DNA from: Algoriphagus antarcticus
GTDB lineage: Bacteria > Bacteroidota > Bacteroidia > Cytophagales > Cyclobacteriaceae
Assembly: GCF_002150685.1 (NCBI RefSeq)
Contig: NZ_MSSW01000002.1
Coordinates: 62,001-126,000, forward strand
Length of the DNA stretch: 64,000 bases
Reading direction: 5' to 3'
The translations under genes and the position numbers were made by a program. The notes under the pieces are model-generated. The model was given only the letters and a program-made list of their open reading frames with translations. It ran no database searches and was not told where the DNA came from. This document shows, piece by piece, positions 1 to 64,000 of this stretch. Within the stretch, counting starts at the first letter, position 1; each line of letters opens with the position of its first letter.

Positions 1-2
1 TT

Positions 3-1769
3 ATGGTAGGTTATAATAGCAAGGCGTTGGAGCTTCATTTTGAATCCCTCAAGATTTCAGAAGAACTCGATAACAAATTAAGAATAGGAACTTCCTTAAA
101 TAATATCGGAACAGTTTACCTTGAAAATAGAAGCACCATAAATGAAGCTTTGACTTTTTTCACGAAATCACTAGAGGTATTTCAGGGCATAGAAGAGCAA
201 ACAGGAATGGCTATTGCAGCCATGAATATAGGGGAAGTTTATTTTATAGAATCGAAATATGATTCAGCCATTTATTTTCATCAAATGGCTTTGGAACTTT
301 GTGATGAGACCATTGACGCCACGTTTCCCCTTACACAGCTAGGGGAGATCTATACCGCACTTGGTAATTTTCAAAAAGCATTTGGCTTTCACAGGCGTGC
401 TTTGGAAATATCCGAGAGATTCGATGCCAAATTCGAACTGACTCAAGTTCTTATTGGTTTGGCAAAGACGCAAAAAAAGCAAGAGGATTTTGAAGGCGCC
501 ATAAATACTTTGGAAAGAGCCAAATTACTGGCAATTGAGATTGATGCCAAAGATGAACTAGTGGATGTGTATATAAATTTGGCAGAGACACAAGCCCTTG
601 TTGGGGATTATAAGGCCGCCTATGAAAATGGAGTCAATGCAAAATCTAAAAAGGAAGAAATAGCAAAATCCAACAACCAAACAACGATCCTATTGCTTCA
701 ATTTGAATTTGAATTGGACAAAAAAGAAGCAGAAATAGCACTCCTCCAAAAAGATACTGATTTAAAAAACGCTGCAGTTTTCAACCAAAGGATAATCATT
801 TTTGCGTCTTTGGTAGGGCTGTTTATGTTTGTTATTATAAGTATTTCTCTATTCCGTAACAACATGAGTAAGCAAAAAGCTAACCGCTTACTCCAATTGC
901 AAAAAGAAGAAATCCATGCCCAAAGGGAAAACGTGGAATCCGCTTATGTTCAATTGAAATCTGCCCAGGCCCAATTGATACACTCCGAAAAAATGTCCTC
1001 TTTGGGAGAATTGACTGCAGGAATTGCCCATGAGATTCAGAATCCATTGAATTTTGTGAATAATTTTTCCGAGGTGAGTGCCGAGTTGATGTTAGAATTG
1101 AAAAGTGAGAGGTCAAAGGAAAATAGTGATAGGAATGAAACCGTTGAGGAGGAGATTATAGGTGATGTGATTCAGAACCTAAACAAGATTACCCTCCACG
1201 GCAAGCGTGCGGATGCCATTGTCAAGGGCATGCTCGAGCATAGCCGGAAAAGCGAAGGCAGCAAAACCCCAACGGATCTCAATGCACTGGCAGATAAATA
1301 TTTGAAACTTTCCTATAACGGTTTAAGAGCAAAGGACAAAAATTTCAATGCGAACTTTATAACTGAATTAGATCCTGACCTTCCTATGTGCGAAGTAGTC
1401 CCTCAGGATATTGGTCGAGTGCTCCTTAACCTGATCAATAATGCCTTCTATGCAGTAAACGAAAAGGCTAAATCAGGAATCGCTGGTCCCGATTATAATC
1501 CCACCATCAAGGTGAGCACAAGCTACTCCCCCCTATCAGGGGGGCGGGCAGGTTCTGTAAAAATCTCCGTCTCCGACAACGGCTCCGGTGTTCCCGACTC
1601 CAACAAAGAAAAAATCTTCCAGCCATTCTTTACTACCAAACCAACAGGACAAGGAACGGGATTGGGCTTATCACTATCCTATGATATTGTGAAAGCACAT
1701 GGGGGAGAATTGAAGGTGGAGTCCAAGGAAGGTGAGGGATCGGAGTTTATGATTTTGTTACCGCTTTGA
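3..1769 (+). CDS. TPR-containing sensor histidine kinase (5' partial)
   Basis: Membrane-bound two-component sensor. Residues 1-215 (counted from the first visible Met) are tetratricopeptide repeats, followed by a charged helix, one membrane segment near residues 262-283, a coiled coil, and a HisKA domain with the phospho-acceptor His near residue 343 (motif [10 protein letters not shown]). The ATPase domain follows with an N-box ([10 protein letters not shown], about 476), a G1 box (SDNGSGVPD) and a G2 box (GTGLGLSL). The reading frame begins two bases into the window and in the middle of a TPR, so the true N-terminus, probably with a signal peptide, lies upstream. No response regulator follows it, so its partner is unknown. 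A C6/G6 palindrome sits inside the ATPase domain (see repeat). Confidence 0.9.
528..528. other. placeholder marker: TPR region interior of kinase (no separate gene)
   Basis: Nothing beyond the kinase is encoded here on either strand; the position lies inside its TPR region. Confidence 0.1.
1528..1544. repeat. GC-rich palindrome inside kinase coding sequence
   Basis: Six C, a five-base loop (TATCA) and six G form a perfect hairpin in an otherwise AT-rich gene. It is read through in frame as the peptide [11 protein letters not shown] within the ATP-binding domain, between a beta strand (TIKVSTS) and VKISVSDNG. This looks like a small REP-like palindromic insertion tolerated in a surface loop; that interpretation is inference. 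Confidence 0.55.
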
Positions 1770-2090
1770 TATTATCAGTCTGGAGGCACTCAATTGATAT
1801 TCGACTCTTAGCAAAGATTAAAATCCCTTGCTACAAAATCAGCCGATCCCGTGGCTCTCAAAGAAAGTCTAATTCCACTATTCCAGTTCCTGAAACCCAA
1901 ACTCATAAAAAATACTTTCCACAATTCTTTGCACTATCCCACTAGCTATTGACCTCTCCCTAAAAAAAAGCTTTGGAAAGAATTAAGTATGCCCCGGACA
2001 TATTATTAGTTACTTCGTCCAAAGCAGTTTTTTGTTTTCGTAGAAATTCAATTGATTGGCGTAACATTTTTACACTAACTCTTTACTATT
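1770..2090. other. intergenic, no gene seen
   Basis: 321 bases between the kinase and the NTF2-like gene. It holds only short overlapping open frames without recognisable protein character and no clear promoter box or terminator hairpin. Confidence 0.5.
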
Positions 2091-2615
2091 ATGAAAACGT
2101 TAAAAGCAACTCTGATTTTGATCTTTTTTATGGCCTGGCTGCCAATCATCGCAGAAGCTCAGCAAGGTGAAGTAACCTTGGAATTTAAAAATGCCGCAAC
2201 GGCGATGGAGATTGTTCAGAATTACACCAAAGCACTTCAGGCAGGTGATGTGGCCAAAATGGATGCGCAACTGCATGCGGACATCATGGTATATGGTTTA
2301 GGGGGTGGATTAGATTCCCTCACGAAAGCTCAGCATAAGGAATATTATACCACAAGTACAAACCAATACAAGCATACGCTAACTAATGAGCTTTATCTCC
2401 CTGTCAAAGTAACTAATAACTGGAATGAAGGCGAATGGGTGCTGGGTTGGGGAATCAATACCATCACAGATAAGGTTACTGGCAAAACTATACGCATCCC
2501 TTACCACACTGCCTCTGTAGTGGTAAATGGAAAAATTGCGCAGATGAACTACTGGTATGATATGTTAAATATTTTGAGAAATCAAGGGTTTGAAATCAAA
2601 CCGCCGTCCAACTAG
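2091..2615 (+). CDS. secreted NTF2/SnoaL-like protein
   Basis: 174 aa. Residues 1-24 form a signal peptide (MKTLK, a hydrophobic run, then AEA|QQ). The remainder looks like an NTF2-like cone fold: an N-terminal helix with YTKALQAGDVAKMDAQL, then HADIMVYGLGGGLDSLTK and a C-terminal beta sheet ending in VVNGKIAQMNYWYD, a typical nuclear-transport-factor-2 / SnoaL-like arrangement. The family includes small-molecule isomerases and cyclases as well as non-enzymatic binding proteins, so no substrate can be assigned. It stands alone, with more than 500 non-coding bases downstream. Similar small proteins recur at 6274, 7592 and 14402. Confidence 0.75.
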   Translation: MKTLKATLILIFFMAWLPIIAEAQQGEVTLEFKNAATAMEIVQNYTKALQAGDVAKMDAQLHADIMVYGLGGGLDSLTKAQHKEYYTTSTNQYKHTLTNELYLPVKVTNNWNEGEWVLGWGINTITDKVTGKTIRIPYHTASVVVNGKIAQMNYWYDMLNILRNQGFEIKPPSN

Positions 2616-3140
2616 AATATTTTTTTTACTAGGGTGATTACATTTTTCTATCAATGCTACTGATAATTTTAAAATTACAGTTAGCGTTGATTTTTTGTTT
2701 AAACTGCCTGCCAAAAAAAAACTCCAATCTCAATAGGAGCGTATTTGAGCCAACGGCGACGGGCTCAAACCTTCACCGCAAATCCGGGGAAAAACCCCAC
2801 GATGCTAGGACATTTTTAGCTGGTATTCGTCCAAGACCTATTTCCTCTCTTCTTATAATAAGTTAGCTTATTATCCAGTAAGAAATTTTCGATGTGGCCC
2901 CTGCCCTACAGACAACTAGAATGTCTGAAGCAGGTTCTCCAACACTGTATGATTTACCGCATGTAAGCACTATAAAAGTTTTTAACAATTCGATTCTTAG
3001 AACATAAATAGGCCCATTCAGGATAGCGAAATGGCAATCATAAAATTTAATCCAATGGCTAGGTAGGTTTAGAATATATCCTCCGTATCTATTTCAATTT
3101 TTAATACAGTGTTAAAGACCCCATTTCAACTTCATTTCTT
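2616..3140. other. long intergenic region with short hairpins
   Basis: 525 bases without a credible gene; a 70-codon frame at 2654 has no protein-like composition. Short self-complementary stretches are visible: GAGCC...GGGCTC near 2746-2766 and CCGGGG...CCCC near 2786-2800. It may be remnant DNA or hold a small RNA; nothing recognisable was found. Confidence 0.4.
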
Positions 3141-3998
3141 ATGAAAAAAGTAATTGTCACAGGCTGCAACAGAGGAATAGGCTTAGAAATAGTACTCGCA
3201 TTTGGCAGAGCAGGTTTTCAGGTATTCGCAACCATGCGGTCACCTAAAAAAGCAACAGGTCTTTCTGAGAAAATCGAAGTAGAATCCCTTCCCATTACAC
3301 TGCATAAGATGAACGTCAATTCAGATATTTCAGTGAAGGCTTGTATGGATGAAATACTCATAGAAAATGGAGGAATTGATATTTTGGTTAATAATGCAGG
3401 AATAGGATTGAATGGATCCATCGAAGAAATGCCTATTTCAGATTTTAAAGCAGTATTTGAAACCAATTTCTTTGGTGCTATTCGCTGCATGCAAGCAGTA
3501 CTTCCATCTATGCGAGAGCAGAAAAGTGGCTGTCTAATCAACATTACCTCCGTTTCGGGTCGTTTGACCAGCTCTCCTTTAGGGTGCTATTCGGCAAGTA
3601 AGTTTGCTTTGGAAGCAGTCAGTGAGGCTTTGGCTCAAGAGGTGAAGCCCTTCAATATCCGTGTGGGAATCGTAGAGCCAGGAATCATCGACACCGATAT
3701 GGCCCATGAGATTGAAGAAGAGTCTGTTTCGATCTATCCGAGTTCCAAACGAATGGCTGATCTTTTCTTTGCCTCACTCAAAAACCCAACTCCAGCAACT
3801 TTGGTGGCGGAAACAGTTGTGGCATTTGCAGCAGGAGATTCATGGATTCTTCGCCATCCTGTCGGACCGGATGCACTGCCATTTATTCAATGGCGTTTGT
3901 CCATGACCGATGAGGAATGGACAGATCGGAATTCACTGCCTGATGAAGAATGGTATGATGCTGTTGAGCGGGATTTTGGGATGAATGCACGGAGGTAG
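3141..3998 (+). CDS. short-chain dehydrogenase/reductase (SDR)
   Basis: 285 aa classical SDR oxidoreductase using NAD(P)H. The Rossmann signature TGCNRGIG lies at residues 7-14, NNAG near residue 83, a catalytic Ser in INITSVSG near 137, and the YxxxK pair is Tyr150/Lys154 (YSASK). The motif VEPGIIDTDM follows the active site, as usual. The long C-terminal tail (about residues 230-285, rich in Trp and acidic residues) is longer than in minimal 250-aa SDRs. Substrate cannot be read from sequence. The next gene, a methyltransferase on the same strand, starts 110 bases later, so co-transcription is possible but not shown. Confidence 0.88.
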   Translation: MKKVIVTGCNRGIGLEIVLAFGRAGFQVFATMRSPKKATGLSEKIEVESLPITLHKMNVNSDISVKACMDEILIENGGIDILVNNAGIGLNGSIEEMPISDFKAVFETNFFGAIRCMQAVLPSMREQKSGCLINITSVSGRLTSSPLGCYSASKFALEAVSEALAQEVKPFNIRVGIVEPGIIDTDMAHEIEEESVSIYPSSKRMADLFFASLKNPTPATLVAETVVAFAAGDSWILRHPVGPDALPFIQWRLSMTDEEWTDRNSLPDEEWYDAVERDFGMNARR

Positions 3999-4107
3999 AA
4001 TTAGCTCCTTGAATTGACAATTTTTGATCTGGGCAATACACTATCAAACAAAATATAAGGCTTGTCCAAAAAACAGAACTGTTTGAGCACAATGACTAAA
4101 CAAGACC

Positions 4108-5148
4108 ATGGAACATAACGAAAATAATCCCACGCCTGAAAACATTATGAAAATCGGCACAGGATTTTGGGCTTCCAAAATCCTTTTATCCGCTGTCAAA
4201 TTTCAAATCTTCACAACACTTGCCGAAAGGAAATCAATGTCGGCTAGCGACATTAAAACCCATTTAGGTTTTAAATGCACCGAACGAAATGTATATGACT
4301 ATTTAGATGCCCTTACTACGTTCGGTTTTCTCAATCGTGATGGTTTGTTGGAAACAGCCATGTATTCAAACCACCAAGACACCGATTTTTTCTTAGACAA
4401 AAACAAGCCAAGCTACATCGGAGGCATGTTGGAAATGCTCAACAATCGTCTTTACAACTTCTGGGGAACTTTGGAAGAAGGTCTGCTCACCGGACTGCCG
4501 CAAAACGAAGCAAAAAGTGGAGGGGATTTATTTGATGCAATTTATTCAGATCCCCAAAAATTGAAAGAATTTATCCATGCGATGAGTGGTATCCAAATGG
4601 GTAACTTCATGGGCTTTTCGCAAGCCTTTGACTTCTCTAAGTATAAAACATTGGTGGATGTAGGCGGTTCGGGTGCTTTACTTTCTCTAATGGTAGCCAA
4701 GCATCAGCCACACATGAGTTGTGTTTCTTGGGATTTGGCTGCAGTAGCACCCTTTGCAAATGAAAACATTCAAAAATTTCAATTACAAGACCGTGTTAAA
4801 ACTGCCAACGGTGATTTCTTTAAGGATTCCTTTCCAAAGGCGGATATTTTGGTGACGGGAAATATTTTGCACGATTGGGATGAAGAGACCAAACTGATGT
4901 TGATGAAAAAAGCCTACGATGCGCTTCCAAAAGGTGGTGCGTTTGTCGCAATTGAAAACATAATTGATGACGAAAGAAACAAGAATGCTTTTGGTCTAAT
5001 GATGAGCCTGAATATGCTGATTGAAACAGGAAAGGGTTTTGACTATACGGTCAGTGATTTTAAAGGCTGGGCAAATACCGCTGGCTTTACCTCAACTAAA
5101 GTAGTGCCGCTGGCAGGACCGTCTAGTGCCGCTATCGCATTCAAATAA
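4108..5148 (+). CDS. SAM-dependent O-methyltransferase
   Basis: 346 aa, the usual length of the small-molecule O-methyltransferase family (Methyltransf_2, plant/acetylserotonin type). The N-terminal third is a winged-helix dimerisation region (residues about 15-90). The SAM-binding loop LVDVGGSGALLS lies near residues 181-192, and the HDWDEE motif places the catalytic base at His255. The enzyme should transfer a methyl group from S-adenosylmethionine to a hydroxyl of a small aromatic or similar metabolite; the acceptor is unknown. It follows the SDR gene, suggesting a small accessory modification pathway. A 646-base repeat-rich gap lies downstream. Confidence 0.85.
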   Translation: MEHNENNPTPENIMKIGTGFWASKILLSAVKFQIFTTLAERKSMSASDIKTHLGFKCTERNVYDYLDALTTFGFLNRDGLLETAMYSNHQDTDFFLDKNKPSYIGGMLEMLNNRLYNFWGTLEEGLLTGLPQNEAKSGGDLFDAIYSDPQKLKEFIHAMSGIQMGNFMGFSQAFDFSKYKTLVDVGGSGALLSLMVAKHQPHMSCVSWDLAAVAPFANENIQKFQLQDRVKTANGDFFKDSFPKADILVTGNILHDWDEETKLMLMKKAYDALPKGGAFVAIENIIDDERNKNAFGLMMSLNMLIETGKGFDYTVSDFKGWANTAGFTSTKVVPLAGPSSAAIAFK

Positions 5149-5422
5149 AACTTGGCCGGGAAAGTAAATCGATGGTTTGGGACAATATTCGGGTGCGTTC
5201 GTTCCGGTTTGTTTCAGATATACAACCTTTAATGGATATTCATGCCATATGTAAACAATTAACCACATAACACTATGCATATCGGCTTCCATCCGCCACT
5301 ATTATAGCTACCGATATGAAGTCCCTAAAGCGACTGAAGGGGATAACTTTTTAGGTTTTTTGGGAATTTAAAATCAGTGCCTATCTAAAATTTGTTCGTA
5401 AAAAAAGCCTTTCTCCATCCTG

Positions 5423-5560
5423 TGTCCCTTTAGGGATTGGATATTGGTAAAAAGATCAAATCTAATGAGAATGCCTAAATGTCCCTTTAGGGAAAAGATA
5501 TGGGTAAAACGAACAATCAACACATACCCACCCGTGCCTTTAGGTACGGGATATATTAGG
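5423..5560. repeat. three degenerate ~56-bp repeats with CCCTTTAGGG palindrome
   Basis: Units begin near 5423, 5481 and 5535 (spacing 58 and 54 bases). The first two share GTCCCTTTAGGGA followed by GATAT.GGTAAAA; the third is diverged (GTGCCTTTAGGTACGGGATAT). A fourth, more distant hairpin (CCCTAAAGCGACTGAAGGG) lies near 5322. Palindromic, clustered and intergenic, they resemble REP/BIME-type elements; mobilisation by a RAYT transposase is only inference, as none is in the window. Confidence 0.6.
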
Positions 5561-5740
5561 TCTGCCTGGCGACGCGGCCTAAGATTAACCCTAGGGATGA
5601 ATTTGAAAAAATTCCCAATCCAACAATTTTTCATTCGATAAATAAACCCGTGAATAGGGACAGAAGAACAGCTGCTTCGTCCTTGATTGGTTTCATTTGA
5701 AAAAATCAAAAGGTAGATTTAATCATGAATAAAATTATTA

Positions 5741-5772
5741 AGGGGAAGCCAAAAACCTTTTAAGTGAAGGCA
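5741..5772 (+). promoter_or_regulatory. possible diverged copy of shared 5' leader element
   Basis: GGGGAAGCCAAAAACC followed by AAGTGAAGGCA resembles the two clearer copies at 6228-6262 and 6886-6920, with small gaps. It ends 22 bases before the start codon at 5795. Confidence 0.3.
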
Positions 5773-5794
5773 AAATATTTTAAAAACTAACAAC

Positions 5795-6061
5795 ATGGCA
5801 ACAGTAGTAGCAAGACACAAAGTAGGTGATGCAAAGACTTGGATAGCAGGTCATCAGGATAGGTTGGACCTTTTTGCCCCGGCGATAACAGGATACAAGG
5901 CTTTTCAGGACATGGACAACCCAAATTCAGTCGTGTTGGTGATCGAGGTTACAGATCTGGAATTATTAGAATCTATCATCAATGACCCAAAAAATCAGGG
6001 AATAAAAGATAAGCACACCGTTTTAGAACCTATTACCATGTCAATGGAAATTAATTATTAG
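5795..6061 (+). CDS. small conserved protein, possible ABM-like ferredoxin fold
   Basis: 88 aa, no signal peptide, no membrane segment. The order of predicted strands and helices (ATVVARHKV, DAKTWIAGHQDRLDLF, ITGYKAF, SVVLVIEVTDLELLESII) fits a dimeric alpha/beta-barrel (antibiotic-biosynthesis-monooxygenase-like) or related ferredoxin-like fold, but no signature motif secures this. It is the first of several small same-strand genes (DUF4440-like, RidA-like, SnoaL-like) separated by 100-200 bases and sharing similar 5' leaders. Function unknown. Confidence 0.65.
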   Translation: MATVVARHKVGDAKTWIAGHQDRLDLFAPAITGYKAFQDMDNPNSVVLVIEVTDLELLESIINDPKNQGIKDKHTVLEPITMSMEINY

Positions 6062-6227
6062 TTGATTGGTTTAAGAGCTGATTCCTTTTGGACGCCCATG
6101 TCTGATATCATTCACCCCCCGTTAAAATTAATCTCATATTTCAGGAACATGGGGTTTGCATTGCACAGGTTTGGTCCTCAGCAGGAAAAATGATGGCAGA
6201 ACAAAAATGGATACAAAAGATAATTAT

Positions 6228-6262
6228 GGAAAAGCCGAAAACCGATCAGGGTAGGCACTAAA
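6228..6262 (+). promoter_or_regulatory. shared 5' leader element, copy A
   Basis: A 35-base stretch matching copy B (6886-6920) at about 30 positions. Conserved cores are GAAAACCGAT and GTAGGCACTAAA. It ends 11 bases before the ATG at 6274. Its place immediately before the start suggests a 5' UTR element or a duplicated gene start; function unknown. Confidence 0.6.
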
Positions 6263-6273
6263 CAACAAAAAAA

Positions 6274-6798
6274 ATGGACAAGAAAAACTATTTCCAAATT
6301 GCCTCAGCGTGTATCGCTCTTTCTCTTTTCAGTGTTGCTTGCACCTCCTCTGATAAGCAGGAAGCCGCCTCTTCAGAAATGGTTGCTGAGCCGGTTGTGG
6401 CCAAATCTGACATGGCTGCTATCAAAGCTGAAATTCAGGCAGTAGAAACTGCCTTTGCGGCTGCTGATAATGCAGGGGATGTAAATGCAATACTTGCTTT
6501 TTACAGTGACGATGCTGTAAGTATGGGAAGCGGAAACCCCATGGCTGTCGGTAAAGCTGCCATTCAAAAAGAAATGGAGGAAAGCTTCGCTAAAAGACCC
6601 GAAGGAACTAGTGTTAAATACGAAGTATTGGACGTTTTTGGTGCTGAAAACACAGTTACGGAGACTGGTAAAGCAATTCGAAAGGATGCCTCAGGAAAAG
6701 TAATTTCCAACGGTAAATATATGGCCATCTGGGAAAAGCGCGATGGCAAATATATCTGTGTAAGAGATATCAGCAATAGTGATGAGGATGAGGACTAA
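6274..6798 (+). CDS. DUF4440/SnoaL-like lipoprotein
   Basis: 174 aa. A lipoprotein signal with lipobox FSVAC places the acylated Cys at residue 23, followed by a Ser/Glu-rich linker. The domain from about residue 45 (MAAIKAEIQAVETAFAAADNAGDVNAILAFYSDDAVSMGSGNP) is typical of the DUF4440 group of NTF2-like proteins, which contain a helix carrying an acidic/aliphatic pattern and the FYSDDAV motif. It is probably anchored in the outer or inner membrane facing the periplasm. Family members bind or isomerise small ligands; no substrate can be assigned. The C-terminus is acidic (SNSDEDED). Confidence 0.8.
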   Translation: MDKKNYFQIASACIALSLFSVACTSSDKQEAASSEMVAEPVVAKSDMAAIKAEIQAVETAFAAADNAGDVNAILAFYSDDAVSMGSGNPMAVGKAAIQKEMEESFAKRPEGTSVKYEVLDVFGAENTVTETGKAIRKDASGKVISNGKYMAIWEKRDGKYICVRDISNSDEDED

Positions 6799-6885
6799 TA
6801 TCCAGGACTAAAAAGATTTTGTCTAAGGCTGGGGAGGCATATATTTTTACCTCCTCAGTTTCTGATTTTTTTACAACAATAGGAT

Positions 6886-6920
6886 GGGGAAGCTGAAAAC
6901 CGATTAGAGTAGGCACTAAA
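6886..6920 (+). promoter_or_regulatory. shared 5' leader element, copy B
   Basis: Second clear copy of the leader at 6228-6262, differing at about five positions, all transitions. It ends 12 bases before the ATG at 6933, the same spacing to the start as copy A (11 bases). Confidence 0.6.
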
Positions 6921-6932
6921 AATAGCATCATT

Positions 6933-7325
6933 ATGAAAAAGGGGATACCAGAATACTTCAGCCTCAGACCTGAAGTCGAAAAAGCCTACGGATATACCCA
7001 TGCCGTGAAGATTGGAAACAGTATCAAAGTTTCCGGTGCGGTCAGCATGGATGATGAAGGAGGACCCACCGCCTTGGGTGATTTTCTGCAGCAAATGAAA
7101 AATTGCTACGCCGATCTGGAAAAAGTATTGAAGCACTATGGATGTACTTTTGACGATGTGGTAGTAGAGAATGTTTTTACCACAGATATGGCCGCATTTT
7201 TAGAACATGCCGGATACCGAAACACCATCTATACCAAGCAGTTCCCCACAGGCTCCTGGCTTGAGGTCAAAGGTTTGGCTTTGCCCGAATTTTTGATTGA
7301 AATCGAATTGGAAGTACATAAATGA
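6933..7325 (+). CDS. RidA/YjgF-family protein
   Basis: 130 aa, the standard length for the trimeric RidA (YjgF/YER057c/UK114) family, whose best-known member deaminates reactive enamine/imine intermediates. Visible features: VKIGNSIKVSGAVSMDDEGG, QMKNCYADLEKVLKHYGCTFDDVVVENVFTTDM, and the terminal LPEFLIEIELEVHK. At the position where RidA has its catalytic Arg (motif P.R[ST]) this protein reads FPTGSW, so Gly replaces Arg and imine deaminase activity is doubtful. It lies between a DUF4440 lipoprotein and an SnoaL-like gene and shares a 5' leader with the former. Confidence 0.85.
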   Translation: MKKGIPEYFSLRPEVEKAYGYTHAVKIGNSIKVSGAVSMDDEGGPTALGDFLQQMKNCYADLEKVLKHYGCTFDDVVVENVFTTDMAAFLEHAGYRNTIYTKQFPTGSWLEVKGLALPEFLIEIELEVHK

Positions 7326-7390
7326 TGCATTCCAAAAAATTATATGATTATCCGCAATGATGCAAGTCAACTTATATTCTTTGCTTATCT

Positions 7391-7426
7391 GGTCGGAAGA
7401 CCGAAGACCGAAGACCGAAGTTTACC
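7391..7426. repeat. GACCGAAG tandem repeat
   Basis: Three head-to-tail copies of the octamer-like unit GACCGAA(G), ending AAGTTTACC. A closely similar stretch occurs at 53921-53951 and a shorter related one at 17157-17176, all intergenic. Confidence 0.6.
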
Positions 7427-7527
7427 TCAATTCTTAAGTTAAACAAATCCTATTTTGCTTTTGCCTCTTTACTGGCGGAAAAGCGGATATACATAAAAAA
7501 TTAAATAAACTGATAATAATTAGAAAC

Positions 7528-7921
7528 ATGACAACTACGAACATGTTATGGACTTTACAAAGCATTTGCTGTCGGTGATATCCCGACAGTCTTGGGAAGT
7601 ATGGATTCCCACATAGTTTGGAATGAAGCAGAAGGCAATGCCTATGCGGATGGTAATCCTTATATAGGGCCTGACGCGGTATTGAATGGCGTTTTTGGGC
7701 GGATAATGCAGGAACATGAATATTTTAACTTGAAGGATATCGAACTTCACGAAATGTCAAATGATAAGGTATTGGCAACCTTACGCTATGATGCCAAGCA
7801 CAAAAACGGGAACAGTTACGATGCGCAAGCTGCCCATTTCTGGATATTGAAAGACGGGAAAATAGTTGCCTTTCAGCAGTATGTGGATACGAAAAAATTG
7901 CTCGAGGCCACAGGGAAGTAA
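7528..7921 (+). pseudogene. SnoaL-like protein, apparent frameshift near the N-terminus
   Basis: From 7592 the frame encodes 109 aa of an SnoaL/ketosteroid-isomerase-like protein (GSMDSHIVWNEAEGN, WILKDGKIVAFQQYVDTKKL). In that frame coding similarity continues upstream of the Met as LYKAFAVGDIPTVLGS, the first helix of the family (about 7550-7591), but it meets a stop before any ATG. A good start, ATG ACA ACT ACG AAC ATG at 7528, is in another frame (offset +1, that is, two bases lost or one gained). The junction lies around 7546-7556. Either this is a recent frameshift/sequence error or translation begins at 7592 and yields a truncated protein lacking helix 1. Confidence 0.65.
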
Positions 7922-8144
7922 AACCCATATAACGCTGGCCATATCGCTTTGTGGGTTTCCTGAGCAACTCCTCTTTTAATCGCTGAAATCATTTTACAAG
8001 GGAAAGAGAAATAATTCTACCACATGACCTATTGGGAGATAAGAAACCATAAGGGAGTCGGTTAAATCAAAATTTTACCCTTCTCTAATCAGCTTTTGCA
8101 GCATCCAGATTAGAAAATAAAAGTTCCATCCTAACAAAATCAAA

Positions 8145-9353
8145 ATGAACACACTCCTTCCAAAAACAGAACGGCTTCACGCCTTAGACTCCCTAAGAGC
8201 CATTATGATGCTCCTAGGATTAGTTATCCATTCTTCTATAACGTATGGCCTCTATGAATATGGAGATGCATGGAGTTTAAAAGACCCCAACTCCAATAGT
8301 ATGCTCAATGATCTTATCGTGTTTTTTATCCATTCCTTCCGGATGCAAATATTTTTTGTAGTATCCGGTTTTTTTGGAGCCATGTTATTTTATGAAAGAA
8401 AACCACTGGCTATGATTAAAAATAGGATTTCACGAATTGTGTATCCCTTTATTGTATTTGTGATTTTGCTTTGGCCTCTAATCTACTTCTCTTTAACTTA
8501 TACCGGATTTGTTTTTGCTGGTGATCCAAATGCTTGGGCAGAGACGATGGCTACCATAGGAACTCCTTTATTTTTCATTCCTCAGAAAACATATCATCTA
8601 TGGTTTCTGTACTATCTTGTCATGATAATAGGGGTTTCAATTCTGATTGCCTTTGCTATTAGAAAGACTCCCAGCTTGGCTCGCTCCATCTCTAAGGCGT
8701 TTAGCTGGATTATTCAAAAGCCAGTTTTACGCGTATTCTTTTTTGCCATGATCACTGGCCTAGCCTATCTAGTTATGGGGATATCGTCGGTAGAAACCTC
8801 TCTTTCTTTCGTACCTGATTTCAATACCTTCATTTACTATTTCACTTTTTTTATAGTAGGGTGGGTTTTGTTTAAATCTAAAGAGCATTTAGACAGCATG
8901 AAGCGTTTGGATTGGGCATGCACTTTATTGGGAACCGTTCTCTTTTTCGGATACGCACTAAATGTTCCATCCTTTAGCTTTGAGATGACAATCCTAGTCA
9001 AGTCATTGGTCGTTTGGCTCCTGATCTTTGGATTTACGGGGCTGTTTCTCCGGTATGGAAGTGGACATTCGGCTCGGATGCGCTATATCTCCGATGCATC
9101 CTATTGGGTTTATCTCGTTCACTTGCCGATCGCAGGATTTATTCCTGCGCTAATTTTCGAGTGGGAAGTACCAGCCATGCTGAAATTTTTAACTGTACTA
9201 TCAGGGACTTCAATCATCTGCTTTACTACTTATCATTTATTTGTTCGAAGCACCTTTATCGGGAAGTTTCTCAATGGTCGTAAATACTCGAGAAGTGTAG
9301 CAGATATCCGGCATGCGGAGGAAGCAAGGAAGGTGACAGCTACATTGACTTAA
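8145..9353 (+). CDS. acyltransferase-3 / OpgC-like membrane protein
   Basis: 402 aa with about ten membrane segments. The N-terminus RLHALDSLRAIMMLLGLVIHSS carries the conserved Arg and His of the acyltransferase 3 (AT3) family, which O-acylate sugars, glucans or lipids using cytoplasmic acyl donors. Other hallmarks are the periplasm-facing LWFLYYLVMIIG and, near the end, YWVYLVHLPIAGFIPALI. Many homologues in Bacteroidota are called glucan biosynthesis protein or acyltransferase; the acceptor here is unknown. The next gene starts 16 bases later on the same strand and is also a membrane protein, so the two probably form an operon together with the following lipocalin-like gene. Confidence 0.85.
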   Translation: MNTLLPKTERLHALDSLRAIMMLLGLVIHSSITYGLYEYGDAWSLKDPNSNSMLNDLIVFFIHSFRMQIFFVVSGFFGAMLFYERKPLAMIKNRISRIVYPFIVFVILLWPLIYFSLTYTGFVFAGDPNAWAETMATIGTPLFFIPQKTYHLWFLYYLVMIIGVSILIAFAIRKTPSLARSISKAFSWIIQKPVLRVFFFAMITGLAYLVMGISSVETSLSFVPDFNTFIYYFTFFIVGWVLFKSKEHLDSMKRLDWACTLLGTVLFFGYALNVPSFSFEMTILVKSLVVWLLIFGFTGLFLRYGSGHSARMRYISDASYWVYLVHLPIAGFIPALIFEWEVPAMLKFLTVLSGTSIICFTTYHLFVRSTFIGKFLNGRKYSRSVADIRHAEEARKVTATLT

Positions 9354-9369
9354 CTATAACTCTATACTA

Positions 9370-10077
9370 ATGAAACAGACAAGTATCCTGAAACCTTCCA
9401 GTCCTAATTCCTACCTGTACTTGGTATTATGGATTGTCCTGATCGGATTTGCTGGAAAATTTGTGCTTCAAGCCCTTCCTTATTTTGGTCTCGACCAAGA
9501 AGTATTTGGAAGGTATTGGGATTTCAAATGGTCTCTGATCGGGCATATCTCTGGCGGAATCTTGGCTTTGCTGATCGGTCCATTTCAGTTTTGGAAAGCC
9601 TTACGGGACAAGTACCGGATGACGCACCGATGGATGGGTAAAATCTACCTCTCGGCAATTCTAATTGCAGCAATTTCCTCCACTCATCTAGCATGGACCG
9701 TTGGAGTGGCGATTCATTGGACTTGGGCTTTATCCCTTCAAGGCTTGGCTTTTGCTTGGATAGTCACCGCAGGCATGGCATTCCTTCAAATCAAGAGAGG
9801 TAAAGTGACTCAACACAAAGAATGGATGATCCGCAGCTATGCAGTCACTTTTGCCTTTGTTTTGTTTCGATTTATCGATGAACTGGAAAGCGTCAGAGCG
9901 CTAGGGAGTTTTGTTGAAAGAGGACCGACCATGATTTGGTTTTCATGGACAATTCCGCTCTTGATCACAGAGATTGTCCTTCAATGGAATAAAAAAATCG
10001 GTCACGTCTTGAATCTAACAGTACAGAAATCAAAAAATAGCCCCAAAAATACTTTCCCAACTTTTGACAATGGATAA
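9370..10077 (+). CDS. DUF2306-type membrane protein
   Basis: 235 aa with about six to seven membrane segments. Family-like motifs include FKWSLIGHISGGILALLIGPFQFWKALRDKYRMTHRWMGKIYL near residues 55-97 and QHKEWMIRSYAVTFAFVLFRF near 155-175, with conserved His residues that could bind heme or metal; that reading is inference. Function is not established for the family. Located between the acyltransferase (16 bases upstream) and a lipocalin-like gene whose first possible start overlaps this gene's last codons. Confidence 0.75.
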   Translation: MKQTSILKPSSPNSYLYLVLWIVLIGFAGKFVLQALPYFGLDQEVFGRYWDFKWSLIGHISGGILALLIGPFQFWKALRDKYRMTHRWMGKIYLSAILIAAISSTHLAWTVGVAIHWTWALSLQGLAFAWIVTAGMAFLQIKRGKVTQHKEWMIRSYAVTFAFVLFRFIDELESVRALGSFVERGPTMIWFSWTIPLLITEIVLQWNKKIGHVLNLTVQKSKNSPKNTFPTFDNG

Positions 10078-10603
10078 AATGCCTAGTATGAAACTCTTTG
10101 GCTTTTTCCCATTAATGAATGTTGGATTATTTCTCCTGACTGCATTTGCGTGCATTTCAAAAGAACCGAAAAATGATCCCCGCTTTCATGGAATGTGGAA
10201 ACTAGACATCATCGAATCTTATGATTCAATATCCGGGAAATGGAGCCATTATGAAACGGATCAATACCACGACGGCTACATTTTGTATGATGGAAAGGGA
10301 CATATGGCAGTTCATTTGACTTCAAAAGGTTATCGGGATTTTGACGTCTCTAAAAATGTAGACAGCCTGGATATGGAAGGTTTGAAGGAACGATTGAAGC
10401 GCTATCAAACCAACTTCGTGTACTTCGCTGACTACCAAACCAAGGAAAATGTCATTGATCACAACCGCCTTTCGGCAACGGATCCATTCAATTGGGGGAC
10501 GGTGCTGACAAGGGATTTTGAGTTCAAAAATGATACATTAATTCTTTCAGCCAGAGAAAGCATTGATGCAAACAAGTTGAGGTTGAGATGGGTGAAATAT
10601 TAA
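10064..10603 (+). CDS. lipocalin-like domain lipoprotein
   Basis: 179 aa from the first start; the Met at 10088 (MKLFGFF) is the better start because it places a clean signal sequence before the lipobox TAFAC. The rest resembles the Lipocalin_5 type: FHGMWKLDIIESYDSISGKWS, then GYILYDGKGHMAVHLTS, and a C-terminal LILSARESIDANKLRLRWVKY. Proteins of this type fold as small beta barrels and may bind hydrophobic ligands; no ligand can be named. Its likely exposure to the periplasm matches the membrane genes just upstream. Confidence 0.75.
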   Translation: MTMDKMPSMKLFGFFPLMNVGLFLLTAFACISKEPKNDPRFHGMWKLDIIESYDSISGKWSHYETDQYHDGYILYDGKGHMAVHLTSKGYRDFDVSKNVDSLDMEGLKERLKRYQTNFVYFADYQTKENVIDHNRLSATDPFNWGTVLTRDFEFKNDTLILSARESIDANKLRLRWVKY

Positions 10604-10663
10604 AATTTTATAAAATGCTTTGAAATAAATCAACAAGTAGAATTAAACCCCCTAACCTGAAAG

Positions 10664-11488
10664 ATGAAAACTCTGGAATACTTACTGTCTATTGATCTTA
10701 ATTACATCGTAATCGGATTAATTGTAATCTTTTTTACGTTGGAGCAGGTATTAAGCACCCAATTCAGTTTCCAAAAACGGGGGCGGCATTTTTGGAATAG
10801 TTTCTTGTTCCAGGTAGTTTTCTTCATTGGGAATCTATTCTGGGCAATCGCCTTCGTTTTCTGTATCCAATGGCTCAATGAAAAGGAATTCGGATTGTTT
10901 TTTCTGGTTGAACTCCCGGTTTGGTTGAAGTTGGTTTTGGGTGTTTTGCTCTTGGATTTGGCGACTTATTGGTTTCACAGGATTTCCCATGTTGTCCCTG
11001 TCCTTTGGCGTTTTCACAGAGTACACCACAGTGATACGACGATGGATTCCTCTACTTATTTCCGAGCCCATCCGATTGAGGTATTCTTTTGGTTTGGAAG
11101 TGCCCCCATTTTGATGGCTGGTATTTTTGGATTGGATCTGCTTGCTGTGGGCTTGTATTTTCTGGTGGTGACCCCCTTTGTGATTATCGAGCACTGCAAT
11201 CTCCGCTTTCCATCCTGGTTGGACAATACAGTAGGTTTAGTCATCACCACACCGAACCTGCACAAGATCCACCACGATCAGGATCAAAATTTTACCGATT
11301 CAAATTTTGCTGACATCTTCATCCTTTGGGATCGGATTTTCGGCACTTATACTTACAAACCTGCAGATCAGGTCAAATTCGGGTTGAAAGAATTTGAGAA
11401 AGAAGAGAAACAGACTTTCTGGTATTTGTTAAGAAGTCCTTTTATAAGGATTGAGAGGAATGGAAAGGATGGGTTGGAAAAAAAATGA
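10664..11488 (+). CDS. sterol desaturase / fatty acid hydroxylase family protein
   Basis: 274 aa, about four to five membrane segments plus the tripartite histidine motifs of the membrane di-iron fatty acid hydroxylase superfamily: H105xxxH109 (HRISH), H118xxHH (HRVHH) and H200xxHH (HKIHH), with a further HCNLRFP between them. It should hydroxylate or desaturate a lipid substrate using O2 at a di-iron centre; the substrate cannot be assigned. It is followed by a convergent two-component pair on the other strand. Confidence 0.88.
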   Translation: MKTLEYLLSIDLNYIVIGLIVIFFTLEQVLSTQFSFQKRGRHFWNSFLFQVVFFIGNLFWAIAFVFCIQWLNEKEFGLFFLVELPVWLKLVLGVLLLDLATYWFHRISHVVPVLWRFHRVHHSDTTMDSSTYFRAHPIEVFFWFGSAPILMAGIFGLDLLAVGLYFLVVTPFVIIEHCNLRFPSWLDNTVGLVITTPNLHKIHHDQDQNFTDSNFADIFILWDRIFGTYTYKPADQVKFGLKEFEKEEKQTFWYLLRSPFIRIERNGKDGLEKK

Positions 11489-11532
11489 ATTCTTTAAAAC
11501 TGAGTATCATCGCGCCCTTTTTATAACTTCAA

Positions 11533-12264
11533 TCAAAGTTTATTCAGCATTTTATGTAGATATTCCTTGTATTGCTTTCCTATAGGAATCAGCTTTCCTT
11601 TCAATTCTACACAAGAATCTGTGACTGCGTCAAGCTTTGAAAAGTTGACCATAAACGAGCGGTGAATTCGAATAAACCGCTTTTGTCCTATTTTTTCACA
11701 AAACTTGTTCAAGGGACTCACAATCAAATAAGATTGCTGAGCAGTGATTATTTTACAATAATTCCTTTCTGCCTCCACCCAAAGGATATCATCAAGCATT
11801 ACTTTGATTAACTTATTTTGGTTTCGAATGAAAATCCTATCCTCATACACGTCAGCACCTGTTTCCATGGAAGAAATAGCCGCGGGGTTTACTTTGATTC
11901 TTTCCTCCACCAGTGCAATCGTTCTTTCTAGGATTTGCTTGGTGAAAGGCTTGGAAATAAAGGCGAAAGGATGGGTCTCTTTCGCTTTTTCGAAGGTAGC
12001 ATCATCCTGATTTGCAGTGAGAAATATCAAAGGAATATCGAGAATCTTATGAATTTCATGAGCTGCATCTATACCTGTAATTTCCCCTTTTAGATGTATA
12101 TCCATCAGGATTATGTCCGGCTTAGTCTCCAATGCATGGTGGATTGCCTCCTCACCTTTGGTCTCTATGCCGGTGACCTCATAGCCAAGATTACTTAGCT
12201 GCAAACTGATATTCGCAGCGATGATCATATCATCTTCCACAATCAGAATTCTAGTTGTACTCAT
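11533..12264 (-). CDS. LytTR-family response regulator
   Basis: 243 aa. The N-terminal receiver domain has the acidic pair (VEDD, residues 9-12), phospho-acceptor Asp55 (IILMDIH), the conserved Thr in LIFLTAN and Lys in FISKPF. From about residue 145 a LytTR DNA-binding domain follows (DDILWVEAERNYCKI...FIRIHRSFMVNFSKLD). It overlaps the kinase gene upstream by four bases (ATGA), so the two are translationally coupled and almost certainly partners. Output genes are unknown; the divergently placed lipoprotein at 14402 lies on the far side of the kinase. Confidence 0.93.
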   Translation of the reverse strand: MSTTRILIVEDDMIIAANISLQLSNLGYEVTGIETKGEEAIHHALETKPDIILMDIHLKGEITGIDAAHEIHKILDIPLIFLTANQDDATFEKAKETHPFAFISKPFTKQILERTIALVEERIKVNPAAISSMETGADVYEDRIFIRNQNKLIKVMLDDILWVEAERNYCKIITAQQSYLIVSPLNKFCEKIGQKRFIRIHRSFMVNFSKLDAVTDSCVELKGKLIPIGKQYKEYLHKMLNKL

Positions 12265-14207
12265 GCTGCTTTGTTAAGTAAAAATTCAAAAGTAAATGCA
12301 GTACCTGCTTCATTTGCCAAGGTCATTTTCCCGTCCAGTTGACGAGTAAGTAGGCTAATTAACTCTCTTCCAAAACCAGTGCCCTGTGTCGTGGAATTTT
12401 CCATGATACCTATTCCATCGTCAGACACTTTCAAGAAAAGATTACCTTCTTTTTCATCTAGTTGGACGCAAATCTGTCCTGATTTTTGTCTGGGAAAAGC
12501 ATATTTGAGTGAGTTAGAGATCAATTCGTTTACGATAAGGCCGATAGGAATTGCGACATCTACGTCCAATTCCAAAGTATTCATTCTTATCCTAAAATCA
12601 ATCCTATCAGACGCATCAAAAGTTTCCAAGATAAATTTTCCCAAGCCTTCAAAAAACTCCTTCATCTCCACACTTTTTAGGTTGTCTTTTTTATAAAGTC
12701 GGAGATGGATCATCCCCATACTTTGGACTCGGAGATAAGTTTCTTCCATGATTTGTTGAAAATCCGGATTTTTAATTGAGGCGATTTGAAGCGTGAGAAG
12801 ACTTGAGATGGTTTCTAGATTATTTTTTACCCGATGATGGATTTCTTTGAGAAGAAATTCTTTCTCTTCGTTCTTTTTTTCCAAGAGGCTACTGTATTTC
12901 TTTTTTTTGAGGAAAACCCGATATAGTAGAAACAGAAAAAATAGTAACACACCGGCTAGCGTAAGGTAGAAAACTTGAATAACCCACTGCCTACTCAATT
13001 CTGCTTCTTGGATCTTAATCGTGTTTTCTTTTTGGGCAACTTGCATTTGAGTTTCTAGCACAGCGACCTTCTCCTCAGCCTCAGCGGTGAATACTTCACC
13101 TCGAAGCCGACTGGATATTTTGGAGGTGTTGAGTGCATTTTCATACGCTTTGGCTCCCTCATATGATTTGCTCAATTCATCGTAAACTAGGCTTAGGTAA
13201 AATTTATCCCCAAAATTGGTGGTTGCTTTTTCAATACTTGTTCTTAGGTATACGGCGGCATCTTCGTAGTCTCCAGCCATATTACTAGCCTTACCCAAAG
13301 CCATATAAGAACGCATGATCATAAATTCATTATTGAGTAATTCAGCATATCGAAGTGCCTCTAAGCCGGATTTCCTGGCTTCAGAAAAATCACCCATTTT
13401 AGCTTTTAAGTTGGCTAGTGCAATAAAAGTGTCGCTCAAGTTATTATAAAACCCATAGCGCTCTCCTATTTGCACCGATTGCTTAAAATATTCAATCGCA
13501 TCCTTAGGTCTATCCAAATCCACCATATACTGTCCCACTAGATGGAGCGTAAAATCATAATCCAAATCATTGAGCCCTCTTTTCTCAAATAGTTCAATAG
13601 ACTTTAATCCATAATTCAATGCAGCATCGATTTTCCCCTGCTTCCAAAAAAGATTGCTCATATCTGAATAAGCCATTGCAATGGCTTTGGTGTCTCCATA
13701 GTTTTCGCCAATCTCAAGTGTTTTAGAAGCATAGACAAAGGCATCTCCGAGCATGCCCTTTCGTTCGTACACATATCCCAGATTGGTATAAAGCAACCAC
13801 GCTTCGCTTTCGGGGATTTTGAGAATAGCTTCCTTGAGTACATACTCAGCCAATTTCAATTCCTCCATTCTGAGTAAAATAGCGCCTTGAGAAACCATTA
13901 GATTCCCTTCCCAATAAGAATCTTCCTTCTCTCTAGCTTCCTCTAGACCCATCTCAATGTATTCAAGGGCTACGTTAAGGTTACGTGTATGATAGTGATA
14001 TCCCAAGTCGTTTAAAACCTTTAATCTAAGGGGCGAATCTTTGGAAATTGCAGGCAGAGCTTTTTCCAATTCTTCGAGATATTCAGTCTGAAAATCATCG
14101 GTTTCTACAAAAACCTCTTTGTATTGGAAAAATCCATTTCTTAATACAATCTGCGCAAATCCCACAGTAGAAATCAGAAAAAAGCCTACTAAAAAAATCT
14201 TCCTCAT
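12261..14207 (-). CDS. TPR-containing sensor histidine kinase (HisKA_2 type)
   Basis: 648 aa. A short signal peptide (to about residue 19, VGFAQ) is followed by periplasmic TPR repeats (about 45-380), a coiled coil, one membrane segment (about 412-434, VFYLTLAGVLLFFLFLLY) and a HisKA_2 dimerisation domain with the phospho-acceptor in EIHHRVKNNLETISSLLTLQ (His457/458). The ATPase domain has NELISNSLKYAFP, VSDDGIGI and GTGFGRELIS. This kinase class usually pairs with LytTR or similar regulators, matching the overlapping downstream gene. The TPR region probably senses protein-protein contacts in the periplasm. Confidence 0.92.
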   Translation of the reverse strand: MRKIFLVGFFLISTVGFAQIVLRNGFFQYKEVFVETDDFQTEYLEELEKALPAISKDSPLRLKVLNDLGYHYHTRNLNVALEYIEMGLEEAREKEDSYWEGNLMVSQGAILLRMEELKLAEYVLKEAILKIPESEAWLLYTNLGYVYERKGMLGDAFVYASKTLEIGENYGDTKAIAMAYSDMSNLFWKQGKIDAALNYGLKSIELFEKRGLNDLDYDFTLHLVGQYMVDLDRPKDAIEYFKQSVQIGERYGFYNNLSDTFIALANLKAKMGDFSEARKSGLEALRYAELLNNEFMIMRSYMALGKASNMAGDYEDAAVYLRTSIEKATTNFGDKFYLSLVYDELSKSYEGAKAYENALNTSKISSRLRGEVFTAEAEEKVAVLETQMQVAQKENTIKIQEAELSRQWVIQVFYLTLAGVLLFFLFLLYRVFLKKKKYSSLLEKKNEEKEFLLKEIHHRVKNNLETISSLLTLQIASIKNPDFQQIMEETYLRVQSMGMIHLRLYKKDNLKSVEMKEFFEGLGKFILETFDASDRIDFRIRMNTLELDVDVAIPIGLIVNELISNSLKYAFPRQKSGQICVQLDEKEGNLFLKVSDDGIGIMENSTTQGTGFGRELISLLTRQLDGKMTLANEAGTAFTFEFLLNKAA

Positions 14208-14401
14208 TCATAAATATAACAAATTGAGGGGCTTGAAAACCAGTTTATTGTGTAATAAATATCTCTTGGGAAATAAATACTGCATGTCGGGAAGTATTAT
14301 ACTACGTTCATACCATCTCATTTTTTACTATGCTTGAAGAAGTCCAACTTATATGGAATAAAGTCAATTCTAAATTTTTGAATTTTTATAACCCGATACG
14401 T

Positions 14402-14920
14402 ATGAAAAATTTCCTTCTCCTTGGATTGCTCCTTATGGCTATTGGATGCACTTCAAAAACAAAGTACACACAACAGTCCCCTGAGATTGATATTGTCAAA
14501 TCAATAATCGGCAATTATGTCAATGGAGAATGGGATGAATATGCAGCACATTATGCAGAGGGAGCCACCGTCTTCTTCAATACCACTGAAGAGAATCCAT
14601 CCTCGATACAGGAAATCATAGCTGGACAGAAGCTGAGCATTGAGCCACTTTCATCCTATTCCTTTGTAAGAGACAAGGAGGAATTAGAGATGGTATTGAC
14701 TGACGAAGGCGAAACCTGGGTGAATTACTGGGGGCTTTGGAAAGGAACCATTGCTGCCAACAACAAAACTTTTGAAATGCCTGTGCACATCACTTCTCAA
14801 TTTGTAGATGGGAAAATAGTAAAAACATTCGGCTATTGGGAAAGCGCTCCTATGCAAATTGAATTAATGAAAATACAAGAGGCAGCAGCGGAAATGGCTG
14901 AAATAGAAACGCCTGAATAA
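14402..14920 (+). CDS. SnoaL-like lipoprotein
   Basis: 172 aa. The ATG at 14402 is preferred over one at 14330 because it yields a standard lipoprotein signal with Cys16 in MAIGC. The mature domain (EIDIVKSIIGNYVNGEWDEYAAHYAEGATVFFN) is NTF2/SnoaL-like, with the usual helix-turn-helix and FVDGKIVKTFGYWES beta hairpin near the end. Divergent from the TPR kinase, with 194 bases between, where promoters for both would lie. A strong hairpin terminator follows. Confidence 0.78.
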   Translation: MKNFLLLGLLLMAIGCTSKTKYTQQSPEIDIVKSIIGNYVNGEWDEYAAHYAEGATVFFNTTEENPSSIQEIIAGQKLSIEPLSSYSFVRDKEELEMVLTDEGETWVNYWGLWKGTIAANNKTFEMPVHITSQFVDGKIVKTFGYWESAPMQIELMKIQEAAAEMAEIETPE

Positions 14921-14942
14921 GAAACCAAACGGATTTTTTTGT

Positions 14943-14997
14943 TTCCAGGAAGAGCTTCAATTTAGGTGTTGAGCTTTCTTCCTGGAATCCTTTTTTT
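14943..14997 (+). terminator. strong hairpin terminator
   Basis: Arms 14943-14960 and 14969-14987 pair over about 18 positions with one mismatch or bulge (TTCCAGGAAG/CTTCCTGGAA core), followed by a T run at 14991-14997. It ends the lipoprotein transcript. Confidence 0.8.
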
Positions 14998-15294
14998 GGG
15001 GATGGAGGCAAGTCTTTTTCTTGAGTTTTTTTCAATAGTTAACTGTGCTGATGAATATCTAATAATTGATTTTGTGACGGGTGATCTACAATTGGCGCAC
15101 GTCCAATGAATCTCTCAAAATGGAAGGAAATATAATTTCACTCTTACAGAGCTACAATTACATGGGTTTTGCTACTAAGCCAGACCTTCGAGCTGGGCTT
15201 AGCTATTTAGGGTCAGCCCTTTTCTCAAAAAAGTGATTACCCGCATCGATTGGGCTAAGAGCGGAAAACCCATCGTCCATCACGGTCAAATAGA
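14998..15294. other. intergenic region with a hairpin, no gene
   Basis: About 300 bases without a protein-like frame. A TAAGCCAG...CTGGGCTTA hairpin lies near 15177-15203. It may be remnant DNA or a small RNA; no known RNA family is recognised. Confidence 0.35.
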
Positions 15295-15321
15295 ACAAAA
15301 AAGCCAGCGTTTCCACTGGCT
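15295..15321 (-). terminator. terminator of the trp-aroF operon
   Basis: AGCCAG (15302-15307) pairs with CTGGCT (15316-15321); on the minus strand it is followed by a run of T (the A run at 15295-15302). It sits 12 bases past the DAHP synthase stop codon. Confidence 0.8.
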
Positions 15322-15332
15322 ATTGTATTTCT

Positions 15333-16352
15333 TTACAACAAATCAAATCCTTTTCGCATCGCAAAGCTCTCTCTGATCCAGCCTGCAAGTCTTGCGCTTT
15401 GGGCAAAGTCAAGGGTTTGCTGTCCATCGGAGTAAGCTTTTTCAGGAACCTCATGAGATTCATAGATTATCCCGTCTGCTCCAGACATCACGCCAGCAAG
15501 TGCCATTTGCGGCACATAAGCACGTATCCCAATTCCATGCGAAGGATCCACGATCACAGGCAAGTGGGATTTTGCTTTCAAAATCGGAATTGCATTTAAG
15601 TCTAAGGTATTTCTAGAAGCTCGCTCATAGGTACGAATCCCTCTCTCGCAGAGAATCAGTTTCTCATTTCCTCCTGAGAATACATACTCAGCAGATTGCA
15701 AAAGCTCTTCGATCGTACCGGAAATACCCCGCTTAATCATCACCGCTTTATCTACTTTTCCCAATTCATCCAAGAGGTTGAAGTTTTGGGAATTTCTGGC
15801 TCCCACCTGATACACATCCACATAAGGATACATTTCTTCGATTTGGGAAGTTTGCATCACTTCTGTGACAATCTTGATCCCGGCTTCATGAGCGATCTCA
15901 TACCACAGCTTTAAGCCGTCTAAGCCCAAACCACGAAATGCATACGGGCTACTTCTAGGTTTAAATACTCCACCTCGCATCATCTTGATGTCATTCTCCA
16001 CACAATGGGCTACGACAGAGCGGATTTGTTCTTCAGATTCAATAGAGCATGGCCCGGTGATTACTGCCATTTCACCTTCTTTGATGAAAATATTATCGCC
16101 CAAATCAACGGAAGTAGGTTTCGCTTTCCACTTTTTAGACACCAATTTATATTCATCTGATACAATATGGATATCTATTATCCCATCCATCTGGCCTATT
16201 TGGCGGATATCGATTTCCTTTTTACCGATCCCGATCAGATAGTCTCCCAATTGGGTTTTTACTTCGGTAATTTTATACCCTATTCCATTGACTTTTTGGA
16301 TCAAATTCTCCTTTTGGCTATTGGAAATATCGGGTTGAAGCTGAATAATCAT
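15333..16352 (-). CDS. aroF: 3-deoxy-7-phosphoheptulonate (DAHP) synthase, AroA-beta type
   Basis: 339 aa. Catalyses the first shikimate step, condensing phosphoenolpyruvate and erythrose 4-phosphate. Residues 1-70 form a ferredoxin-like (FL) N-terminal domain that, in this Bacillus/Thermotoga-type class, serves allosteric control by aromatic amino acids. The barrel contains VITGPCSIES (about 93-102), KPRSSPYAFRG, the metal ligands in ILCERGIRTYE and the terminal VIVDPSHGIG. Last gene of the trp operon: three bases separate it from trpA, so it is presumably co-regulated with tryptophan synthesis. Confidence 0.94.
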   Translation of the reverse strand: MIIQLQPDISNSQKENLIQKVNGIGYKITEVKTQLGDYLIGIGKKEIDIRQIGQMDGIIDIHIVSDEYKLVSKKWKAKPTSVDLGDNIFIKEGEMAVITGPCSIESEEQIRSVVAHCVENDIKMMRGGVFKPRSSPYAFRGLGLDGLKLWYEIAHEAGIKIVTEVMQTSQIEEMYPYVDVYQVGARNSQNFNLLDELGKVDKAVMIKRGISGTIEELLQSAEYVFSGGNEKLILCERGIRTYERASRNTLDLNAIPILKAKSHLPVIVDPSHGIGIRAYVPQMALAGVMSGADGIIYESHEVPEKAYSDGQQTLDFAQSARLAGWIRESFAMRKGFDLL

Positions 16353-16355
16353 TGC

Positions 16356-17129
16356 TTACTTGATTACAGTTTGAATGTATGCCTGAATGTCTTCACTCAG
16401 GTTTTTAGAATTTTTTACGGTTTTGATGAAAGCTGAGCCAATGATCGCTCCATTGCTATATTCTGAGGCTTTGGAGAAAGTTTCGGAGTCAGAAATCCCA
16501 AAACCAATCAATCTCGAATTTTTCAATTTCATAGCCTGCACCCGCTTAAAATAAGTGATTTGCTCCTCAGTGATTCCGGTTTTCGCACCTGTGACACCAT
16601 GTGAGGAGACCATGTAGATAAATCCATTGGAGTGCTGGTCAATCTCCAAAATTCGTTTTTCTGAGGTCTGTGGGGAAATCAAAAAGGTATTGACCAAACC
16701 ATACTCCTCGAAAAGTAATTTGTAGTCATCCAAATATTGCTGCATGGGAAGATCTGGGAGAATCAACCCATCTACTCCTACTTCCTGACATTTCTTGCAA
16801 AAAGCCTCCATCCCATATTGCATGATTGGGTTCAAATAGCCCATCAATACTACAGGTAGAGTGATTTTCTCACGAAATCCAGCCAGTTGATTAAACAGTT
16901 TTTTCAAAGAAATACCATTCTCTAAAGCGATCATATTGCTATCCTGGATAGTTGGCCCATCAGCAATAGGGTCGGAATACGGAACTCCAATTTCTATGAT
17001 ATCAGCTCCGCCGGCCTGGATAGCTTCCATAATAGGAAGCGTATCCTCAAGTGCTGGAAAACCAGCTGTAAAGTAGATGGAGAGAACGCGGTTCTTTTTG
17101 GATTCAAACAGTTTATGTATTCGGTTCAT
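16356..17129 (-). CDS. trpA: tryptophan synthase alpha subunit
   Basis: 257 aa from the Met at 17129 (MNRIHKLFESKKNRVLSIYFTAGFP); a longer frame from 17189 only adds residues from a repeat region and is not believable. Cleaves indole-3-glycerol phosphate to indole, passed to TrpB. Family signatures: ADIIEIGVPYSDPIADGPTIQ with the catalytic Asp, a catalytic Glu in DIIEIG, and IGFGISDSETF/NGAIIGSAF at the phosphate site. Separated from trpB by 73 bases containing an inverted repeat. Confidence 0.95.
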   Translation of the reverse strand: MNRIHKLFESKKNRVLSIYFTAGFPALEDTLPIMEAIQAGGADIIEIGVPYSDPIADGPTIQDSNMIALENGISLKKLFNQLAGFREKITLPVVLMGYLNPIMQYGMEAFCKKCQEVGVDGLILPDLPMQQYLDDYKLLFEEYGLVNTFLISPQTSEKRILEIDQHSNGFIYMVSSHGVTGAKTGITEEQITYFKRVQAMKLKNSRLIGFGISDSETFSKASEYSNGAIIGSAFIKTVKNSKNLSEDIQAYIQTVIK

Positions 17130-17144
17130 ATAGATAGATGATGG

Positions 17145-17196
17145 ATGTCGGGTGTCCGATGACCGATGCAAACACCTTTCACCGGACATCCGACAT
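17145..17196. repeat. inverted repeat between trpB and trpA
   Basis: Arms 17145-17158 and 17183-17196 match in 13 of 14 positions (ATGTCGGGTGTCCG with CGGACATCCGACAT). The loop contains CCGATGACCGATG, related to the GACCGAAG repeats at 7391 and 53921; a CGGACATCTGACA relative lies near 54305. Confidence 0.65.
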
Positions 17197-17202
17197 TAAA
17201 CT

Positions 17203-18381
17203 TTAATAATTTCCCCATTTGATATAAGTGTCCAGATCCTTGTCTCCTCTTCCTGACAGGTTGATCACGATCACATCGTCTTTTGAATATTCGATCAAAT
17301 TGAGCGCGTAGATCGCATGTGCAGTCTCAATGGCAGGAATGATCCCTTCCAATCGACTCAATTCTATACCAGATTTCATCGCATCTTCATCTTCTACGGC
17401 TACGAATTCGCCTCTGCCGATATCAAATAAGTGCGCATGAACAGGTCCGATGCCAGGGTAATCCAAACCCGCTGAAATTGAATGTGGCTCTACCACCTGT
17501 CCATCTTCAGTTTGCATTAAAATCGTTTTCGATCCGTGTAAGACTCCTGGAGTTCCTAGCACCGTCGTAGCTGCAGATTTTCCAGAAGAAATCCCCAAAC
17601 CTGCAGCCTCAGCCGCTACCAATCTCACTTCCGGTGTATTATAATAATGGTAAAAAGCTCCAGCTGCATTGGATCCTCCACCCACACAGGCGATGACGAT
17701 ATCTGGATTTTCTCTTCCTTCCTTTTCCTTTAGCTGCCATTTCATTTCCTCGGAAATCACGGACTGAAACCTCGCCACCATCTCAGGATATGGATGCGGC
17801 CCCACCACCGAACCGATGATGTAATGTGTATCCACTGGATCATTGATCCATGCACGCATAGCTTCATTTGTGGCATCCTTTAAGGTTTTTGAACCTGAAG
17901 TCGCAGGAACAACTTTAGCTCCCAAGATCTTCATTCGCTCCACATTGGGATGCTGACGGGCTATATCTACCTCACCCATATACACGGTGCAGTCCATTCC
18001 CATCAAGGCACAAACTGTCGCTGTGGCAACTCCATGCTGACCGGCTCCGGTTTCTGCTATAATTCGCTTTTTGCCAAGCTTTTTCGCTAGGATGATCTGA
18101 CCAATGGTATTGTTCACCTTGTGAGCTCCGGTATGACATAGATCTTCCCGTTTCAAATAAATTTTAGCTCCGTATTTCTCAGAAAGTCTGGAAGCAAAAT
18201 ATAAGGGTGTTGGACGACCAACGTAGTCTTTCAGCAAGCCTCTGAATTCATCCTGAAATTCCTTCGACGCCATAATTGACTCGTAATTATCCTTCAGTTC
18301 TTCGATATTGGGATGCAGCATTTCGGGGATATATGCCCCTCCAAATTTGCCGTAAAAGCCCTTTTCATCTACTTTGATCAT
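17203..18381 (-). CDS. trpB: tryptophan synthase beta subunit
   Basis: 392 aa. PLP enzyme joining indole and serine. The PLP lysine lies in [15 protein letters not shown] (about residue 88), the phosphate-binding loop is GGGSNAAG, and [13 protein letters not shown] and the TrpB1 LSGRGDKD ending are present. Ten bases downstream of trpF, in the order trpF-trpB-trpA. Confidence 0.96.
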
Positions 18382-18390
18382 TTCATTTTG

Positions 18391-19044
18391 TTAGTTATTG
18401 GCCGTTGGTCTTTTGTCATTACCAAGTAATCTATTCTTAAAACTCTTCAGTTTTTCAATATTCTTTAATCCCGGAGCATCTTCAAACTTTGAGTTCAAAT
18501 CCACTCCCACAAATTGTGGCATTCGTTCAGCAAGGATTAAAACCTCCTTCACGCTTTCCTCGTCCAAACCTCCACTCAGCAGAAATCCCTTTTCAAAAGG
18601 ATAGGTTTCCAGCATATTCCAATTGAATTTCCTTCCCGAACCACCATGACCTGCAGTTGCCGTATCAAAGAGGAAGTATTCAACCAAACCCAGATAATCT
18701 CGCAATGTTTCCCAGTCTATACTTTCTCCTACTGAAATGACTTTCCAAACCTTTTTGTTCGTTTTCAATTTCAACTCCCGCACATATCCAGGACTTTCAT
18801 CGCCATGGAGTTGAATGGCTGAAAGTTTGAATTCATCGATTTTGGATAAAACAAACTCAATTTTTTCATTCACAAAAACTCCAACTTTTGGTACTTCTGT
18901 CAACTGAATTGACGCTGCAGAATCAGATGAAACGTATCTTGGTGATTTGGAATAGAAAATCAAACCCATCCAATCAGGTTTAACTCCCTGAATCAGGTTT
19001 TGGATATTTTCTGGATCCCGCATCCCACACACTTTGATTTTCAT
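18391..19044 (-). CDS. trpF: phosphoribosylanthranilate isomerase
   Basis: 217 aa barrel enzyme. The N-terminus MKIKVCGMRDPENIQ carries the catalytic Cys (residue 6), followed by DWMGLIFYSKSPRYV, QLHGDESPGYV and the phosphate site LLSGGLDEESV / FVGVDLNSKFEDAPGLK. Catalyses the Amadori rearrangement of phosphoribosylanthranilate. 115 non-coding bases separate it from trpC upstream, so the reading order is trpC, trpF, trpB. Confidence 0.95.
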   Translation of the reverse strand: MKIKVCGMRDPENIQNLIQGVKPDWMGLIFYSKSPRYVSSDSAASIQLTEVPKVGVFVNEKIEFVLSKIDEFKLSAIQLHGDESPGYVRELKLKTNKKVWKVISVGESIDWETLRDYLGLVEYFLFDTATAGHGGSGRKFNWNMLETYPFEKGFLLSGGLDEESVKEVLILAERMPQFVGVDLNSKFEDAPGLKNIEKLKSFKNRLLGNDKRPTANN

Positions 19045-19159
19045 GTGTTTATAATTTGATTCTCATAGGGCACATAGCCTGTCCGGTACTCTTTTCGGGA
19101 GAATCTCGTATGGTAAATAATCATCTCTCCGTGTGACTTGTGAGTCATGCTCGATTTCA

Positions 19160-19978
19160 TCAGGCGTTTACTTCGTTCTCTTTTTTCAAAAGCTTCTTAT
19201 ACTCTTTGATGAAATTGTAGGCTGCTTGTTCCGGACGACTGGATTTCATGAAATTCTCTCCTATCAAGAACCCGTCGAATCCTGCTCTTTTCAAGGTGAT
19301 TAAAGTAGAAGGATCAGAAATTCCACTTTCAGAAATCTTCACAAAACCAGATGGGATTTTATCCACCAAGTCCATTGAAGTTTGCAAAGACACATCAAAA
19401 GTCTTCAAATTTCTATTGTTCACTCCTACCAAATCCAAGTCGTCACACAGGCTTCTTTCCAACTCTTCGCTATCGTGTACTTCCATTAACACTTCCAGTC
19501 CAAGGCTTTTTGAGAAAGCAGCCAACTCCATTAACCTCGTTGGCTCTAAAGTCGCTGCAATCAGCAGTATGCAATCAGCGCCGATAGATTTTGCTTCCAA
19601 TATCTGATATTCATCCACTATGAAATCCTTGCGAAGGATAGGACAAAAGTTAAACTTTCGGGCGTCCTTAAGATCAGCATTGCTTCCTCCAAAGAAATCC
19701 GTATCCGTCAAAATCGACAATGCTGATGCGCCAGCTTGCATGTATCCGATACTCACAGCTTCCACCGAAGCAACGCCTTTGATCAAACCTTTGGAAGGCG
19801 ACTTTCTCTTGAATTCAGAGATGATTCCGGATTTCTCAGGATCACACACGTACTTTTTCATGGAGACCACTGTTCCTTCGAAAAAGACACTTTTTTCCAA
19901 AAGTTTCACTGGCACCAAGCTGCTCCTTTCGGCTACCTCGAGGTGTTTATGAGCAATGATTTTATCTAAAATATTCAT
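19160..19978 (-). CDS. trpC: indole-3-glycerol-phosphate synthase
   Basis: 272 aa, monofunctional. Family signatures: IISEFKRKSPSKG (catalytic Lys), SILTDTDFFGGS, FCPILRKDFIVDEYQI (catalytic Lys), LMEVHDSEEL, VGVNNRNLKTF and VKISESGIS. Closes the indole ring from CdRP. Six bases after trpD. Confidence 0.96.
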   Translation of the reverse strand: MNILDKIIAHKHLEVAERSSLVPVKLLEKSVFFEGTVVSMKKYVCDPEKSGIISEFKRKSPSKGLIKGVASVEAVSIGYMQAGASALSILTDTDFFGGSNADLKDARKFNFCPILRKDFIVDEYQILEAKSIGADCILLIAATLEPTRLMELAAFSKSLGLEVLMEVHDSEELERSLCDDLDLVGVNNRNLKTFDVSLQTSMDLVDKIPSGFVKISESGISDPSTLITLKRAGFDGFLIGENFMKSSRPEQAAYNFIKEYKKLLKKENEVNA

Positions 19979-19984
19979 AAGATT

Positions 19985-20995
19985 TTATGCTAAAGAAACT
20001 GTTGTTTTTGGATTGACCAGTCCGTTAAAGACATGAAGCGCTTTTTGGCTCAATAATGCTTCTTCTGCTACGCTTACCGCCTCCACAAAAGATAGTCCTT
20101 CACGGGCGGTGACCAGTGCGGCCGCTGAATTGGCAATTACTACCGCATTTTGACTTTTGGTGCCCTTGCCCTTCAGGATATTTTCAAATATTCTGGCAGA
20201 TTCTTGGATGGACTCACCACCCTTAATAGAGGATGCAGTTAGTTTTGGCAAGCCAATATTTTCTGGGCTATAGACTTTTTCCCCATTATTTGAAATCATC
20301 TTAAAATCACCCGTAAGCGAAATCTCATCATAGCCATCCAAGGCGTGAAGAATAGAGAATCTTCCTTCCATATCCTGATAGAGATAGCCGTATAATCGTG
20401 CTAACTCTAGACTAAATACGCCTACCAATTGTTTTGTCGGAAAACTTGGATTCACCATTGGGCCAAGCATGTTGAAGAAGGTTTTTACCCCTAGGTCTTT
20501 TCTGATCGGACCGACATGCTTCATTGCTGGGTGAAAAAGTGGGGCATGCAAGAAGCAAATCCCAACTTCATCTAAGCTCCGACGGATTCTATCCAGATTA
20601 CTTGTAAATGCATAACCAAAGTATGCAAGCAGATTAGACGAACCACAGATGGAAGAAACACCGTTATTTCCATGTTTTGCCACATTTTGTCCAGCAGCTG
20701 CAACCACAAAGGAAGATAGGGTGGAAATATTAAAGGTGTCTTTGCCGTCTCCCCCAGTTCCGCAAAGATCCATCGCATCGTATTCGGAGATTTCCACCGG
20801 AATGCATCGCTCAAGCATGGCTTCACGGAATCCCGAAAGTTCCTCCACAGTGATACTCCGCATCATATACACCGTCATAAATGCGGCGATCTGGCTTGTA
20901 TTGTAATTTCCGGCTGTAATGTCTTTCAAAACCTCTTTCGCATCGGCTCGGGTAAGCGTCCGGTGCTCGATGAGATGATTCAAAATATCTTTCAT
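19985..20995 (-). CDS. trpD: anthranilate phosphoribosyltransferase
   Basis: 336 aa. Transfers phosphoribose from PRPP to anthranilate. The PRPP-binding motif is DLCGTGGDGKDTFNIST (about 79-95), followed by KHGNNGVSS and RKDLGVKTFFNMLGPMVNP. Separate from trpG, unlike the enterobacterial fusion; 30 bases lie between the two genes. Confidence 0.96.
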   Translation of the reverse strand: MKDILNHLIEHRTLTRADAKEVLKDITAGNYNTSQIAAFMTVYMMRSITVEELSGFREAMLERCIPVEISEYDAMDLCGTGGDGKDTFNISTLSSFVVAAAGQNVAKHGNNGVSSICGSSNLLAYFGYAFTSNLDRIRRSLDEVGICFLHAPLFHPAMKHVGPIRKDLGVKTFFNMLGPMVNPSFPTKQLVGVFSLELARLYGYLYQDMEGRFSILHALDGYDEISLTGDFKMISNNGEKVYSPENIGLPKLTASSIKGGESIQESARIFENILKGKGTKSQNAVVIANSAAALVTAREGLSFVEAVSVAEEALLSQKALHVFNGLVNPKTTVSLA

Positions 20996-21025
20996 AATTG
21001 GGGGTATTATTTGGTGGTTCTGTTC

Positions 21026-21592
21026 TTAATTCTCCATCCAGTTTTTGATTATTTGCACTCCGTTTTCGGTAAGAATGCTTTCGGGATGAAACTGTAAACC
21101 CCTGACATCAAACTTCTTATGTCTTACTGCCATAATTTGGTTGTCAGGCGTACGAGCGATCACTTCCAAGTCTGGTGAAAGGGTGTTTTCATCAACAACC
21201 CAAGAGTGATATCTACCAATACTAAAAGTATCGGGAACGTCCTTGAAAAGCAAGTCATCTTCCACTTTTACTGTAGAAGCCACGCCATGAAGAACCTCAG
21301 ACAAATTTATAAGTTCACCACCGAATGCTTCACCGATTGCCTGATGCCCTAAACACACGCCCAAAATTGATTTGGTCGCAGCGTACTTTGTCAAAAGCTC
21401 AGGCATAATTCCCGCATCTTCCGGAACTCCAGGCCCCGGCGATAGAATTATTTTATCGTATTGAGCTACGTCTTCCAAACTGATTTTGTCATTTCTAAAG
21501 ACTTCAAGCTGTCCTCCATAGCCCAACTGTCTGACAATATAGACCAGGTTGTAGGTGAAGGAATCGTAATTATCCAAGACGAGTATTTTCAT
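21026..21592 (-). CDS. trpG: anthranilate synthase component II (glutamine amidotransferase)
   Basis: 188 aa from MKILVLDNYDSFTYN at 21592; the frame is open to 21751, but the extra 53 codons come from the AT-rich repeat region and lack family character. Class I glutaminase: nucleophile in LGVCLGHQAIGEAFGG and the His/Glu pair in LQFHPESIL. Supplies ammonia to TrpE. Confidence 0.95.
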   Translation of the reverse strand: MKILVLDNYDSFTYNLVYIVRQLGYGGQLEVFRNDKISLEDVAQYDKIILSPGPGVPEDAGIMPELLTKYAATKSILGVCLGHQAIGEAFGGELINLSEVLHGVASTVKVEDDLLFKDVPDTFSIGRYHSWVVDENTLSPDLEVIARTPDNQIMAVRHKKFDVRGLQFHPESILTENGVQIIKNWMEN

Positions 21593-21934
21593 TTTTGTGA
21601 TCAATTGTAAAATTGAAAAATTAGAAGATTGGAAGATTCTGTAGAATTGAGCGCCTTCCTTTTTCTTGTTTTCAAATTCATTTAGGTATTTGATTAAGCC
21701 TTTTAATTCACTTAATATGTTTGCTCTTATATTTTTATAGCATGTTACCAAACTGGCAAATCTTCAAATCGCTCATATTTTGCCATAGTTTTTCATTTTA
21801 AAAATCTTGCAATTCTCCAATTATCCAGCTAAATATTCAAGTTGAATCGATGGATTTTTGCCAAACTTTCACATTTATAGATCGTTCTACTTTTGCCACA
21901 ATCTTCCAATTTTTCAATCCTAAAATCTTCCAAT
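21593..21934. repeat. AT-rich repeat region between trpE and trpG
   Basis: 342 bases within the operon, with several imperfect direct copies of AATCTTCCAATTT (near 21900-21937 in two adjacent copies) and inverted relatives (GAAGATTGGAAGATT near 21624). No protein-like frame apart from the unlikely N-terminal extension of trpG. No terminator-like hairpin with a T run is obvious, so read-through of the operon is possible. Confidence 0.5.
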
Positions 21935-23347
21935 TTAGATCTTCTCTGCCGCCCTCAACGCCACTCTGAGCGCCTCCAACTTATTAGCTACTTCTTGCAA
22001 TTCGGAAGGTATGGTTGATTTGGCAACCACACCAGCTCCTGCCTGGAATCGAAGTTGGTTGTTTTCGGAGACAAAAGACCTGATCAAAATCGCATGGTTG
22101 AAGTCTCCATTGAATCCCAAATAACCGATTGCTCCACCATAAAATGTTCTTGAAATATTCTCCAGCTCATCGATCAATTCCATCGCTCTATATTTTGGAG
22201 CCCCCGAAAGTGTTCCCGCAGGAAATGTGTCTGCTACAAGCTGAAGTGGATTGGTGTTTTCCGGTAATTCACCAGTCACTTTGGAAACCAAATGGATAAC
22301 ATGTGAATAATATTGAATCTCTTTGAACACTTCCACGGTAACCTTTTCGGAAGATCTACTCAAATCATTTCTAGCCAAATCTACCAGCATCACATGCTCT
22401 GAATTTTCTTTCGGATCATTATAAAGCTGGCGAGCCAGAACTGCATCCTCCTGATCGTTTCCAGTTCTTCGAAATGTCCCCGCTATCGGATAAATAGTGG
22501 CTTTTTTGTCTTTCACTACGATCTGAGCCTCTGGCGAGCTACCAAAAACCTTAAAGGAGCCATAATCGAAATAGAACAAATAAGGAGAAGGATTCACTGA
22601 ACGAAGCGCTCGATAAACGTTGAATTCATCTCCCTTGAAAGCCGTACTGAATCGGCGGGAAAGTACAATCTGGAACACATCACCTTTATAGCAATGCTCA
22701 CGGCCCTGATTCAAAATCTTTAAAAATTCCTCATCTGTGTAGTTTGATTCTTCTTCACCTATCCGCTGAAAGGAGTAGCTCGGAATATTCTTGTTATTAA
22801 GGATACGCTCGATCTCCTCCATCATTTCAGCATTTTCAGATCCGGCTACCCTATGCTCAAGCAGATGCAATTCATTCTTGTAGTGATCCACCACGATTAC
22901 ATTCTGATAGACCGAATACTGCATCATCGGCACCTCCGATGGCTGTGTGTTTTGAAGTTTGATGTCCTCAAAATAAGCGACAGTATCGTATTGAATATAT
23001 CCAAAAAGCCCATTGGAGCTGAATTTGAAATTATCCGGCGCTACATCAAACTTATTTCCAAATGCACGAAGACATTGCATCAGATTCTGGTCAGAACTCA
23101 CTTCATAGCTTTCCTTTTTTCCTGAAGGTAGCTTCTCTGTCACCTTACCCGCATTAAAGGAGAAAGTAGCCAAAGGATTAAAACAGATATACGAATAGCT
23201 GTTTTCATGCCCATGATAATCGGAACTCTCCAGTAGGATAGGATTTGCAAAACGATCCCTGATTTGTAAATAAATACTTACCGGCGTGATCGTATCTGCC
23301 AGTCGTTTTTGGTAAGTAGTCAGTATTGAAAATTTTACTTGAGTCAT
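21935..23347 (-). CDS. trpE: anthranilate synthase component I
   Basis: 470 aa. Makes anthranilate from chorismate and ammonia. The tryptophan feedback pocket motif LLES is present near residue 38 (PILLESSDYHGHE), suggesting the enzyme is also feedback-inhibited. The catalytic core includes VFQIVLSRRF, YLFYFDYGSFKVFGSSPE, PIAGTFRRT, DLARNDLSR, FPAGTLSGAPK and the C-terminal FQAGAGVVAKS. First structural gene of the operon; its start lies 19 bases after the attenuator-like hairpin. Confidence 0.96.
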   Translation of the reverse strand: MTQVKFSILTTYQKRLADTITPVSIYLQIRDRFANPILLESSDYHGHENSYSYICFNPLATFSFNAGKVTEKLPSGKKESYEVSSDQNLMQCLRAFGNKFDVAPDNFKFSSNGLFGYIQYDTVAYFEDIKLQNTQPSEVPMMQYSVYQNVIVVDHYKNELHLLEHRVAGSENAEMMEEIERILNNKNIPSYSFQRIGEEESNYTDEEFLKILNQGREHCYKGDVFQIVLSRRFSTAFKGDEFNVYRALRSVNPSPYLFYFDYGSFKVFGSSPEAQIVVKDKKATIYPIAGTFRRTGNDQEDAVLARQLYNDPKENSEHVMLVDLARNDLSRSSEKVTVEVFKEIQYYSHVIHLVSKVTGELPENTNPLQLVADTFPAGTLSGAPKYRAMELIDELENISRTFYGGAIGYLGFNGDFNHAILIRSFVSENNQLRFQAGAGVVAKSTIPSELQEVANKLEALRVALRAAEKI

Positions 23348-23366
23348 TCGTGGTTAATTTTTCATT

Positions 23367-23402
23367 AAAAAAGGCTTACTGGAAATCCAGTAAGCCTTTT
23401 TT
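23367..23402 (-). terminator. attenuator terminator before trpE
   Basis: Perfect 16-bp stem, including the flanking A/T pairs: arms 23367-23382 and 23387-23402, a four-base loop, and a T run on the minus strand (plus A run 23367-23372). It lies 36 bases past the trp leader-peptide stop and ends 19 bases before the trpE ATG, where it can only prevent operon transcription. Symmetric T/A runs make it potentially bidirectional, but no plus-strand gene ends here. Confidence 0.85.
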
Positions 23403-23438
23403 ACTATGTAGTAGCGCAAAATTAAATGCAGGGGCTTT

Positions 23439-23501
23439 CTAAACTTCCTTTTGGAAAGAGTAAGAATGCCACCACCAGTTTTTGTTTGCGATTGTTTTCA
23501 T
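23439..23501 (-). CDS. trpL: trp operon leader peptide
   Basis: A 20-codon open frame with three consecutive Trp codons at positions 9-11 (NWWWH) between ATG at 23501 and TAG at 23439-23441. Trp is a rare amino acid, so three adjacent codons in a tiny frame just before an intrinsic terminator and trpE are the hallmark of ribosome-mediated attenuation: low Trp-tRNA stalls the ribosome and should favour read-through. After the stop, AAAGCCCC (minus strand, 23438-23431) could pair five bases with GGCTT of the terminator; a stronger antiterminator is not evident. The predicted transcript start is only about 9 bases before the ATG. Confidence 0.85.
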   Translation of the reverse strand: MKTIANKNWWWHSYSFQKEV

Positions 23502-23512
23502 TAGATTGAGAG

Positions 23513-23542
23513 CAAATTTAGAAAGGGATTGCTAAGGACAAA
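23513..23542 (-). promoter_or_regulatory. trp operon promoter
   Basis: Bacteroidota-type boxes on the minus strand: -33 TTTG (plus CAAA, 23539-23542), 18-base spacer, -7 TAAATTTG (plus 23513-23520). Start expected near 23510, immediately upstream of trpL. Confidence 0.7.
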
Positions 23543-23678
23543 GCATCAATCCGTTTTTTTTATAAAAAAAATTGACTCTCTCTAAAATATACCTGGTGAA
23601 AATGTTGCTTGAGAACTAATTGACTGAAACTAACACCGCTTTAAACCGTTGATAAAAAGCAAATAAACTTAGCTCAAA

Positions 23679-24233
23679 ATGAATAATACCCTACTCGTTG
23701 TTACCTTATTCTTCATCAGCTTTAGTTCGGCAAGTGCCCAGTCTTCTGCAGAATGGAAAGCTCCCATGTACCAAGTCAACTTTGGTTCCGATAATGGGGA
23801 TGAAGCAAAAATGGAAATTGACAAAGGATATCGGTATGCAGATCTTGATTTTGACGGGCGAAAATTCCACTTGTTTTTTAATCTCGATATTAACAAAATA
23901 AAACAGGCGAGGATCGTCGAACCAAAATCCAACCTACAAATTGCCAGAGGAAAAGGAAGCTATTTCTGGGGGAATGCCCGGTTTGAATTTGTTGATGGTG
24001 AAGTGTACAAAGTCATAAAGAAAGGTAAGGCTAACGGCTATGAAATCATCGGTCCAAATGGAACCCTTTTCAAAGTGGAAAATCATGCCATAAGCCCTGT
24101 AAAACCTATAAATGAGAAAGATTTTCTAATTCAAGCTTTCTATGTATTTAAAAGGATCAAAATAACACAAAACAGTCCTTCGGACGTGACGATATTTTAC
24201 TCCAGCTATAATTCATTCGGTCCCAATGAGTAG
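23679..24233 (+). CDS. secreted protein of unknown function
   Basis: 184 aa. A signal peptide covers residues 1-20 (MNNTLLVV...SSASA|QSS). The rest has no recognised family signature: YRYADLDFDGRKFHLFFNLDINKIKQARIVEPKSNLQIARGKGS suggests a beta-rich domain, and the C-terminus (TIFYSSYNSFGPNE) is polar. No membrane anchor or lipobox. Spacing to the next gene is 25 bases, so the two are probably co-transcribed. Function unknown. Confidence 0.65.
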   Translation: MNNTLLVVTLFFISFSSASAQSSAEWKAPMYQVNFGSDNGDEAKMEIDKGYRYADLDFDGRKFHLFFNLDINKIKQARIVEPKSNLQIARGKGSYFWGNARFEFVDGEVYKVIKKGKANGYEIIGPNGTLFKVENHAISPVKPINEKDFLIQAFYVFKRIKITQNSPSDVTIFYSSYNSFGPNE

Positions 24234-24258
24234 TTTTGCTAATTACAAACAGTAACCT

Positions 24259-24489
24259 ATGGCTAAAACATTTCCACAGTATTTCAAGCGGATTTTTGAC
24301 GATTACCAGGTTTTGGTACAGGTAAATACTGACACGTTCACTGGAATAGAGCTGATCGTACATCCTGACGGGAGAATCGAAAAAACCGAAATGGAATTTG
24401 ACGAGGACATCTTTGATGATCTGGCAGAAGATGAATTCATCCAATGCAATGTGCTGGAATTCCAGATGCACTTGGCGAAAACACATTAA
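24259..24489 (+). CDS. small conserved hypothetical protein
   Basis: 76 aa, cytoplasmic, acidic in the second half (EMEFDEDIFDDLAEDEF). Starts 25 bases after the secreted protein and ends about 120 bases before the SRP RNA. No known motif. It reads as a genuine small gene (balanced composition, MAKTFPQYFKRIFDDY start). Confidence 0.65.
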   Translation: MAKTFPQYFKRIFDDYQVLVQVNTDTFTGIELIVHPDGRIEKTEMEFDEDIFDDLAEDEFIQCNVLEFQMHLAKTH

Positions 24490-24576
24490 TTTTAAATTTT
24501 ATATTTCAAATTTGAAATTAATGAACCTCATAATCAGGAGGAAATCCCGATTCAACCTGAAAATGGACAAGGAATA

Positions 24577-24606
24577 TTGTAAGGGAATATTTTCTCCTTA
24601 CTTTTG
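24577..24606 (+). promoter_or_regulatory. SRP RNA promoter
   Basis: -33 TTG at 24577-24579, a 19-base spacer and -7 TACTTTTG at 24599-24606 fit the Bacteroidota sigma-A consensus and place the RNA start at about 24609. Confidence 0.75.
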
Positions 24607-24608
24607 TC

Positions 24609-24697
24609 CCGGCGGCACGACCAGCTCCTGCTGAATCCCCCAGGTCCGGAAGGAAGCAAGGGTAGGTGGTTGAGCGGTGCGATGCCGCTTCTTTTTT
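24609..24697 (+). ncRNA. ffs: signal recognition particle RNA (4.5S, small bacterial type)
   Basis: The diagnostic apical loop CAGGTCCGGAAGGAAGCA lies at 24641-24658. Outer strands GCGGCA (24612-24617) and TGCCGC (24683-24688) close the hairpin, and the T run at 24691-24697 terminates it. The product binds Ffh and directs membrane proteins to the translocon. Confidence 0.92.
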
Positions 24698-24883
24698 GTG
24701 CTATTTTTTTCCCGGGCATCTCTAATCAGGTTCCAAATCTTGATTTATCTTCTAACTTTGTTTCCTACAATCAAATCCATTTGGAATCATCCTTTTGAAT
24801 GGCCTTAACCTTGTTTTTAAATTTAGGACGAGAAAAGCAAGGTCTGAGAAAAGCTGTTTCCAAACCTATTAAACAATTCAAAC

Positions 24884-25543
24884 ATGAAATTCTTTATTGA
24901 CACAGCCAATCTAGGTGAGATTCGCGAAGCTTTTGACCTAGGGGTTTTAGACGGCGTAACTACCAATCCTTCCTTGATGGCCAAAGAAGGCATCAGCGGA
25001 GACGCAAAAGTAAGAGCTCACTACAAAGCGATCTGCGATATCGTAGATGATAAAGTAAGTGCAGAAGTAATCTCTACAGATTACGAAGGAATGATCAGAG
25101 AAGGAAATGAGCTTGCGAAGATAGATGACAAAATCGTGGTAAAAATCCCGATGATCAAAGATGGCTTGAAAGCACTAAAATATTTTCAAAGTGAAGGCAT
25201 CCGTACCAACTGTACGCTGATTTTCTCCGCTGGCCAAGCCCTCTTGGCGGCAAAAGCCGGTGCATCTTATGTATCTCCATTTATCGGGAGATTAGATGAT
25301 ATTTCATTCGATGGAATGGAATTGATCGCCCAAATTGTACATATCTACGGTAATTACGGTTACGAGACAGAAGTGCTTGCGGCGTCAGTTAGACATAGCA
25401 TGCACCTGCTTAAATGTGCCGAGGTGGGCGCAGATGTAGTGACTTGTCCATTGAAAGTAATCACCAGCTTATTGAATCATCCCTTGACAGATTCTGGTTT
25501 GGCAACGTTTTTGGCAGATCATGCCAAGGCAGCCGGAAAATAA
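24884..25543 (+). CDS. fsa: fructose-6-phosphate aldolase / transaldolase-like protein
   Basis: 219 aa, short transaldolase-family (class I aldolase) barrel. [36 protein letters not shown] is the family N-terminus, the Schiff-base Lys lies in DKIVVKIPM (about residue 86), and PFIGRLDD follows. This length fits FSA or the small transaldolase (talC) type, which cleave or transfer dihydroxyacetone; the split between the two cannot be made by eye. A TAACTTTG box at 24753 could be its -7 element, though no matching -33 is visible. Confidence 0.9.
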
Positions 25544-25550
25544 CTAGTAA

Positions 25551-25575
25551 AAGGCCGGCTTTGTCGGTCTTTTTT
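25551..25575 (+). terminator. terminator after fsa
   Basis: AAAGGCCGGC and GTCGGTCTTT pair over ten positions (two G-U wobbles) around a TTT loop, followed by T's. Located just past the fsa stop codon. Confidence 0.65.
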
Positions 25576-25586
25576 TAATTTCCCTT

Positions 25587-25790
25587 ATGTATATCATCAA
25601 AGTAAAAGGCAAAGCAAAAATCCCTGATTACATTCAGATCAGAGATGAGAACTTTGTATTAGTGGCCTATTTCAGAGCAGATAGGCCATTAAAAAAAATG
25701 GAGAAATTTGGCCTAGAAGGAAAGGAAAAAGAACTGGAAACGTTAATTAAGGATCTTCCTTTTGGGAAATTGCAAAAATTAGAATTATAG
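25587..25790 (+). CDS. small conserved hypothetical protein
   Basis: 67 aa, basic. MYIIKVKGKAKIPDYIQIRDENFVLVAYFRADRPLKKMEKFGLEG reads as a small beta-rich domain, the C-terminus as a helix. It ends two bases before the FtsE-like gene, so the pair is an operon; no function can be assigned. Context suggests some link to cell-envelope or division ABC function, which is weak inference. Confidence 0.65.
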   Translation: MYIIKVKGKAKIPDYIQIRDENFVLVAYFRADRPLKKMEKFGLEGKEKELETLIKDLPFGKLQKLEL

Positions 25791-25792
25791 GA

Positions 25793-26503
25793 ATGGATTT
25801 TAGTACACAGCCTGTGCTTCAGGTAAACCAAGCGACGATCTTTCAGGGAATAGACCCTATTCTAACCAATGTGAACTTCTCCGTGGAGCAACACGAATTT
25901 GTGTTTCTTATCGGTAGAACAGGCAGTGGAAAAAGCTCCTTGTTAAAAACACTTTACGCCGATTTGGAGTTGAAAAGCGGAAGTGCAGAAGTAGCGGGAT
26001 TTAATCTGGAAAATATCAAGACTAAAGATATTCCATATTTAAGAAGAAAAATCGGGATTATTTTTCAGGATTTCCAACTCTTCAATGATCGCTCAGTAGC
26101 TGAAAATTTGGGTTTTGTCATGAGAGCAACTGGCTGGACTGATAAATCAAAAATAAATGACCGCATGGCTGAAGTTCTGCTTTTGGTGGGTCTGAACAAT
26201 GCATCAAGTAAAATGCCTCATCAGCTTTCAGGTGGGGAACAGCAGCGTGTGGTAATTGCGAGAGCTTTGCTCAATGAGCCTTCGATTTTACTTGCTGATG
26301 AGCCTACAGGAAATCTTGATCCAGACGTAGCTGATGGGATTTTCAAGCTTTTCCAAGAAATAAATAAAAAGGGAACTGCTATCTTGATGGCAACCCATAA
26401 TTATGATTTACTTCGTAAGTACCCATACCGAGTATTGAAATGTGAAAAGGGAGAGCTGCAGGATAGTCAAACACATGATGTGTCTTTTGGTTCTATATAT
26501 TAA
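25793..26503 (+). CDS. ftsE: FtsE-like ABC transporter ATPase
   Basis: 236 aa ATP-binding cassette protein. Walker A GRTGSGKSS (about residue 42), Q-loop FQDFQLF, signature LSGGEQQRV, Walker B ILLADEPTG and H-loop MATHNYD are all intact. The similarity pattern is that of FtsE, which with FtsX regulates peptidoglycan hydrolases at the septum; no ftsX is adjacent, so a LolD-type or other role cannot be excluded. Cytoplasmic face of the inner membrane. Confidence 0.82.
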   Translation: MDFSTQPVLQVNQATIFQGIDPILTNVNFSVEQHEFVFLIGRTGSGKSSLLKTLYADLELKSGSAEVAGFNLENIKTKDIPYLRRKIGIIFQDFQLFNDRSVAENLGFVMRATGWTDKSKINDRMAEVLLLVGLNNASSKMPHQLSGGEQQRVVIARALLNEPSILLADEPTGNLDPDVADGIFKLFQEINKKGTAILMATHNYDLLRKYPYRVLKCEKGELQDSQTHDVSFGSIY

Positions 26504-26570
26504 AATTTCGAGTTACTAATCCAACGCTTTTGCAAAATACTACGTTTGAAATTATCCAAACTTCCCAAAT

Positions 26571-27968
26571 ATGAAATCTACCCTACTCTCAAGAACTTTC
26601 TTCCTTGTAATCCTAAGCGGACTACTTTGGAGCTGTAACAAAGATGATGAAAAAGATCCTGTTGTGGAGCCCGAGCTTACACTAGAGGAAGAAATCAACA
26701 CATGGATTTACGATGTTATGGATGAAGTTTACTATTGGAGACTTAATCTTAGGACACCTATAGCAGCCAATTCGGATCCTACTGCTTATTTCAAGTCCCT
26801 ACTATTCACTCCTACAGACCGCTTTTCAGTAATTTATCCTGATTATCAAGAGTTGATCAATTCTCTAAGTGGTATTTCTTTGGATCCAGGATACGAGTTT
26901 AAATTATATAGAATTACTGATTCTAACGATATATATGCAGAGGTACTTTATGTGAAGAAAGATAGCCCTGCATCTTCAAAAGACCTAAAGCGTGGTGATG
27001 CGATAGTAGCTATAAACGGCACAAAGTTAACTGTAAGCAACTATCGGGATCTTCTAGGTCAAACGGAGGCCACTCACACAATTTCACCTCGAAGATATAA
27101 TGAGGAAGCTGGAGCATATCTTGCGATGGAAGACATTTCTATCACCCCCGTTGAATTCCCTGAAGACCCGAATTTCCTTGATACGGTGTATACAATCAAC
27201 AATCAAAAAATAGGGTATGTGGTTTATAATTTCTTCGCCCCAGGTACTGCCACAGACAATACCAAGTACGATAAGGAGATGGATGCAGTATTTGAAAAAC
27301 TGAAAGCCGAAAATATCAACAATTTAGTCTTGGATCTGAGGTACAATGGTGGTGGATATGTTTCTTCTGCAGTAAACCTTGCTAGTTTAATAGGCCCTGG
27401 CGTTACGAGTTCTGATATTTTCTCAAGAACAAAATACAATAACTTATTAGCTTCAGAAATTCCCGGCCTAAGCAGTGTGAAAACTGCGTTTTTGAACAAA
27501 TCTCAAAATCTGGGAACTACCCTAAGTGGCAATCGTATTTATGTTCTTACCTCTACTGGAACTGCATCTGCATCTGAGCTAATCATCAATGGGCTGAAAC
27601 CCTACATGGATGTATTCTTAATTGGTGATGTCACTTATGGGAAAAACGTGGGTTCAATAGCCATTGAAGATGAAGACAATCCAGATAATGCGTATGGCCT
27701 GCTACCTATCGTGACTCAAAGTTTCAATAGCTTAGATCAATCTGACTACAGCACTGGCTTTACACCAAATATTACTGTCAAAGAAAACACAGAGAGGCTA
27801 AGAACATTAGGAGATGTAACCGAAATCATGCTCAGAACTGCAATCGAGCAAATCACAGGTGAGCCATCATCAGGTAGATTTGTCAAACTCGACCGAGAAG
27901 TGATAGCTAATACACTGGACACTAAGATTAGAACTGGTAAGATGATAGAGTCTCCTATCATTAAATAA
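26571..27968 (+). CDS. S41 family peptidase lipoprotein
   Basis: 465 aa. Lipoprotein signal with Cys near residue 22 (LLWSC). After an N-terminal helical part (EEINTWIYDVMDEVYYW, 'C-terminal processing peptidase' N-domain), a PDZ-like domain (YVKKDSPASSKDLKRGDAIVAINGTKL, about 125-155) and the S41 protease domain follow. The catalytic Ser lies in STGTASASELI and the Lys in VTYGKNVGS, arranged as in tail-specific proteases. Substrates unknown. A TACGTTTG box at 26541 may be its -7 promoter. Confidence 0.88.
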   Translation: MKSTLLSRTFFLVILSGLLWSCNKDDEKDPVVEPELTLEEEINTWIYDVMDEVYYWRLNLRTPIAANSDPTAYFKSLLFTPTDRFSVIYPDYQELINSLSGISLDPGYEFKLYRITDSNDIYAEVLYVKKDSPASSKDLKRGDAIVAINGTKLTVSNYRDLLGQTEATHTISPRRYNEEAGAYLAMEDISITPVEFPEDPNFLDTVYTINNQKIGYVVYNFFAPGTATDNTKYDKEMDAVFEKLKAENINNLVLDLRYNGGGYVSSAVNLASLIGPGVTSSDIFSRTKYNNLLASEIPGLSSVKTAFLNKSQNLGTTLSGNRIYVLTSTGTASASELIINGLKPYMDVFLIGDVTYGKNVGSIAIEDEDNPDNAYGLLPIVTQSFNSLDQSDYSTGFTPNITVKENTERLRTLGDVTEIMLRTAIEQITGEPSSGRFVKLDREVIANTLDTKIRTGKMIESPIIK

Positions 27969-27970
27969 TC

Positions 27971-27997
27971 AAAAAGCCCCTAAATTAGGGGCTTTTT
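27971..27997 (+). terminator. terminator after S41 peptidase
   Basis: Perfect hairpin: AAAAAGCCCCTAA pairs with TTAGGGGCTTTTT around a short loop. Confidence 0.85.
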
Positions 27998-28075
27998 CTA
28001 TGCTTACTCATTATCAAATTGTTAAGTTTCTGATTTCAAAATGCTTGCTTTAGAATTACTGTTAAATTTGTGCCC

Positions 28076-28291
28076 ATGGAAACCGCAGCAAGCTTCATCC
28101 TTATATTATCTGTTTACTTTTTGGGTTGCCTAGCACTGGTGCAAGGGGTAGTTAGACCTAACAGAAAACTGGTGCTAGAAGCCAATCACAAGAAAGCACA
28201 ATGGGTCACGAATTACCCAAAAATCATTTCCCTGAGCTTTGGCATCTCTTTACTCACCACATTGATTGCATACTACTTATTTCTTAGCTGA
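28076..28291 (+). CDS. small membrane protein
   Basis: 71 aa from the ATG at 28076 (a GTG at 28070 is also in frame). Two membrane segments, residues about 4-25 (ASFILILSVYFLGCLALVQGV) and 48-70 (ISLSFGISLLTTLIAYYLFL), joined by a basic loop. A TAAATTTG box (28063-28070) ends right before the ATG, so the mRNA may be leaderless, but there is no well-spaced -33. Function unknown. Confidence 0.6.
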   Translation: METAASFILILSVYFLGCLALVQGVVRPNRKLVLEANHKKAQWVTNYPKIISLSFGISLLTTLIAYYLFLS

Positions 28292-28315
28292 AAAAAAAAC
28301 ATACTTGACAGAAGC

Positions 28316-28351
28316 AAAAAGGGCTTCCAATTCATTTTGGCAGCCCTTTTT
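28316..28351. terminator. bidirectional terminator
   Basis: AAAAAGGGCTTCCAA (28316-28330) pairs with TTGGCAGCCCTTTTT (28337-28351), with T/A runs on both sides. It separates the small membrane protein from the convergent TonB receptor gene. Confidence 0.8.
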
Positions 28352-28368
28352 GTATTGATAGCTTTCAA

Positions 28369-31137
28369 CTAATCGAATAAGTCAAATTTCAACCCAAAGT
28401 TGAATCGAGCACTGTAATATTCTGCTTGCATTGTTCTGGATTTGATTCCCTGATAATATCTCAAAGGCTGATTAGTCAGATTATTCCCTTCGAAAAACAC
28501 ACGCCATTTAGGAGTGATCGCATAGGAAGCATTGACGTCTAGAAATGCTTGCTTGTCGTAATAGCGGTCTTCAAAGCTATCGCCTCCTAATTCGTCCAAG
28601 TAATCAGAAGCATAATTCAAGGAAACACGGATCACCAATCGCGTATTTTCGTAGGACAAAGACGCGTTAAACATATTATCAGCTGTGCCTGGCAGCTCAA
28701 TATCATCCTCATCTCTATCTTCAATGCCTGTGGTAGAAGAATTGGTATAGGTATAGTTCAGATAAACTCCAATTCCCTTCCAAATCTGACGCTGAATGGA
28801 TGCTTCTAAACCGTATATTTTAGCAGTTCCCCCGTTTTCTGGACGGGAAAATTGAAGATCAGACCCAAACTGTGGATCACTATATCCCTGTGAGGTGATA
28901 GTATAGACGAAGTCGTCAATATCTTTATAAAAACCACCTAGGGACATAAGTCCCACATTATCGAAATACTGCTCTGCCATCAAGTCAAAATTCATAGCTG
29001 TAGCAGGCTTTAGATTAGGGTTTCCTCTCGACAGTTCCTCATCTTCTGGACTTAACTCCGCATAAGGAACTAAGTCAAAATAATTTGGCCTGGCAATAGT
29101 ATTAGTCCAGGCAAATCTCAAAACACTGTTTGGATTCATGTTATACTTCAAATGTACCCCAGGCATGAAATTAGTATAACTCTGATCGCCTTCAGCTGAA
29201 GAAATTTCTTCATTGTCTATATCAAAGATATTTCCTATATAGTCAATAGAAGTATGTTCTATTCGTACACCGGCAATAGCAGAGAATTTATCTGAAAATT
29301 GATGATCTGCCATTACGTAGCCTCCGGAAATAGTTTCTTTCGCTGTATAATTACCCGGCGCATATTCCTCAGGAATATCACTTTCCTCAAATAGATTGGA
29401 ATTTTTGAAATCTAACCCTCCCAAATACGCTGGAGTCATAAATGTACCAACTTGATATTGAGAACCTACCAGGAAGCTCGCATCGGAATAATTTTCATTT
29501 GGCACATTTGCAAGAGTTTCACCAAAAGCTTCCTCATCTAGCGGCTCGTACTCATAGAAGTTATTGTCTCTCTCTTTGTCTTTTCCACGATACCTCACCC
29601 CGAACTGGAAAATCCCTTTGGGACTGTATGGTAATTTGAAATCCAGTTTCCCATTCAGGTCGCGGTCAAACGTGTAGCCATATTGTTCTGACAATCCATT
29701 GAATGCAATTGCAAGGTTATCGGCAGGATTTGTTAGATAGGCAAATGGTTTCTCAGGATCTGAAACATCTAATGTCACATCCTGGCCAGAGGATCTAAAT
29801 GAAGTATATCGCTCAAATGGTCTTTCTTCTGATGCTTTTGCATAAGTGAGAGACCAATCCATTTTCAAATTATTGAACAAATGACTACCGCCTAAAGTCG
29901 TGTTATAAACTCGTTGATCCTCAAGTCTGGCAGCTTTATTTCTATCGCTGTCTAAACCACCTTTCGTTTCATATTCCACGCGACCCTTGGTCAAATAATT
30001 CCCAGGGCTAACTTCTGTGAAATCCCCATCATCAAAAGAATCGTCCAGCTGACTAACCCGCATTCTAAACCTATTTTCCCAATCGTCTCGGTGGTTATAC
30101 ATTCCAGATAGAAATAGCTTGTGGCTATCATTGATAGCATAGTCAAAAGCGATAGTAGCAGATCGACGAACCCGCTGAACTTTATATTCTCTAATATCAA
30201 ATTCCTCAAGGGCAGCTCCATTATCATAATTTTTCCAAACCGCTTCAATATTGTCTGATCCAAAGAGGTGATTGTTATAAGAACCTGAAAAAATCACGCC
30301 CAATTTATCATCGAAAAAACGATTGCCAATGATCAAGCCACCAGTCCATATTGGTTTATTGGAAAGTAAATTTATACCAGAAGCCGCCGTTCCAGAAACA
30401 CGAAGAGCATTTGGAGCCTGGCGCGTCACCAAATTCACAGAGCCGCCAATGGCATCCGCATCCATGCTCGGAAGTACGGCTTTATTCACTTCTATGGTCT
30501 GAATCATGTCAGAAGGAATCAAATCCATCTGCACATTTCTGTTATCGCCCTCGGCAGATGGTAGTCTTTCACCATTCAGCGTCACTGAATTTAGCTGTGG
30601 AGCGAGGCCTCGGATAATAATATTTCGCGCTTCTCCTTGATCATTTTGCATGGTGATCCCTGGGACTCTTTTGAGCGCATCACCAATATTGGCATCCGGA
30701 AATCGCCCTATCTGATCAGAGGACACCACATTGGTGATATTAGCATTGTTCTTTTGCTGATTGAGCGCTTTTGCCTGTCCTTTTAACCGGTCGCCCATCA
30801 CTACAAATTCCAGACTCGCTATAGTCGTTTCATCCAATTTGAAATTCAAGATAGTTGTTTGTCCATCTTCTATAGTAGTTTCTTGTACAATAGAACCATA
30901 GCCCAAGTAGGAAACCTGAACTTCATATGAACCCTCAGGAAGATCCACGATGGAATAATCTCCCGTTTGGTTAGTGACGGTTCCCAAAGAGGTGTTTTTC
31001 AAAATCAAATTTGCCCCAGGCATAGAAAGGTTTTGTGCATCTATCACCCTACCTTTTAATACTCCTTGTGCCAATGCCTGATGGCTCAGACAAGAAAGAG
31101 CTATAAAGGTAATTGCGCTCAGTAACTGCTTTTTCAT
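28369..31137 (-). CDS. TonB-dependent receptor with carboxypeptidase-like N-domain
   Basis: 922 aa outer-membrane transporter. A signal peptide (residues 1-23, ALAQG) precedes a CarboxypepD_reg-like domain (GVLKGRVIDAQNLSMPGANLILKNTSLGTVTNQTGDYSI, 24-110), the plug domain (IGRFPDANIGDALKRVPGITMQNDQGEARNIIIRGL), and a 22-strand barrel ending in the aromatic terminal strand (FNFGLKFDLFD). Eighteen bases downstream of a phytase lipoprotein gene, so the pair is an operon. The receptor probably imports a phosphorylated or metal-bound compound released by the phytase; this is inference from gene order. Confidence 0.93.
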   Translation of the reverse strand: MKKQLLSAITFIALSCLSHQALAQGVLKGRVIDAQNLSMPGANLILKNTSLGTVTNQTGDYSIVDLPEGSYEVQVSYLGYGSIVQETTIEDGQTTILNFKLDETTIASLEFVVMGDRLKGQAKALNQQKNNANITNVVSSDQIGRFPDANIGDALKRVPGITMQNDQGEARNIIIRGLAPQLNSVTLNGERLPSAEGDNRNVQMDLIPSDMIQTIEVNKAVLPSMDADAIGGSVNLVTRQAPNALRVSGTAASGINLLSNKPIWTGGLIIGNRFFDDKLGVIFSGSYNNHLFGSDNIEAVWKNYDNGAALEEFDIREYKVQRVRRSATIAFDYAINDSHKLFLSGMYNHRDDWENRFRMRVSQLDDSFDDGDFTEVSPGNYLTKGRVEYETKGGLDSDRNKAARLEDQRVYNTTLGGSHLFNNLKMDWSLTYAKASEERPFERYTSFRSSGQDVTLDVSDPEKPFAYLTNPADNLAIAFNGLSEQYGYTFDRDLNGKLDFKLPYSPKGIFQFGVRYRGKDKERDNNFYEYEPLDEEAFGETLANVPNENYSDASFLVGSQYQVGTFMTPAYLGGLDFKNSNLFEESDIPEEYAPGNYTAKETISGGYVMADHQFSDKFSAIAGVRIEHTSIDYIGNIFDIDNEEISSAEGDQSYTNFMPGVHLKYNMNPNSVLRFAWTNTIARPNYFDLVPYAELSPEDEELSRGNPNLKPATAMNFDLMAEQYFDNVGLMSLGGFYKDIDDFVYTITSQGYSDPQFGSDLQFSRPENGGTAKIYGLEASIQRQIWKGIGVYLNYTYTNSSTTGIEDRDEDDIELPGTADNMFNASLSYENTRLVIRVSLNYASDYLDELGGDSFEDRYYDKQAFLDVNASYAITPKWRVFFEGNNLTNQPLRYYQGIKSRTMQAEYYSARFNFGLKFDLFD

Positions 31138-31155
31138 AATTATGAGGATTAATAA

Positions 31156-32241
31156 TTAGTTTTTTGATTTTAAAATGTCGCCCGCCATATCTTCCCAGCG
31201 ATAGATTTGGAAAGTCTTGTCTTCCGACATGGCTACAAAAAGTCCATGTGGAAAATCTGGCCCTAAAGCGGTGCTGATGGATTCTGATCCATCGCTTGAT
31301 GTGGTACTGGTAGCTATCTTGGTTATTAATGAGTGCTCATTTGGGTTTGTTGCACTTCCTTCTCTCGGAAATACATGAAAAAGATTTGACCCTTGATCAG
31401 ACACCAAAATATACCCTGTGCCATCATCAAACTTGTAAATCGAAATACCTTCGTGATCATCTGAGAATCCTTCCTGAGCAAAATGCGCTAGTTCTTCATT
31501 CCCCTTTTCTGGATCTGCATAGTATTTCCTCACTCCTACTCCTTCATCAGAATAATAGATGAACCCAAGCTCCGCATCGACAGCTATTGCCTCGATCTCC
31601 TTTTTTCCAGAATATGCTCCAAACTTCCTTACAAGATTCAATTTGATCTCTCCCTCTTGCCCCAAAATCTCATATTGCCATAAGTATGTCCCATCTATGG
31701 GACCACTCTTCCTGCCGGCGATGACAAAGTTTTTCGCTGTAGTTTTATCTTGAAAGAGAGCCACACCCATTAAATCTCTAAAGTCTGGGTACATTTCGCC
31801 CTGAAACACTTCGATTCCTCCGGAATTGATTTCTTTCATATCAGGAAGACTGAAAAATCTCAATTTAGATGTCATTCGCTCTCCAGTGACTGCAAAGTCT
31901 ACAATCCGATCACCCAGATCCAAACGGTAGCCCACATCCACATTGTTTGGACGCTGAATATCTCTTACGATCAGCGAGTCAATTGCATTTCCCTTCAGAT
32001 CGAATACATAAAGCGCTCCATCTGCATCTTTGTCCGTTCCGATTATAAGGCTTTTGGATGGATCTGTTGGATTTATCCAGATAGCAGGATCGTCTGTGTC
32101 ATGGATAACTGAATCAGATATATAAACTGGCTTAACCAGATTTTGCTGAATCATTTCTTCTTTTTGTTGGACTGTCTCACTACACGAAGTCGCTAAAATC
32201 CCCAGCGCAAACAGGCCATAAATTAGTCTACATTTTATCAT
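31156..32241 (-). CDS. beta-propeller phytase lipoprotein
   Basis: 361 aa. Lipoprotein signal with Cys near residue 20 (ILATSC). The mature protein matches the six-bladed 3-phytase family: HDTDDPAIWINPTDPSKSLIIGTDKDADGALYVFDLKG near residues 47-86, IDFAVTGERMTSKLRFF, and the late EGISIYKFDDGTGYILVSDQG. Such enzymes use Ca2+ to release phosphate from phytate. First gene of an operon with the TonB-dependent receptor downstream; the TPR/HTH regulator lies just upstream on the same strand. Confidence 0.92.
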   Translation of the reverse strand: MIKCRLIYGLFALGILATSCSETVQQKEEMIQQNLVKPVYISDSVIHDTDDPAIWINPTDPSKSLIIGTDKDADGALYVFDLKGNAIDSLIVRDIQRPNNVDVGYRLDLGDRIVDFAVTGERMTSKLRFFSLPDMKEINSGGIEVFQGEMYPDFRDLMGVALFQDKTTAKNFVIAGRKSGPIDGTYLWQYEILGQEGEIKLNLVRKFGAYSGKKEIEAIAVDAELGFIYYSDEGVGVRKYYADPEKGNEELAHFAQEGFSDDHEGISIYKFDDGTGYILVSDQGSNLFHVFPREGSATNPNEHSLITKIATSTTSSDGSESISTALGPDFPHGLFVAMSEDKTFQIYRWEDMAGDILKSKN

Positions 32242-32433
32242 AAGATTTGAATGGTTTTGATGCTACAATTTTAGCTTGAGTAGTAGGTTCTCACTACTAA
32301 TGGCTGTAATCAATTTGGCAACAATTGGAAAAGTGACCGTTAACAAAACCTAAACAGAATCCGAAAAAACAGTTTCAAAAATTTGATTTTCAGGTGATTA
32401 TGGAATGTTAAAAAGAGATTAACAAATTGTAAA

Positions 32434-34077
32434 TCATATACAAAGAAGATATTGCTGTAAGCTATCCCCTTTTTCCAAGTCCAATTTTTTACGAAGTCTA
32501 TACCTGGAAATCCGTAAGCTATCCATCGAAATCCCCAGTGAAGAAGCTATCTCTTTTGAATTCAGATTGAGTCGCATGAGACTGGCGAGCTTCATTTCTG
32601 CAGGTGTCAGCCCACCAGTACGCTGCTGAATATTGCTGAGGAAGTCCTGGTGTACTTTTTCAAAACTATGTTTAAAATCTTCCCAATCTGTATCATGAGA
32701 AAAATTGAAATCTATTTGCTTGATGAGATTTCTAATCTTTTTCTTCTGCTCTTTAGGATCTTCCTCCAAGATACTTTTCAACCTCACCAGAATATCTTCC
32801 ATCATTCGATTTTTATCGATCACATGTAATGTTTGTGCAGTGAGTGCTTTAGAATGAGCCTTATCTTCAGCTTCCATTTTTAATTCCAGCAATTGCATAT
32901 TCTGTTGTTCTGTGGCAATCAATTGTTCCTTCACCTGAAGTATTTCCTGATGACGCTGCAGCAACTCCTTATTACTTCTAATTTTCAACTTTTGGCGATT
33001 GAAAATCACCCAGCCCAATACGCACAGCAACCCCACCAAAAACACTAGAAGCCATTTTACGATAGAGTCGAAATCCCGCATTTGCTCAAGCTGATTGATC
33101 TGTTGATTTTTGGCATACAACCTATTCTGAACCTCTTGTATAGCCAATTGTCTAGCTGACTCTTCTGAATAAACCAAGTCACTCAACTGACGACTTTGCT
33201 CCAAAAACTTATATGCATTATCATAGTCTCTCATCTCTGCATATGCCTTGGATATATCTACAATCGCGCTTTTCTGCTGATATAAAAAACCAAGCCTTCT
33301 ACTCATCTCAGCTGCTTTTACAGAATAAAGCAAGCCTTCCTCTGGTTCCCTGGTTTTGCGAAGCACATCTCCAAGATTATTCAGGTTACCGATAATCCGA
33401 AGACTATCACCAAGTGCCGTATTCAGCTCAAATGCCTTATGAAAATTGAAATAAGCAGAATCATACTGCTCCAAATCTTCATAAATACTTCCAATATTTT
33501 CTCTGACAAATGCCAATTGACTCTTTAGGTTAAGCTCCTTAAAAATCAAAAGTGCTTCCCTTTGATTAGCCAAAGCTTTTGGGTAAGAGCCTATTTTTTC
33601 ATACATCCCACCTATAAAACTTTTTGTTTCAGCCTCACCTTCTGCATCATGAAGTTTTTGATAGATCGTCAATGCTGTTTCATGACGGAGAAGAGCGTCT
33701 TCTGGAGTCTTGATTTTGTAATAGACTTCCCCCAAAGCATTGTTAACCTCCGCCAAAAGGGAAGGCAATTCATTGTTTTGGAATATATGCTCCGCTTCAT
33801 AAAATGCCTCTGACGCAGGCTGAAATAGACCGAATTGCAAAAGAATCTGACCCCGGACCAATTGTGCTTTTCCTACTAAAGAATCAAACAAAGTAAGTTT
33901 ACTCTCTTCCAATACTTCTGTGGCAAGCAAAAAAGCTTTGTCAGGTTTACTCTTTGCTAACTTTTTTGCTGAATCAAGTTGGAAGTCAATATCCAATGGG
34001 CTTTGTGCCTGTGCAATAGGTGGAAAATACCCAATGAAAATAGCAGCAGAACATGTGAGTAGAATCAATCGCTTCAT
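32434..34077 (-). CDS. TPR protein with C-terminal HTH domain (LuxR-like regulator)
   Basis: 547 aa from the Met at 34077 (MKRLILLTC, better signal sequence than the upstream Met at 34101). Signal peptide, TPR repeats (about 30-290), one membrane segment (about 340-358, WLLVFLVGLLCVLGWVIF), a coiled coil, then a LuxR-like helix-turn-helix (GLTPAEMKLASLMRLNLNSKEIASSLGISMDSLRISRYRLRKKL, residues about 485-530). This architecture is a one-protein membrane sensor/transcription regulator common in Bacteroidota. 193 bases separate its end from the phytase start, consistent with regulation of that locus, but this is not demonstrated. Confidence 0.85.
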   Translation of the reverse strand: MKRLILLTCSAAIFIGYFPPIAQAQSPLDIDFQLDSAKKLAKSKPDKAFLLATEVLEESKLTLFDSLVGKAQLVRGQILLQFGLFQPASEAFYEAEHIFQNNELPSLLAEVNNALGEVYYKIKTPEDALLRHETALTIYQKLHDAEGEAETKSFIGGMYEKIGSYPKALANQREALLIFKELNLKSQLAFVRENIGSIYEDLEQYDSAYFNFHKAFELNTALGDSLRIIGNLNNLGDVLRKTREPEEGLLYSVKAAEMSRRLGFLYQQKSAIVDISKAYAEMRDYDNAYKFLEQSRQLSDLVYSEESARQLAIQEVQNRLYAKNQQINQLEQMRDFDSIVKWLLVFLVGLLCVLGWVIFNRQKLKIRSNKELLQRHQEILQVKEQLIATEQQNMQLLELKMEAEDKAHSKALTAQTLHVIDKNRMMEDILVRLKSILEEDPKEQKKKIRNLIKQIDFNFSHDTDWEDFKHSFEKVHQDFLSNIQQRTGGLTPAEMKLASLMRLNLNSKEIASSLGISMDSLRISRYRLRKKLDLEKGDSLQQYLLCI

Positions 34078-34198
34078 AATCAATGAAGTTCCGCGTATCA
34101 CAGGTAAAAAGCGTTAAGTAAAAGTTGTCTTTTGATTAAACTTCTCCTTGGATTAGGGTCTAGTTTGAAGAAAAAAACTGTATTCATTATGACAAAAA

Positions 34199-34221
34199 AA
34201 AACCGACATAAATGCCGGTTT
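34199..34221 (-). terminator. terminator of the TPR protein gene
   Basis: AAACCG...CGGTTT hairpin with a long T run on the minus strand (plus A run 34193-34202), about 20 bases after the stop at 34243. Confidence 0.75.
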
Positions 34222-34242
34222 CATAATCAGGGGTTGAGTTGA

Positions 34243-34953
34243 TCAATTTGTTTTTGCAAGGTTTTCTTTGGCAAGATCAAATTCAGGATCCAGAGAAATA
34301 GCTTCTTCGAAAGCAGCTTTCGCTTCAATCTTTGAACCTTGATCCAAATAGATCATTCCTTTTAGGTTCAACGCAGCAGCTTTCATACTAACTTCTTGCG
34401 TTTCAACCTGAGATTTTGGGAAACCTACTTTCTCATCAGGCTTGGCATTTTTCACCAGAATATTCATAGAGTTCAACGCCTCAGGATATTTCTTTAGGCT
34501 GTATTGGATAAAACCAGATTTATAAAGGCTGAAATTATCTCCACTAAGTAAATAAAGGCTTTCGAAATAGGGAAGAGACTTCTCCAGTGCTCCAACCTGC
34601 TCCAAGGAGTTAGCTGCAATCTCCAAAGATTGGATACTCTTGTCATTCACTTTTAATACTTCCATGGAAACCAATGCAGCAGACATCGATTGGCCAGCCT
34701 CGTAATAAACCGATCCCAACATCTCTACATATCGTAGATCTTCCGGATTTCTGACGATCAAGTTATAAAGTGACATTTTGGCAACACCTATATCATTGAA
34801 TCGTAAAGCCAGTTGATATGCGGCCTGATCTGAAGCATTCAATGTTTTCTTTAGTTTTGGATCGAGCTTAGCTACAGAAGCGGTGTCGGCAGTCTGGGCA
34901 ATTGTTGTGCTGGCACAAAGGGCCATAATCAGCATGAATAATACGTGCTTCAT
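34243..34953 (-). CDS. secreted TPR protein
   Basis: 236 aa. A signal peptide (1-19, ASTTIAQ) is followed by tandem TPR-like helices: AYQLALRFNDIGVAKMSLYNLIVRNPEDLRYVEMLGSVYYEAG, then EALNSMNILVKNA and the C-terminal LDQGSKIEAKAAFEEAISLDPEFDLAKENLAK. Periplasmic scaffold-type protein. It is 22 bases from the cca gene on the same strand, so probably in one operon with it. Precise role unknown. Confidence 0.8.
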   Translation of the reverse strand: MKHVLFMLIMALCASTTIAQTADTASVAKLDPKLKKTLNASDQAAYQLALRFNDIGVAKMSLYNLIVRNPEDLRYVEMLGSVYYEAGQSMSAALVSMEVLKVNDKSIQSLEIAANSLEQVGALEKSLPYFESLYLLSGDNFSLYKSGFIQYSLKKYPEALNSMNILVKNAKPDEKVGFPKSQVETQEVSMKAAALNLKGMIYLDQGSKIEAKAAFEEAISLDPEFDLAKENLAKTN

Positions 34954-34975
34954 TTGAATTGAATTTTGATTTAGT

Positions 34976-36409
34976 TTATGAATTTGGGCGATCTAACACT
35001 GGAGACAATCCTTTGGATTTGGCAATCTCTAGCATAAATTCTCGTGCCTGTACAGGATTGTTGTGAATTTTACCCTCCAATATAGCTTCTTTAATTTCTT
35101 CTTTAATATCTCCGACGATTTTAGAAGGTTCCAAACCAAAAATTTCCATGATTTCCTCTCCTGAGATGGGCGGCTGGAAGTTTCTGACCTGATCTTTCTC
35201 CTCCACTGCAATTAGCTTCTGTGCTACTTTATCGAAATTTTCCAGGTATCGTTTTACTTTCCTGTTGTTTTTAGAAGTGACATCTGCACGACAAAGCTTC
35301 ATCAGATCATCTATGTCGTCACCCGCTTCGAAAAGCAATCTTCTCATAGCCGAATCTGTCACTTCATCTTTCACCAGTGCGATGGGGCGAAGGTGCAACT
35401 TCACTAGTTTTTGAACATATTTCATTCGTTCATCCATCGGAAGTTTCATCCTGCGAAATATGTCTGGGGTCATGCGCGCACCTTTATCTTCATGCCCGTG
35501 GAATGTCCAGCCAACTTTGCTATTGAAGCGCTTGGTGGCTGGCTTAGCTATATCATGCAAAATAGCAGCCCAGCGAAGCCACAGGTCATCACTCATCAGG
35601 CAGACATTATCCAACACCTGCAGGGTATGATAGAAATTATCCTTGTGCGATTTATCATCCACCGAATCTACGCCCTGCAGCTCCACCATTTCTGGAAAAA
35701 ACTCCTGGAGTAACTTACCCGCAAACAGCAATTTGAAACCGTAGGAAGGCTTTTTCACTTGAATAATCTTATTCAACTCCACAATCACCCGCTCTCCGGA
35801 GATGATGTTCAAGCGATGCGCATTTTCACTTAATGCATGAAAAGTATCTCCATCAATATCAAAATCCAGCTGAGCCGCAAATCGGACTGCACGAAGCATA
35901 CGAAGTGGATCATCAGAAAAGGTGACATTTGGATCAAGCGGGGTAAGAATCAACTTCTTCTTAATATCAGAAAGTCCATTAAAGGGATCTAGCAATTCAC
36001 CATAATTAGCAGCGTTCAAAGAAATTGCCATGGCATTGATCGTAAAGTCCCTTCGCTCCAAATCTTCTTGCAGTGTGCCTATTTCCACGGTTGGATTACG
36101 GGAGTCTGAGCGGTAAGACTCTTTACGAGCACCTACAAATTCCAGTTCCAAATCTTCCAGTTTCAGCATGGCTGTACCGAAATTCTTGAAAACTGATAGA
36201 GGCACGTGGATATCATATTGGTTAGCAACTTCCTTCGCTAATTCAATACCACTTCCAACGCAGGTAAAGTCAATATCTTTGCACGATCTTTTCAAAATCA
36301 GATCTCTCACATATCCGCCGACCACATACGTTTCTATGCCCAAATTGGCTGCAGCTTTTGCAACTTTCTTAAAGACTTCGAATTCATCAAGATGCGATTT
36401 GAAATTCAT
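34976..36409 (-). CDS. cca: CCA tRNA nucleotidyltransferase (HD-domain type)
   Basis: 477 aa. Adds CCA to tRNA 3' ends. The class II nucleotidyltransferase head has GGYVRDLILKRSCKDIDF (metal-binding Asp pair), the RRDFTINAMAISLN motif, and DDPLRMLRAVRFAAQLDF. From about residue 240 an HD-type phosphohydrolase domain follows (ILHDIAKP, FHGHEDKGARM). This head-plus-HD arrangement is usual in Bacteroidota. Upstream gene overlaps by four bases. Confidence 0.93.
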   Translation of the reverse strand: MNFKSHLDEFEVFKKVAKAAANLGIETYVVGGYVRDLILKRSCKDIDFTCVGSGIELAKEVANQYDIHVPLSVFKNFGTAMLKLEDLELEFVGARKESYRSDSRNPTVEIGTLQEDLERRDFTINAMAISLNAANYGELLDPFNGLSDIKKKLILTPLDPNVTFSDDPLRMLRAVRFAAQLDFDIDGDTFHALSENAHRLNIISGERVIVELNKIIQVKKPSYGFKLLFAGKLLQEFFPEMVELQGVDSVDDKSHKDNFYHTLQVLDNVCLMSDDLWLRWAAILHDIAKPATKRFNSKVGWTFHGHEDKGARMTPDIFRRMKLPMDERMKYVQKLVKLHLRPIALVKDEVTDSAMRRLLFEAGDDIDDLMKLCRADVTSKNNRKVKRYLENFDKVAQKLIAVEEKDQVRNFQPPISGEEIMEIFGLEPSKIVGDIKEEIKEAILEGKIHNNPVQAREFMLEIAKSKGLSPVLDRPNS

Positions 36410-36876
36410 CCCTTAAGAATTTTGACATCGCCATCAGGTCCCAAAAACATCTCTTTGGTACTAGGACTCAAAAGTGGAAATAAGATAGGTGTCTGGTGTG
36501 AAGTAGTTTCGTTAGTGTCTATTTTCACAACCACAGGCTGAGAAATCTGAAATAGCAATTTATTCCAGTTGGGCTCTAGGATCAGACTGAACTTCAGCAC
36601 TCCGTCCACTATAGGCCCATTTTTAATGATGCGATTTGCTGGACTATGATATACAGTTGGTTTGTTTGCATATTCTACGATATCCAGCGAGACCTCCGAG
36701 AAAGGCTCACAAATCGTACGGATTTGGAATAAATCAAAAAGTAAAAACGTCCAATCTTCACCCATCTCAGGCTTCCAAAGCTCTGTTTTCATGAAAGTGA
36801 TTACTTTCCCGTTTCCTTCTTTCAGGTGCAAAATTCCTTTTTCCCTAAAAGCAGATAATAATTGTGCGTGATCCAA
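36406..36876 (-). CDS. conserved hypothetical protein upstream of cca
   Basis: 156 aa, no signal peptide, beta-rich (VKIDTNETTSHQTPILFPLLSP near the end). No recognised domain. It overlaps the cca gene by four bases, so both are translationally coupled and a tRNA-related or general housekeeping role is plausible but unproven. A possible promoter precedes it (TTTG at 36925-36928 plus, minus orientation; TATTTTTG at 36894-36901; spacer 23). Confidence 0.7.
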   Translation of the reverse strand: MDHAQLLSAFREKGILHLKEGNGKVITFMKTELWKPEMGEDWTFLLFDLFQIRTICEPFSEVSLDIVEYANKPTVYHSPANRIIKNGPIVDGVLKFSLILEPNWNKLLFQISQPVVVKIDTNETTSHQTPILFPLLSPSTKEMFLGPDGDVKILKG

Positions 36877-36925
36877 GGTGAATTATTTTTTCACAAAAAT
36901 AATCAGAAAAATGAGAGCAGACGGC

Positions 36926-36960
36926 AAAAGCGTGTAAACCGAATATGAATATACGCTTTT
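36926..36960. repeat. hairpin in intergenic region
   Basis: AAAAGCGTGTA and TATACGCTTTT form an 11-bp stem with one mismatch, separated by 13 bases. It lies between the cca operon start and the DUF6249 gene end; it could be a terminator for the latter or a REP-like element. Confidence 0.45.
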
Positions 36961-37145
36961 CAGCCAGTGGACGAATTTGCCCAAGGGAATGGGCTGGAAG
37001 ACCCAGGAAGTTCAGAATCCAGCGTATCCCGGTTTTTACCGTTGTACAAAGTACCTACTTGACAATTAGCGTATACTCACAAAACCAAAAAAAACCCATC
37101 CTTTTAAGGAGAGGTTTTGAGAATCTTTCAGGCAAGACATAAATC

Positions 37146-37481
37146 CTATTTCTCAGTTAAATTCCTGTTGACAAAGAAGCTAGCCATAAGGCCAATCCCT
37201 CCGAAAATAAATATACAGGCTGAAAACGCTACTCCATCATCCATTCCGTTTTGTCTAAATAATGCACCAAATAGAATCCCGGCACCAACGCCGATAGCTA
37301 GAAGTGCAATACTCAGGATAAATTGGCCAAAGCTGTATTTTTTGCCTGAGTTGAAGAGTTTTGCGTCAGCACCATTTTCTATAAGTGCGAGCCTTTCCTT
37401 ATTTCGTGTAGTCAAGAAAGTGAAGATGACTCCGAAAATGCTGGAGAAAATAATAAGTACGACTAAGATAGTATCTGCCAT
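37146..37481 (-). CDS. DUF6249-type membrane protein
   Basis: 111 aa from MADTILVVLIIFSSIFGVIF at 37481; the longer open frame (to 37682) is read from the divergent sigma factor region and is not likely. Three membrane segments (about 4-24, 53-73, 88-106) and the family motif TRNKERLALIENGADAKLF. The function of this small family, often found next to ECF sigma factors in Bacteroidota, is unknown. Divergent from the sigma factor with 104 bases between. Confidence 0.8.
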   Translation of the reverse strand: MADTILVVLIIFSSIFGVIFTFLTTRNKERLALIENGADAKLFNSGKKYSFGQFILSIALLAIGVGAGILFGALFRQNGMDDGVAFSACIFIFGGIGLMASFFVNRNLTEK

Positions 37482-37526
37482 GTCCTGTTTGTTTTTTCTT
37501 CTTGGATGTAGGTACTCAGGGAAAAG

Positions 37527-37554
37527 GTTACAAGTGTGTGGAAAAAACTGTAAC
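37527..37554. promoter_or_regulatory. GTTACA/TGTAAC inverted repeat between divergent genes
   Basis: GTTACA (37527-37532) and TGTAAC (37549-37554), 16 bases apart, lie in the 104-base gap between the DUF6249 gene and the ECF sigma gene. Candidate operator or sigma-factor promoter element; no further support. Confidence 0.35.
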
Positions 37555-37585
37555 TTTTTTTCAGGTACTTGCATCCAATGTGAAA

Positions 37586-38161
37586 ATGCGATTCCAGGAA
37601 GACCACCACTATATAGAGAAAACCCTTCAGGGTAATTTGAATGCTTATGGACAATTGATCCTAAAGCATGAAAAATATGCATTTACTCTGGCCCTGCGTG
37701 TTCTGAAAAATAGAGAAGAAGCTGAAGAAGCAGCTCAAGATGCATTCATGAAAGCATTCCATTCTTTAAAAACCTTTGAGGGAAATTCTAAGTTTACTAC
37801 TTGGCTATACAAGATCGTATATAATGAGGCTCTGGGGAGGTTGAGAAAATCAAAAAACTATACCATACAATTGGATGAATTACCTGAGCTAGCTAGCGGT
37901 TCTATTGATTACTTGGACGGATTGAAGTCACTTCAGCTAATCGAAAGAAAAGAACTTATCCAGCAAGCTCTCTTTACAATGAAACCCGCAGAATCAGCTG
38001 TACTAACTTTGTTTTACCTAGAAGAACAAAGTATTAAAGAAATTGAAGAAATTATGAGCTTGACTAGCTCGCATGTCAAAATACTATTGCATCGTGGAAG
38101 AAAGAATCTTTTGGAATCATTGAGAACTATCACAAAAAGTGAATTAATTCATCTACTATGA
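37586..38161 (+). CDS. ECF-type RNA polymerase sigma factor
   Basis: 191 aa from MRFQEDHHYIEKTLQGNLNAYGQL at 37586; upstream in-frame codons encode no family residues. Region 2 (ALRVLKNREEAEEAAQDAFMKAFHSLKTFEGNSKFTTWLYKIVYNEALGRLRK) and region 4 (TLFYLEEQSIKEIEEIMSLTSSHVKILLHRGRKNL) are intact. Directs RNA polymerase to specific promoters; the target genes are not known. Overlaps the next gene by four bases, the usual arrangement of an ECF sigma factor and its anti-sigma partner. Confidence 0.9.
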   Translation: MRFQEDHHYIEKTLQGNLNAYGQLILKHEKYAFTLALRVLKNREEAEEAAQDAFMKAFHSLKTFEGNSKFTTWLYKIVYNEALGRLRKSKNYTIQLDELPELASGSIDYLDGLKSLQLIERKELIQQALFTMKPAESAVLTLFYLEEQSIKEIEEIMSLTSSHVKILLHRGRKNLLESLRTITKSELIHLL

Positions 38162-38565
38162 AAAATCTAAGCAAGGAAGACATATATATCCGACAGTTCA
38201 TCACTGAGGTGGGAACAGAAAACCCTTCTGCGGGCTTTAACAAATCTATTTTAAAAAGACTTAAAAGCAATCGAACAGCAGCAGACTACAGACCTGTAAT
38301 CTCATCTTTAGCCTGGAAAATAATCGGTGGTGCTATTACAGCTGTAGTGATCTCCGTACTACTATTCTTACCTTCTGGAGAGAATACTTTAATTTTATTT
38401 GATCAAGTACCAGCAGGTTCTATTCCTGATCTAGCTATTTCACTACCGAAAATCTCATTACCTGTAATAAACCTATCCTCCATAGTAATTCAATCGTTAG
38501 TGGTCTTTATTTTATTGGCTTTTCTTGCCGTAATCACCACATTTAAAAATTGGCAAGTTTCGTAG
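38158..38565 (+). CDS. putative anti-sigma factor
   Basis: 135 aa. A short cytoplasmic head (residues 1-55) precedes one or two membrane segments (about 57-75, IIGGAITAVVISVLLFLPSG, and 112-130, IVIQSLVVFILLAFLAVITTF). No zinc-binding HxxxCxxC motif is present. Translational coupling to the sigma factor (ATGA-type overlap) is the main reason to call it an anti-sigma factor; family assignment is inference. Confidence 0.6.
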   Translation: MKNLSKEDIYIRQFITEVGTENPSAGFNKSILKRLKSNRTAADYRPVISSLAWKIIGGAITAVVISVLLFLPSGENTLILFDQVPAGSIPDLAISLPKISLPVINLSSIVIQSLVVFILLAFLAVITTFKNWQVS

Positions 38566-38580
38566 CTAACTAATAAAACA

Positions 38581-38610
38581 AAAAAAGGCAGCTTAACAGC
38601 TGCCTTTTTT
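38581..38610. terminator. bidirectional terminator
   Basis: Perfect hairpin GGCAGCTTAACAGCTGCC flanked by A and T runs, between the convergent anti-sigma gene and the small HTH gene. Confidence 0.85.
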
Positions 38611-38629
38611 TTGTTATTGTAAAAAGGGG

Positions 38630-39034
38630 TTAACCTCTCAACCAATTGATAAACGTTTGGTAACCAACTCCAATTTCTCTAGCAAATGCTGCTTTGGTTT
38701 TTTTACCTGCAGCTTCTACTTTTTTCCACTCTTCTACGATTTTGCTTTTCTCAGCATCAGAGAATGTTCTTCGTTTAGAGGTTTTTGAAGTGACACCGTT
38801 TCCAGTAACAAGTGAAATCAATTCATTCAATTCATTCAAGAATTTACCGTCATTCAAATGAAGTCCAGCAGCTTCCAATTTTTTAATTACTTGGTTTTTA
38901 GGGTTAACAGGTGTAACTGCTATTCCTTTGCTAGCTGCGTCATGCAAATCAATCTTGCTACCGTCAGCGGTAACATAAATAAATCCATCACCTTTCTTAA
39001 GGTCAGCAATAGCGTCTTTGATTAAATCTCTCAT
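38630..39034 (-). CDS. small helix-turn-helix protein
   Basis: 134 aa, basic in the second half. Residues 1-85 (FIYVTADGSKIDLHDAASKGIAVTPVNPKNQVIKKLEAAGLHL) have no known family; residues 88-134 (RRTFSDAEKSKIVEEWKKVEAAGKKTKAAFAREIGVGYQTFINWL) resemble the helix-turn-helix of transposase and related DNA-binding proteins. Because no transposase catalytic domain follows, it is probably a stand-alone DNA-binding protein. A perfect 12-bp inverted repeat lies just upstream of its start, consistent with autoregulation. Confidence 0.7.
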   Translation of the reverse strand: MRDLIKDAIADLKKGDGFIYVTADGSKIDLHDAASKGIAVTPVNPKNQVIKKLEAAGLHLNDGKFLNELNELISLVTGNGVTSKTSKRRTFSDAEKSKIVEEWKKVEAAGKKTKAAFAREIGVGYQTFINWLRG

Positions 39035-39044
39035 ATTCTTATAC

Positions 39045-39094
39045 GTTAATTATTATTTATTTCAAACTCGCGTGCAATATATATAATAATTAAC
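39045..39094. promoter_or_regulatory. 12-bp inverted repeat upstream of small HTH gene
   Basis: GTTAATTATTAT (39045-39056) and its exact complement ATAATAATTAAC (39083-39094) are 26 bases apart, 11 bases before the start codon at 39034. Candidate operator or a hairpin in the 5' UTR. Confidence 0.55.
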
Positions 39095-39162
39095 CTTAAG
39101 ATAAAATTAAGTGATAAAAAAAAACCAATTTTAACAAATAAAAACTTGTGGCCCTCTACTTT

Positions 39163-39939
39163 CTAATTCTTAGAGTAGGTAGATATCCATTGTTGTACTA
39201 GATTAGACGATTGAAAATTTTGGCAAAAAGCACGATAATACTGCTTTTCTAGTGCGCTATTAGAAAAGTTAGCACTAAATTTTTTTATATCAATTTCACT
39301 TTGGAGTGAACTCACAAGCTCATTAAAACTTGAAAAAAGTACGGCATCCTCGCTGCAAATCATTTCTGATAAATCTGATTCTGATTTAAACCCAAACAAT
39401 GCAACTTGAGATTTTAAATAAGAATAGTGAATCATGTCATTCTCACTTATACTGAAAATCCAAACACTCTCGCTGTCGCATTTCAAAGTTCCTATATCCT
39501 CTATGGCTTCATTCACCTTAACATCTTCACATAATGATTCAACGATAAACAAAATGAAGCTTTTCCATAATCCTTCAAATTCAGGAAGCATTTTATCTTC
39601 ATTCGCCAAATGATGATTTACTTCACCTACTTCTATATTTATTCTGGACGCTCGACAATATTCGCTTAGCTTAATAAAACCATGGTCATGAAAATCCTCA
39701 TTAGGCCAATAACATAAAAGCCTCTTCCTAGCGATCACAAACTCATCAAACAACATAGCATAAACCGAGTTTAGCACATCAAGGTCATCTTCAAACTTTG
39801 TCCAATCTAATGTACTATACAAGAAAACTGGATCTAAGACAAAACACTTATTATCATCAAGATGTGATTTATGTTGCTTGCAATTTTGCTCATTCCCGAT
39901 TTCATTTACAAGGACAATTTCTCTGCGTAAGGAGTACAT
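39163..39939 (-). CDS. hypothetical protein, no known family
   Basis: 258 aa. Contains several Cys and His residues (CKQHKSHLDDNKCFVLDP near the N-terminus), otherwise helix- and acid-rich (LSEMICSEDAVLFSSFNELVSSLQSEID). No signal peptide or membrane segment. AT-rich, somewhat different in composition from neighbours, with about 130 bases to the small HTH gene and 260 bases to pyrG; may be recently acquired. The function is unknown. Confidence 0.55.
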   Translation of the reverse strand: MYSLRREIVLVNEIGNEQNCKQHKSHLDDNKCFVLDPVFLYSTLDWTKFEDDLDVLNSVYAMLFDEFVIARKRLLCYWPNEDFHDHGFIKLSEYCRASRINIEVGEVNHHLANEDKMLPEFEGLWKSFILFIVESLCEDVKVNEAIEDIGTLKCDSESVWIFSISENDMIHYSYLKSQVALFGFKSESDLSEMICSEDAVLFSSFNELVSSLQSEIDIKKFSANFSNSALEKQYYRAFCQNFQSSNLVQQWISTYSKN

Positions 39940-40202
39940 ATACTAGTTAGTTTAACTGAAAGGAAAGTAAAAACCAGATCAAAGCCTTGAAAGAACTCGA
40001 CTTCGAATCATTATAAAATTACTATCATACCCATAATGATCAAAACTATTGACACGAATTGTCACAAAATACTTTTAACCAATATTGAAGAGGATTCGAG
40101 AAAACTGATCTATTTCCTATTCAAAAAGCCATTAATCGGGAATTTTTCCATAATTTTGAGCCCCATAAGAATCCAATCAAATATCCACCCTCCCCCATTC
40201 TT

Positions 40203-41819
40203 ATGGCTTCAAGCACCAAATACATATTTATTACCGGAGGAGTTACTTCCTCTCTCGGCAAAGGCATTATAGCAGCTTCTCTAGGCAAGTTGCTCCAAGC
40301 CAGAGGTTTCAAAGTAACCATCCAAAAATTTGATCCTTATCTGAATATTGATCCTGGGACTCTAAACCCTTATGAACACGGCGAATGCTATGTGACTGAC
40401 GATGGTGCTGAGACTGATTTGGATTTGGGACACTACGAGCGTTTTTTGAACATCACTACTTCTCAGGATAATAATATCACTACCGGTAGGATCTATAATA
40501 ATGTGATCACAAGGGAGCGTAAAGGCGAATTCCTTGGAAAGACTGTTCAAGTCATTCCCCACATTACTGATGAAATCAAAGCCAATTTTTACAAATTGGG
40601 TGAAGAAGGAAAATATGATGTGGTAATTACCGAAATCGGTGGATGCGTAGGTGACATCGAGTCCCTTCCATTCATTGAAGCAGTAAGACAAGCCAAATGG
40701 GATCTTGGTCCAAATAACTTCTTGGTTATTCACCTGACTTTGATTCCCTACCTCAAAGCTGCCCAAGAATTAAAAACCAAACCTACTCAGCACTCTGTCA
40801 AGCAACTGCTAGAAGCGGGTATTCAGCCGGACATCTTAGTTTGTAGAACGGAATATCACCTTCCTTCTGACGTGAAGAAAAAGCTCGCACTTTTCTGCAA
40901 CGTACAACTCAACAACGTGATCGAAGCAATGGATGCCGACTCGATCTACGATGTGCCTTTATTAATGAAAAAGGAAAAACTGGATGAGCGTGTGATGACT
41001 AAGCTGAAGCTTACATCCAAAGAAAATACAGACCTTGAAAACTGGAAAGATTTCCTCGGAAAGCTTAAAAACCCAACTCAGGAAGTTACCATCGGCTTGG
41101 TTGGAAAATACGTTTCACTTCCGGATTCATATAAATCCATCATAGAATCATTCACACACGCTGGTGCGTCTATAGAATGCGATGTAAATCTTCGTCTGAT
41201 TTCTTCCGAAGAAATCAACTCCGACAACATCGCTTCAAAATTGAAGGATCTAGACGGAATTGTAGTGGCTCCAGGGTTTGGAGAAAGAGGTTTTGAAGGG
41301 AAAATAGAGACCGTTAAATTTGCACGTGAAAACAATATTCCTTTTCTGGGGATTTGCCTTGGAATGCAAGTAGCTGTGATCGAATTCGCTAGAAACGTAG
41401 TGAACTTGAAGGACGCGAACAGTACTGAAATGGATCCTAAAACCACTAATCCAGTCATTGGATTGATGGAAGAACAAAAAAATATTGATCAAATGGGTGG
41501 AACCATGCGATTGGGTTCGTATGCTTGTGACCTCAAAAAAGGAAGCAAGTCATATCAGGCTTATGGAAAGTCCAAAATCCAAGAGAGACACCGACATAGA
41601 TACGAATTTAACAATGAGTATCTAGAATTAATGGAAGAAAATGGAATGATTGCTACCGGTAAAAACCCTGAGACAGGTTTGGTAGAAATCGTGGAAATCA
41701 AAAACCATCCTTGGTTCGTTGGGGTTCAATTCCACCCAGAATATAAAAGTACAGTACTTACCCCTCAGCCACTTTTTGTGAAATTCATCCAAGCGGCTGT
41801 GGACAAAAAAATTAAATAA
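40203..41819 (+). CDS. pyrG: CTP synthase
   Basis: 538 aa. Makes CTP from UTP and glutamine. N-terminal synthase domain: [17 protein letters not shown] (ATP loop), [55 protein letters not shown]-terminal glutaminase with the nucleophile in FLGICLGMQ (about residue 385) and the pair in [10 protein letters not shown]. Full length for the family. Followed after 41 bases by yidC in a conserved Bacteroidota order. Confidence 0.97.
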
Positions 41820-41860
41820 AACTCCCCGAATCTTCTTTATCGGGTTTACGATTAATCTTT

Positions 41861-43666
41861 ATGGACAGAAATCAAGCAACTGGTTTGATTCTTTTTGCAG
41901 CCGTCATCCTAATTTATTCGCTTTTCTTTGCGAGCACGCCGGAGATCCCTGCAGTGGAAACAGCAACTACCACACAATCAGAATCGATTCAATCTAATCC
42001 TGCAAGCCAACCGGCAAGTACAGAGAATATTTCTGAAAACGATAGTACACTAGATGCCGCTAGACTTGCAAAATATGGTGTTTTAGCAAGCATGACTGTA
42101 GGAGAAGAAGAAACTCTTACTCTTGAAAACGACCTGATACAGGTGGAAATTTCCTCTAAAGGTGCTCAAGTCAAAAAGGTAATTCTAAAAGAATACAAAA
42201 GCTGGAATATGGAGCCTTTGGAACTTATCAATGAGGAAAGTTCGAAAATGGACTTTATCATCGAAAGCAAGAATGGCCCATTAGACCTGAATGACCTTTA
42301 TTTCACATCTTCAATAGAAAGAAGCCAAAATGAAGAAGGTGTAGAAACGCAGACACTGACGTTAAAAGCGGGGACAGAAAGTGGTCAAATCATCCACTCT
42401 TTCACCTTAGCTGACGGCAGCTATCAAGTGCAGAAATCCTTCGAAATAGATCGCTACCAAGGAATATTTACTGGAAATACACTGGCACTCAACTGGGAAG
42501 ATCAAGTAACTACCCAAGAAAGTAACCTGGCAGAATCCAGAAGACAGGCTAGACTTAATTACTATACTACTTCTGGATCTTTTGACAATCTGGGAGCTGG
42601 TGATGACTTAGAGCAGGAAACTATAGCTGAACCGGTGAAATGGGTGAGTTTTAGTCAGCGATTCTTCACCGCAGCGATGATTGCAGATACAGACTTTCAA
42701 AATGTATCCATCACTCAAAGTACACCAGAGGACAGCACTATCGTACGTACCATGTCGACAAGCCTATCTATCCCTCTTCAGGATGGTAAGGCTGGATTCA
42801 CTTACTATTTCGGTCCAGACGAATACAAAACTCTTAAGAAAGTGACAGAAGGATTTGAAGAGAATGTGGACATGGGTTACTTCTTTGTAAGCTGGGTAAA
42901 CAAGTACATTATCGTTAACCTTTTCGCCTTCCTGGAGAAGTTCTTCACCAATTACGGCGTGATCATCATCATCATCGTATTCCTGATCAAGCTGGCACTT
43001 TTCCCGCTTACTTATAAGTCATACATAGGAATGGCGAAAATGCGTGTGATCAAGCCTGAAATCGATGAGCTGAAAGAGAAATACGGAGATGACGCAACTA
43101 AGATGCAGCAAGAGCAAATGAAGCTCTTCTCGAAATTGGGAGTGAGCCCAATCTCTGGTTGTCTTCCAATGGTGCTTCAGATGCCATTCTTGTTTGCATT
43201 GTTCTTTTTCTTCCCAAATGCAATCGAACTTCGCCAGGAATCTTTCCTTTGGGCTACTGATCTTTCCACTTACGACACCTTTTTCAATCTGCCATTCACG
43301 ATTCCCTTCTATGGATCGCACGTGAGTATGTTTACGTTACTGATGACGGTATCACAGATTGTTTACACTCATTTTAATAATCAACTGACCACGGCAACGG
43401 GACCAATGAAAAATTTGGGCTACATCATGCCTGTAATGTTTATGTTTATTTTGAATTCATACCCTGCTGGATTGAGCTTCTACTATTTCGTGTCAAATAT
43501 GGTGACATTCGGTCAACAGGCTATGATTAAACTATTTGTAGATGATGAGAAAATCCGTGCAAAAGTGGAAGAGAGCAAAGCGAAGAACGTAAACAAAAAG
43601 AAATCAAAATTCCAGCAAAAACTGGAAGATGCGATGAAAGCTTCCGATACTAGTCGCAAAAAATAA
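41861..43666 (+). CDS. yidC: membrane protein insertase YidC
   Basis: 601 aa. First membrane segment at residues about 6-25, then a large periplasmic domain (beta-supersandwich, to about 350), then the five-segment catalytic core (YGVIIIIIVFLIKLALFPLTYKSYIGMAKMRVIKPEIDELKEKY, LGVSPISGCLPMVLQMPFLFALFFFF) with the conserved Arg-containing groove and a basic C-terminal tail (NVNKKKSKFQQKLEDAM). Inserts proteins into the inner membrane alone or with SecYEG. Confidence 0.95.
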   Translation: MDRNQATGLILFAAVILIYSLFFASTPEIPAVETATTTQSESIQSNPASQPASTENISENDSTLDAARLAKYGVLASMTVGEEETLTLENDLIQVEISSKGAQVKKVILKEYKSWNMEPLELINEESSKMDFIIESKNGPLDLNDLYFTSSIERSQNEEGVETQTLTLKAGTESGQIIHSFTLADGSYQVQKSFEIDRYQGIFTGNTLALNWEDQVTTQESNLAESRRQARLNYYTTSGSFDNLGAGDDLEQETIAEPVKWVSFSQRFFTAAMIADTDFQNVSITQSTPEDSTIVRTMSTSLSIPLQDGKAGFTYYFGPDEYKTLKKVTEGFEENVDMGYFFVSWVNKYIIVNLFAFLEKFFTNYGVIIIIIVFLIKLALFPLTYKSYIGMAKMRVIKPEIDELKEKYGDDATKMQQEQMKLFSKLGVSPISGCLPMVLQMPFLFALFFFFPNAIELRQESFLWATDLSTYDTFFNLPFTIPFYGSHVSMFTLLMTVSQIVYTHFNNQLTTATGPMKNLGYIMPVMFMFILNSYPAGLSFYYFVSNMVTFGQQAMIKLFVDDEKIRAKVEESKAKNVNKKKSKFQQKLEDAMKASDTSRKK

Positions 43667-43670
43667 TTCA

Positions 43671-43697
43671 AAAAACAGCCTTCGGGCTGTTTTTTTT
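43671..43697 (+). terminator. terminator after yidC
   Basis: AAAAACAGCC, TTCG loop, GGCTGTTTTT. Classic UUCG-capped intrinsic terminator five bases after the stop. Confidence 0.85.
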
Positions 43698-43765
43698 TGC
43701 TTCTACTTTTTTGAATGACCAAATTGATTTCACATTTGACTTTCACTTATTCAAACCTATTCCAG

Positions 43766-45136
43766 ATGAAACGAATACTCAGCACTTTATTATTACTTTT
43801 TCTATTCAGTCAAATCCTCCTTGCACAGCAAATCACAGGACCTATTCAAATTCATGAAAATCAACGTTATTTCACTAACGCTGAAGGTGAGCCGTTTTTC
43901 TGGATGGCGGATACCGCATGGGAATTATTCCATCGGTTGGATCTGGAGGAAAGCAAAATTTATCTCGATAAACGCGCGAGCCAAGGATTCAACGTGGTCC
44001 AAGCGGTGGCTTTGTCCGAACTCGATGGCCTCAACGACCCCAACGCAAATGGAGATACCCCTTTTTTGGATGATCAATATTCCAAACCAAATGAAGCCTA
44101 TTGGAAACATGTGGATGCGGTACTCAACCTTGCAAAAGCGCGTAATATTCACATTGCTTTGCTTCCTACTTGGGGTGATAAGCTAAATAAATCTTCTTGG
44201 GGAACAGGGCCTGAGATTTTCAATTCCAAATCGGCATATGACTTTGGCAAATGGATCGGAAAGCGATATTCCAATCAACAAAACATCATCTGGGTTTTGG
44301 GTGGAGATCGAAATCCTCGAAAGGACACAAATGATATAGAAGTGTGGAATCGGATGGCCAAGGGAATTCAAGAAACGCAGATTCCCGCCAACAAGCAATT
44401 GATGACTTTCCACCCTCAGCCCACCGAGCCAGGTGGAAGTTCTAATTGGTTTCACCAGGAATCATGGATGGATTTCAATATGCATCAAACAGGTCACTGT
44501 CCCAATCAGCCCACTTACCAAAAAATCGCTCATGATCTGGCGCTCACTCCAAAAAAGCCAACTGTGGACGGAGAACCCATGTATGAGGAGCATCCAAAAT
44601 GCTTTGATGCCAAAAATCAAGGCTATAGCGAAGCCACCGACATTAGAAAAATCATGTATTGGAATGTATTTGCCGGTGCTGCAGGTCAGACCTATGGGGA
44701 CCATGCTGTATGGCAAATGTATGATTTGGATAAAGCTCCAATAAATGCCCCTCTGAAGCCTTGGAATTTGTCGCTAGATCTGGAAGTTGCTAATCAAGTG
44801 AAGCACTTGAAGAATTTAATTCTTGAATTCCCTTTTTTCACTAGAATTCCAGCTCAGGAACTCATTGCATCTGCTCAAGTAGATGATGAATACTACGTAG
44901 CTGCCACTCGAGACGTGGATGGAAGCTATGCCCTACTCTATTTCCCCGCAGGAAATCAGACAAATCTTAATCTTAGCAATTTGGCAGGAAACTCACTTTT
45001 GGGGGCTTGGTATGATCCGCGGACTGGAGTAAAAATTCCGGTTGGGAAAGTGTCAAAAACGAGTAAAACAACGGTAATTCCTCCAAGTCAAGGAAGAGGG
45101 AATGACTGGGTTTTGATACTGGAATCAGTGGATTAA
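43766..45136 (+). CDS. glycoside hydrolase family 140-like protein
   Basis: 456 aa from the Met at 43766 (MKRILSTLLLLFLFSQILLAQ signal peptide); the frame is open from 43715. A DUF4038/GH140-type TIM barrel follows (FTNAEGEPFFWMADTAWELFHRLDLEESKIYLDKRASQGFNVVQAVAL), with IIWVLGGDRNPRK and KPTVDGEPMYE near the expected active-site strands, then a C-terminal beta-rich domain (YPAGNQTN region, WYDPRTGVKIPVGK). GH140 enzymes act on apiose-containing pectin side chains; family membership does not prove that substrate here. Secreted. Confidence 0.85.
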   Translation: MKRILSTLLLLFLFSQILLAQQITGPIQIHENQRYFTNAEGEPFFWMADTAWELFHRLDLEESKIYLDKRASQGFNVVQAVALSELDGLNDPNANGDTPFLDDQYSKPNEAYWKHVDAVLNLAKARNIHIALLPTWGDKLNKSSWGTGPEIFNSKSAYDFGKWIGKRYSNQQNIIWVLGGDRNPRKDTNDIEVWNRMAKGIQETQIPANKQLMTFHPQPTEPGGSSNWFHQESWMDFNMHQTGHCPNQPTYQKIAHDLALTPKKPTVDGEPMYEEHPKCFDAKNQGYSEATDIRKIMYWNVFAGAAGQTYGDHAVWQMYDLDKAPINAPLKPWNLSLDLEVANQVKHLKNLILEFPFFTRIPAQELIASAQVDDEYYVAATRDVDGSYALLYFPAGNQTNLNLSNLAGNSLLGAWYDPRTGVKIPVGKVSKTSKTTVIPPSQGRGNDWVLILESVD

Positions 45137-45393
45137 TTGCAGGTATAGCTCTGGTAATCATCCATGAACAGCGACCAAAGCTTGCCAGCCTCGTCTCGAT
45201 AAGTGATCGTACCTGTTTTTTTCTGGATCTCGATATTACCACTTGAAATGATGGTACTCCCATCCGGCAAGATAATGGTGCAAGGCCCATTGATCTCATT
45301 GACATCCTGGAGGGTGTCGCAGGCAGAGATCGAAACTGGTATTAAAAGCGATAGCAGTAAATTGAAAATGGAATTTCGAATTGGTTTTTTCAT
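45133..45393 (-). CDS. small putative lipoprotein
   Basis: 86 aa. Signal sequence with lipobox ISAC (Cys25) followed by DTLQDVNEINGPCTIILPDGSTIISSGNIEIQKKTGTITYRDEAGKLW, a small beta-rich domain. It overlaps the GH140 gene tail-to-tail by four bases. Function unknown. An additional Cys pair (Cys38, Cys85) may form a disulfide. Confidence 0.6.
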   Translation of the reverse strand: MKKPIRNSIFNLLLSLLIPVSISACDTLQDVNEINGPCTIILPDGSTIISSGNIEIQKKTGTITYRDEAGKLWSLFMDDYQSYTCN

Positions 45394-45696
45394 TGATTAA
45401 AACAGGGTTCTCAAAAATAACCAACAAAAACCAGAATGAGCGTCTTTGCTTTAAAAAAGGAAACTTGGAAGTTTGATTTTCTTCAGGGACGACCGGGAAT
45501 AAGATTATAGAAGTCTAGATGAAATACTTGAAAGCCCTCCATACCGAGAAGTCTTTTTTATTCCACGGTGGTTTGACTTTCCACCGAAAAACCTATTTTT
45601 AAGCAACCAAACATTTTTTCGATGATCAGCCACTGGCACTTATGCTGCATCAAATCGGAATAAGTTTTTCAAGTACATCAACCTCAACATAACTAA
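45394..45696. other. intergenic, no gene
   Basis: 303 bases, AT-rich, holding a CGGTGG...CCACCG hairpin near 45565-45585 and no credible frame. It may contain the left edge of the restriction island; no direct repeat of the tRNA end is visible here. Confidence 0.4.
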
Positions 45697-47248
45697 ATGT
45701 CTGAAGATCAAAAACGCCAGCTGGAAACACAACTCTGGGGAATAGCAAACTTACTACGGGGCAAAATCTCTGCTGACGATTACCGTGACTACATCCTAGA
45801 ATTTAATTTCTACAAGTACCTCTCAGAAAAACAGTACATCTATGCCAATACCCTTTTGGTAGGGGAAGCGGTGACTGACTTCACTAAACTATAAGACCCC
45901 GAACTCTTGGATGCTATCAAGGAGAATCTTTGGAAACCCTCGGATACTTCCTACCGAGCTCTTTTCCGCACTTGCAGCCAGAGGGAAAGCTGATACAGAA
46001 ACCGAAAGCAACTACATTCTCGAAGACCTTAAAGCAGTCCTGAACCATATCGAGCAAAGTACCATGGGAACAGAATCAAAATAGGACTTCAACGACCTCT
46101 TCGACGATTTAGACCTAAACTCTACCAAAATCGGTAGAACCGTAGGTGCCAGAAACACGGTCATCTCCCAAATCCTTAATTAACTGGACAAGATTGACTT
46201 TAAGCTGGAAGACATCAAATCCGATGTGCTAGGTGATGCCTATGAATACCTGATCGGTAAGTTTGCTGCAGGAGCAGGGAAAACAGCTGGTGAATTCTAC
46301 ACCCCACAACAGGTTTCAAAAATCTTGGCCAAGTTGGTCACCACAGGGAAGGGAAAACTCAAATCCGTCTATGACCCGACTTGTGGGTCTGGCTCTCTCC
46401 TACTCCGAGTAGCCAAAGTCAGTGAATTCTACGGCCAAGAAATGACTCGCACCACTTATAACCTGGCTCGGATGAATATGATCCTACATGGAGTTCACTA
46501 CCGAGAGTTCGATATAAAGCAGGAAGACACGCTGGAAAACCCCATGCACTTGGATCATAGATTCGAAGCCATCGTAGCAAACCCACCTTTTTCTGCACAC
46601 TGGAAAGGAGACGATAATCCATTGTATAGCAATGATCCGCGATTCAGCCAATACGGAAGACTTGCTCCCAAGACCAAAGCAGACTTCGCTTTCATGCAGC
46701 ACATGCTCCATCAACTGGCTGACAATGGCATCATGGCCAGCGTCTTCCCGCATGGGGTACTTTTCCGTGGAGGAGCCGAAGGCATAATCCGCCAATACCT
46801 GATCCAAGAAATGAATGTGCTCGATGCGGTGATCGGTCTTCCAGCAAACATCTTCTATGGCACTACTATCCCCACCTGCATCGTGGTACTGAAGAAATGC
46901 CGTGAGCAAAATGACAATATCGTCTTTATCGATGCCAGTGGAGCAGATCACTTTATTAAGGTGGGGAACCAGAACGAACTACGCGAAGAAGACGTGGAGC
47001 TGATCGTGGAAACCTATCGCAAACGAGAAACTCTGGACAAATACAGCTTTGTCACCACACTGGCAGAAATTGCCGAAAACGACTACAACCTCAATATCCC
47101 TCGCTATGTAGACACCTTCGAAGAGGAAGATGCCATCGATCTTGATGAAGTAGCCGAAGAACTGGTACAGCTGGACTCAGAACTGAAATCCAACGAAGTG
47201 TCGCTGATCGGATTCTGCAAGGAACTGGGAATCAAAACTCCTTTTTGA
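45697..47248 (+). pseudogene. hsdM: type I restriction-modification DNA methyltransferase, disrupted
   Basis: The N-terminal 65 codons (MSEDQKRQLETQLWGIANLLRG) match HsdM and stop at TAA 45892-45894. Recognisable HsdM sequence continues across further frames: EAIKE/ENL at 45900-45930, then one frameshift near 45930, another near 45955, then ELFSALAARGKADTET...TMGTESK up to TAG at 46082-46084 and FNDLFDDLDL...VISQILN up to TAA at 46181-46183, after which 340 codons remain open to 47248. That tail retains the SAM loop YDPTCGSGSLLLR and the N6-adenine motif NPPF (VANPPFSAHW). With at least three stops and two frameshifts the gene cannot make a full-length methyltransferase. Confidence 0.9.
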
Positions 47249-48170
47249 TGATGAGAGAAAAAAGAAACATGCCGAAGTTGAGGTTTCCTGAATTTATTCA
47301 AGAATGGAAAACTTCAAAGATTGGAGAGCAATTCCAACTAGTTTCAGGTCAACACTTAAATCCTGATCAATACTCGAATATTAAGGAAAGCGATGCATCA
47401 ACCCCTTACTTCACAGGCCCTTCAGACTTTACTACTGATCAAGACTTACTTACCAAATGGAGTATTAAACAAACCCGAAGTTCCCTCAATGGAGATCTTT
47501 TATTCACTGTTAAAGGCAGTGGTGTAGGATCAATGATGATTCAAAGTTTTCCGGAAGTTTCTATTGGAAGACAACTAATGGCTCTAAGAACATCAAAAGG
47601 AAACACCTTTTTTCTCTTTCAAAGGCTGCATGCCCTCAGAAATTACTATGTAGCTCTTGCAAGCGGAAATATGATCCCTGGCTTGACAAGGGGTGATATA
47701 ATTTCAACAAAACTTAATTTCCCCACTCTCCCCGAACAGCAAAAGATCGCCACATTTCTGACAGCTGTGGATAGAAGGATTGCCTTGCTGAAGCAGAAAA
47801 AGGAGAAGTTAGAAGCCTACAAGAAGGGAGTGATGCAGCAGCTTTTCTCCCGCCAAATCCGCTTCAAACAAGACGATTGATCGGTATTCCCGGACTGGAA
47901 AGAGAAGAAGTTGGGGGAGGTGGCGAAGGTTTTCTCAGGAGGAACTCCCTCGTCTTCCAATCCCAAATTCTACGGTGGAGACATTCCCTTTATCCGATCT
48001 GGAGAAATAAACTCAAGCGAAACTGAACTCTTCCTCAAAGATGAAGGATTGAATAACTCCTCGGCAAAATTGGTGGAAAAAGGTGACTTACTTCTTGCAA
48101 TATATGGAGCAACGAGCGGAGAAGTTGGAGTTTCAAGAATTAAAGGTGCCATCAATCAAGCCATCCTGAA
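47248..48170 (+). pseudogene. hsdS: type I restriction specificity subunit, interrupted and 3'-truncated
   Basis: The first 210 codons encode target-recognition domain 1 (MREKRNMPKLRFPEF...) and the central conserved helix (LPEQQKIATFLTAVDRRIALLKQKKEKLEAYKKGVMQQLFSRQIRF). A TGA at 47878-47880 then replaces the expected Gly codon of the linker; the frame continues unbroken as SVFPDWKEKKLGEV, the usual start of domain 2. Domain 2 runs about 90 codons, to GAINQAIL (about 48167), then switches abruptly to HsdR sequence. HsdS is normally about 400 aa. The ATG overlaps the hsdM stop (TGATG). Confidence 0.88.
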
Positions 48171-48663
48171 CGATGTAGATTTTGAGCTGGAGCTCATCCA
48201 TCGTGACGACATTAATGTCACCTACATTCTGAAACTTCTGGCAAAGCTGAAAGACGCTGCTCCAGCAGATCGGGAGAAGCAGAAAAAAGCAATTGTGGAA
48301 CTCATTGTCGGAGAGTCCCAGCTCAGAAGCAAGCGGGAGCTGATCGAGAAGTTCATCAATCAGACCCTTCCTGTGATCGAAGATTCAGAAGACATCCCAG
48401 AGGAATTCTTGAACTTCTGGACCAAGGAACGCGTGGATGCCATCAAAAATCTGAGTGAGGAAGAATCACTGGATGCGGAAAAGTTGGAGCAGGTGATCGG
48501 TGACTTCATATACACCGAAAAGGAACCACTTCGAGATGATATTATCGGAATGATGACGAAGAGGCCATCGCTTAGGGATCGTAAATCAATTGCTGAACGC
48601 GTGAAGACCAAAATCATGGACTTTGTGGAGACTTTTATTAATGGGATATCGGCAGCGGCGTAA
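48171..48663 (+). pseudogene. hsdR: C-terminal fragment of type I restriction endonuclease HsdR, fused to hsdS
   Basis: Residues NDVDFELELIHRDDINVTYILKLLAKLKDAAPADREKQKKAI through RSKRELIEKFINQTLPVIEDSEDIPEEF and FVETFINGISAAA match the C-terminal helical region of EcoR124-type HsdR. The junction (about 48165-48175) is in frame with hsdS domain 2 but lacks the roughly 850 residues of the nuclease and helicase domains, so a deletion joining hsdS to the end of hsdR is the likely cause. Confidence 0.85.
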
Positions 48664-48672
48664 GTTTAAAAA

Positions 48673-48790
48673 CAAAAAAGCTCAATAGTTACCTATGAAG
48701 CTTTTGCTATGTAACCCCGTCAGGATTCATACCTATAACGATAAGTAGCGCGGATTGAAAACCTCCCAAACTGGAAAAGACCTGAAAAAG
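48673..48790 (-). repeat. degraded tRNA-Arg 3'-half copy with terminator (distal)
   Basis: Plus-strand CGTCAGGATTCA (48718) and ATTGAAAACCTCCCAAACTG match the T-arm and anticodon-stem region of the tRNA at 48921. A hairpin-like stretch (AAAAGCTC...GAAGCTTTT) precedes it as a decayed terminator. The T-loop region carries an inserted TAACGATAAGTAGCGCGGA. Confidence 0.6.
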
Positions 48791-48792
48791 AA

Positions 48793-48890
48793 TAAGCTCA
48801 CCCATGGAACTGGGCTTTGTCTATTCGTCAAGATTCATCCCGATTGCTATCGCGGATTGAAACCTCCTAAGCTGCAAAAGTCCTAAAAAA
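48793..48890 (-). repeat. degraded tRNA-Arg 3'-half copy with terminator (proximal)
   Basis: CGTCAAGATTCA at 48826-48837 is identical to 48927-48938 in the intact tRNA, and ATTGAAACCTCCTAAGCT to the following part; a small hairpin-forming insert (CCGATTGCTATCG) sits in the T loop. AAGCTCACCCATGGAACTGGGCTTT before it resembles the terminator of the intact gene. Confidence 0.65.
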
Positions 48891-48892
48891 GG

Positions 48893-48919
48893 AAAAGCTC
48901 AGCATAAATGCTGAGCTTT
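48893..48919 (-). terminator. terminator of tRNA-Arg
   Basis: Perfect hairpin AAAGCTCAGCAT / ATGCTGAGCTTT directly after the tRNA 3' end, read on the minus strand into a T-rich stretch. Confidence 0.75.
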
Positions 48920-48920
48920 G

Positions 48921-48994
48921 TGACCTCGTCAAGATTCAAACTTGAAACCTCCTGAGCCGTAATCAGGTGCTCTATTCAGTTGAGCTACGAAGCC
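48921..48994 (-). tRNA. tRNA-Arg (anticodon ACG)
   Basis: 74 bases, complete cloverleaf: acceptor GGCTTCG/CGAGGTC (7 bp with G-U), D arm GCTC/GAGC, anticodon stem CCTGA/TCAGG with loop TTACGGC (anticodon ACG), five-base variable loop, T arm TCAAG/CTTGA with TTTGAAT, discriminator A. The CCA end is not encoded. The loop sequence TTTGAAT instead of TTCGAAT is unusual. Two degraded copies of its 3' half follow. Confidence 0.93.
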
Positions 48995-49005
48995 GAATTG
49001 GAATG

Positions 49006-49036
49006 CAAAGGTATTTAAAATTCGATTTTATCCAAA
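49006..49036 (-). promoter_or_regulatory. tRNA-Arg promoter
   Basis: -33 TTTG (plus CAAA 49033-49036), spacer 19, -7 TACCTTTG (plus CAAAGGTA 49006-49013). Start near 49003, a few bases before the mature tRNA, so the gene is probably expressed. Confidence 0.75.
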
Positions 49037-49172
49037 TTCTCCTGCATAAGAAATTTACAATTTTATAGGTTGACCAACGTTCCACCTTAAGAATAATTAA
49101 GATCAAAAAAAGGGTAAATCCTCTGGGATTTCCTATTTTTGCCCGCATTGAATGCATTATAAGTAAACCAAT

Positions 49173-49931
49173 TTGATGAAAAAATTATACACCTTCCTAC
49201 TAGCCTTTGCTTTGATTCAAACAGCTTTCGCTCAGGACACCCAGGAAATTACAAAAAAGTCAAAGACTCCCATCGGAGGAAGACCTAACATCCCAAGTGA
49301 TTTGAAGTTTGAATTCGGCTTTAATCAGCTTAACAACAAGTCAGAAGATTTGAGCATGAATTTCTTTGGCTCACGTACATTCAATGTTTACTATCAATAT
49401 CCTGTTTCCATTTTTGGTGATGCTTCTGGATTTACCATGGACATTGGTATTGGTGTAGGAACTGACAAATATGCATTCAAGGATGATCAGACATTGTATA
49501 ACAATCCTGCAGTGGGGCCAGAATCCAGCTTACTGAGAGACATTACAGATGTATTGGGAGATAATATCACAATCAAGAAGAATGTAGTGGCTGCTAATTA
49601 TTTTGATATTCCGCTGGATTTCACTTACCACTTCAACAAGACAAACTATACTAAAGGTTTTCAAGTAAGTGTCGGTGGAAAATTCGGATACTTATATGAA
49701 TCACATACTAAAGTGAGATATGAGGAATCTAATGATCTCAAAAGACAAATTAAAGATTCTCAGAATTACGGTTTTGAAAAATTCAGATATGGTTTATCTG
49801 TGAAAGCAGGATCTCCCGGTTTTTATGCTTGGAGTTATTTTGGTTTGAATCAAGTCTTTCAAAAAGGTATGGGTCCAAATGGTACTGAAGCAACTCAAAT
49901 CAACTTTGGTATTGCTGTAAACGTTTTCTAA
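49173..49931 (+). CDS. outer-membrane beta-barrel protein (PorT-like)
   Basis: 252 aa. Signal peptide (1-20, IQTAFAQ), then beta strands with alternating hydrophobic residues and aromatic girdle (MNFFGSRTFNVYYQYPVSIFG, NYFDIPLDFTYHFNKTNY, FRYGLSVKAGSPGFYAWSYFGLNQVF), ending in the typical terminal strand (INFGIAVNVF). Matches the outer-membrane beta-barrel class abundant in Bacteroidota; ligand unknown. TATTTTTG at 49134 may be its -7 box. Confidence 0.82.
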   Translation: MMKKLYTFLLAFALIQTAFAQDTQEITKKSKTPIGGRPNIPSDLKFEFGFNQLNNKSEDLSMNFFGSRTFNVYYQYPVSIFGDASGFTMDIGIGVGTDKYAFKDDQTLYNNPAVGPESSLLRDITDVLGDNITIKKNVVAANYFDIPLDFTYHFNKTNYTKGFQVSVGGKFGYLYESHTKVRYEESNDLKRQIKDSQNYGFEKFRYGLSVKAGSPGFYAWSYFGLNQVFQKGMGPNGTEATQINFGIAVNVF

Positions 49932-49955
49932 GGAAACATTCTTAAAAGAAATTTT

Positions 49956-49987
49956 AAACCGGGCAGATCAAATGTCCGGTTTTTTTT
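49956..49987 (+). terminator. terminator after outer-membrane protein
   Basis: AAACCGGGCA and TGTCCGGTTT pair around a short loop, followed by eight T's; the run overlaps the end of the convergent membrane protein gene. Confidence 0.8.
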
Positions 49988-50606
49988 ATGCCCATATCCA
50001 GCTAAAGCCGACATAGCAGAGAACAAACCCAAAGAGCAAACCGACATAAATTTCGATAGGCTTGTGCGCTTCTAGGTACAACCTCACACTTCCCACCAAT
50101 CCTGTCAACACTAAGGAAGCCAATAAGGAATACAGAGGCTTAAACGTAGGGAATTTGAGTCCAAGTACCACAACAGCTGCAATCAATCCACCCATCCCAA
50201 TCATATGTGCGGACATTTTCCAAAAAAAAGTAACTATCGTCAACACGACTATGGCCAACGTAATTATCCCCAAGACTTGCCATAGTATCGGGTCAAATTG
50301 TCTTTGTTGATATAAAAGATATACTGTGAGAATGTAATAAATACTAGTTACCGTGAAAGGAACAGCTCTATCCTTCAACTCAGCCATGTGAATACTTTTC
50401 AGTGTCCCACTTAATCGCAATCCGAAAATTGTGATCATCGGGATAACTAAGGTGGACAAAGCTATGAGATAGAATAATCGTTTTTTGAAAGAGTCTGGGA
50501 TACTGGTTGCCTCAGGCACCACAAATAAAGCCAAGCCAAAGACTAAACTTGGAATAACCAAAGGCTGTAATACGACCGAAATAATCAATGAAAAAATTCT
50601 ACGCAC
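49986..50606 (-). CDS. multi-pass membrane protein, PAP2-like
   Basis: 206 aa, six membrane segments. The start is GTG at 50606, overlapping the rpoN stop (TAGTG). SAHMIGMGGLIAAVVVLGL near residue 125 resembles the distal half of PAP2-type phosphatases, but the catalytic KxxxxxxRP motif is not seen, so the activity is uncertain. Cotranscribed with rpoN by overlap. Confidence 0.65.
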   Translation of the reverse strand: MRRIFSLIISVVLQPLVIPSLVFGLALFVVPEATSIPDSFKKRLFYLIALSTLVIPMITIFGLRLSGTLKSIHMAELKDRAVPFTVTSIYYILTVYLLYQQRQFDPILWQVLGIITLAIVVLTIVTFFWKMSAHMIGMGGLIAAVVVLGLKFPTFKPLYSLLASLVLTGLVGSVRLYLEAHKPIEIYVGLLFGFVLCYVGFSWIWA

Positions 50607-52060
50607 TACAATTCCTTTCTTAGTCTGGCAACTGGTATTTGAAGCTGTTCGCGATATTTCGCCACAGTCCTTCTAGCGATATTGTACCCCTTCCCATTTA
50701 GCATTTTGACAAGTTTATCGTCAGAAAGTGGCTTCTTTTTATCCTCAACGTCCACCATGCTTTGTAGTACAGATTTCACTTCTCTGTTACTCACATCTTC
50801 ACCACTATCTGTAGCTATACCTTCAGAGAAGAAATATTTCAATGGATAAACACCAAATTCTGTCTGGATAGCTTTACTATTTGCAACCCTGGATACTGTG
50901 GAGATATCCATATCAATTCTCTCAGCAATATCTTTCAATATCATCGGACGAAGATTGGTCTCATCCCCATCTATGAAAAATTCCTTTTGATACTGAAGAA
51001 TCGCTTCCATAGTTCTCAAAAGTGTATTCTGCCGTTGCTTGATCGCATCAATAAACCACTTAGCGGCATCCAACTTTTGCTTCACGAAAGTAACCGTCTC
51101 CTTTAGCTTCTTATCTTTTTTATCGCTTTTATCATATGCATCAAACATCTCAGAGTAGGATCTTGAGATTCTCAGTTCTGGTGCATTTTTAGAGTTTAGA
51201 CTGATTTCAAATTTGCCAGCAGTACTGGTAAGCATGAAATCAGGGATAATGTATTGCGTTCTCACCAAGCCATCAGCTACTCCTCCCGGTTTTGGATTGA
51301 GTTTCGTAATCAGATTAACAGCATCCTTAGTCTCCTCATCATTAAGATCACAGCGCTTCTGAATCTTGGAGTAATGCTTTTTGGTGAATTCATCGAAGCA
51401 ACCATGAATTATCCTCAGCGCATTTATGACGATGGGATCTTCGGGATGTTCCTTACGCTCAAGCTGTATCGTAAGACACTCCTGAAGGTTTCTGGAAGCA
51501 ATACCTGCCGGATCAAAATTTTGAATTTTTCTCAAAATTTCCTCCAATTCGTCCACATCAGTTTCTATATTTTGGCTAAAAGCCAAGTCATTAATAATAG
51601 CCTCCAGGTCTCTACGGATATAGCCATCATTCTCGATACTTCCGATCAGCTGCTCGCCTATAATCTTTTTTCTTTCATCAAGTCTGAGGAAATTCAACTG
51701 GGAGACTAGCTGCTCATGCAGAGATGATTGACTGGAAATCGGTATTTCCCGATCTTCCTCATCTGCATTGTAATTACCATCGCCTTGCATTTTGTAACCA
51801 CCATACTCATCATCCAGGTAGTCATCGATATTTACATCACGATCATCCTGAGGAGACTCCTCTTCGTAATTATCGTCAAAGTTGTCATCCTCACTTTCTT
51901 TTTCTTCTGTTTTTCCTTCTTCCAGCGCTGGATTAATCTCGAGTTCCTCTTCTATTCGAGTATCTAATTCGGCCGTCGGTACCTGTAGCAATTTGATAAA
52001 TTGTATCTGCTGAGGTGAAAGCTTCTGTGAAAGTGATTGGCTAAGATTTAACTTTTGCAT
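50606..52060 (-). CDS. rpoN: RNA polymerase sigma-54 factor
   Basis: 484 aa. The N-terminal activator-interaction region is Gln-rich (LNLSQSLSQKLSPQQIQFIKLLQ), followed by an acidic region (about 50-110), the core-binding domain (LQECLTIQLERKEHPEDP), the helix-turn-helix, and the RpoN box ARRTVAKYREQLQIP near the C-terminus. Directs transcription from -24/-12 promoters together with bEBP activators, none of which is in this window. Confidence 0.95.
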   Translation of the reverse strand: MQKLNLSQSLSQKLSPQQIQFIKLLQVPTAELDTRIEEELEINPALEEGKTEEKESEDDNFDDNYEEESPQDDRDVNIDDYLDDEYGGYKMQGDGNYNADEEDREIPISSQSSLHEQLVSQLNFLRLDERKKIIGEQLIGSIENDGYIRRDLEAIINDLAFSQNIETDVDELEEILRKIQNFDPAGIASRNLQECLTIQLERKEHPEDPIVINALRIIHGCFDEFTKKHYSKIQKRCDLNDEETKDAVNLITKLNPKPGGVADGLVRTQYIIPDFMLTSTAGKFEISLNSKNAPELRISRSYSEMFDAYDKSDKKDKKLKETVTFVKQKLDAAKWFIDAIKQRQNTLLRTMEAILQYQKEFFIDGDETNLRPMILKDIAERIDMDISTVSRVANSKAIQTEFGVYPLKYFFSEGIATDSGEDVSNREVKSVLQSMVDVEDKKKPLSDDKLVKMLNGKGYNIARRTVAKYREQLQIPVARLRKEL

Positions 52061-52238
52061 TCAATATTGGGTAAAACCTGCTGTTTGGGTTCAAAAAAGG
52101 CCTTTTCACTAGAAAAATCCCTTGTGCCAAAGTTATGAAAAACGAGCAATTTTTTGATATAAAGCTTATTTAATCGTTTTTTTGCATTCCTTTAAAATAT
52201 TCACAGACTTAAAAAATCCTGCATTAACAAATCACCAA

Positions 52239-53690
52239 ATGGCATTTAACAAAAGAGTCAAAATCAAGACCATCCTGGATACAAATCCGATTGGATCAGA
52301 AGTGACGCTGATGGGCTGGGTTCGTACAAAAAGAGGAAACAAAAATGTTTCATTCATTGCACTAAACGACGGTTCCATCATTACCAATTACCAAGTGGTG
52401 GCCGACCCAAATCTGATTTCAGAAGAAATTCTAAAAAAATGCACCACTGGCGCTTGCCTTAAAGTCACTGGTAATGTAGTCGACTCTCAAGGCGCTGGAC
52501 AAAGCTCTGAGTTAAATGCAACTGCTATAGAAGTGCTGGGAGAGGCAGATCCTGAAAAATATCCACTGCAGCCAAAGAAGCATTCCATGGAATTTCTTCG
52601 GGAAAATGCTCATTTGAGAATGCGTACCATTACGTTCAGCGCAGTTTTCAGAGTAAGACATGCCTTGGCTTTTGCTGTTCATAAATACTTCAACGACAAA
52701 GGATTTTTCTATATCCACACACCGATCATCACGGCTTCAGATGCTGAAGGTGCTGGAGAAACATTCAAAGTCACTACTCTTGACTTGAAAAACCCTCCAA
52801 AAACTGACGATGGAGCGATTGACTATAAGCAGGATTTCTTCGAAAGAGAAACGAACCTAACTGTTTCTGGTCAGCTGGAAGGAGAATTAGCAGCCATGGC
52901 GCTTGGTGACATCTATACTTTCGGCCCAACTTTCCGGGCAGAGAATTCAAACACAACCCGTCACTTGGCTGAGTTCTGGATGATCGAGCCGGAAATGGCT
53001 TTCTATGATGCGGAAGACAATGCTGACTTGGCGGAAGATTTCTTAAAATATGTAATCCAGTATGCTCTACACAACTGCGCCGAGGATTTGGCTTTCCTGG
53101 ACCAGAGACTTCAGGAAGAAGAAAAAGTAAAGCCTGCCGATCAGCGAAGTGAGATGAGCCTGTTGGATAAACTGAGTTTTGTGGCAGATAATAACTTTGT
53201 AAGAATCACCTATACTGAGGCCATTGAAATTCTGAGAAACTCCACGCCTAACAAGAAAAAGAAATTCTCTTATCTGATCGACGCTTGGGGAACTGATTTG
53301 CAATCTGAGCATGAGCGATTTTTGGTGGAGAAACACTTCAAGAAGCCCGTAATCCTAACTGACTATCCAAAAGAGATCAAGTCGTTCTATATGCGACAAA
53401 ATGACGACGGAAAGACTGTAGCTGCGATGGACATTCTATTCCCTGGAATCGGCGAAATAGTAGGAGGATCCCAGCGAGAGGAGCGAATGGATGTGCTGAC
53501 CAAAAGAATGGAAGAAATGAGTATTCCACAAGATGAGATGTGGTGGTACCTAGATACCAGAAGATTTGGAGCTGCACCTCACGCTGGCTTTGGACTTGGC
53601 TTTGAGCGGATGGTGCTCTTCGTCACCGGAATGGGAAATATTAGGGATGTGATTGCATTCCCCCGAACTCCTGGAAATGCAGAGTTCTAA
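52239..53690 (+). CDS. asnS: asparagine-tRNA ligase
   Basis: 483 aa class IIb synthetase from [14 protein letters not shown] at 52239; the upstream frame adds residues without family character. N-terminal OB-fold anticodon-binding domain ([25 protein letters not shown]), then the class II motifs: motif 2 [24 protein letters not shown] and motif 3 [30 protein letters not shown]. Divergent from rpoN. Confidence 0.96.
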
Positions 53691-53696
53691 CAGACT

Positions 53697-53722
53697 AAAG
53701 CCCGATAGAAATGCCGGGCTTT
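53697..53722 (+). terminator. terminator after asnS
   Basis: AAAGCCCG and CGGGCTTT pair around an AT-rich loop, followed by CCTTTT. Confidence 0.75.
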
Positions 53723-54376
53723 CCTTTTGATCGCTTTTTTTACCGCAATGGCCGAAGAGATTTTCGCAGAGAGCACAGCTGAATACTTGTATACTTAAGA
53801 TTCAATGGTTTGAAAGTGCAAGAAAAAATAACATAAAAGGATTGCATAAATAAAGGTTATAATTTAATCTGTATGTACGCTTTTCTACCAGTAAGTGAAT
53901 TCTCTTTGGTCAACGGGTTGGAAGACCGATGACCGAAGACCGAAGTAAACCAGAATTCAATGTGTCTTTGGACCTTCGATCCTATAAATTTTCTACTGGC
54001 AAGATTCCGTACAATCACATAATTTAACTCTAAAAAAGCTCCTTTATAGGATAATTCCAGAATTCAACATCAAAAACGTTTGAATAAATGACAAACTATT
54101 ACTCGCTCATTTTATCAACTAAATCTGCTTTCCTTCTTTTGAAATTATTCTTCCATTAAAGGCTTTAAGCAATTGGTTCCGCTGATCATGGATAAGGTTA
54201 AACACAGAAAAGTACCCCAAATGATTTTTTTTGTGTCTGATTTTCTATCTGTAAATAGACAAAAGCATTATAATATTTGATAAACTCTAGCATTTAGGCT
54301 TCATCGGACATCTGACACCCAACCTCCAAACCAAATAAAGGTCACTAGTATAATTTCAGAAAAAAATGCAAACAAT
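53723..54376. other. repeat-bearing intergenic region
   Basis: About 650 bases without a supported gene. It contains a stretch resembling the dispersed 'ACCGCAA...TTTCGCAGAGAGC' Bacteroidota repeat (53742-53780), GACCGAAG repeats (53921-53951) and, near 54305, CGGACATCTGACA, a relative of the trpB-trpA inverted repeat. Confidence 0.5.
53921..53951. repeat. GACCGAAG tandem repeat, second locus
   Basis: GAAGACCGATGACCGAAGA followed by CCGAAGTAAACC; about 29 of 32 bases match the repeat at 7391-7426. Confidence 0.6.
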
Positions 54377-55564
54377 CTAACTCACCACTTTTATTCTCAT
54401 AGCTAGCGGAATACAAGCTAAACTAAATGCGATAGCGATATACCCAACCACATTGTAATTGGTCAACTCCCCTGCAGCATTTTCACCGATGATTATCCCT
54501 GCCAATAAGGTCGCTGCCCCAGTTGCCAGTTGTTGCACTGCTGAATTGAAACTCAGAAAGCTGCCTCTATTTTCTGGCTTTGCCGTACCGGTTACAATAG
54601 CAGCCGCAGGCACGTATCTGCCATTTGATGTCACAAAAAACATCGTGGAAACCATCAGCACAAAGGGAATAGGAGTTACTCCCAAGTGAGTAATGATGGC
54701 AATAGGAATCAGGTTTAGAAGCATGAAGATGATAAAGATTTTTTGCTTGCCATATTTATCAGAAAGCTTCCCAACCCAAGGCGAGGTAAAAATCGTAAAT
54801 GCTCCACCCGCCATATAAATGTAGGTGAGTTGAATTTCCGAAAAGCCAACATTCGCTACAGTGTAAGGACTCAAAAAGGGGATAACTATAAACTGTCCAA
54901 ACATCATCATTACCGAAAGCGTGATAGCCCTCATTTGATTAGAATCGCTAGTTACCCTACGAATCACCACCAGGGGATTTGGTCTTACTATTTCGTTTTT
55001 AAGATGCTCTGTGATATTGGGAATATAGTTGATGATCATTCCAAGACTCACTACAGATAGACCTGTGAGAATGAAAAAAGGCGTATGCCAATCCGACAAA
55101 CTAGCAAGAAATAGCCCAAGAGGAACCCCCAGAACTGATGCCACTGAAAACGCAGCCATCACCAATCCCATAGCTCTTCCTCGTCTAGAATCGGGAATCA
55201 CATCCCCTATTATTGCTTAAATCAATGCTGAGGTCAGACCTCCAAATAAACCCGAGACTACTCTTGCTGCCAACAGGACAGGGTAGCTAGGCGATAATGC
55301 ACACCCTAAAGTGGAAATTGCGAAGCCTATATATACCCAAACCAATATTTTCTTACGATCAAAGCGATCCAATACAAAGGCTCCGAAGAAACTGGAAATC
55401 CCTGCACTGAAAGTATAGCAAGACACTAATAATCCAAACTTGCGAGGAGAAATATCGAAGAGCCTCATAAGTTGAGGGCTTAAGGGCATCAAAATCATGA
55501 AATCGACAATGTGGATGAAATTAATGGCTGACAGAGCCCAAAGCAACAGCTTCTCTTTGTTCAT
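54377..55564 (-). pseudogene. MFS transporter interrupted by one in-frame stop
   Basis: Reading from 55564, 115 codons of a 12-segment MFS drug/sugar exporter (INFIHIVDFMILMPLSPQLMRLFDISPRKFGLLVS, FDRKKILVWVYIGFAIST) end at TAA (55217-55219). The same frame then continues without a break (AIIGDVIPDSRRGRAMGLVMAAFS, LGFLASLSDWHTPF) for 280 codons. A CAA to TAA change would restore ...SALIQAIIGDVIPDS..., the usual loop 4-5 text. Unless the stop is suppressed or a sequencing error, the product is two fragments of about 115 and 274 aa. Confidence 0.85.
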
Positions 55565-55625
55565 AGTAAAAATTGATATGCTAAGAACCCCAAGAGAACT
55601 TTTAAGTTTGTCTAGGAAAAAGGGA

Positions 55626-57095
55626 TCAAGAAATATTCAATTGAATGTATGTTTCTGGGATTGCAGCAATAATATCACTGGCAATCATAGATCTTCTTTT
55701 CGATTTTGAGGCAATTTCTCCTGCTAAGCCATGATGAAATACGCCACAAAGCGCAGCATTCTCCGGAAAATACCCCATCCCCAAATAGGAAGTAAGCATA
55801 CCAGTAAGCACATCTCCAGATCCTCCTGTCGCCATATATTTATTCCCGGATGAATTAATCACCTGTCTTCCGTCTGGCAAACTAATAACTGTATTCGCGC
55901 CCTTAAGCACCAAAATCAATTCATTTTCAACTGCAAAGCCTTTAGCCATCTTCAACCTTTCCAAATGATTCTCAGCCGAACCAACCAGTCTGGTGAATTC
56001 TCCTATATGAGGAGTAAGAATTGAATTCTTTGGCACCAAAGGCAATAGATCAGGATTCCTAGACAAAAGGTTCAGTCCATCAGCATCGATTACTATTGGC
56101 TTTTTGAAATCTTGCAAAAACTGCCGGAATAAACGTGCACGATTTTCTGTCCCCCAACCTGGCCCAATACCTACGGCATCATAAAACTCAGGATTAGGAA
56201 TCAAACCCCAAGAAGCCATAGCCTCAGGAACAGCGGTCTGAACAATTACCCTCTCGGAATCCTCCATGTGGCAGGTAACTAATCCCGAACCTGTTCTCAA
56301 GGCACTCTTCGCACAGAGAATAAGTGCACCCATTTTACCTGGACTCCCGCCTACCAGCAGCACCTTTCCCATATCACCTTTATAGCTAAACCGATTAAAG
56401 ACCGTATGCAAAGGAGGAACATCCAGGGTTTCGAGATAGTAAAAAGTCGAGTCCAAATCCATAAAGGCTTCTTCTACCAATCCTATCTTCAGCACTACCA
56501 ACTCGCCTACATATTCAGCATGCTCGGGAAGTATGAGTGAAAGTTTAGGAAATGCAAAACTGACCGTGAAATCAGCTTTCACTGCCTCGCCTTTCAGAAC
56601 TATATCCGATGGCAAACCAGATGGGACATCTATGCTTATTACAGTTCCTTGATAGTCATTCAGTTTTTGTATGATCTTGATAGCATCAGGCCTCAGTTCA
56701 CCTTTCAAGCCAACACCGAGAAAAGCATCAATCAAAATTCCCTTTTCAACAAATCTCAGATTTTCAAAATCCACGATTTGAATGGATTCAGGTAGCTTAT
56801 TGAAATTCAAAAGAGCATCCTCACTCAATGAATCCTTTGAATCGAAACACTTGAAGATTATAACTTCATAAGAAAGTGCTGACAAAAGTCTGCCGATAGC
56901 CAAGCCATCGCCTCCGTTATTTCCAGCACCGCAAGCGATTTGAATAGGTAGGTCTGAAGAAAACCCTTGATCTAGAAACCATTTGACAAAAGCTTTAGAT
57001 GCCGTTTCCATTAGCTCATGGCTACTTTGACCACTCAACTTCAAATGTTGCGAATCCAGTTCTTTGACTTGAACCCCAGAGAGTATTTTTTGCAT
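55626..57095 (-). CDS. nnrDE: bifunctional NAD(P)H-hydrate repair enzyme
   Basis: 489 aa fusion of NAD(P)H-hydrate epimerase (N-terminal YjeF_N domain, GAGNNGGDGLAIGRLL, IDAFLGVGLKGELR) and ADP-dependent NAD(P)H-hydrate dehydratase (C-terminal carbohydrate kinase-like domain, KVLLVGGSPGKMGALILCAKSALRTGSG, IGPGWGTENRARLF, GGSGDVLTGMLTSYL). Repairs damaged, hydrated nicotinamide cofactors. Three bases after the UMF1-type transporter gene on the same strand. Confidence 0.94.
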   Translation of the reverse strand: MQKILSGVQVKELDSQHLKLSGQSSHELMETASKAFVKWFLDQGFSSDLPIQIACGAGNNGGDGLAIGRLLSALSYEVIIFKCFDSKDSLSEDALLNFNKLPESIQIVDFENLRFVEKGILIDAFLGVGLKGELRPDAIKIIQKLNDYQGTVISIDVPSGLPSDIVLKGEAVKADFTVSFAFPKLSLILPEHAEYVGELVVLKIGLVEEAFMDLDSTFYYLETLDVPPLHTVFNRFSYKGDMGKVLLVGGSPGKMGALILCAKSALRTGSGLVTCHMEDSERVIVQTAVPEAMASWGLIPNPEFYDAVGIGPGWGTENRARLFRQFLQDFKKPIVIDADGLNLLSRNPDLLPLVPKNSILTPHIGEFTRLVGSAENHLERLKMAKGFAVENELILVLKGANTVISLPDGRQVINSSGNKYMATGGSGDVLTGMLTSYLGMGYFPENAALCGVFHHGLAGEIASKSKRRSMIASDIIAAIPETYIQLNIS

Positions 57096-57097
57096 AG

Positions 57098-58411
57098 TTA
57101 GGCCCTTTCAGTATCCAACCCTTTTTTAGGTATAGCTACTAAAAGTAGGAAACCTAAGCCAACAAGAAAAAAGATACCTAGTGAAAGAGCAGAGTTTCTC
57201 ATACTTCCAGTGATTTGCTCTATAAATCCATAGGAGAATGTACCCAGCACTATTGCCAATTTTTCGGTCACATCATAGAAGCTAAAATATGATGCATGAT
57301 CTGTAGTACTCCTAGGAATCAGCTTTGAGAAAGTAGATCTAGACAAAGCCTGGATACCTCCCATGACTAAGCCGACTACAAAGGCTAAAGCAAAAAATTC
57401 ATATACAGTATATACATAGTAAGCACCTGCACAGATCCCAATCCACACCAGAACCATAATCACCAAACTTTGCTTGTTTCCATATTTCTTAGATATAAAC
57501 GCAAAGAAATAACTACCTGCGATAGCTACGATCTGAATAATTAAAATAGTCATGATCAACTGATCACCGGGCAACCCAAGCTCTTTGTCTCCAAAAGTGG
57601 CAGCCAGATACATTACCGTCTGCACTCCCATGGAATAGAAGAAAAAAGACGCTAAGAAGCGATACATCACTTTAATTTGCTTGACTTCATTCCACACTTT
57701 TGTGATCTCCTGATAGCCTTTTAGCAAAAACTCCTTTTTGATATCCTTACCAAAAGGGTTTTGAGGAAGTACTCTAAACGGAATCTGGGAAAATCCCGCC
57801 CACCAAACTCCAGTAATCAAAAACGAAAAGCGTGCAGCCATCCCATCATCAGACAACATAAACCAAGACGGGAATTGAATCATCAGCAAGTTTACAACTA
57901 AGAGAATCACACTGCCTATATAGCCCAAAGCAAAGCCTTTTGCACTGAGAAGATCATATTTATCTGGCGTAGTGATCTCAGGCAAATAGGCGTTGTAGAA
58001 TACGATACTTCCAGCATATCCCACACTTGCCAAAACACTAAAACAAATACCCCATTCCAGGTTATTTCCATCAAAAAAGAATAAAGCAATACAGGAAATG
58101 GAACCTAGATAGGCAAAGAACTTCATGAACTGAAGCTTCTTCCCGCTTGCATCAGCAATACCAGATAGGATTGGCGATATCAACGCGATAATTAAAAATG
58201 AAAAAGAAATAGAATAAGAATACAAAACCGTGTTGACGATCTTAAATCCAAAAAAATCAACCTTGTCATCCGGATTAAGCCCCTTTGTGACACTGTTGAA
58301 ATAAACAGGAAAAATCGTAGAAGTAATGACAAGACTATAAACGGAATTAGCCCAGTCGTACATCGCCCAAGCATTTTGAACCTTCTTGGTGTTCTTAATA
58401 GATGATAGCAT
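57098..58411 (-). CDS. UMF1-family MFS transporter
   Basis: 437 aa with about 12 membrane segments. The N-terminus NAWAMYDWANSVYSLVITSTIFPVYF is the UMF1/Atg22-like MFS signature, with GGIQALSRSTFSKLIP later. Members are thought to export or import amino acids or other solutes; the substrate here is unknown. In an operon with nnrDE (3-base gap). Confidence 0.85.
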   Translation of the reverse strand: MLSSIKNTKKVQNAWAMYDWANSVYSLVITSTIFPVYFNSVTKGLNPDDKVDFFGFKIVNTVLYSYSISFSFLIIALISPILSGIADASGKKLQFMKFFAYLGSISCIALFFFDGNNLEWGICFSVLASVGYAGSIVFYNAYLPEITTPDKYDLLSAKGFALGYIGSVILLVVNLLMIQFPSWFMLSDDGMAARFSFLITGVWWAGFSQIPFRVLPQNPFGKDIKKEFLLKGYQEITKVWNEVKQIKVMYRFLASFFFYSMGVQTVMYLAATFGDKELGLPGDQLIMTILIIQIVAIAGSYFFAFISKKYGNKQSLVIMVLVWIGICAGAYYVYTVYEFFALAFVVGLVMGGIQALSRSTFSKLIPRSTTDHASYFSFYDVTEKLAIVLGTFSYGFIEQITGSMRNSALSLGIFFLVGLGFLLLVAIPKKGLDTERA

Positions 58412-58423
58412 GTAATAAACAAA

Positions 58424-58452
58424 AAAAAGCTATCCCAAAAGGGGATAGCTTT
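58424..58452 (-). terminator. terminator of the exb operon
   Basis: AAGCTATCCC and GGGATAGCTT form a 10-bp stem followed by a T run on the minus strand (plus A run 58421-58428), 20 bases after the last exbD stop. Confidence 0.8.
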
Positions 58453-58472
58453 AATATCAAAATGATCTATAA

Positions 58473-58934
58473 TTATTTTTGAACTTTACCTATTGAAGCA
58501 TAGAGAATTCTTCTCGCATCAGCCTCTCTTAGTTCATTCTGAACATCAGAAATAGGCCCCATTTTAACGTCCCTATCTACTTTCATGGATATAGTAATCA
58601 ATCCACGGTCAGCTTCAGGAAGTAAATCACGCTCTTGGTTCACCCACTGAACAATATCAGGAGTAGTTAAGAGCGCATCATTTGCTTGTACTCTAGGTTC
58701 AGTGCCGTAAAGAGCTGTATTCTTAGGCTTTCCAATGAAAATATAAGAAATAAGTGTTTTCTTCTGGAGCTTCTGAAGCTGGGTAGCTTGAGGTATCTTC
58801 TGCTCTACCAATATCTCCTGCTCTCTCAACACGGTAGTTACCATGAAGAAAAAGAGAAGCATAAAGATGATATCCGGTAAAGCCGATGTAGGTATACTTA
58901 CCTCTGCTTTTGTTTTCTTTCCAAACTTCGCCAT
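58473..58934 (-). CDS. exbD: biopolymer transport protein ExbD (second copy)
   Basis: 153 aa. One N-terminal membrane segment (ALPDIIFMLLFFFMVTTVL), with the conserved Asp of ExbD/TolR in that segment, then a periplasmic domain. Part of the proton-driven motor that energises TonB-dependent receptors. The gene follows another exbD by one base. Confidence 0.9.
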   Translation of the reverse strand: MAKFGKKTKAEVSIPTSALPDIIFMLLFFFMVTTVLREQEILVEQKIPQATQLQKLQKKTLISYIFIGKPKNTALYGTEPRVQANDALLTTPDIVQWVNQERDLLPEADRGLITISMKVDRDVKMGPISDVQNELREADARRILYASIGKVQK

Positions 58935-58935
58935 A

Positions 58936-59571
58936 TCAATTACCTCCTATTTTATCAGGTTCTGCAATAGAAATCGCCATAGGGATTCCTTCTTTTCCTC
59001 GATCTTGAAGACTGGTTTCAGCATCGTTTTTACCTGTCAGACCTCTGTATTCATCAGTACTAAGATTAACTCTTGCCGCGTAGATATCGAAATAAGCCTT
59101 CTTGGCTAAATCGAAAACTTCCAAATATTTCTCATAGCTGGTACCACGGTTTGTTTTAATCGAAACAACTGCTTCTCCAGGGTGATCAGACGATTCAGGA
59201 TTTCTCGCAGACAGCGCTTTCACTGATGCTGGCAAACTATTGTACAATGCGGTAGCTTCCTCATTCGGCGCACCGAAATTCATGATAAATGCTTTCACAT
59301 CTTCATCAAGTCCATCAGGGCTATCTCTGAATTCATCTTCAACCAATAGTTGATCATTCGCATTGATCAGAATATTGAAAATATTCCGTTTATTCAGATC
59401 GATCTCAGGAGGAGGATTATTTGGATCCGGCTTCGGAGGAAGAATATTCAAAATACCTTTATCAGACGCGATCGTAGTGGTGACGAGAAAGAAGATCAGC
59501 AGCAGGAAAGCAATATCTGCCATAGAGCCTGCATTGACCTCCGTACTCATTCTATTTTTCTTTCTAGCCAT
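58936..59571 (-). CDS. exbD: biopolymer transport protein ExbD (first copy)
   Basis: 211 aa; longer than the second copy because of a periplasmic extension (DVKAFIMNFGAPNEEATALYNSLPASVKAL). Membrane segment AGSMADIAFLLLIFFLVTTTI with the conserved Asp. Paired ExbD proteins after ExbB are typical of Bacteroidota, where two ExbD chains may work as a heterodimer; this is inference. Confidence 0.9.
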   Translation of the reverse strand: MARKKNRMSTEVNAGSMADIAFLLLIFFLVTTTIASDKGILNILPPKPDPNNPPPEIDLNKRNIFNILINANDQLLVEDEFRDSPDGLDEDVKAFIMNFGAPNEEATALYNSLPASVKALSARNPESSDHPGEAVVSIKTNRGTSYEKYLEVFDLAKKAYFDIYAARVNLSTDEYRGLTGKNDAETSLQDRGKEGIPMAISIAEPDKIGGN

Positions 59572-59572
59572 A

Positions 59573-59902
59573 TTATTTTATCGCTTTAGTCACTTCCGTC
59601 AATACGATACTTCCTAGAGCAACGATTGCAAGAATGTAAGTGGTGATAAGCATTCCACCTACCAACTGAGATCCCGCAGGAGTCAGGTTGAAAGGAGATG
59701 CTTCAAATTTAGGAAGTACTTCATTACTTGAAATAGAATAAGCAATAAAGAACAATACAACTATACCGACAATTCCAACTGCAGTTTTGAGCAAGCTTTT
59801 TGGATTATCCAAAGACTTGATCAATGGCATAAAAACCGCTAATACAGCTCCAATTCCGATTAGGATGTAACTTCCATATAATAAGATGTCATAAGTATCC
59901 AT
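59573..59902 (-). CDS. small membrane protein in exb operon
   Basis: 109 aa, three membrane segments (ILLYGSYILIGIGAVLAVFMPL, TAVGIVGIVVLFFIAYSI, GGMLITTYILAIVALGSIVLTEV) with a short acid-rich loop. Found between exbB and exbD genes in Cytophagales; the role is unknown, perhaps an accessory to the motor complex. Confidence 0.75.
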   Translation of the reverse strand: MDTYDILLYGSYILIGIGAVLAVFMPLIKSLDNPKSLLKTAVGIVGIVVLFFIAYSISSNEVLPKFEASPFNLTPAGSQLVGGMLITTYILAIVALGSIVLTEVTKAIK

Positions 59903-59959
59903 AAGTGTAGCTTTTCTTTTAGGTTAACTTTTAATTTGAGGTCGTACAAACTTGATGGC

Positions 59960-60763
59960 TTACTTGCCAGTCAATTTATGTCTAACCAAGATGTCAACCA
60001 ATGATATAGAAGCATCTTCCATGTCATTAACCAAAGAATCAATTTTAGCTATACAATAGTTGTAGAACAACTGAAGGATAATCGCAACGATCAAACCAGC
60101 AACTGTGGTCAAAAGTGCGATTTTAATACCACCTGCTACTAGAGATGGAGAGATATCACCAGCTGCTTCGATAGAATCAAATGCACCGATCATACCGATT
60201 ACAGTACCCATGAAACCCAACATTGGAGCTAGAGAGATAAATAGAGAGATCCAAATTAGACCTTTTTCCAATCTACCCATTTCTACAGAACCGTAAGAAA
60301 TAATAGACTTCTCTACCATTTCGATCCCTTCAGAGTATCTCATCAAGCCTTGTGTGAAAATAGAAGCTACTGGACCTTTGGTGTTTTTTGTAACATCCTT
60401 AGCTGCTTCAACTCCACCTGACTCAAGGGCATCTTCTACTTTGATCAACAATTTCTTCGTGTTGGTCGTAGAAAGGTTCAAGGTGATAATTCTTTCTAAA
60501 GCAACCGCTAGACCCAAGATCAAACAGATCAATACTGGAGTCATGTAAAGAGGATCACCTTCGATGAATTTCTCCTTTACTACTTGGTGGAAGCTTAGCT
60601 CCTCTGCGACGATCTCATCATCTACAATTGTGGGAGATGCAGCAGGCTCAACTGCTACTGGGGTTGTTTCTTGTGCTGCAGAATCTTCTGCCTCTTGTGC
60701 GTTAGCAATAACCGGTGCGAAAAGGATGCCTGCAAGCATGAACAAAGCGATTAACTTTCTCAT
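59960..60763 (-). CDS. exbB: MotA/TolQ/ExbB proton channel family protein
   Basis: 267 aa. N-terminal signal-like segment (LIALFMLAGILFAPVIANAQ), an Ala/Pro/Glu-rich stretch (EAEDSAAQETTPVAVEP), then three membrane segments of the ExbB/TolQ type (PVLICLILGLAVALERIITL; GLIWISLFISLAPMLGFMGTVIGMIGAF; GIKIALLTTVAGLIVAIILQLFYNYC). First gene of the operon exbB - small membrane protein - exbD - exbD. The inserted N-terminal part is a Bacteroidota trait. Confidence 0.92.
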   Translation of the reverse strand: MRKLIALFMLAGILFAPVIANAQEAEDSAAQETTPVAVEPAASPTIVDDEIVAEELSFHQVVKEKFIEGDPLYMTPVLICLILGLAVALERIITLNLSTTNTKKLLIKVEDALESGGVEAAKDVTKNTKGPVASIFTQGLMRYSEGIEMVEKSIISYGSVEMGRLEKGLIWISLFISLAPMLGFMGTVIGMIGAFDSIEAAGDISPSLVAGGIKIALLTTVAGLIVAIILQLFYNYCIAKIDSLVNDMEDASISLVDILVRHKLTGK

Positions 60764-61355
60764 AATTTGGATTTTAAATAGACTTTAGATAAAGGTTAAA
60801 TGGTTTCTACTCTAGAATCGAGTTTTAAAGTTATCATTTTTTAAATTCAAAAAACAAGCGACTCTTTTAGAATTTTGTGAAAACTCAGGCTTAAATCTCA
60901 AGTATAAGCAAGCTTTTACACGAACGGAAGTATTTCCTTTTACAACAAAAAAGACACTTATCTCCAAAACTCGACGGTAAGGTTCTTATTTTTTTGCAAA
61001 AACAAAAATAAAAACGTCTAAGAGAGTCCAGCTTTTTTTTATTTGATCAGAATATCCTGATTAATTGGTTATTACATATTGGAATAATGTCACTCTTTTA
61101 CCATTATTCTTCCATCTTTGAGTTGAAATTACAGAAATCGTCAAAAAAACCAGCTATTGCTAACTTGGATAGTTGACAAAACTTAAACTTTTACGAATTA
61201 AAATTTTATGTTTTGAAAGCTTATTCTGAACGTAAATTTGTAAAATATTACCCTTGTTTTTTTAATCTGATGAATATAGGTCGTGTACTACTTTGAATTT
61301 TATTTCTTATGATGAACCTTAAAACAATGCACATTTATAATGTGTGTAAAAATTA
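60764..61355. other. intergenic region upstream of exbB
   Basis: About 590 bases, very AT-rich. It should contain the exb operon promoter; TATTTTTG (plus CAAAAATA, 61003-61010) is the only box of the expected -7 type but has no well-placed -33. No gene is seen. Confidence 0.4.
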
Positions 61356-61384
61356 AAGCCTAGGAATACGGCTATCCTTGGCTT
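61356..61384 (-). terminator. terminator after GH30 gene
   Basis: AAGCCTAGG and CCTTGGCTT form a 9-bp stem with one mismatch; reading on the minus strand it runs into TTTAATTTTT. Confidence 0.6.
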
Positions 61385-61407
61385 GTCTAATTCGATTAAT
61401 CAAAATG

Positions 61408-62985
61408 CTATTTTTCAGTTACTACAGTCAAAATAGATCTGGCGGGGATAGTCAAATAATCCAAAGCCAGATCTATTTCCACTAACTCCAAATCCTTATC
61501 CTTTGAGGTGATATAAACACTCCTGATAGGATTGGAAATGCCATCTTCGTACAAATGCATTTTCATTTCCTTAATTCCTGAATTTACTATTACCAATACA
61601 ACTTCACTCTTATCAGCGGATTGATAGGCCGAAGCCAAAAATTCAGGAGACTGTTTTTCCTGATTATTAATTTCCACTCCTAGACGCTGATATCCCGGAC
61701 GGATAAACCTGCTGTAATTCCCCAACGCCCAGAGCATTTTGCTTTCGTAGAAATTCCCATCCGCTTTTTCTTTGTCAATGTAAATCAAGCCGTCTTTATA
61801 ATTATAGGGAGAAATGGCAAGCCACCAATGCCAAGCGCTCGCATTGGATACCGTAAGATCATTATGAATCACTTTAGCCAGATAAAGAGCTGGGTCAATC
61901 CCCAAATCTCTCCCATTCCCATTCATTTCACCACCATTACCGCCCAGAATGCAGTACTCACTCATCCAATAACTCAATCCATCTATTTCATTTAAGGCAG
62001 AACGCAGGCTTTCTCTTTGTCTTACGGCAGATTCATAGGGTGAGGTAGTGAAATAACTATGCGCAGAAATTGAGCGGCTCACGTGTTTCAAATCGCCAAT
62101 AAAATTGGATGACTCTGGATTAAAGAAATTCGAAATCTGCTCACCTCTCCCATTCTTGTCTGCTTGCTCATAGAGGTAATTGATTTTGCCTGCTTCGGCT
62201 ACATCGATCTTAGTATTCAGGTTGTTCTTATCTAAAGCATAATCTAGAGCTTTCACAATTCCCCCAATCTCATTATTCCAAAATGGCGTCCCCTCCTGCC
62301 CTCCATCAGACCAGTCCCATTGAGGTTCATTCACCGGACTGACATAATCGACCATTAGGCCTTTTTCGGTTAATCCTTTTACCACCTGAGCCAGATACTC
62401 ACCAAAGTCCTCATATTTCTCCACAGACAGGTTTGACTCCCCATCTTTGGCGAAAGCTTTTCCAGTCTTGGTCATAGATACAGGTGGACTGTTTGAGAAA
62501 ATCAACAATTTACCTACCCCAAATTCCTGTGCGGCTGTGGCAAACCAAACTTGGCCCGCTTGCTTGGACCAATCATATGATCCATCCGTCGACAAAAACG
62601 ACTCAGCTCTCCTCCACTCATCACGAATACCACTTTGCTCGCCTTGCTCTGCACTGCCTGCTCCGACATTAAAGCGCCAGAGTGACAGACCTATTCCTTT
62701 GGGATTTCCATCTGCATCAGACTCATTACTGAAAAGCAACTCAGCGATTGAATTTTTCTTTTGATTGGGCCAAAGGCCTACAAACTGACCTGACCAAGCA
62801 TCTGAAGCACCAAAATGCTCCATTATCTGGTAAGTTTCCTTGCTGATCACGTTTATCTCTACAGTCTCTCCAGAAGTTGTAAACGTTTGATTTTCCTGAC
62901 CTGAGCTTTGACAGGCAAAGAGAACAGCAAACGATACAAAAAGAAAAGTCTTGAAAAAACTTCTGTTGCTACTAATGTTTTTCAT
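61408..62985 (-). CDS. glycoside hydrolase family 30 lipoprotein
   Basis: 525 aa. A lipobox (VLFAC, Cys25) anchors the protein in the cell envelope. The GH30 barrel shows acid/base Glu in VSPVNEPQWDWS (about residue 226) and nucleophile Glu in YWMSEYCILGG (about 347), followed by a beta-sandwich domain. Architecture is close to endo-beta-1,6-galactanase or glucanase members; the exact substrate cannot be decided by eye. It stands between a LysR gene (upstream, same strand, about 160 bases away) and the exb operon. Confidence 0.9.
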   Translation of the reverse strand: MKNISSNRSFFKTFLFVSFAVLFACQSSGQENQTFTTSGETVEINVISKETYQIMEHFGASDAWSGQFVGLWPNQKKNSIAELLFSNESDADGNPKGIGLSLWRFNVGAGSAEQGEQSGIRDEWRRAESFLSTDGSYDWSKQAGQVWFATAAQEFGVGKLLIFSNSPPVSMTKTGKAFAKDGESNLSVEKYEDFGEYLAQVVKGLTEKGLMVDYVSPVNEPQWDWSDGGQEGTPFWNNEIGGIVKALDYALDKNNLNTKIDVAEAGKINYLYEQADKNGRGEQISNFFNPESSNFIGDLKHVSRSISAHSYFTTSPYESAVRQRESLRSALNEIDGLSYWMSEYCILGGNGGEMNGNGRDLGIDPALYLAKVIHNDLTVSNASAWHWWLAISPYNYKDGLIYIDKEKADGNFYESKMLWALGNYSRFIRPGYQRLGVEINNQEKQSPEFLASAYQSADKSEVVLVIVNSGIKEMKMHLYEDGISNPIRSVYITSKDKDLELVEIDLALDYLTIPARSILTVVTEK

Positions 62986-63148
62986 AAGCTAAAGTTTCCA
63001 AATAATTATAATTTAAAAAAAACGATGAAAATAATCCCTGTTCCACGAAGCAATTTTCATCCCTACTAGCCCAAATAACCTCTTAATATACTACAAAACG
63101 GGTGAATATTGCTTTCACAAAGCCTTCTCTGCCACGTGAGCACTATGA

Positions 63149-64000
63149 TCAATATTTTAAATACCAATTAAATTTTTCAGTGAGGATTTTCTGCTTTTCA
63201 GACCGGATAAAATTGAGATAAGCCAGACTTACAGGTGACAGTTTTTTGCTTTTTAGCCAAATCAAACGCCACTCGGTTTTTATAGGCAAGTCTTCTTCTT
63301 CCAAAATGAACAACTGCCCATTGAGCAGCTCATTTTGAATCCCTATCAATGGCATAATAGAATAACCTAGACCTGCGATTACTGCCTGTTTGACAGCTTC
63401 ATTGGAGGTAAGCTCCATGCGCTTTCTCTTTTTCCCCTGATGAACTTCAAAATATTTCTCCATCGCCAGACGAGTCGCAGAACCTTCCTCTCGATATATC
63501 AGCGGTTTATTCTCATCCCTGATTGCATGGTTTCCCACCAAATACAACTTGTTTTCAATTAGTAACTCCTCTTCAATACTTAGCTTTTCGGGTAGTACAG
63601 AAACCAGCGCAAAATCAATCTCATTGTTTTTAAGACTCTCTACCACTCTACTTTTGTTCGTGACGTCCAAGACAAGATCGATCCCGACACTCTTTTCCAA
63701 AAATTCCGATAAAAAATACGGGATTACATATTTCCCAGTAGAAACAGCGGAAATACTGAGCTTGCCCGTCAAGATCCCTTGATATGCCTGTGTTTTGTAA
63801 TTGATATTTTCCAATTCCTGGATTACTCTCTCCGCTATTATTGCAATTTCTTTACCAAAATCAGTTACATACAATTGACGGCTCACTACTTCTGTAAGCG
63901 GAATCTCAAACTGATCTTGTAAGTTTTTTAGTTGTATCGAAACGGCCGGTTGAGTCATAAAAAGCTCCTCCGAAGCCTTAGTAATACTTTTAGTCTGTAC
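63149..64000 (-). CDS. LysR-family transcriptional regulator (N-terminus beyond window)
   Basis: At least 283 aa; the frame is open through the window edge (SITKASEELFMTQPAVSIQ continues upstream of the Met at 63958), so that Met is an internal residue of the winged helix-turn-helix. The C-terminal periplasmic-binding-like effector domain runs from about residue 85 (GKLSISAVSTGKYVIPYFLSEFLEKS). Regulates adjacent genes in the family's usual mode; the GH30 gene downstream may or may not be a target. Confidence 0.9.
   Translation of the reverse strand, partial: VQTKSITKASEELFMTQPAVSIQLKNLQDQFEIPLTEVVSRQLYVTDFGKEIAIIAERVIQELENINYKTQAYQGILTGKLSISAVSTGKYVIPYFLSEFLEKSVGIDLVLDVTNKSRVVESLKNNEIDFALVSVLPEKLSIEEELLIENKLYLVGNHAIRDENKPLIYREEGSATRLAMEKYFEVHQGKKRKRMELTSNEAVKQAVIAGLGYSIMPLIGIQNELLNGQLFILEEEDLPIKTEWRLIWLKSKKLSPVSLAYLNFIRSEKQKILTEKFNWYLKY

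Follow-up and report, generated by a model that had tools for sequence, protein, structure and literature searches.

The analyzed window, a stretch of 64,000 nucleotides from the Algoriphagus antarcticus genome (5.9 Mb in 134 contigs), carries on its minus strand a trpEGDCFBA operon. Judged by TrpE, the nearest named relatives are Algoriphagus species (94% identity). The first structural gene, trpE (21935..23347, ATG at 23347), was best matched by model TIGR00564 with 428.5 bits, under the curated cut-off of 517.7. The remaining operon genes, trpG, trpD, trpC, trpF, trpB, trpA and a DAHP synthase gene (15333..21595, minus strand), were assigned with profile models; the best model for trpF also scored under its curated cut-off, and each of the other six had a model above it. 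No match to the Trp repressor TrpR was found in this genome, which speaks for attenuation; of 14 control genomes, the same search was positive in two, those of E. coli and B. subtilis. The window also encodes a small SRP RNA on the plus strand at 24604-24696 (RF04183 Bacteroidales_small_SRP, 69.6 bits).

Upstream of trpE and on the same strand, a putative promoter is followed by a short ORF and an intrinsic terminator. The promoter consists of a -33 element TTTG (23539..23542) and, after an 18-base spacer, a -7 element TAAATTTG (23513..23520); by eye, TTTG or TTG is seen at the same place in close relatives. The leader peptide ORF MKTIANKNWWWHSYSFQKEV (23439..23501) starts with the ATG at 23501 and has 20 codons plus the stop codon TAG (23441-23439). 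Its codons 9-11 (23469..23477), the proposed stalling site, are Trp codons, and it is the sole ATG-started ORF of 8-45 codons containing WWW on either strand of the window. The terminator (23367..23402) has a perfect 16-bp stem, a 4-base AUUU loop and a final U6, and its end is separated from trpE by 19 bases. The promoter, the frame with its Trp codons, the terminator and the gap had all been reported in an earlier note, and we found each of them where it had been placed. A sigma-70 promoter scan gave chance-level results and was discarded, its consensus being wrong for Bacteroidota-type promoters. The terminator scan run alongside did not list the terminator at 23402-23367, probably because its tail window begins past the paired T-run.

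Folding of the 147-nt leader RNA, which the earlier note had recommended, gave a better result than 200 of 200 shuffles (z -4.7). The predicted structures involve three alternative pairings. In the 1:2 hairpin (23431..23473), the Trp codons and the sequence following them pair with region 2, GGAAGUUUAGAAAGCC (23448-23433), which overlaps the leader end and the stop codon. Region 2 would also serve as the 5' arm of an antiterminator, with region 3, GGCUUACUGGAUUUCC (23396-23381), as its 3' arm; region 3 is at the same time the 5' arm of the terminator (3:4). Regions 2 and 3 pair at 15 of 16 positions, three of them G-U. An antiterminator of 5 bp between AAAGCC and GGCTT had been suggested before; this stretch is one end of the predicted 16-nt pairing with its 15 pairs. 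The predicted antiterminator, called unclear in the earlier note, is extensive, and it is in the classical place.

For comparison, 130 sequences were screened, of which 114 yielded a total of 117 leader-terminator sets. Thinning to a likeness of no more than 70% over the compared stretch left 66 representatives. The 1:2 hairpin of the window, with the Trp codons at its base, reached -13.8 kcal/mol versus -10.1 for shuffles. Over the 66 representatives the means were -11.8 and -8.3, with z below -1 in 47. A two-state model omitting 1:2 was dropped once this hairpin had beaten the shuffles both in the window and in the representatives.

How a ribosome would act on these pairings was modeled by counting RNA as free from 14 nt past the first base of the A-site. 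With the A-site at codons 6-14, about 15 positions of region 2 stay paired with region 3 in the model; the pairing declines from codon 15 and is nil with the A-site at codons 19-21. The earlier proposal that the antiterminator arm is free during a stall at the Trp codons and masked by a ribosome at the stop codon fits this modeled behavior. In the full-length RNA, 1:2 together with 3:4 (-43.2 kcal/mol) is favored over forced 2:3 (-27.0), and for antitermination to prevail, 2:3 must therefore form ahead of the synthesis of region 4. This order of events is that of the classical attenuation model, in which the antiterminator forms before region 4 is transcribed. Folding of an RNA that ends at region 3, free of any ribosome, favored 2:3 over 1:2, so that the untranslated state is uncertain.

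Conservation of the arrangement was examined in 80 related trpE loci plus the window; L057 and L063 had less than the required 400 nt upstream, which left 79 sequences. A leader with a Trp run (WW or W.W) was found in all 79 usable upstream regions, window included, and a WWW run in 68. The corresponding rates in these regions were 4.8% and 0% for dinucleotide shuffles, and 1.3% and 0% for the reverse strand. A hairpin with a T-run before trpE was also found in each of the 79 regions, two cases being unconvincing (L053 and L071). Comparison of relatives had been proposed as a check that would count against attenuation if the hairpin was kept and the Trp codons were not; in fact, both are retained together. 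In an alignment of 37 of the 39 rows of the window's family, leader codons 2-12 varied more at third positions (0.19) than at first and second positions (0.10 and 0.12). The linker past region 2 varied at 0.28-0.33, with no such codon-position pattern.

Some loci contain more than one leader. Tandem Trp leaders, each with its own terminator, were seen in Fulvivirga marina (L044), Flammeovirgaceae UBA1842 (L049) and Rufibacter immobilis (L075), and R. latericius (L056) likewise has two Trp leaders. In none of the four does TAnnTTTG occur in the 58 nt preceding the second leader, and both leaders would therefore share one transcript.

A sample across the class comprised 159 genomes, 50 of them with trpE at E <= 1e-90. 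We read the 49 matches outside the own genome, 46 of which had enough upstream sequence. A WW or W.W leader was present in 37 of the 46 and a WWW leader in 22, versus 5.2% and 0% in shuffles. Nine of the 46 regions had no WW or W.W leader immediately before trpE. In three of these nine (L118, L126, L127), trpB lies just before trpE, as judged by eye, and the leader is present before trpB. In a family of three loci (L094, L095, L132), the short ORF between a promoter box and a terminator-like hairpin contains just one or two Trp codons, which may represent a different design. Leaders of this family read MKLWQTYY... and MNTWPSYRSWFPSTKG, and share a ATGGGGTA stretch at or just past the ORF end. 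Also in the class sample, L125 has a single Trp codon and a terminator, and no leader candidate was found before trpE in L097 and L108.

Comparative data also bear on the 2:3 pairing. Over the 66 representatives, the own 2:3 duplex had a mean of -12.4 kcal/mol versus -9.25 +/- 0.30 with swapped partners, with 0 of 5000 permutations as good; the representatives are mutually related, and the pairings are therefore not independent events. The mean was -8.5 with shuffled region 2, and again -8.5 with an upstream segment in the place of region 2 (65 sets). Single loci were less telling: the duplex of the window alone was equalled by 13% of shuffles, and a single-locus shuffle test reached the 5% level in only 26 of 76 loci, or in 31 of the 66 representatives in a second test. 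At a rigid register, natural combinations in the window's family formed 12.17 of 16 pairs versus 11.94 for swapped ones (226 of 5000 permutations as good, 24 distinct combinations), a weak excess. Two-sided changes were noticed by eye for position 6 of region 2 with position 11 of region 3 (U-A and A-U) and for position 3 of region 2 with position 14 of region 3 (A-U and G-C). Column-rigid covariation gave little in this family; bulges shift the register, and most of the region is conserved.

The position of region 2 relative to the Trp codons is restricted. Its start lies 12-24 nt past the last Trp codon in 57 of the 66 representatives, versus about 26% in shuffles. Region 2 is typically found about 19 nt beyond the last Trp codon, whatever the position of the stop codon, the end of which ranges from 15 to 42 nt past the last Trp codon (10th to 90th percentile of the representatives). 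A constant distance from Trp codons to region 2 is what the leading edge of a stalled ribosome would require. The same constancy argues against an incidental ORF next to a hairpin that is either a plain terminator or under the control of an RNA-binding protein or a T-box. Other modes of attenuation are known for trp operons, which speaks for such an arrangement; the rate of WWW ORFs in shuffled upstream regions was 0.000, no T-box was among the 41 permissive Rfam matches of the region, and we regard this explanation as extremely improbable.

Together, the leader, terminator and antiterminator and their counterparts in relatives support the attenuation reading of the earlier note, and we identify the element with high confidence as a ribosome-mediated attenuator of trp operon transcription. 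The leader ORF, its Trp codons, the three predicted alternative pairings, their spacing and their conservation are all read from the sequence and from its comparison with relatives. From these we infer translation of the leader, stalling, a response to Trp and premature termination, as follows. Transcription would start about 7 nt upstream of the leader AUG, and translation would initiate at this AUG. When charged tRNA-Trp is scarce, the ribosome would stall at codons 9-11, opening the 1:2 hairpin and leaving region 2 free. Free region 2 would pair with region 3 while region 4 is still untranscribed, so that no terminator forms and trpE is transcribed. When Trp is plentiful, the ribosome would reach the stop codon and cover region 2, 3:4 would form, and transcription would end.

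A translated leader could also work by arrest of the nascent peptide in response to free tryptophan, as in TnaC, rather than by sensing uncharged tRNA. A Trp-containing leader is common to both designs. Across the class, however, what leaders share is a Trp-codon run (WWW, WW or W.W) and its spacing to region 2, and the flanking residues vary. Moreover, high Trp would then stall the ribosome instead of releasing it, presumably the opposite of what a biosynthetic operon with such a geometry needs, and we consider TnaC-like arrest very unlikely.

It is also improbable, if somewhat less so, that the leader RNA, once released, or the peptide has a role in trans on other targets in addition to attenuation. 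The trp leader of Sinorhizobium meliloti (peTrpL), for which such action is reported, provides a precedent (PMC7298713), and close relatives of the window differ little in the N-terminal part of the peptide. The C-terminal part differs, however: the leaders of the window and of five relatives end with ...FQKEV, most other Algoriphagus-type leaders with ...QKAVA or similar, and the variable C-terminal stretch is already explained by region 2.

The start of the leader transcript deserves separate attention. In Flavobacterium the -7 box is described as occupying positions -12 to -5 (PMC6847099, PMC9723704), and the length of the 5' UTR therefore equals the distance from box to ATG minus 4. For the window leader this predicts an RNA start at 23508 and a 5' UTR of 7 nt, which replaces the previous estimate of about 9 bases. 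When the ATG closest to the Trp codons was taken as the start, 65 representatives had 45 nt of sequence ahead of it; TAnnTTTG was found in this stretch in 47, versus 5.2% in shuffles. It lay at most 13 nt from the ATG, corresponding to a predicted UTR of at most 9 nt, in 37 of the 65, versus 2.3% in shuffles. In a control of 49 long ORFs of the window, a small set that includes intra-operon genes, the box was present within 120 nt in 8 and within 13 nt in none. The three leaders before trpB have longer predicted UTRs; by eye, two of them measure about 18-19 nt and the third exceeds this.

Published values for other members of the phylum allow a comparison: in F. johnsoniae, 87% of transcripts with a probable promoter have leaders of over 10 nt (PMC6847099), in B. 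thetaiotaomicron about 3.7% of 5' UTRs are under 10 nt, and in F. psychrophilum 5.5% of mRNAs are leaderless. We tentatively suggest, with confidence a little short of even, that in much of Bacteroidia, except in the three sampled trpB-first genomes, the trp leader may be near-leaderless (predicted UTR 0-9 nt), which would make attenuation depend on initiation at the 5' end. If so, initiation of this type would supply the ribosome that acts as the sensor right at the emergence of the transcript. Bacteria of this phylum do not use Shine-Dalgarno pairing and rarely have leaderless mRNAs, and the predicted start poses the question of how, without Shine-Dalgarno initiation, a ribosome could get onto the leader early enough to sense Trp supply. 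A description of near-leaderless trp leaders was not found in searches of an open-access library, and near-leaderless initiation, with its predicted transcript starts, appears to be the least described trait of the element.

Other candidate leaders were sought in the own genome. The Trp-leader pattern had 9 matches, of which 8 were read in frame; in two of these, WWW belongs to a short frame that opens with an ATG. These two are the window leader and L147 (C104:25203-25234, plus strand), where the frame, MGQPWWWIYQSRK, has 13 codons, three of them for Trp. L147 has no -7 box at that place, and the frame is perhaps due to chance. By simple criteria based on residue runs, no convincing attenuator was found before the homoserine dehydrogenase and prephenate dehydratase genes.

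Upstream of hisG (L136) there is a short ORF, MENSNRNIDFLATAHQGNLMHHFHHSS, with its ATG 9 nt past a TATCTTTG box; this is likely a His leader, again near-leaderless by prediction, and no clear terminator was seen before hisG. Upstream of ilvD (L137), a short ORF ending in ...VVILLSGIILIGF is followed, by eye, by a terminator-like hairpin, and GUGAGGCACU directly past the stop codon could pair with the 5' arm of this hairpin. The latter element is likely an Ile/Leu/Val attenuator.

Attenuators in this group have precedents. The abstract of Vitreschak et al. 2004 reportedly names attenuators of Bacteroidetes/Chlorobi. At gathering score, Rfam gave no match at the element, and a permissive scan aligned RF01692 Bacteroid-trp at full length to 23389-23521 with 39.6 bits, under the family's gathering score of 49. 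Several pairs of the family hairpin are non-standard in the window, where folding predicts a hairpin of the same kind. Among the 159 sampled genomes, RF01692 exceeded the cut-off in 6, the own genome not being among them (stricter filters); of its 7 places, three coincide with the leaders before trpB and four lie just upstream of trpE. RF01692 is listed as Bacteroidete tryptophan peptide leader RNA in a table of Weinberg et al. 2010 (PMC2864571). Like RF01692, the window element stands before trp genes of Bacteroidota and has a leader with a Trp run. Because of its score we do not count it formally among the members of RF01692; it is related, divergently, to an element already described, and its mechanism is clearly a known one. 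A transcriptome report on Flavobacterium psychrophilum, which belongs to this phylum too, mentions 'strong clues' that operons for amino-acid biosynthesis are preceded by leader-peptide attenuation, and in its accessible text names neither the trp operon nor the pairings (PMC9723704). The doubt in the earlier note as to whether such attenuation had been described in this group is settled by RF01692 and by this report.

The element shares with E. coli trpL of Proteobacteria a leader with Trp codons, the 1:2, 2:3 and 3:4 alternatives and a terminator before trpE. It differs in its predicted 7-nt 5' UTR, in its three consecutive Trp codons and in its TTTG/TAnnTTTG promoter, and a Shine-Dalgarno sequence is, from what sources on the window's phylum say, not expected there. 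A study on mycobacteria is said to describe leaderless cysteine attenuators. As in these short-ORF attenuators, the sensing ORF lies at or near the RNA 5' end; the mycobacterial cases belong to another phylum and concern another amino acid, and here the short 5' UTR is a prediction. A near-leaderless start, if true, would make the element a distinct variant of ribosome-mediated attenuation. RF01692 passes in just 6 of the 159 genomes, yet the class sample indicates that the device is widespread before the trp operons of the class, and for a group in which the Rfam model does not reach its cut-off, the window offers a trp attenuator whose anatomy is complete and open to testing.
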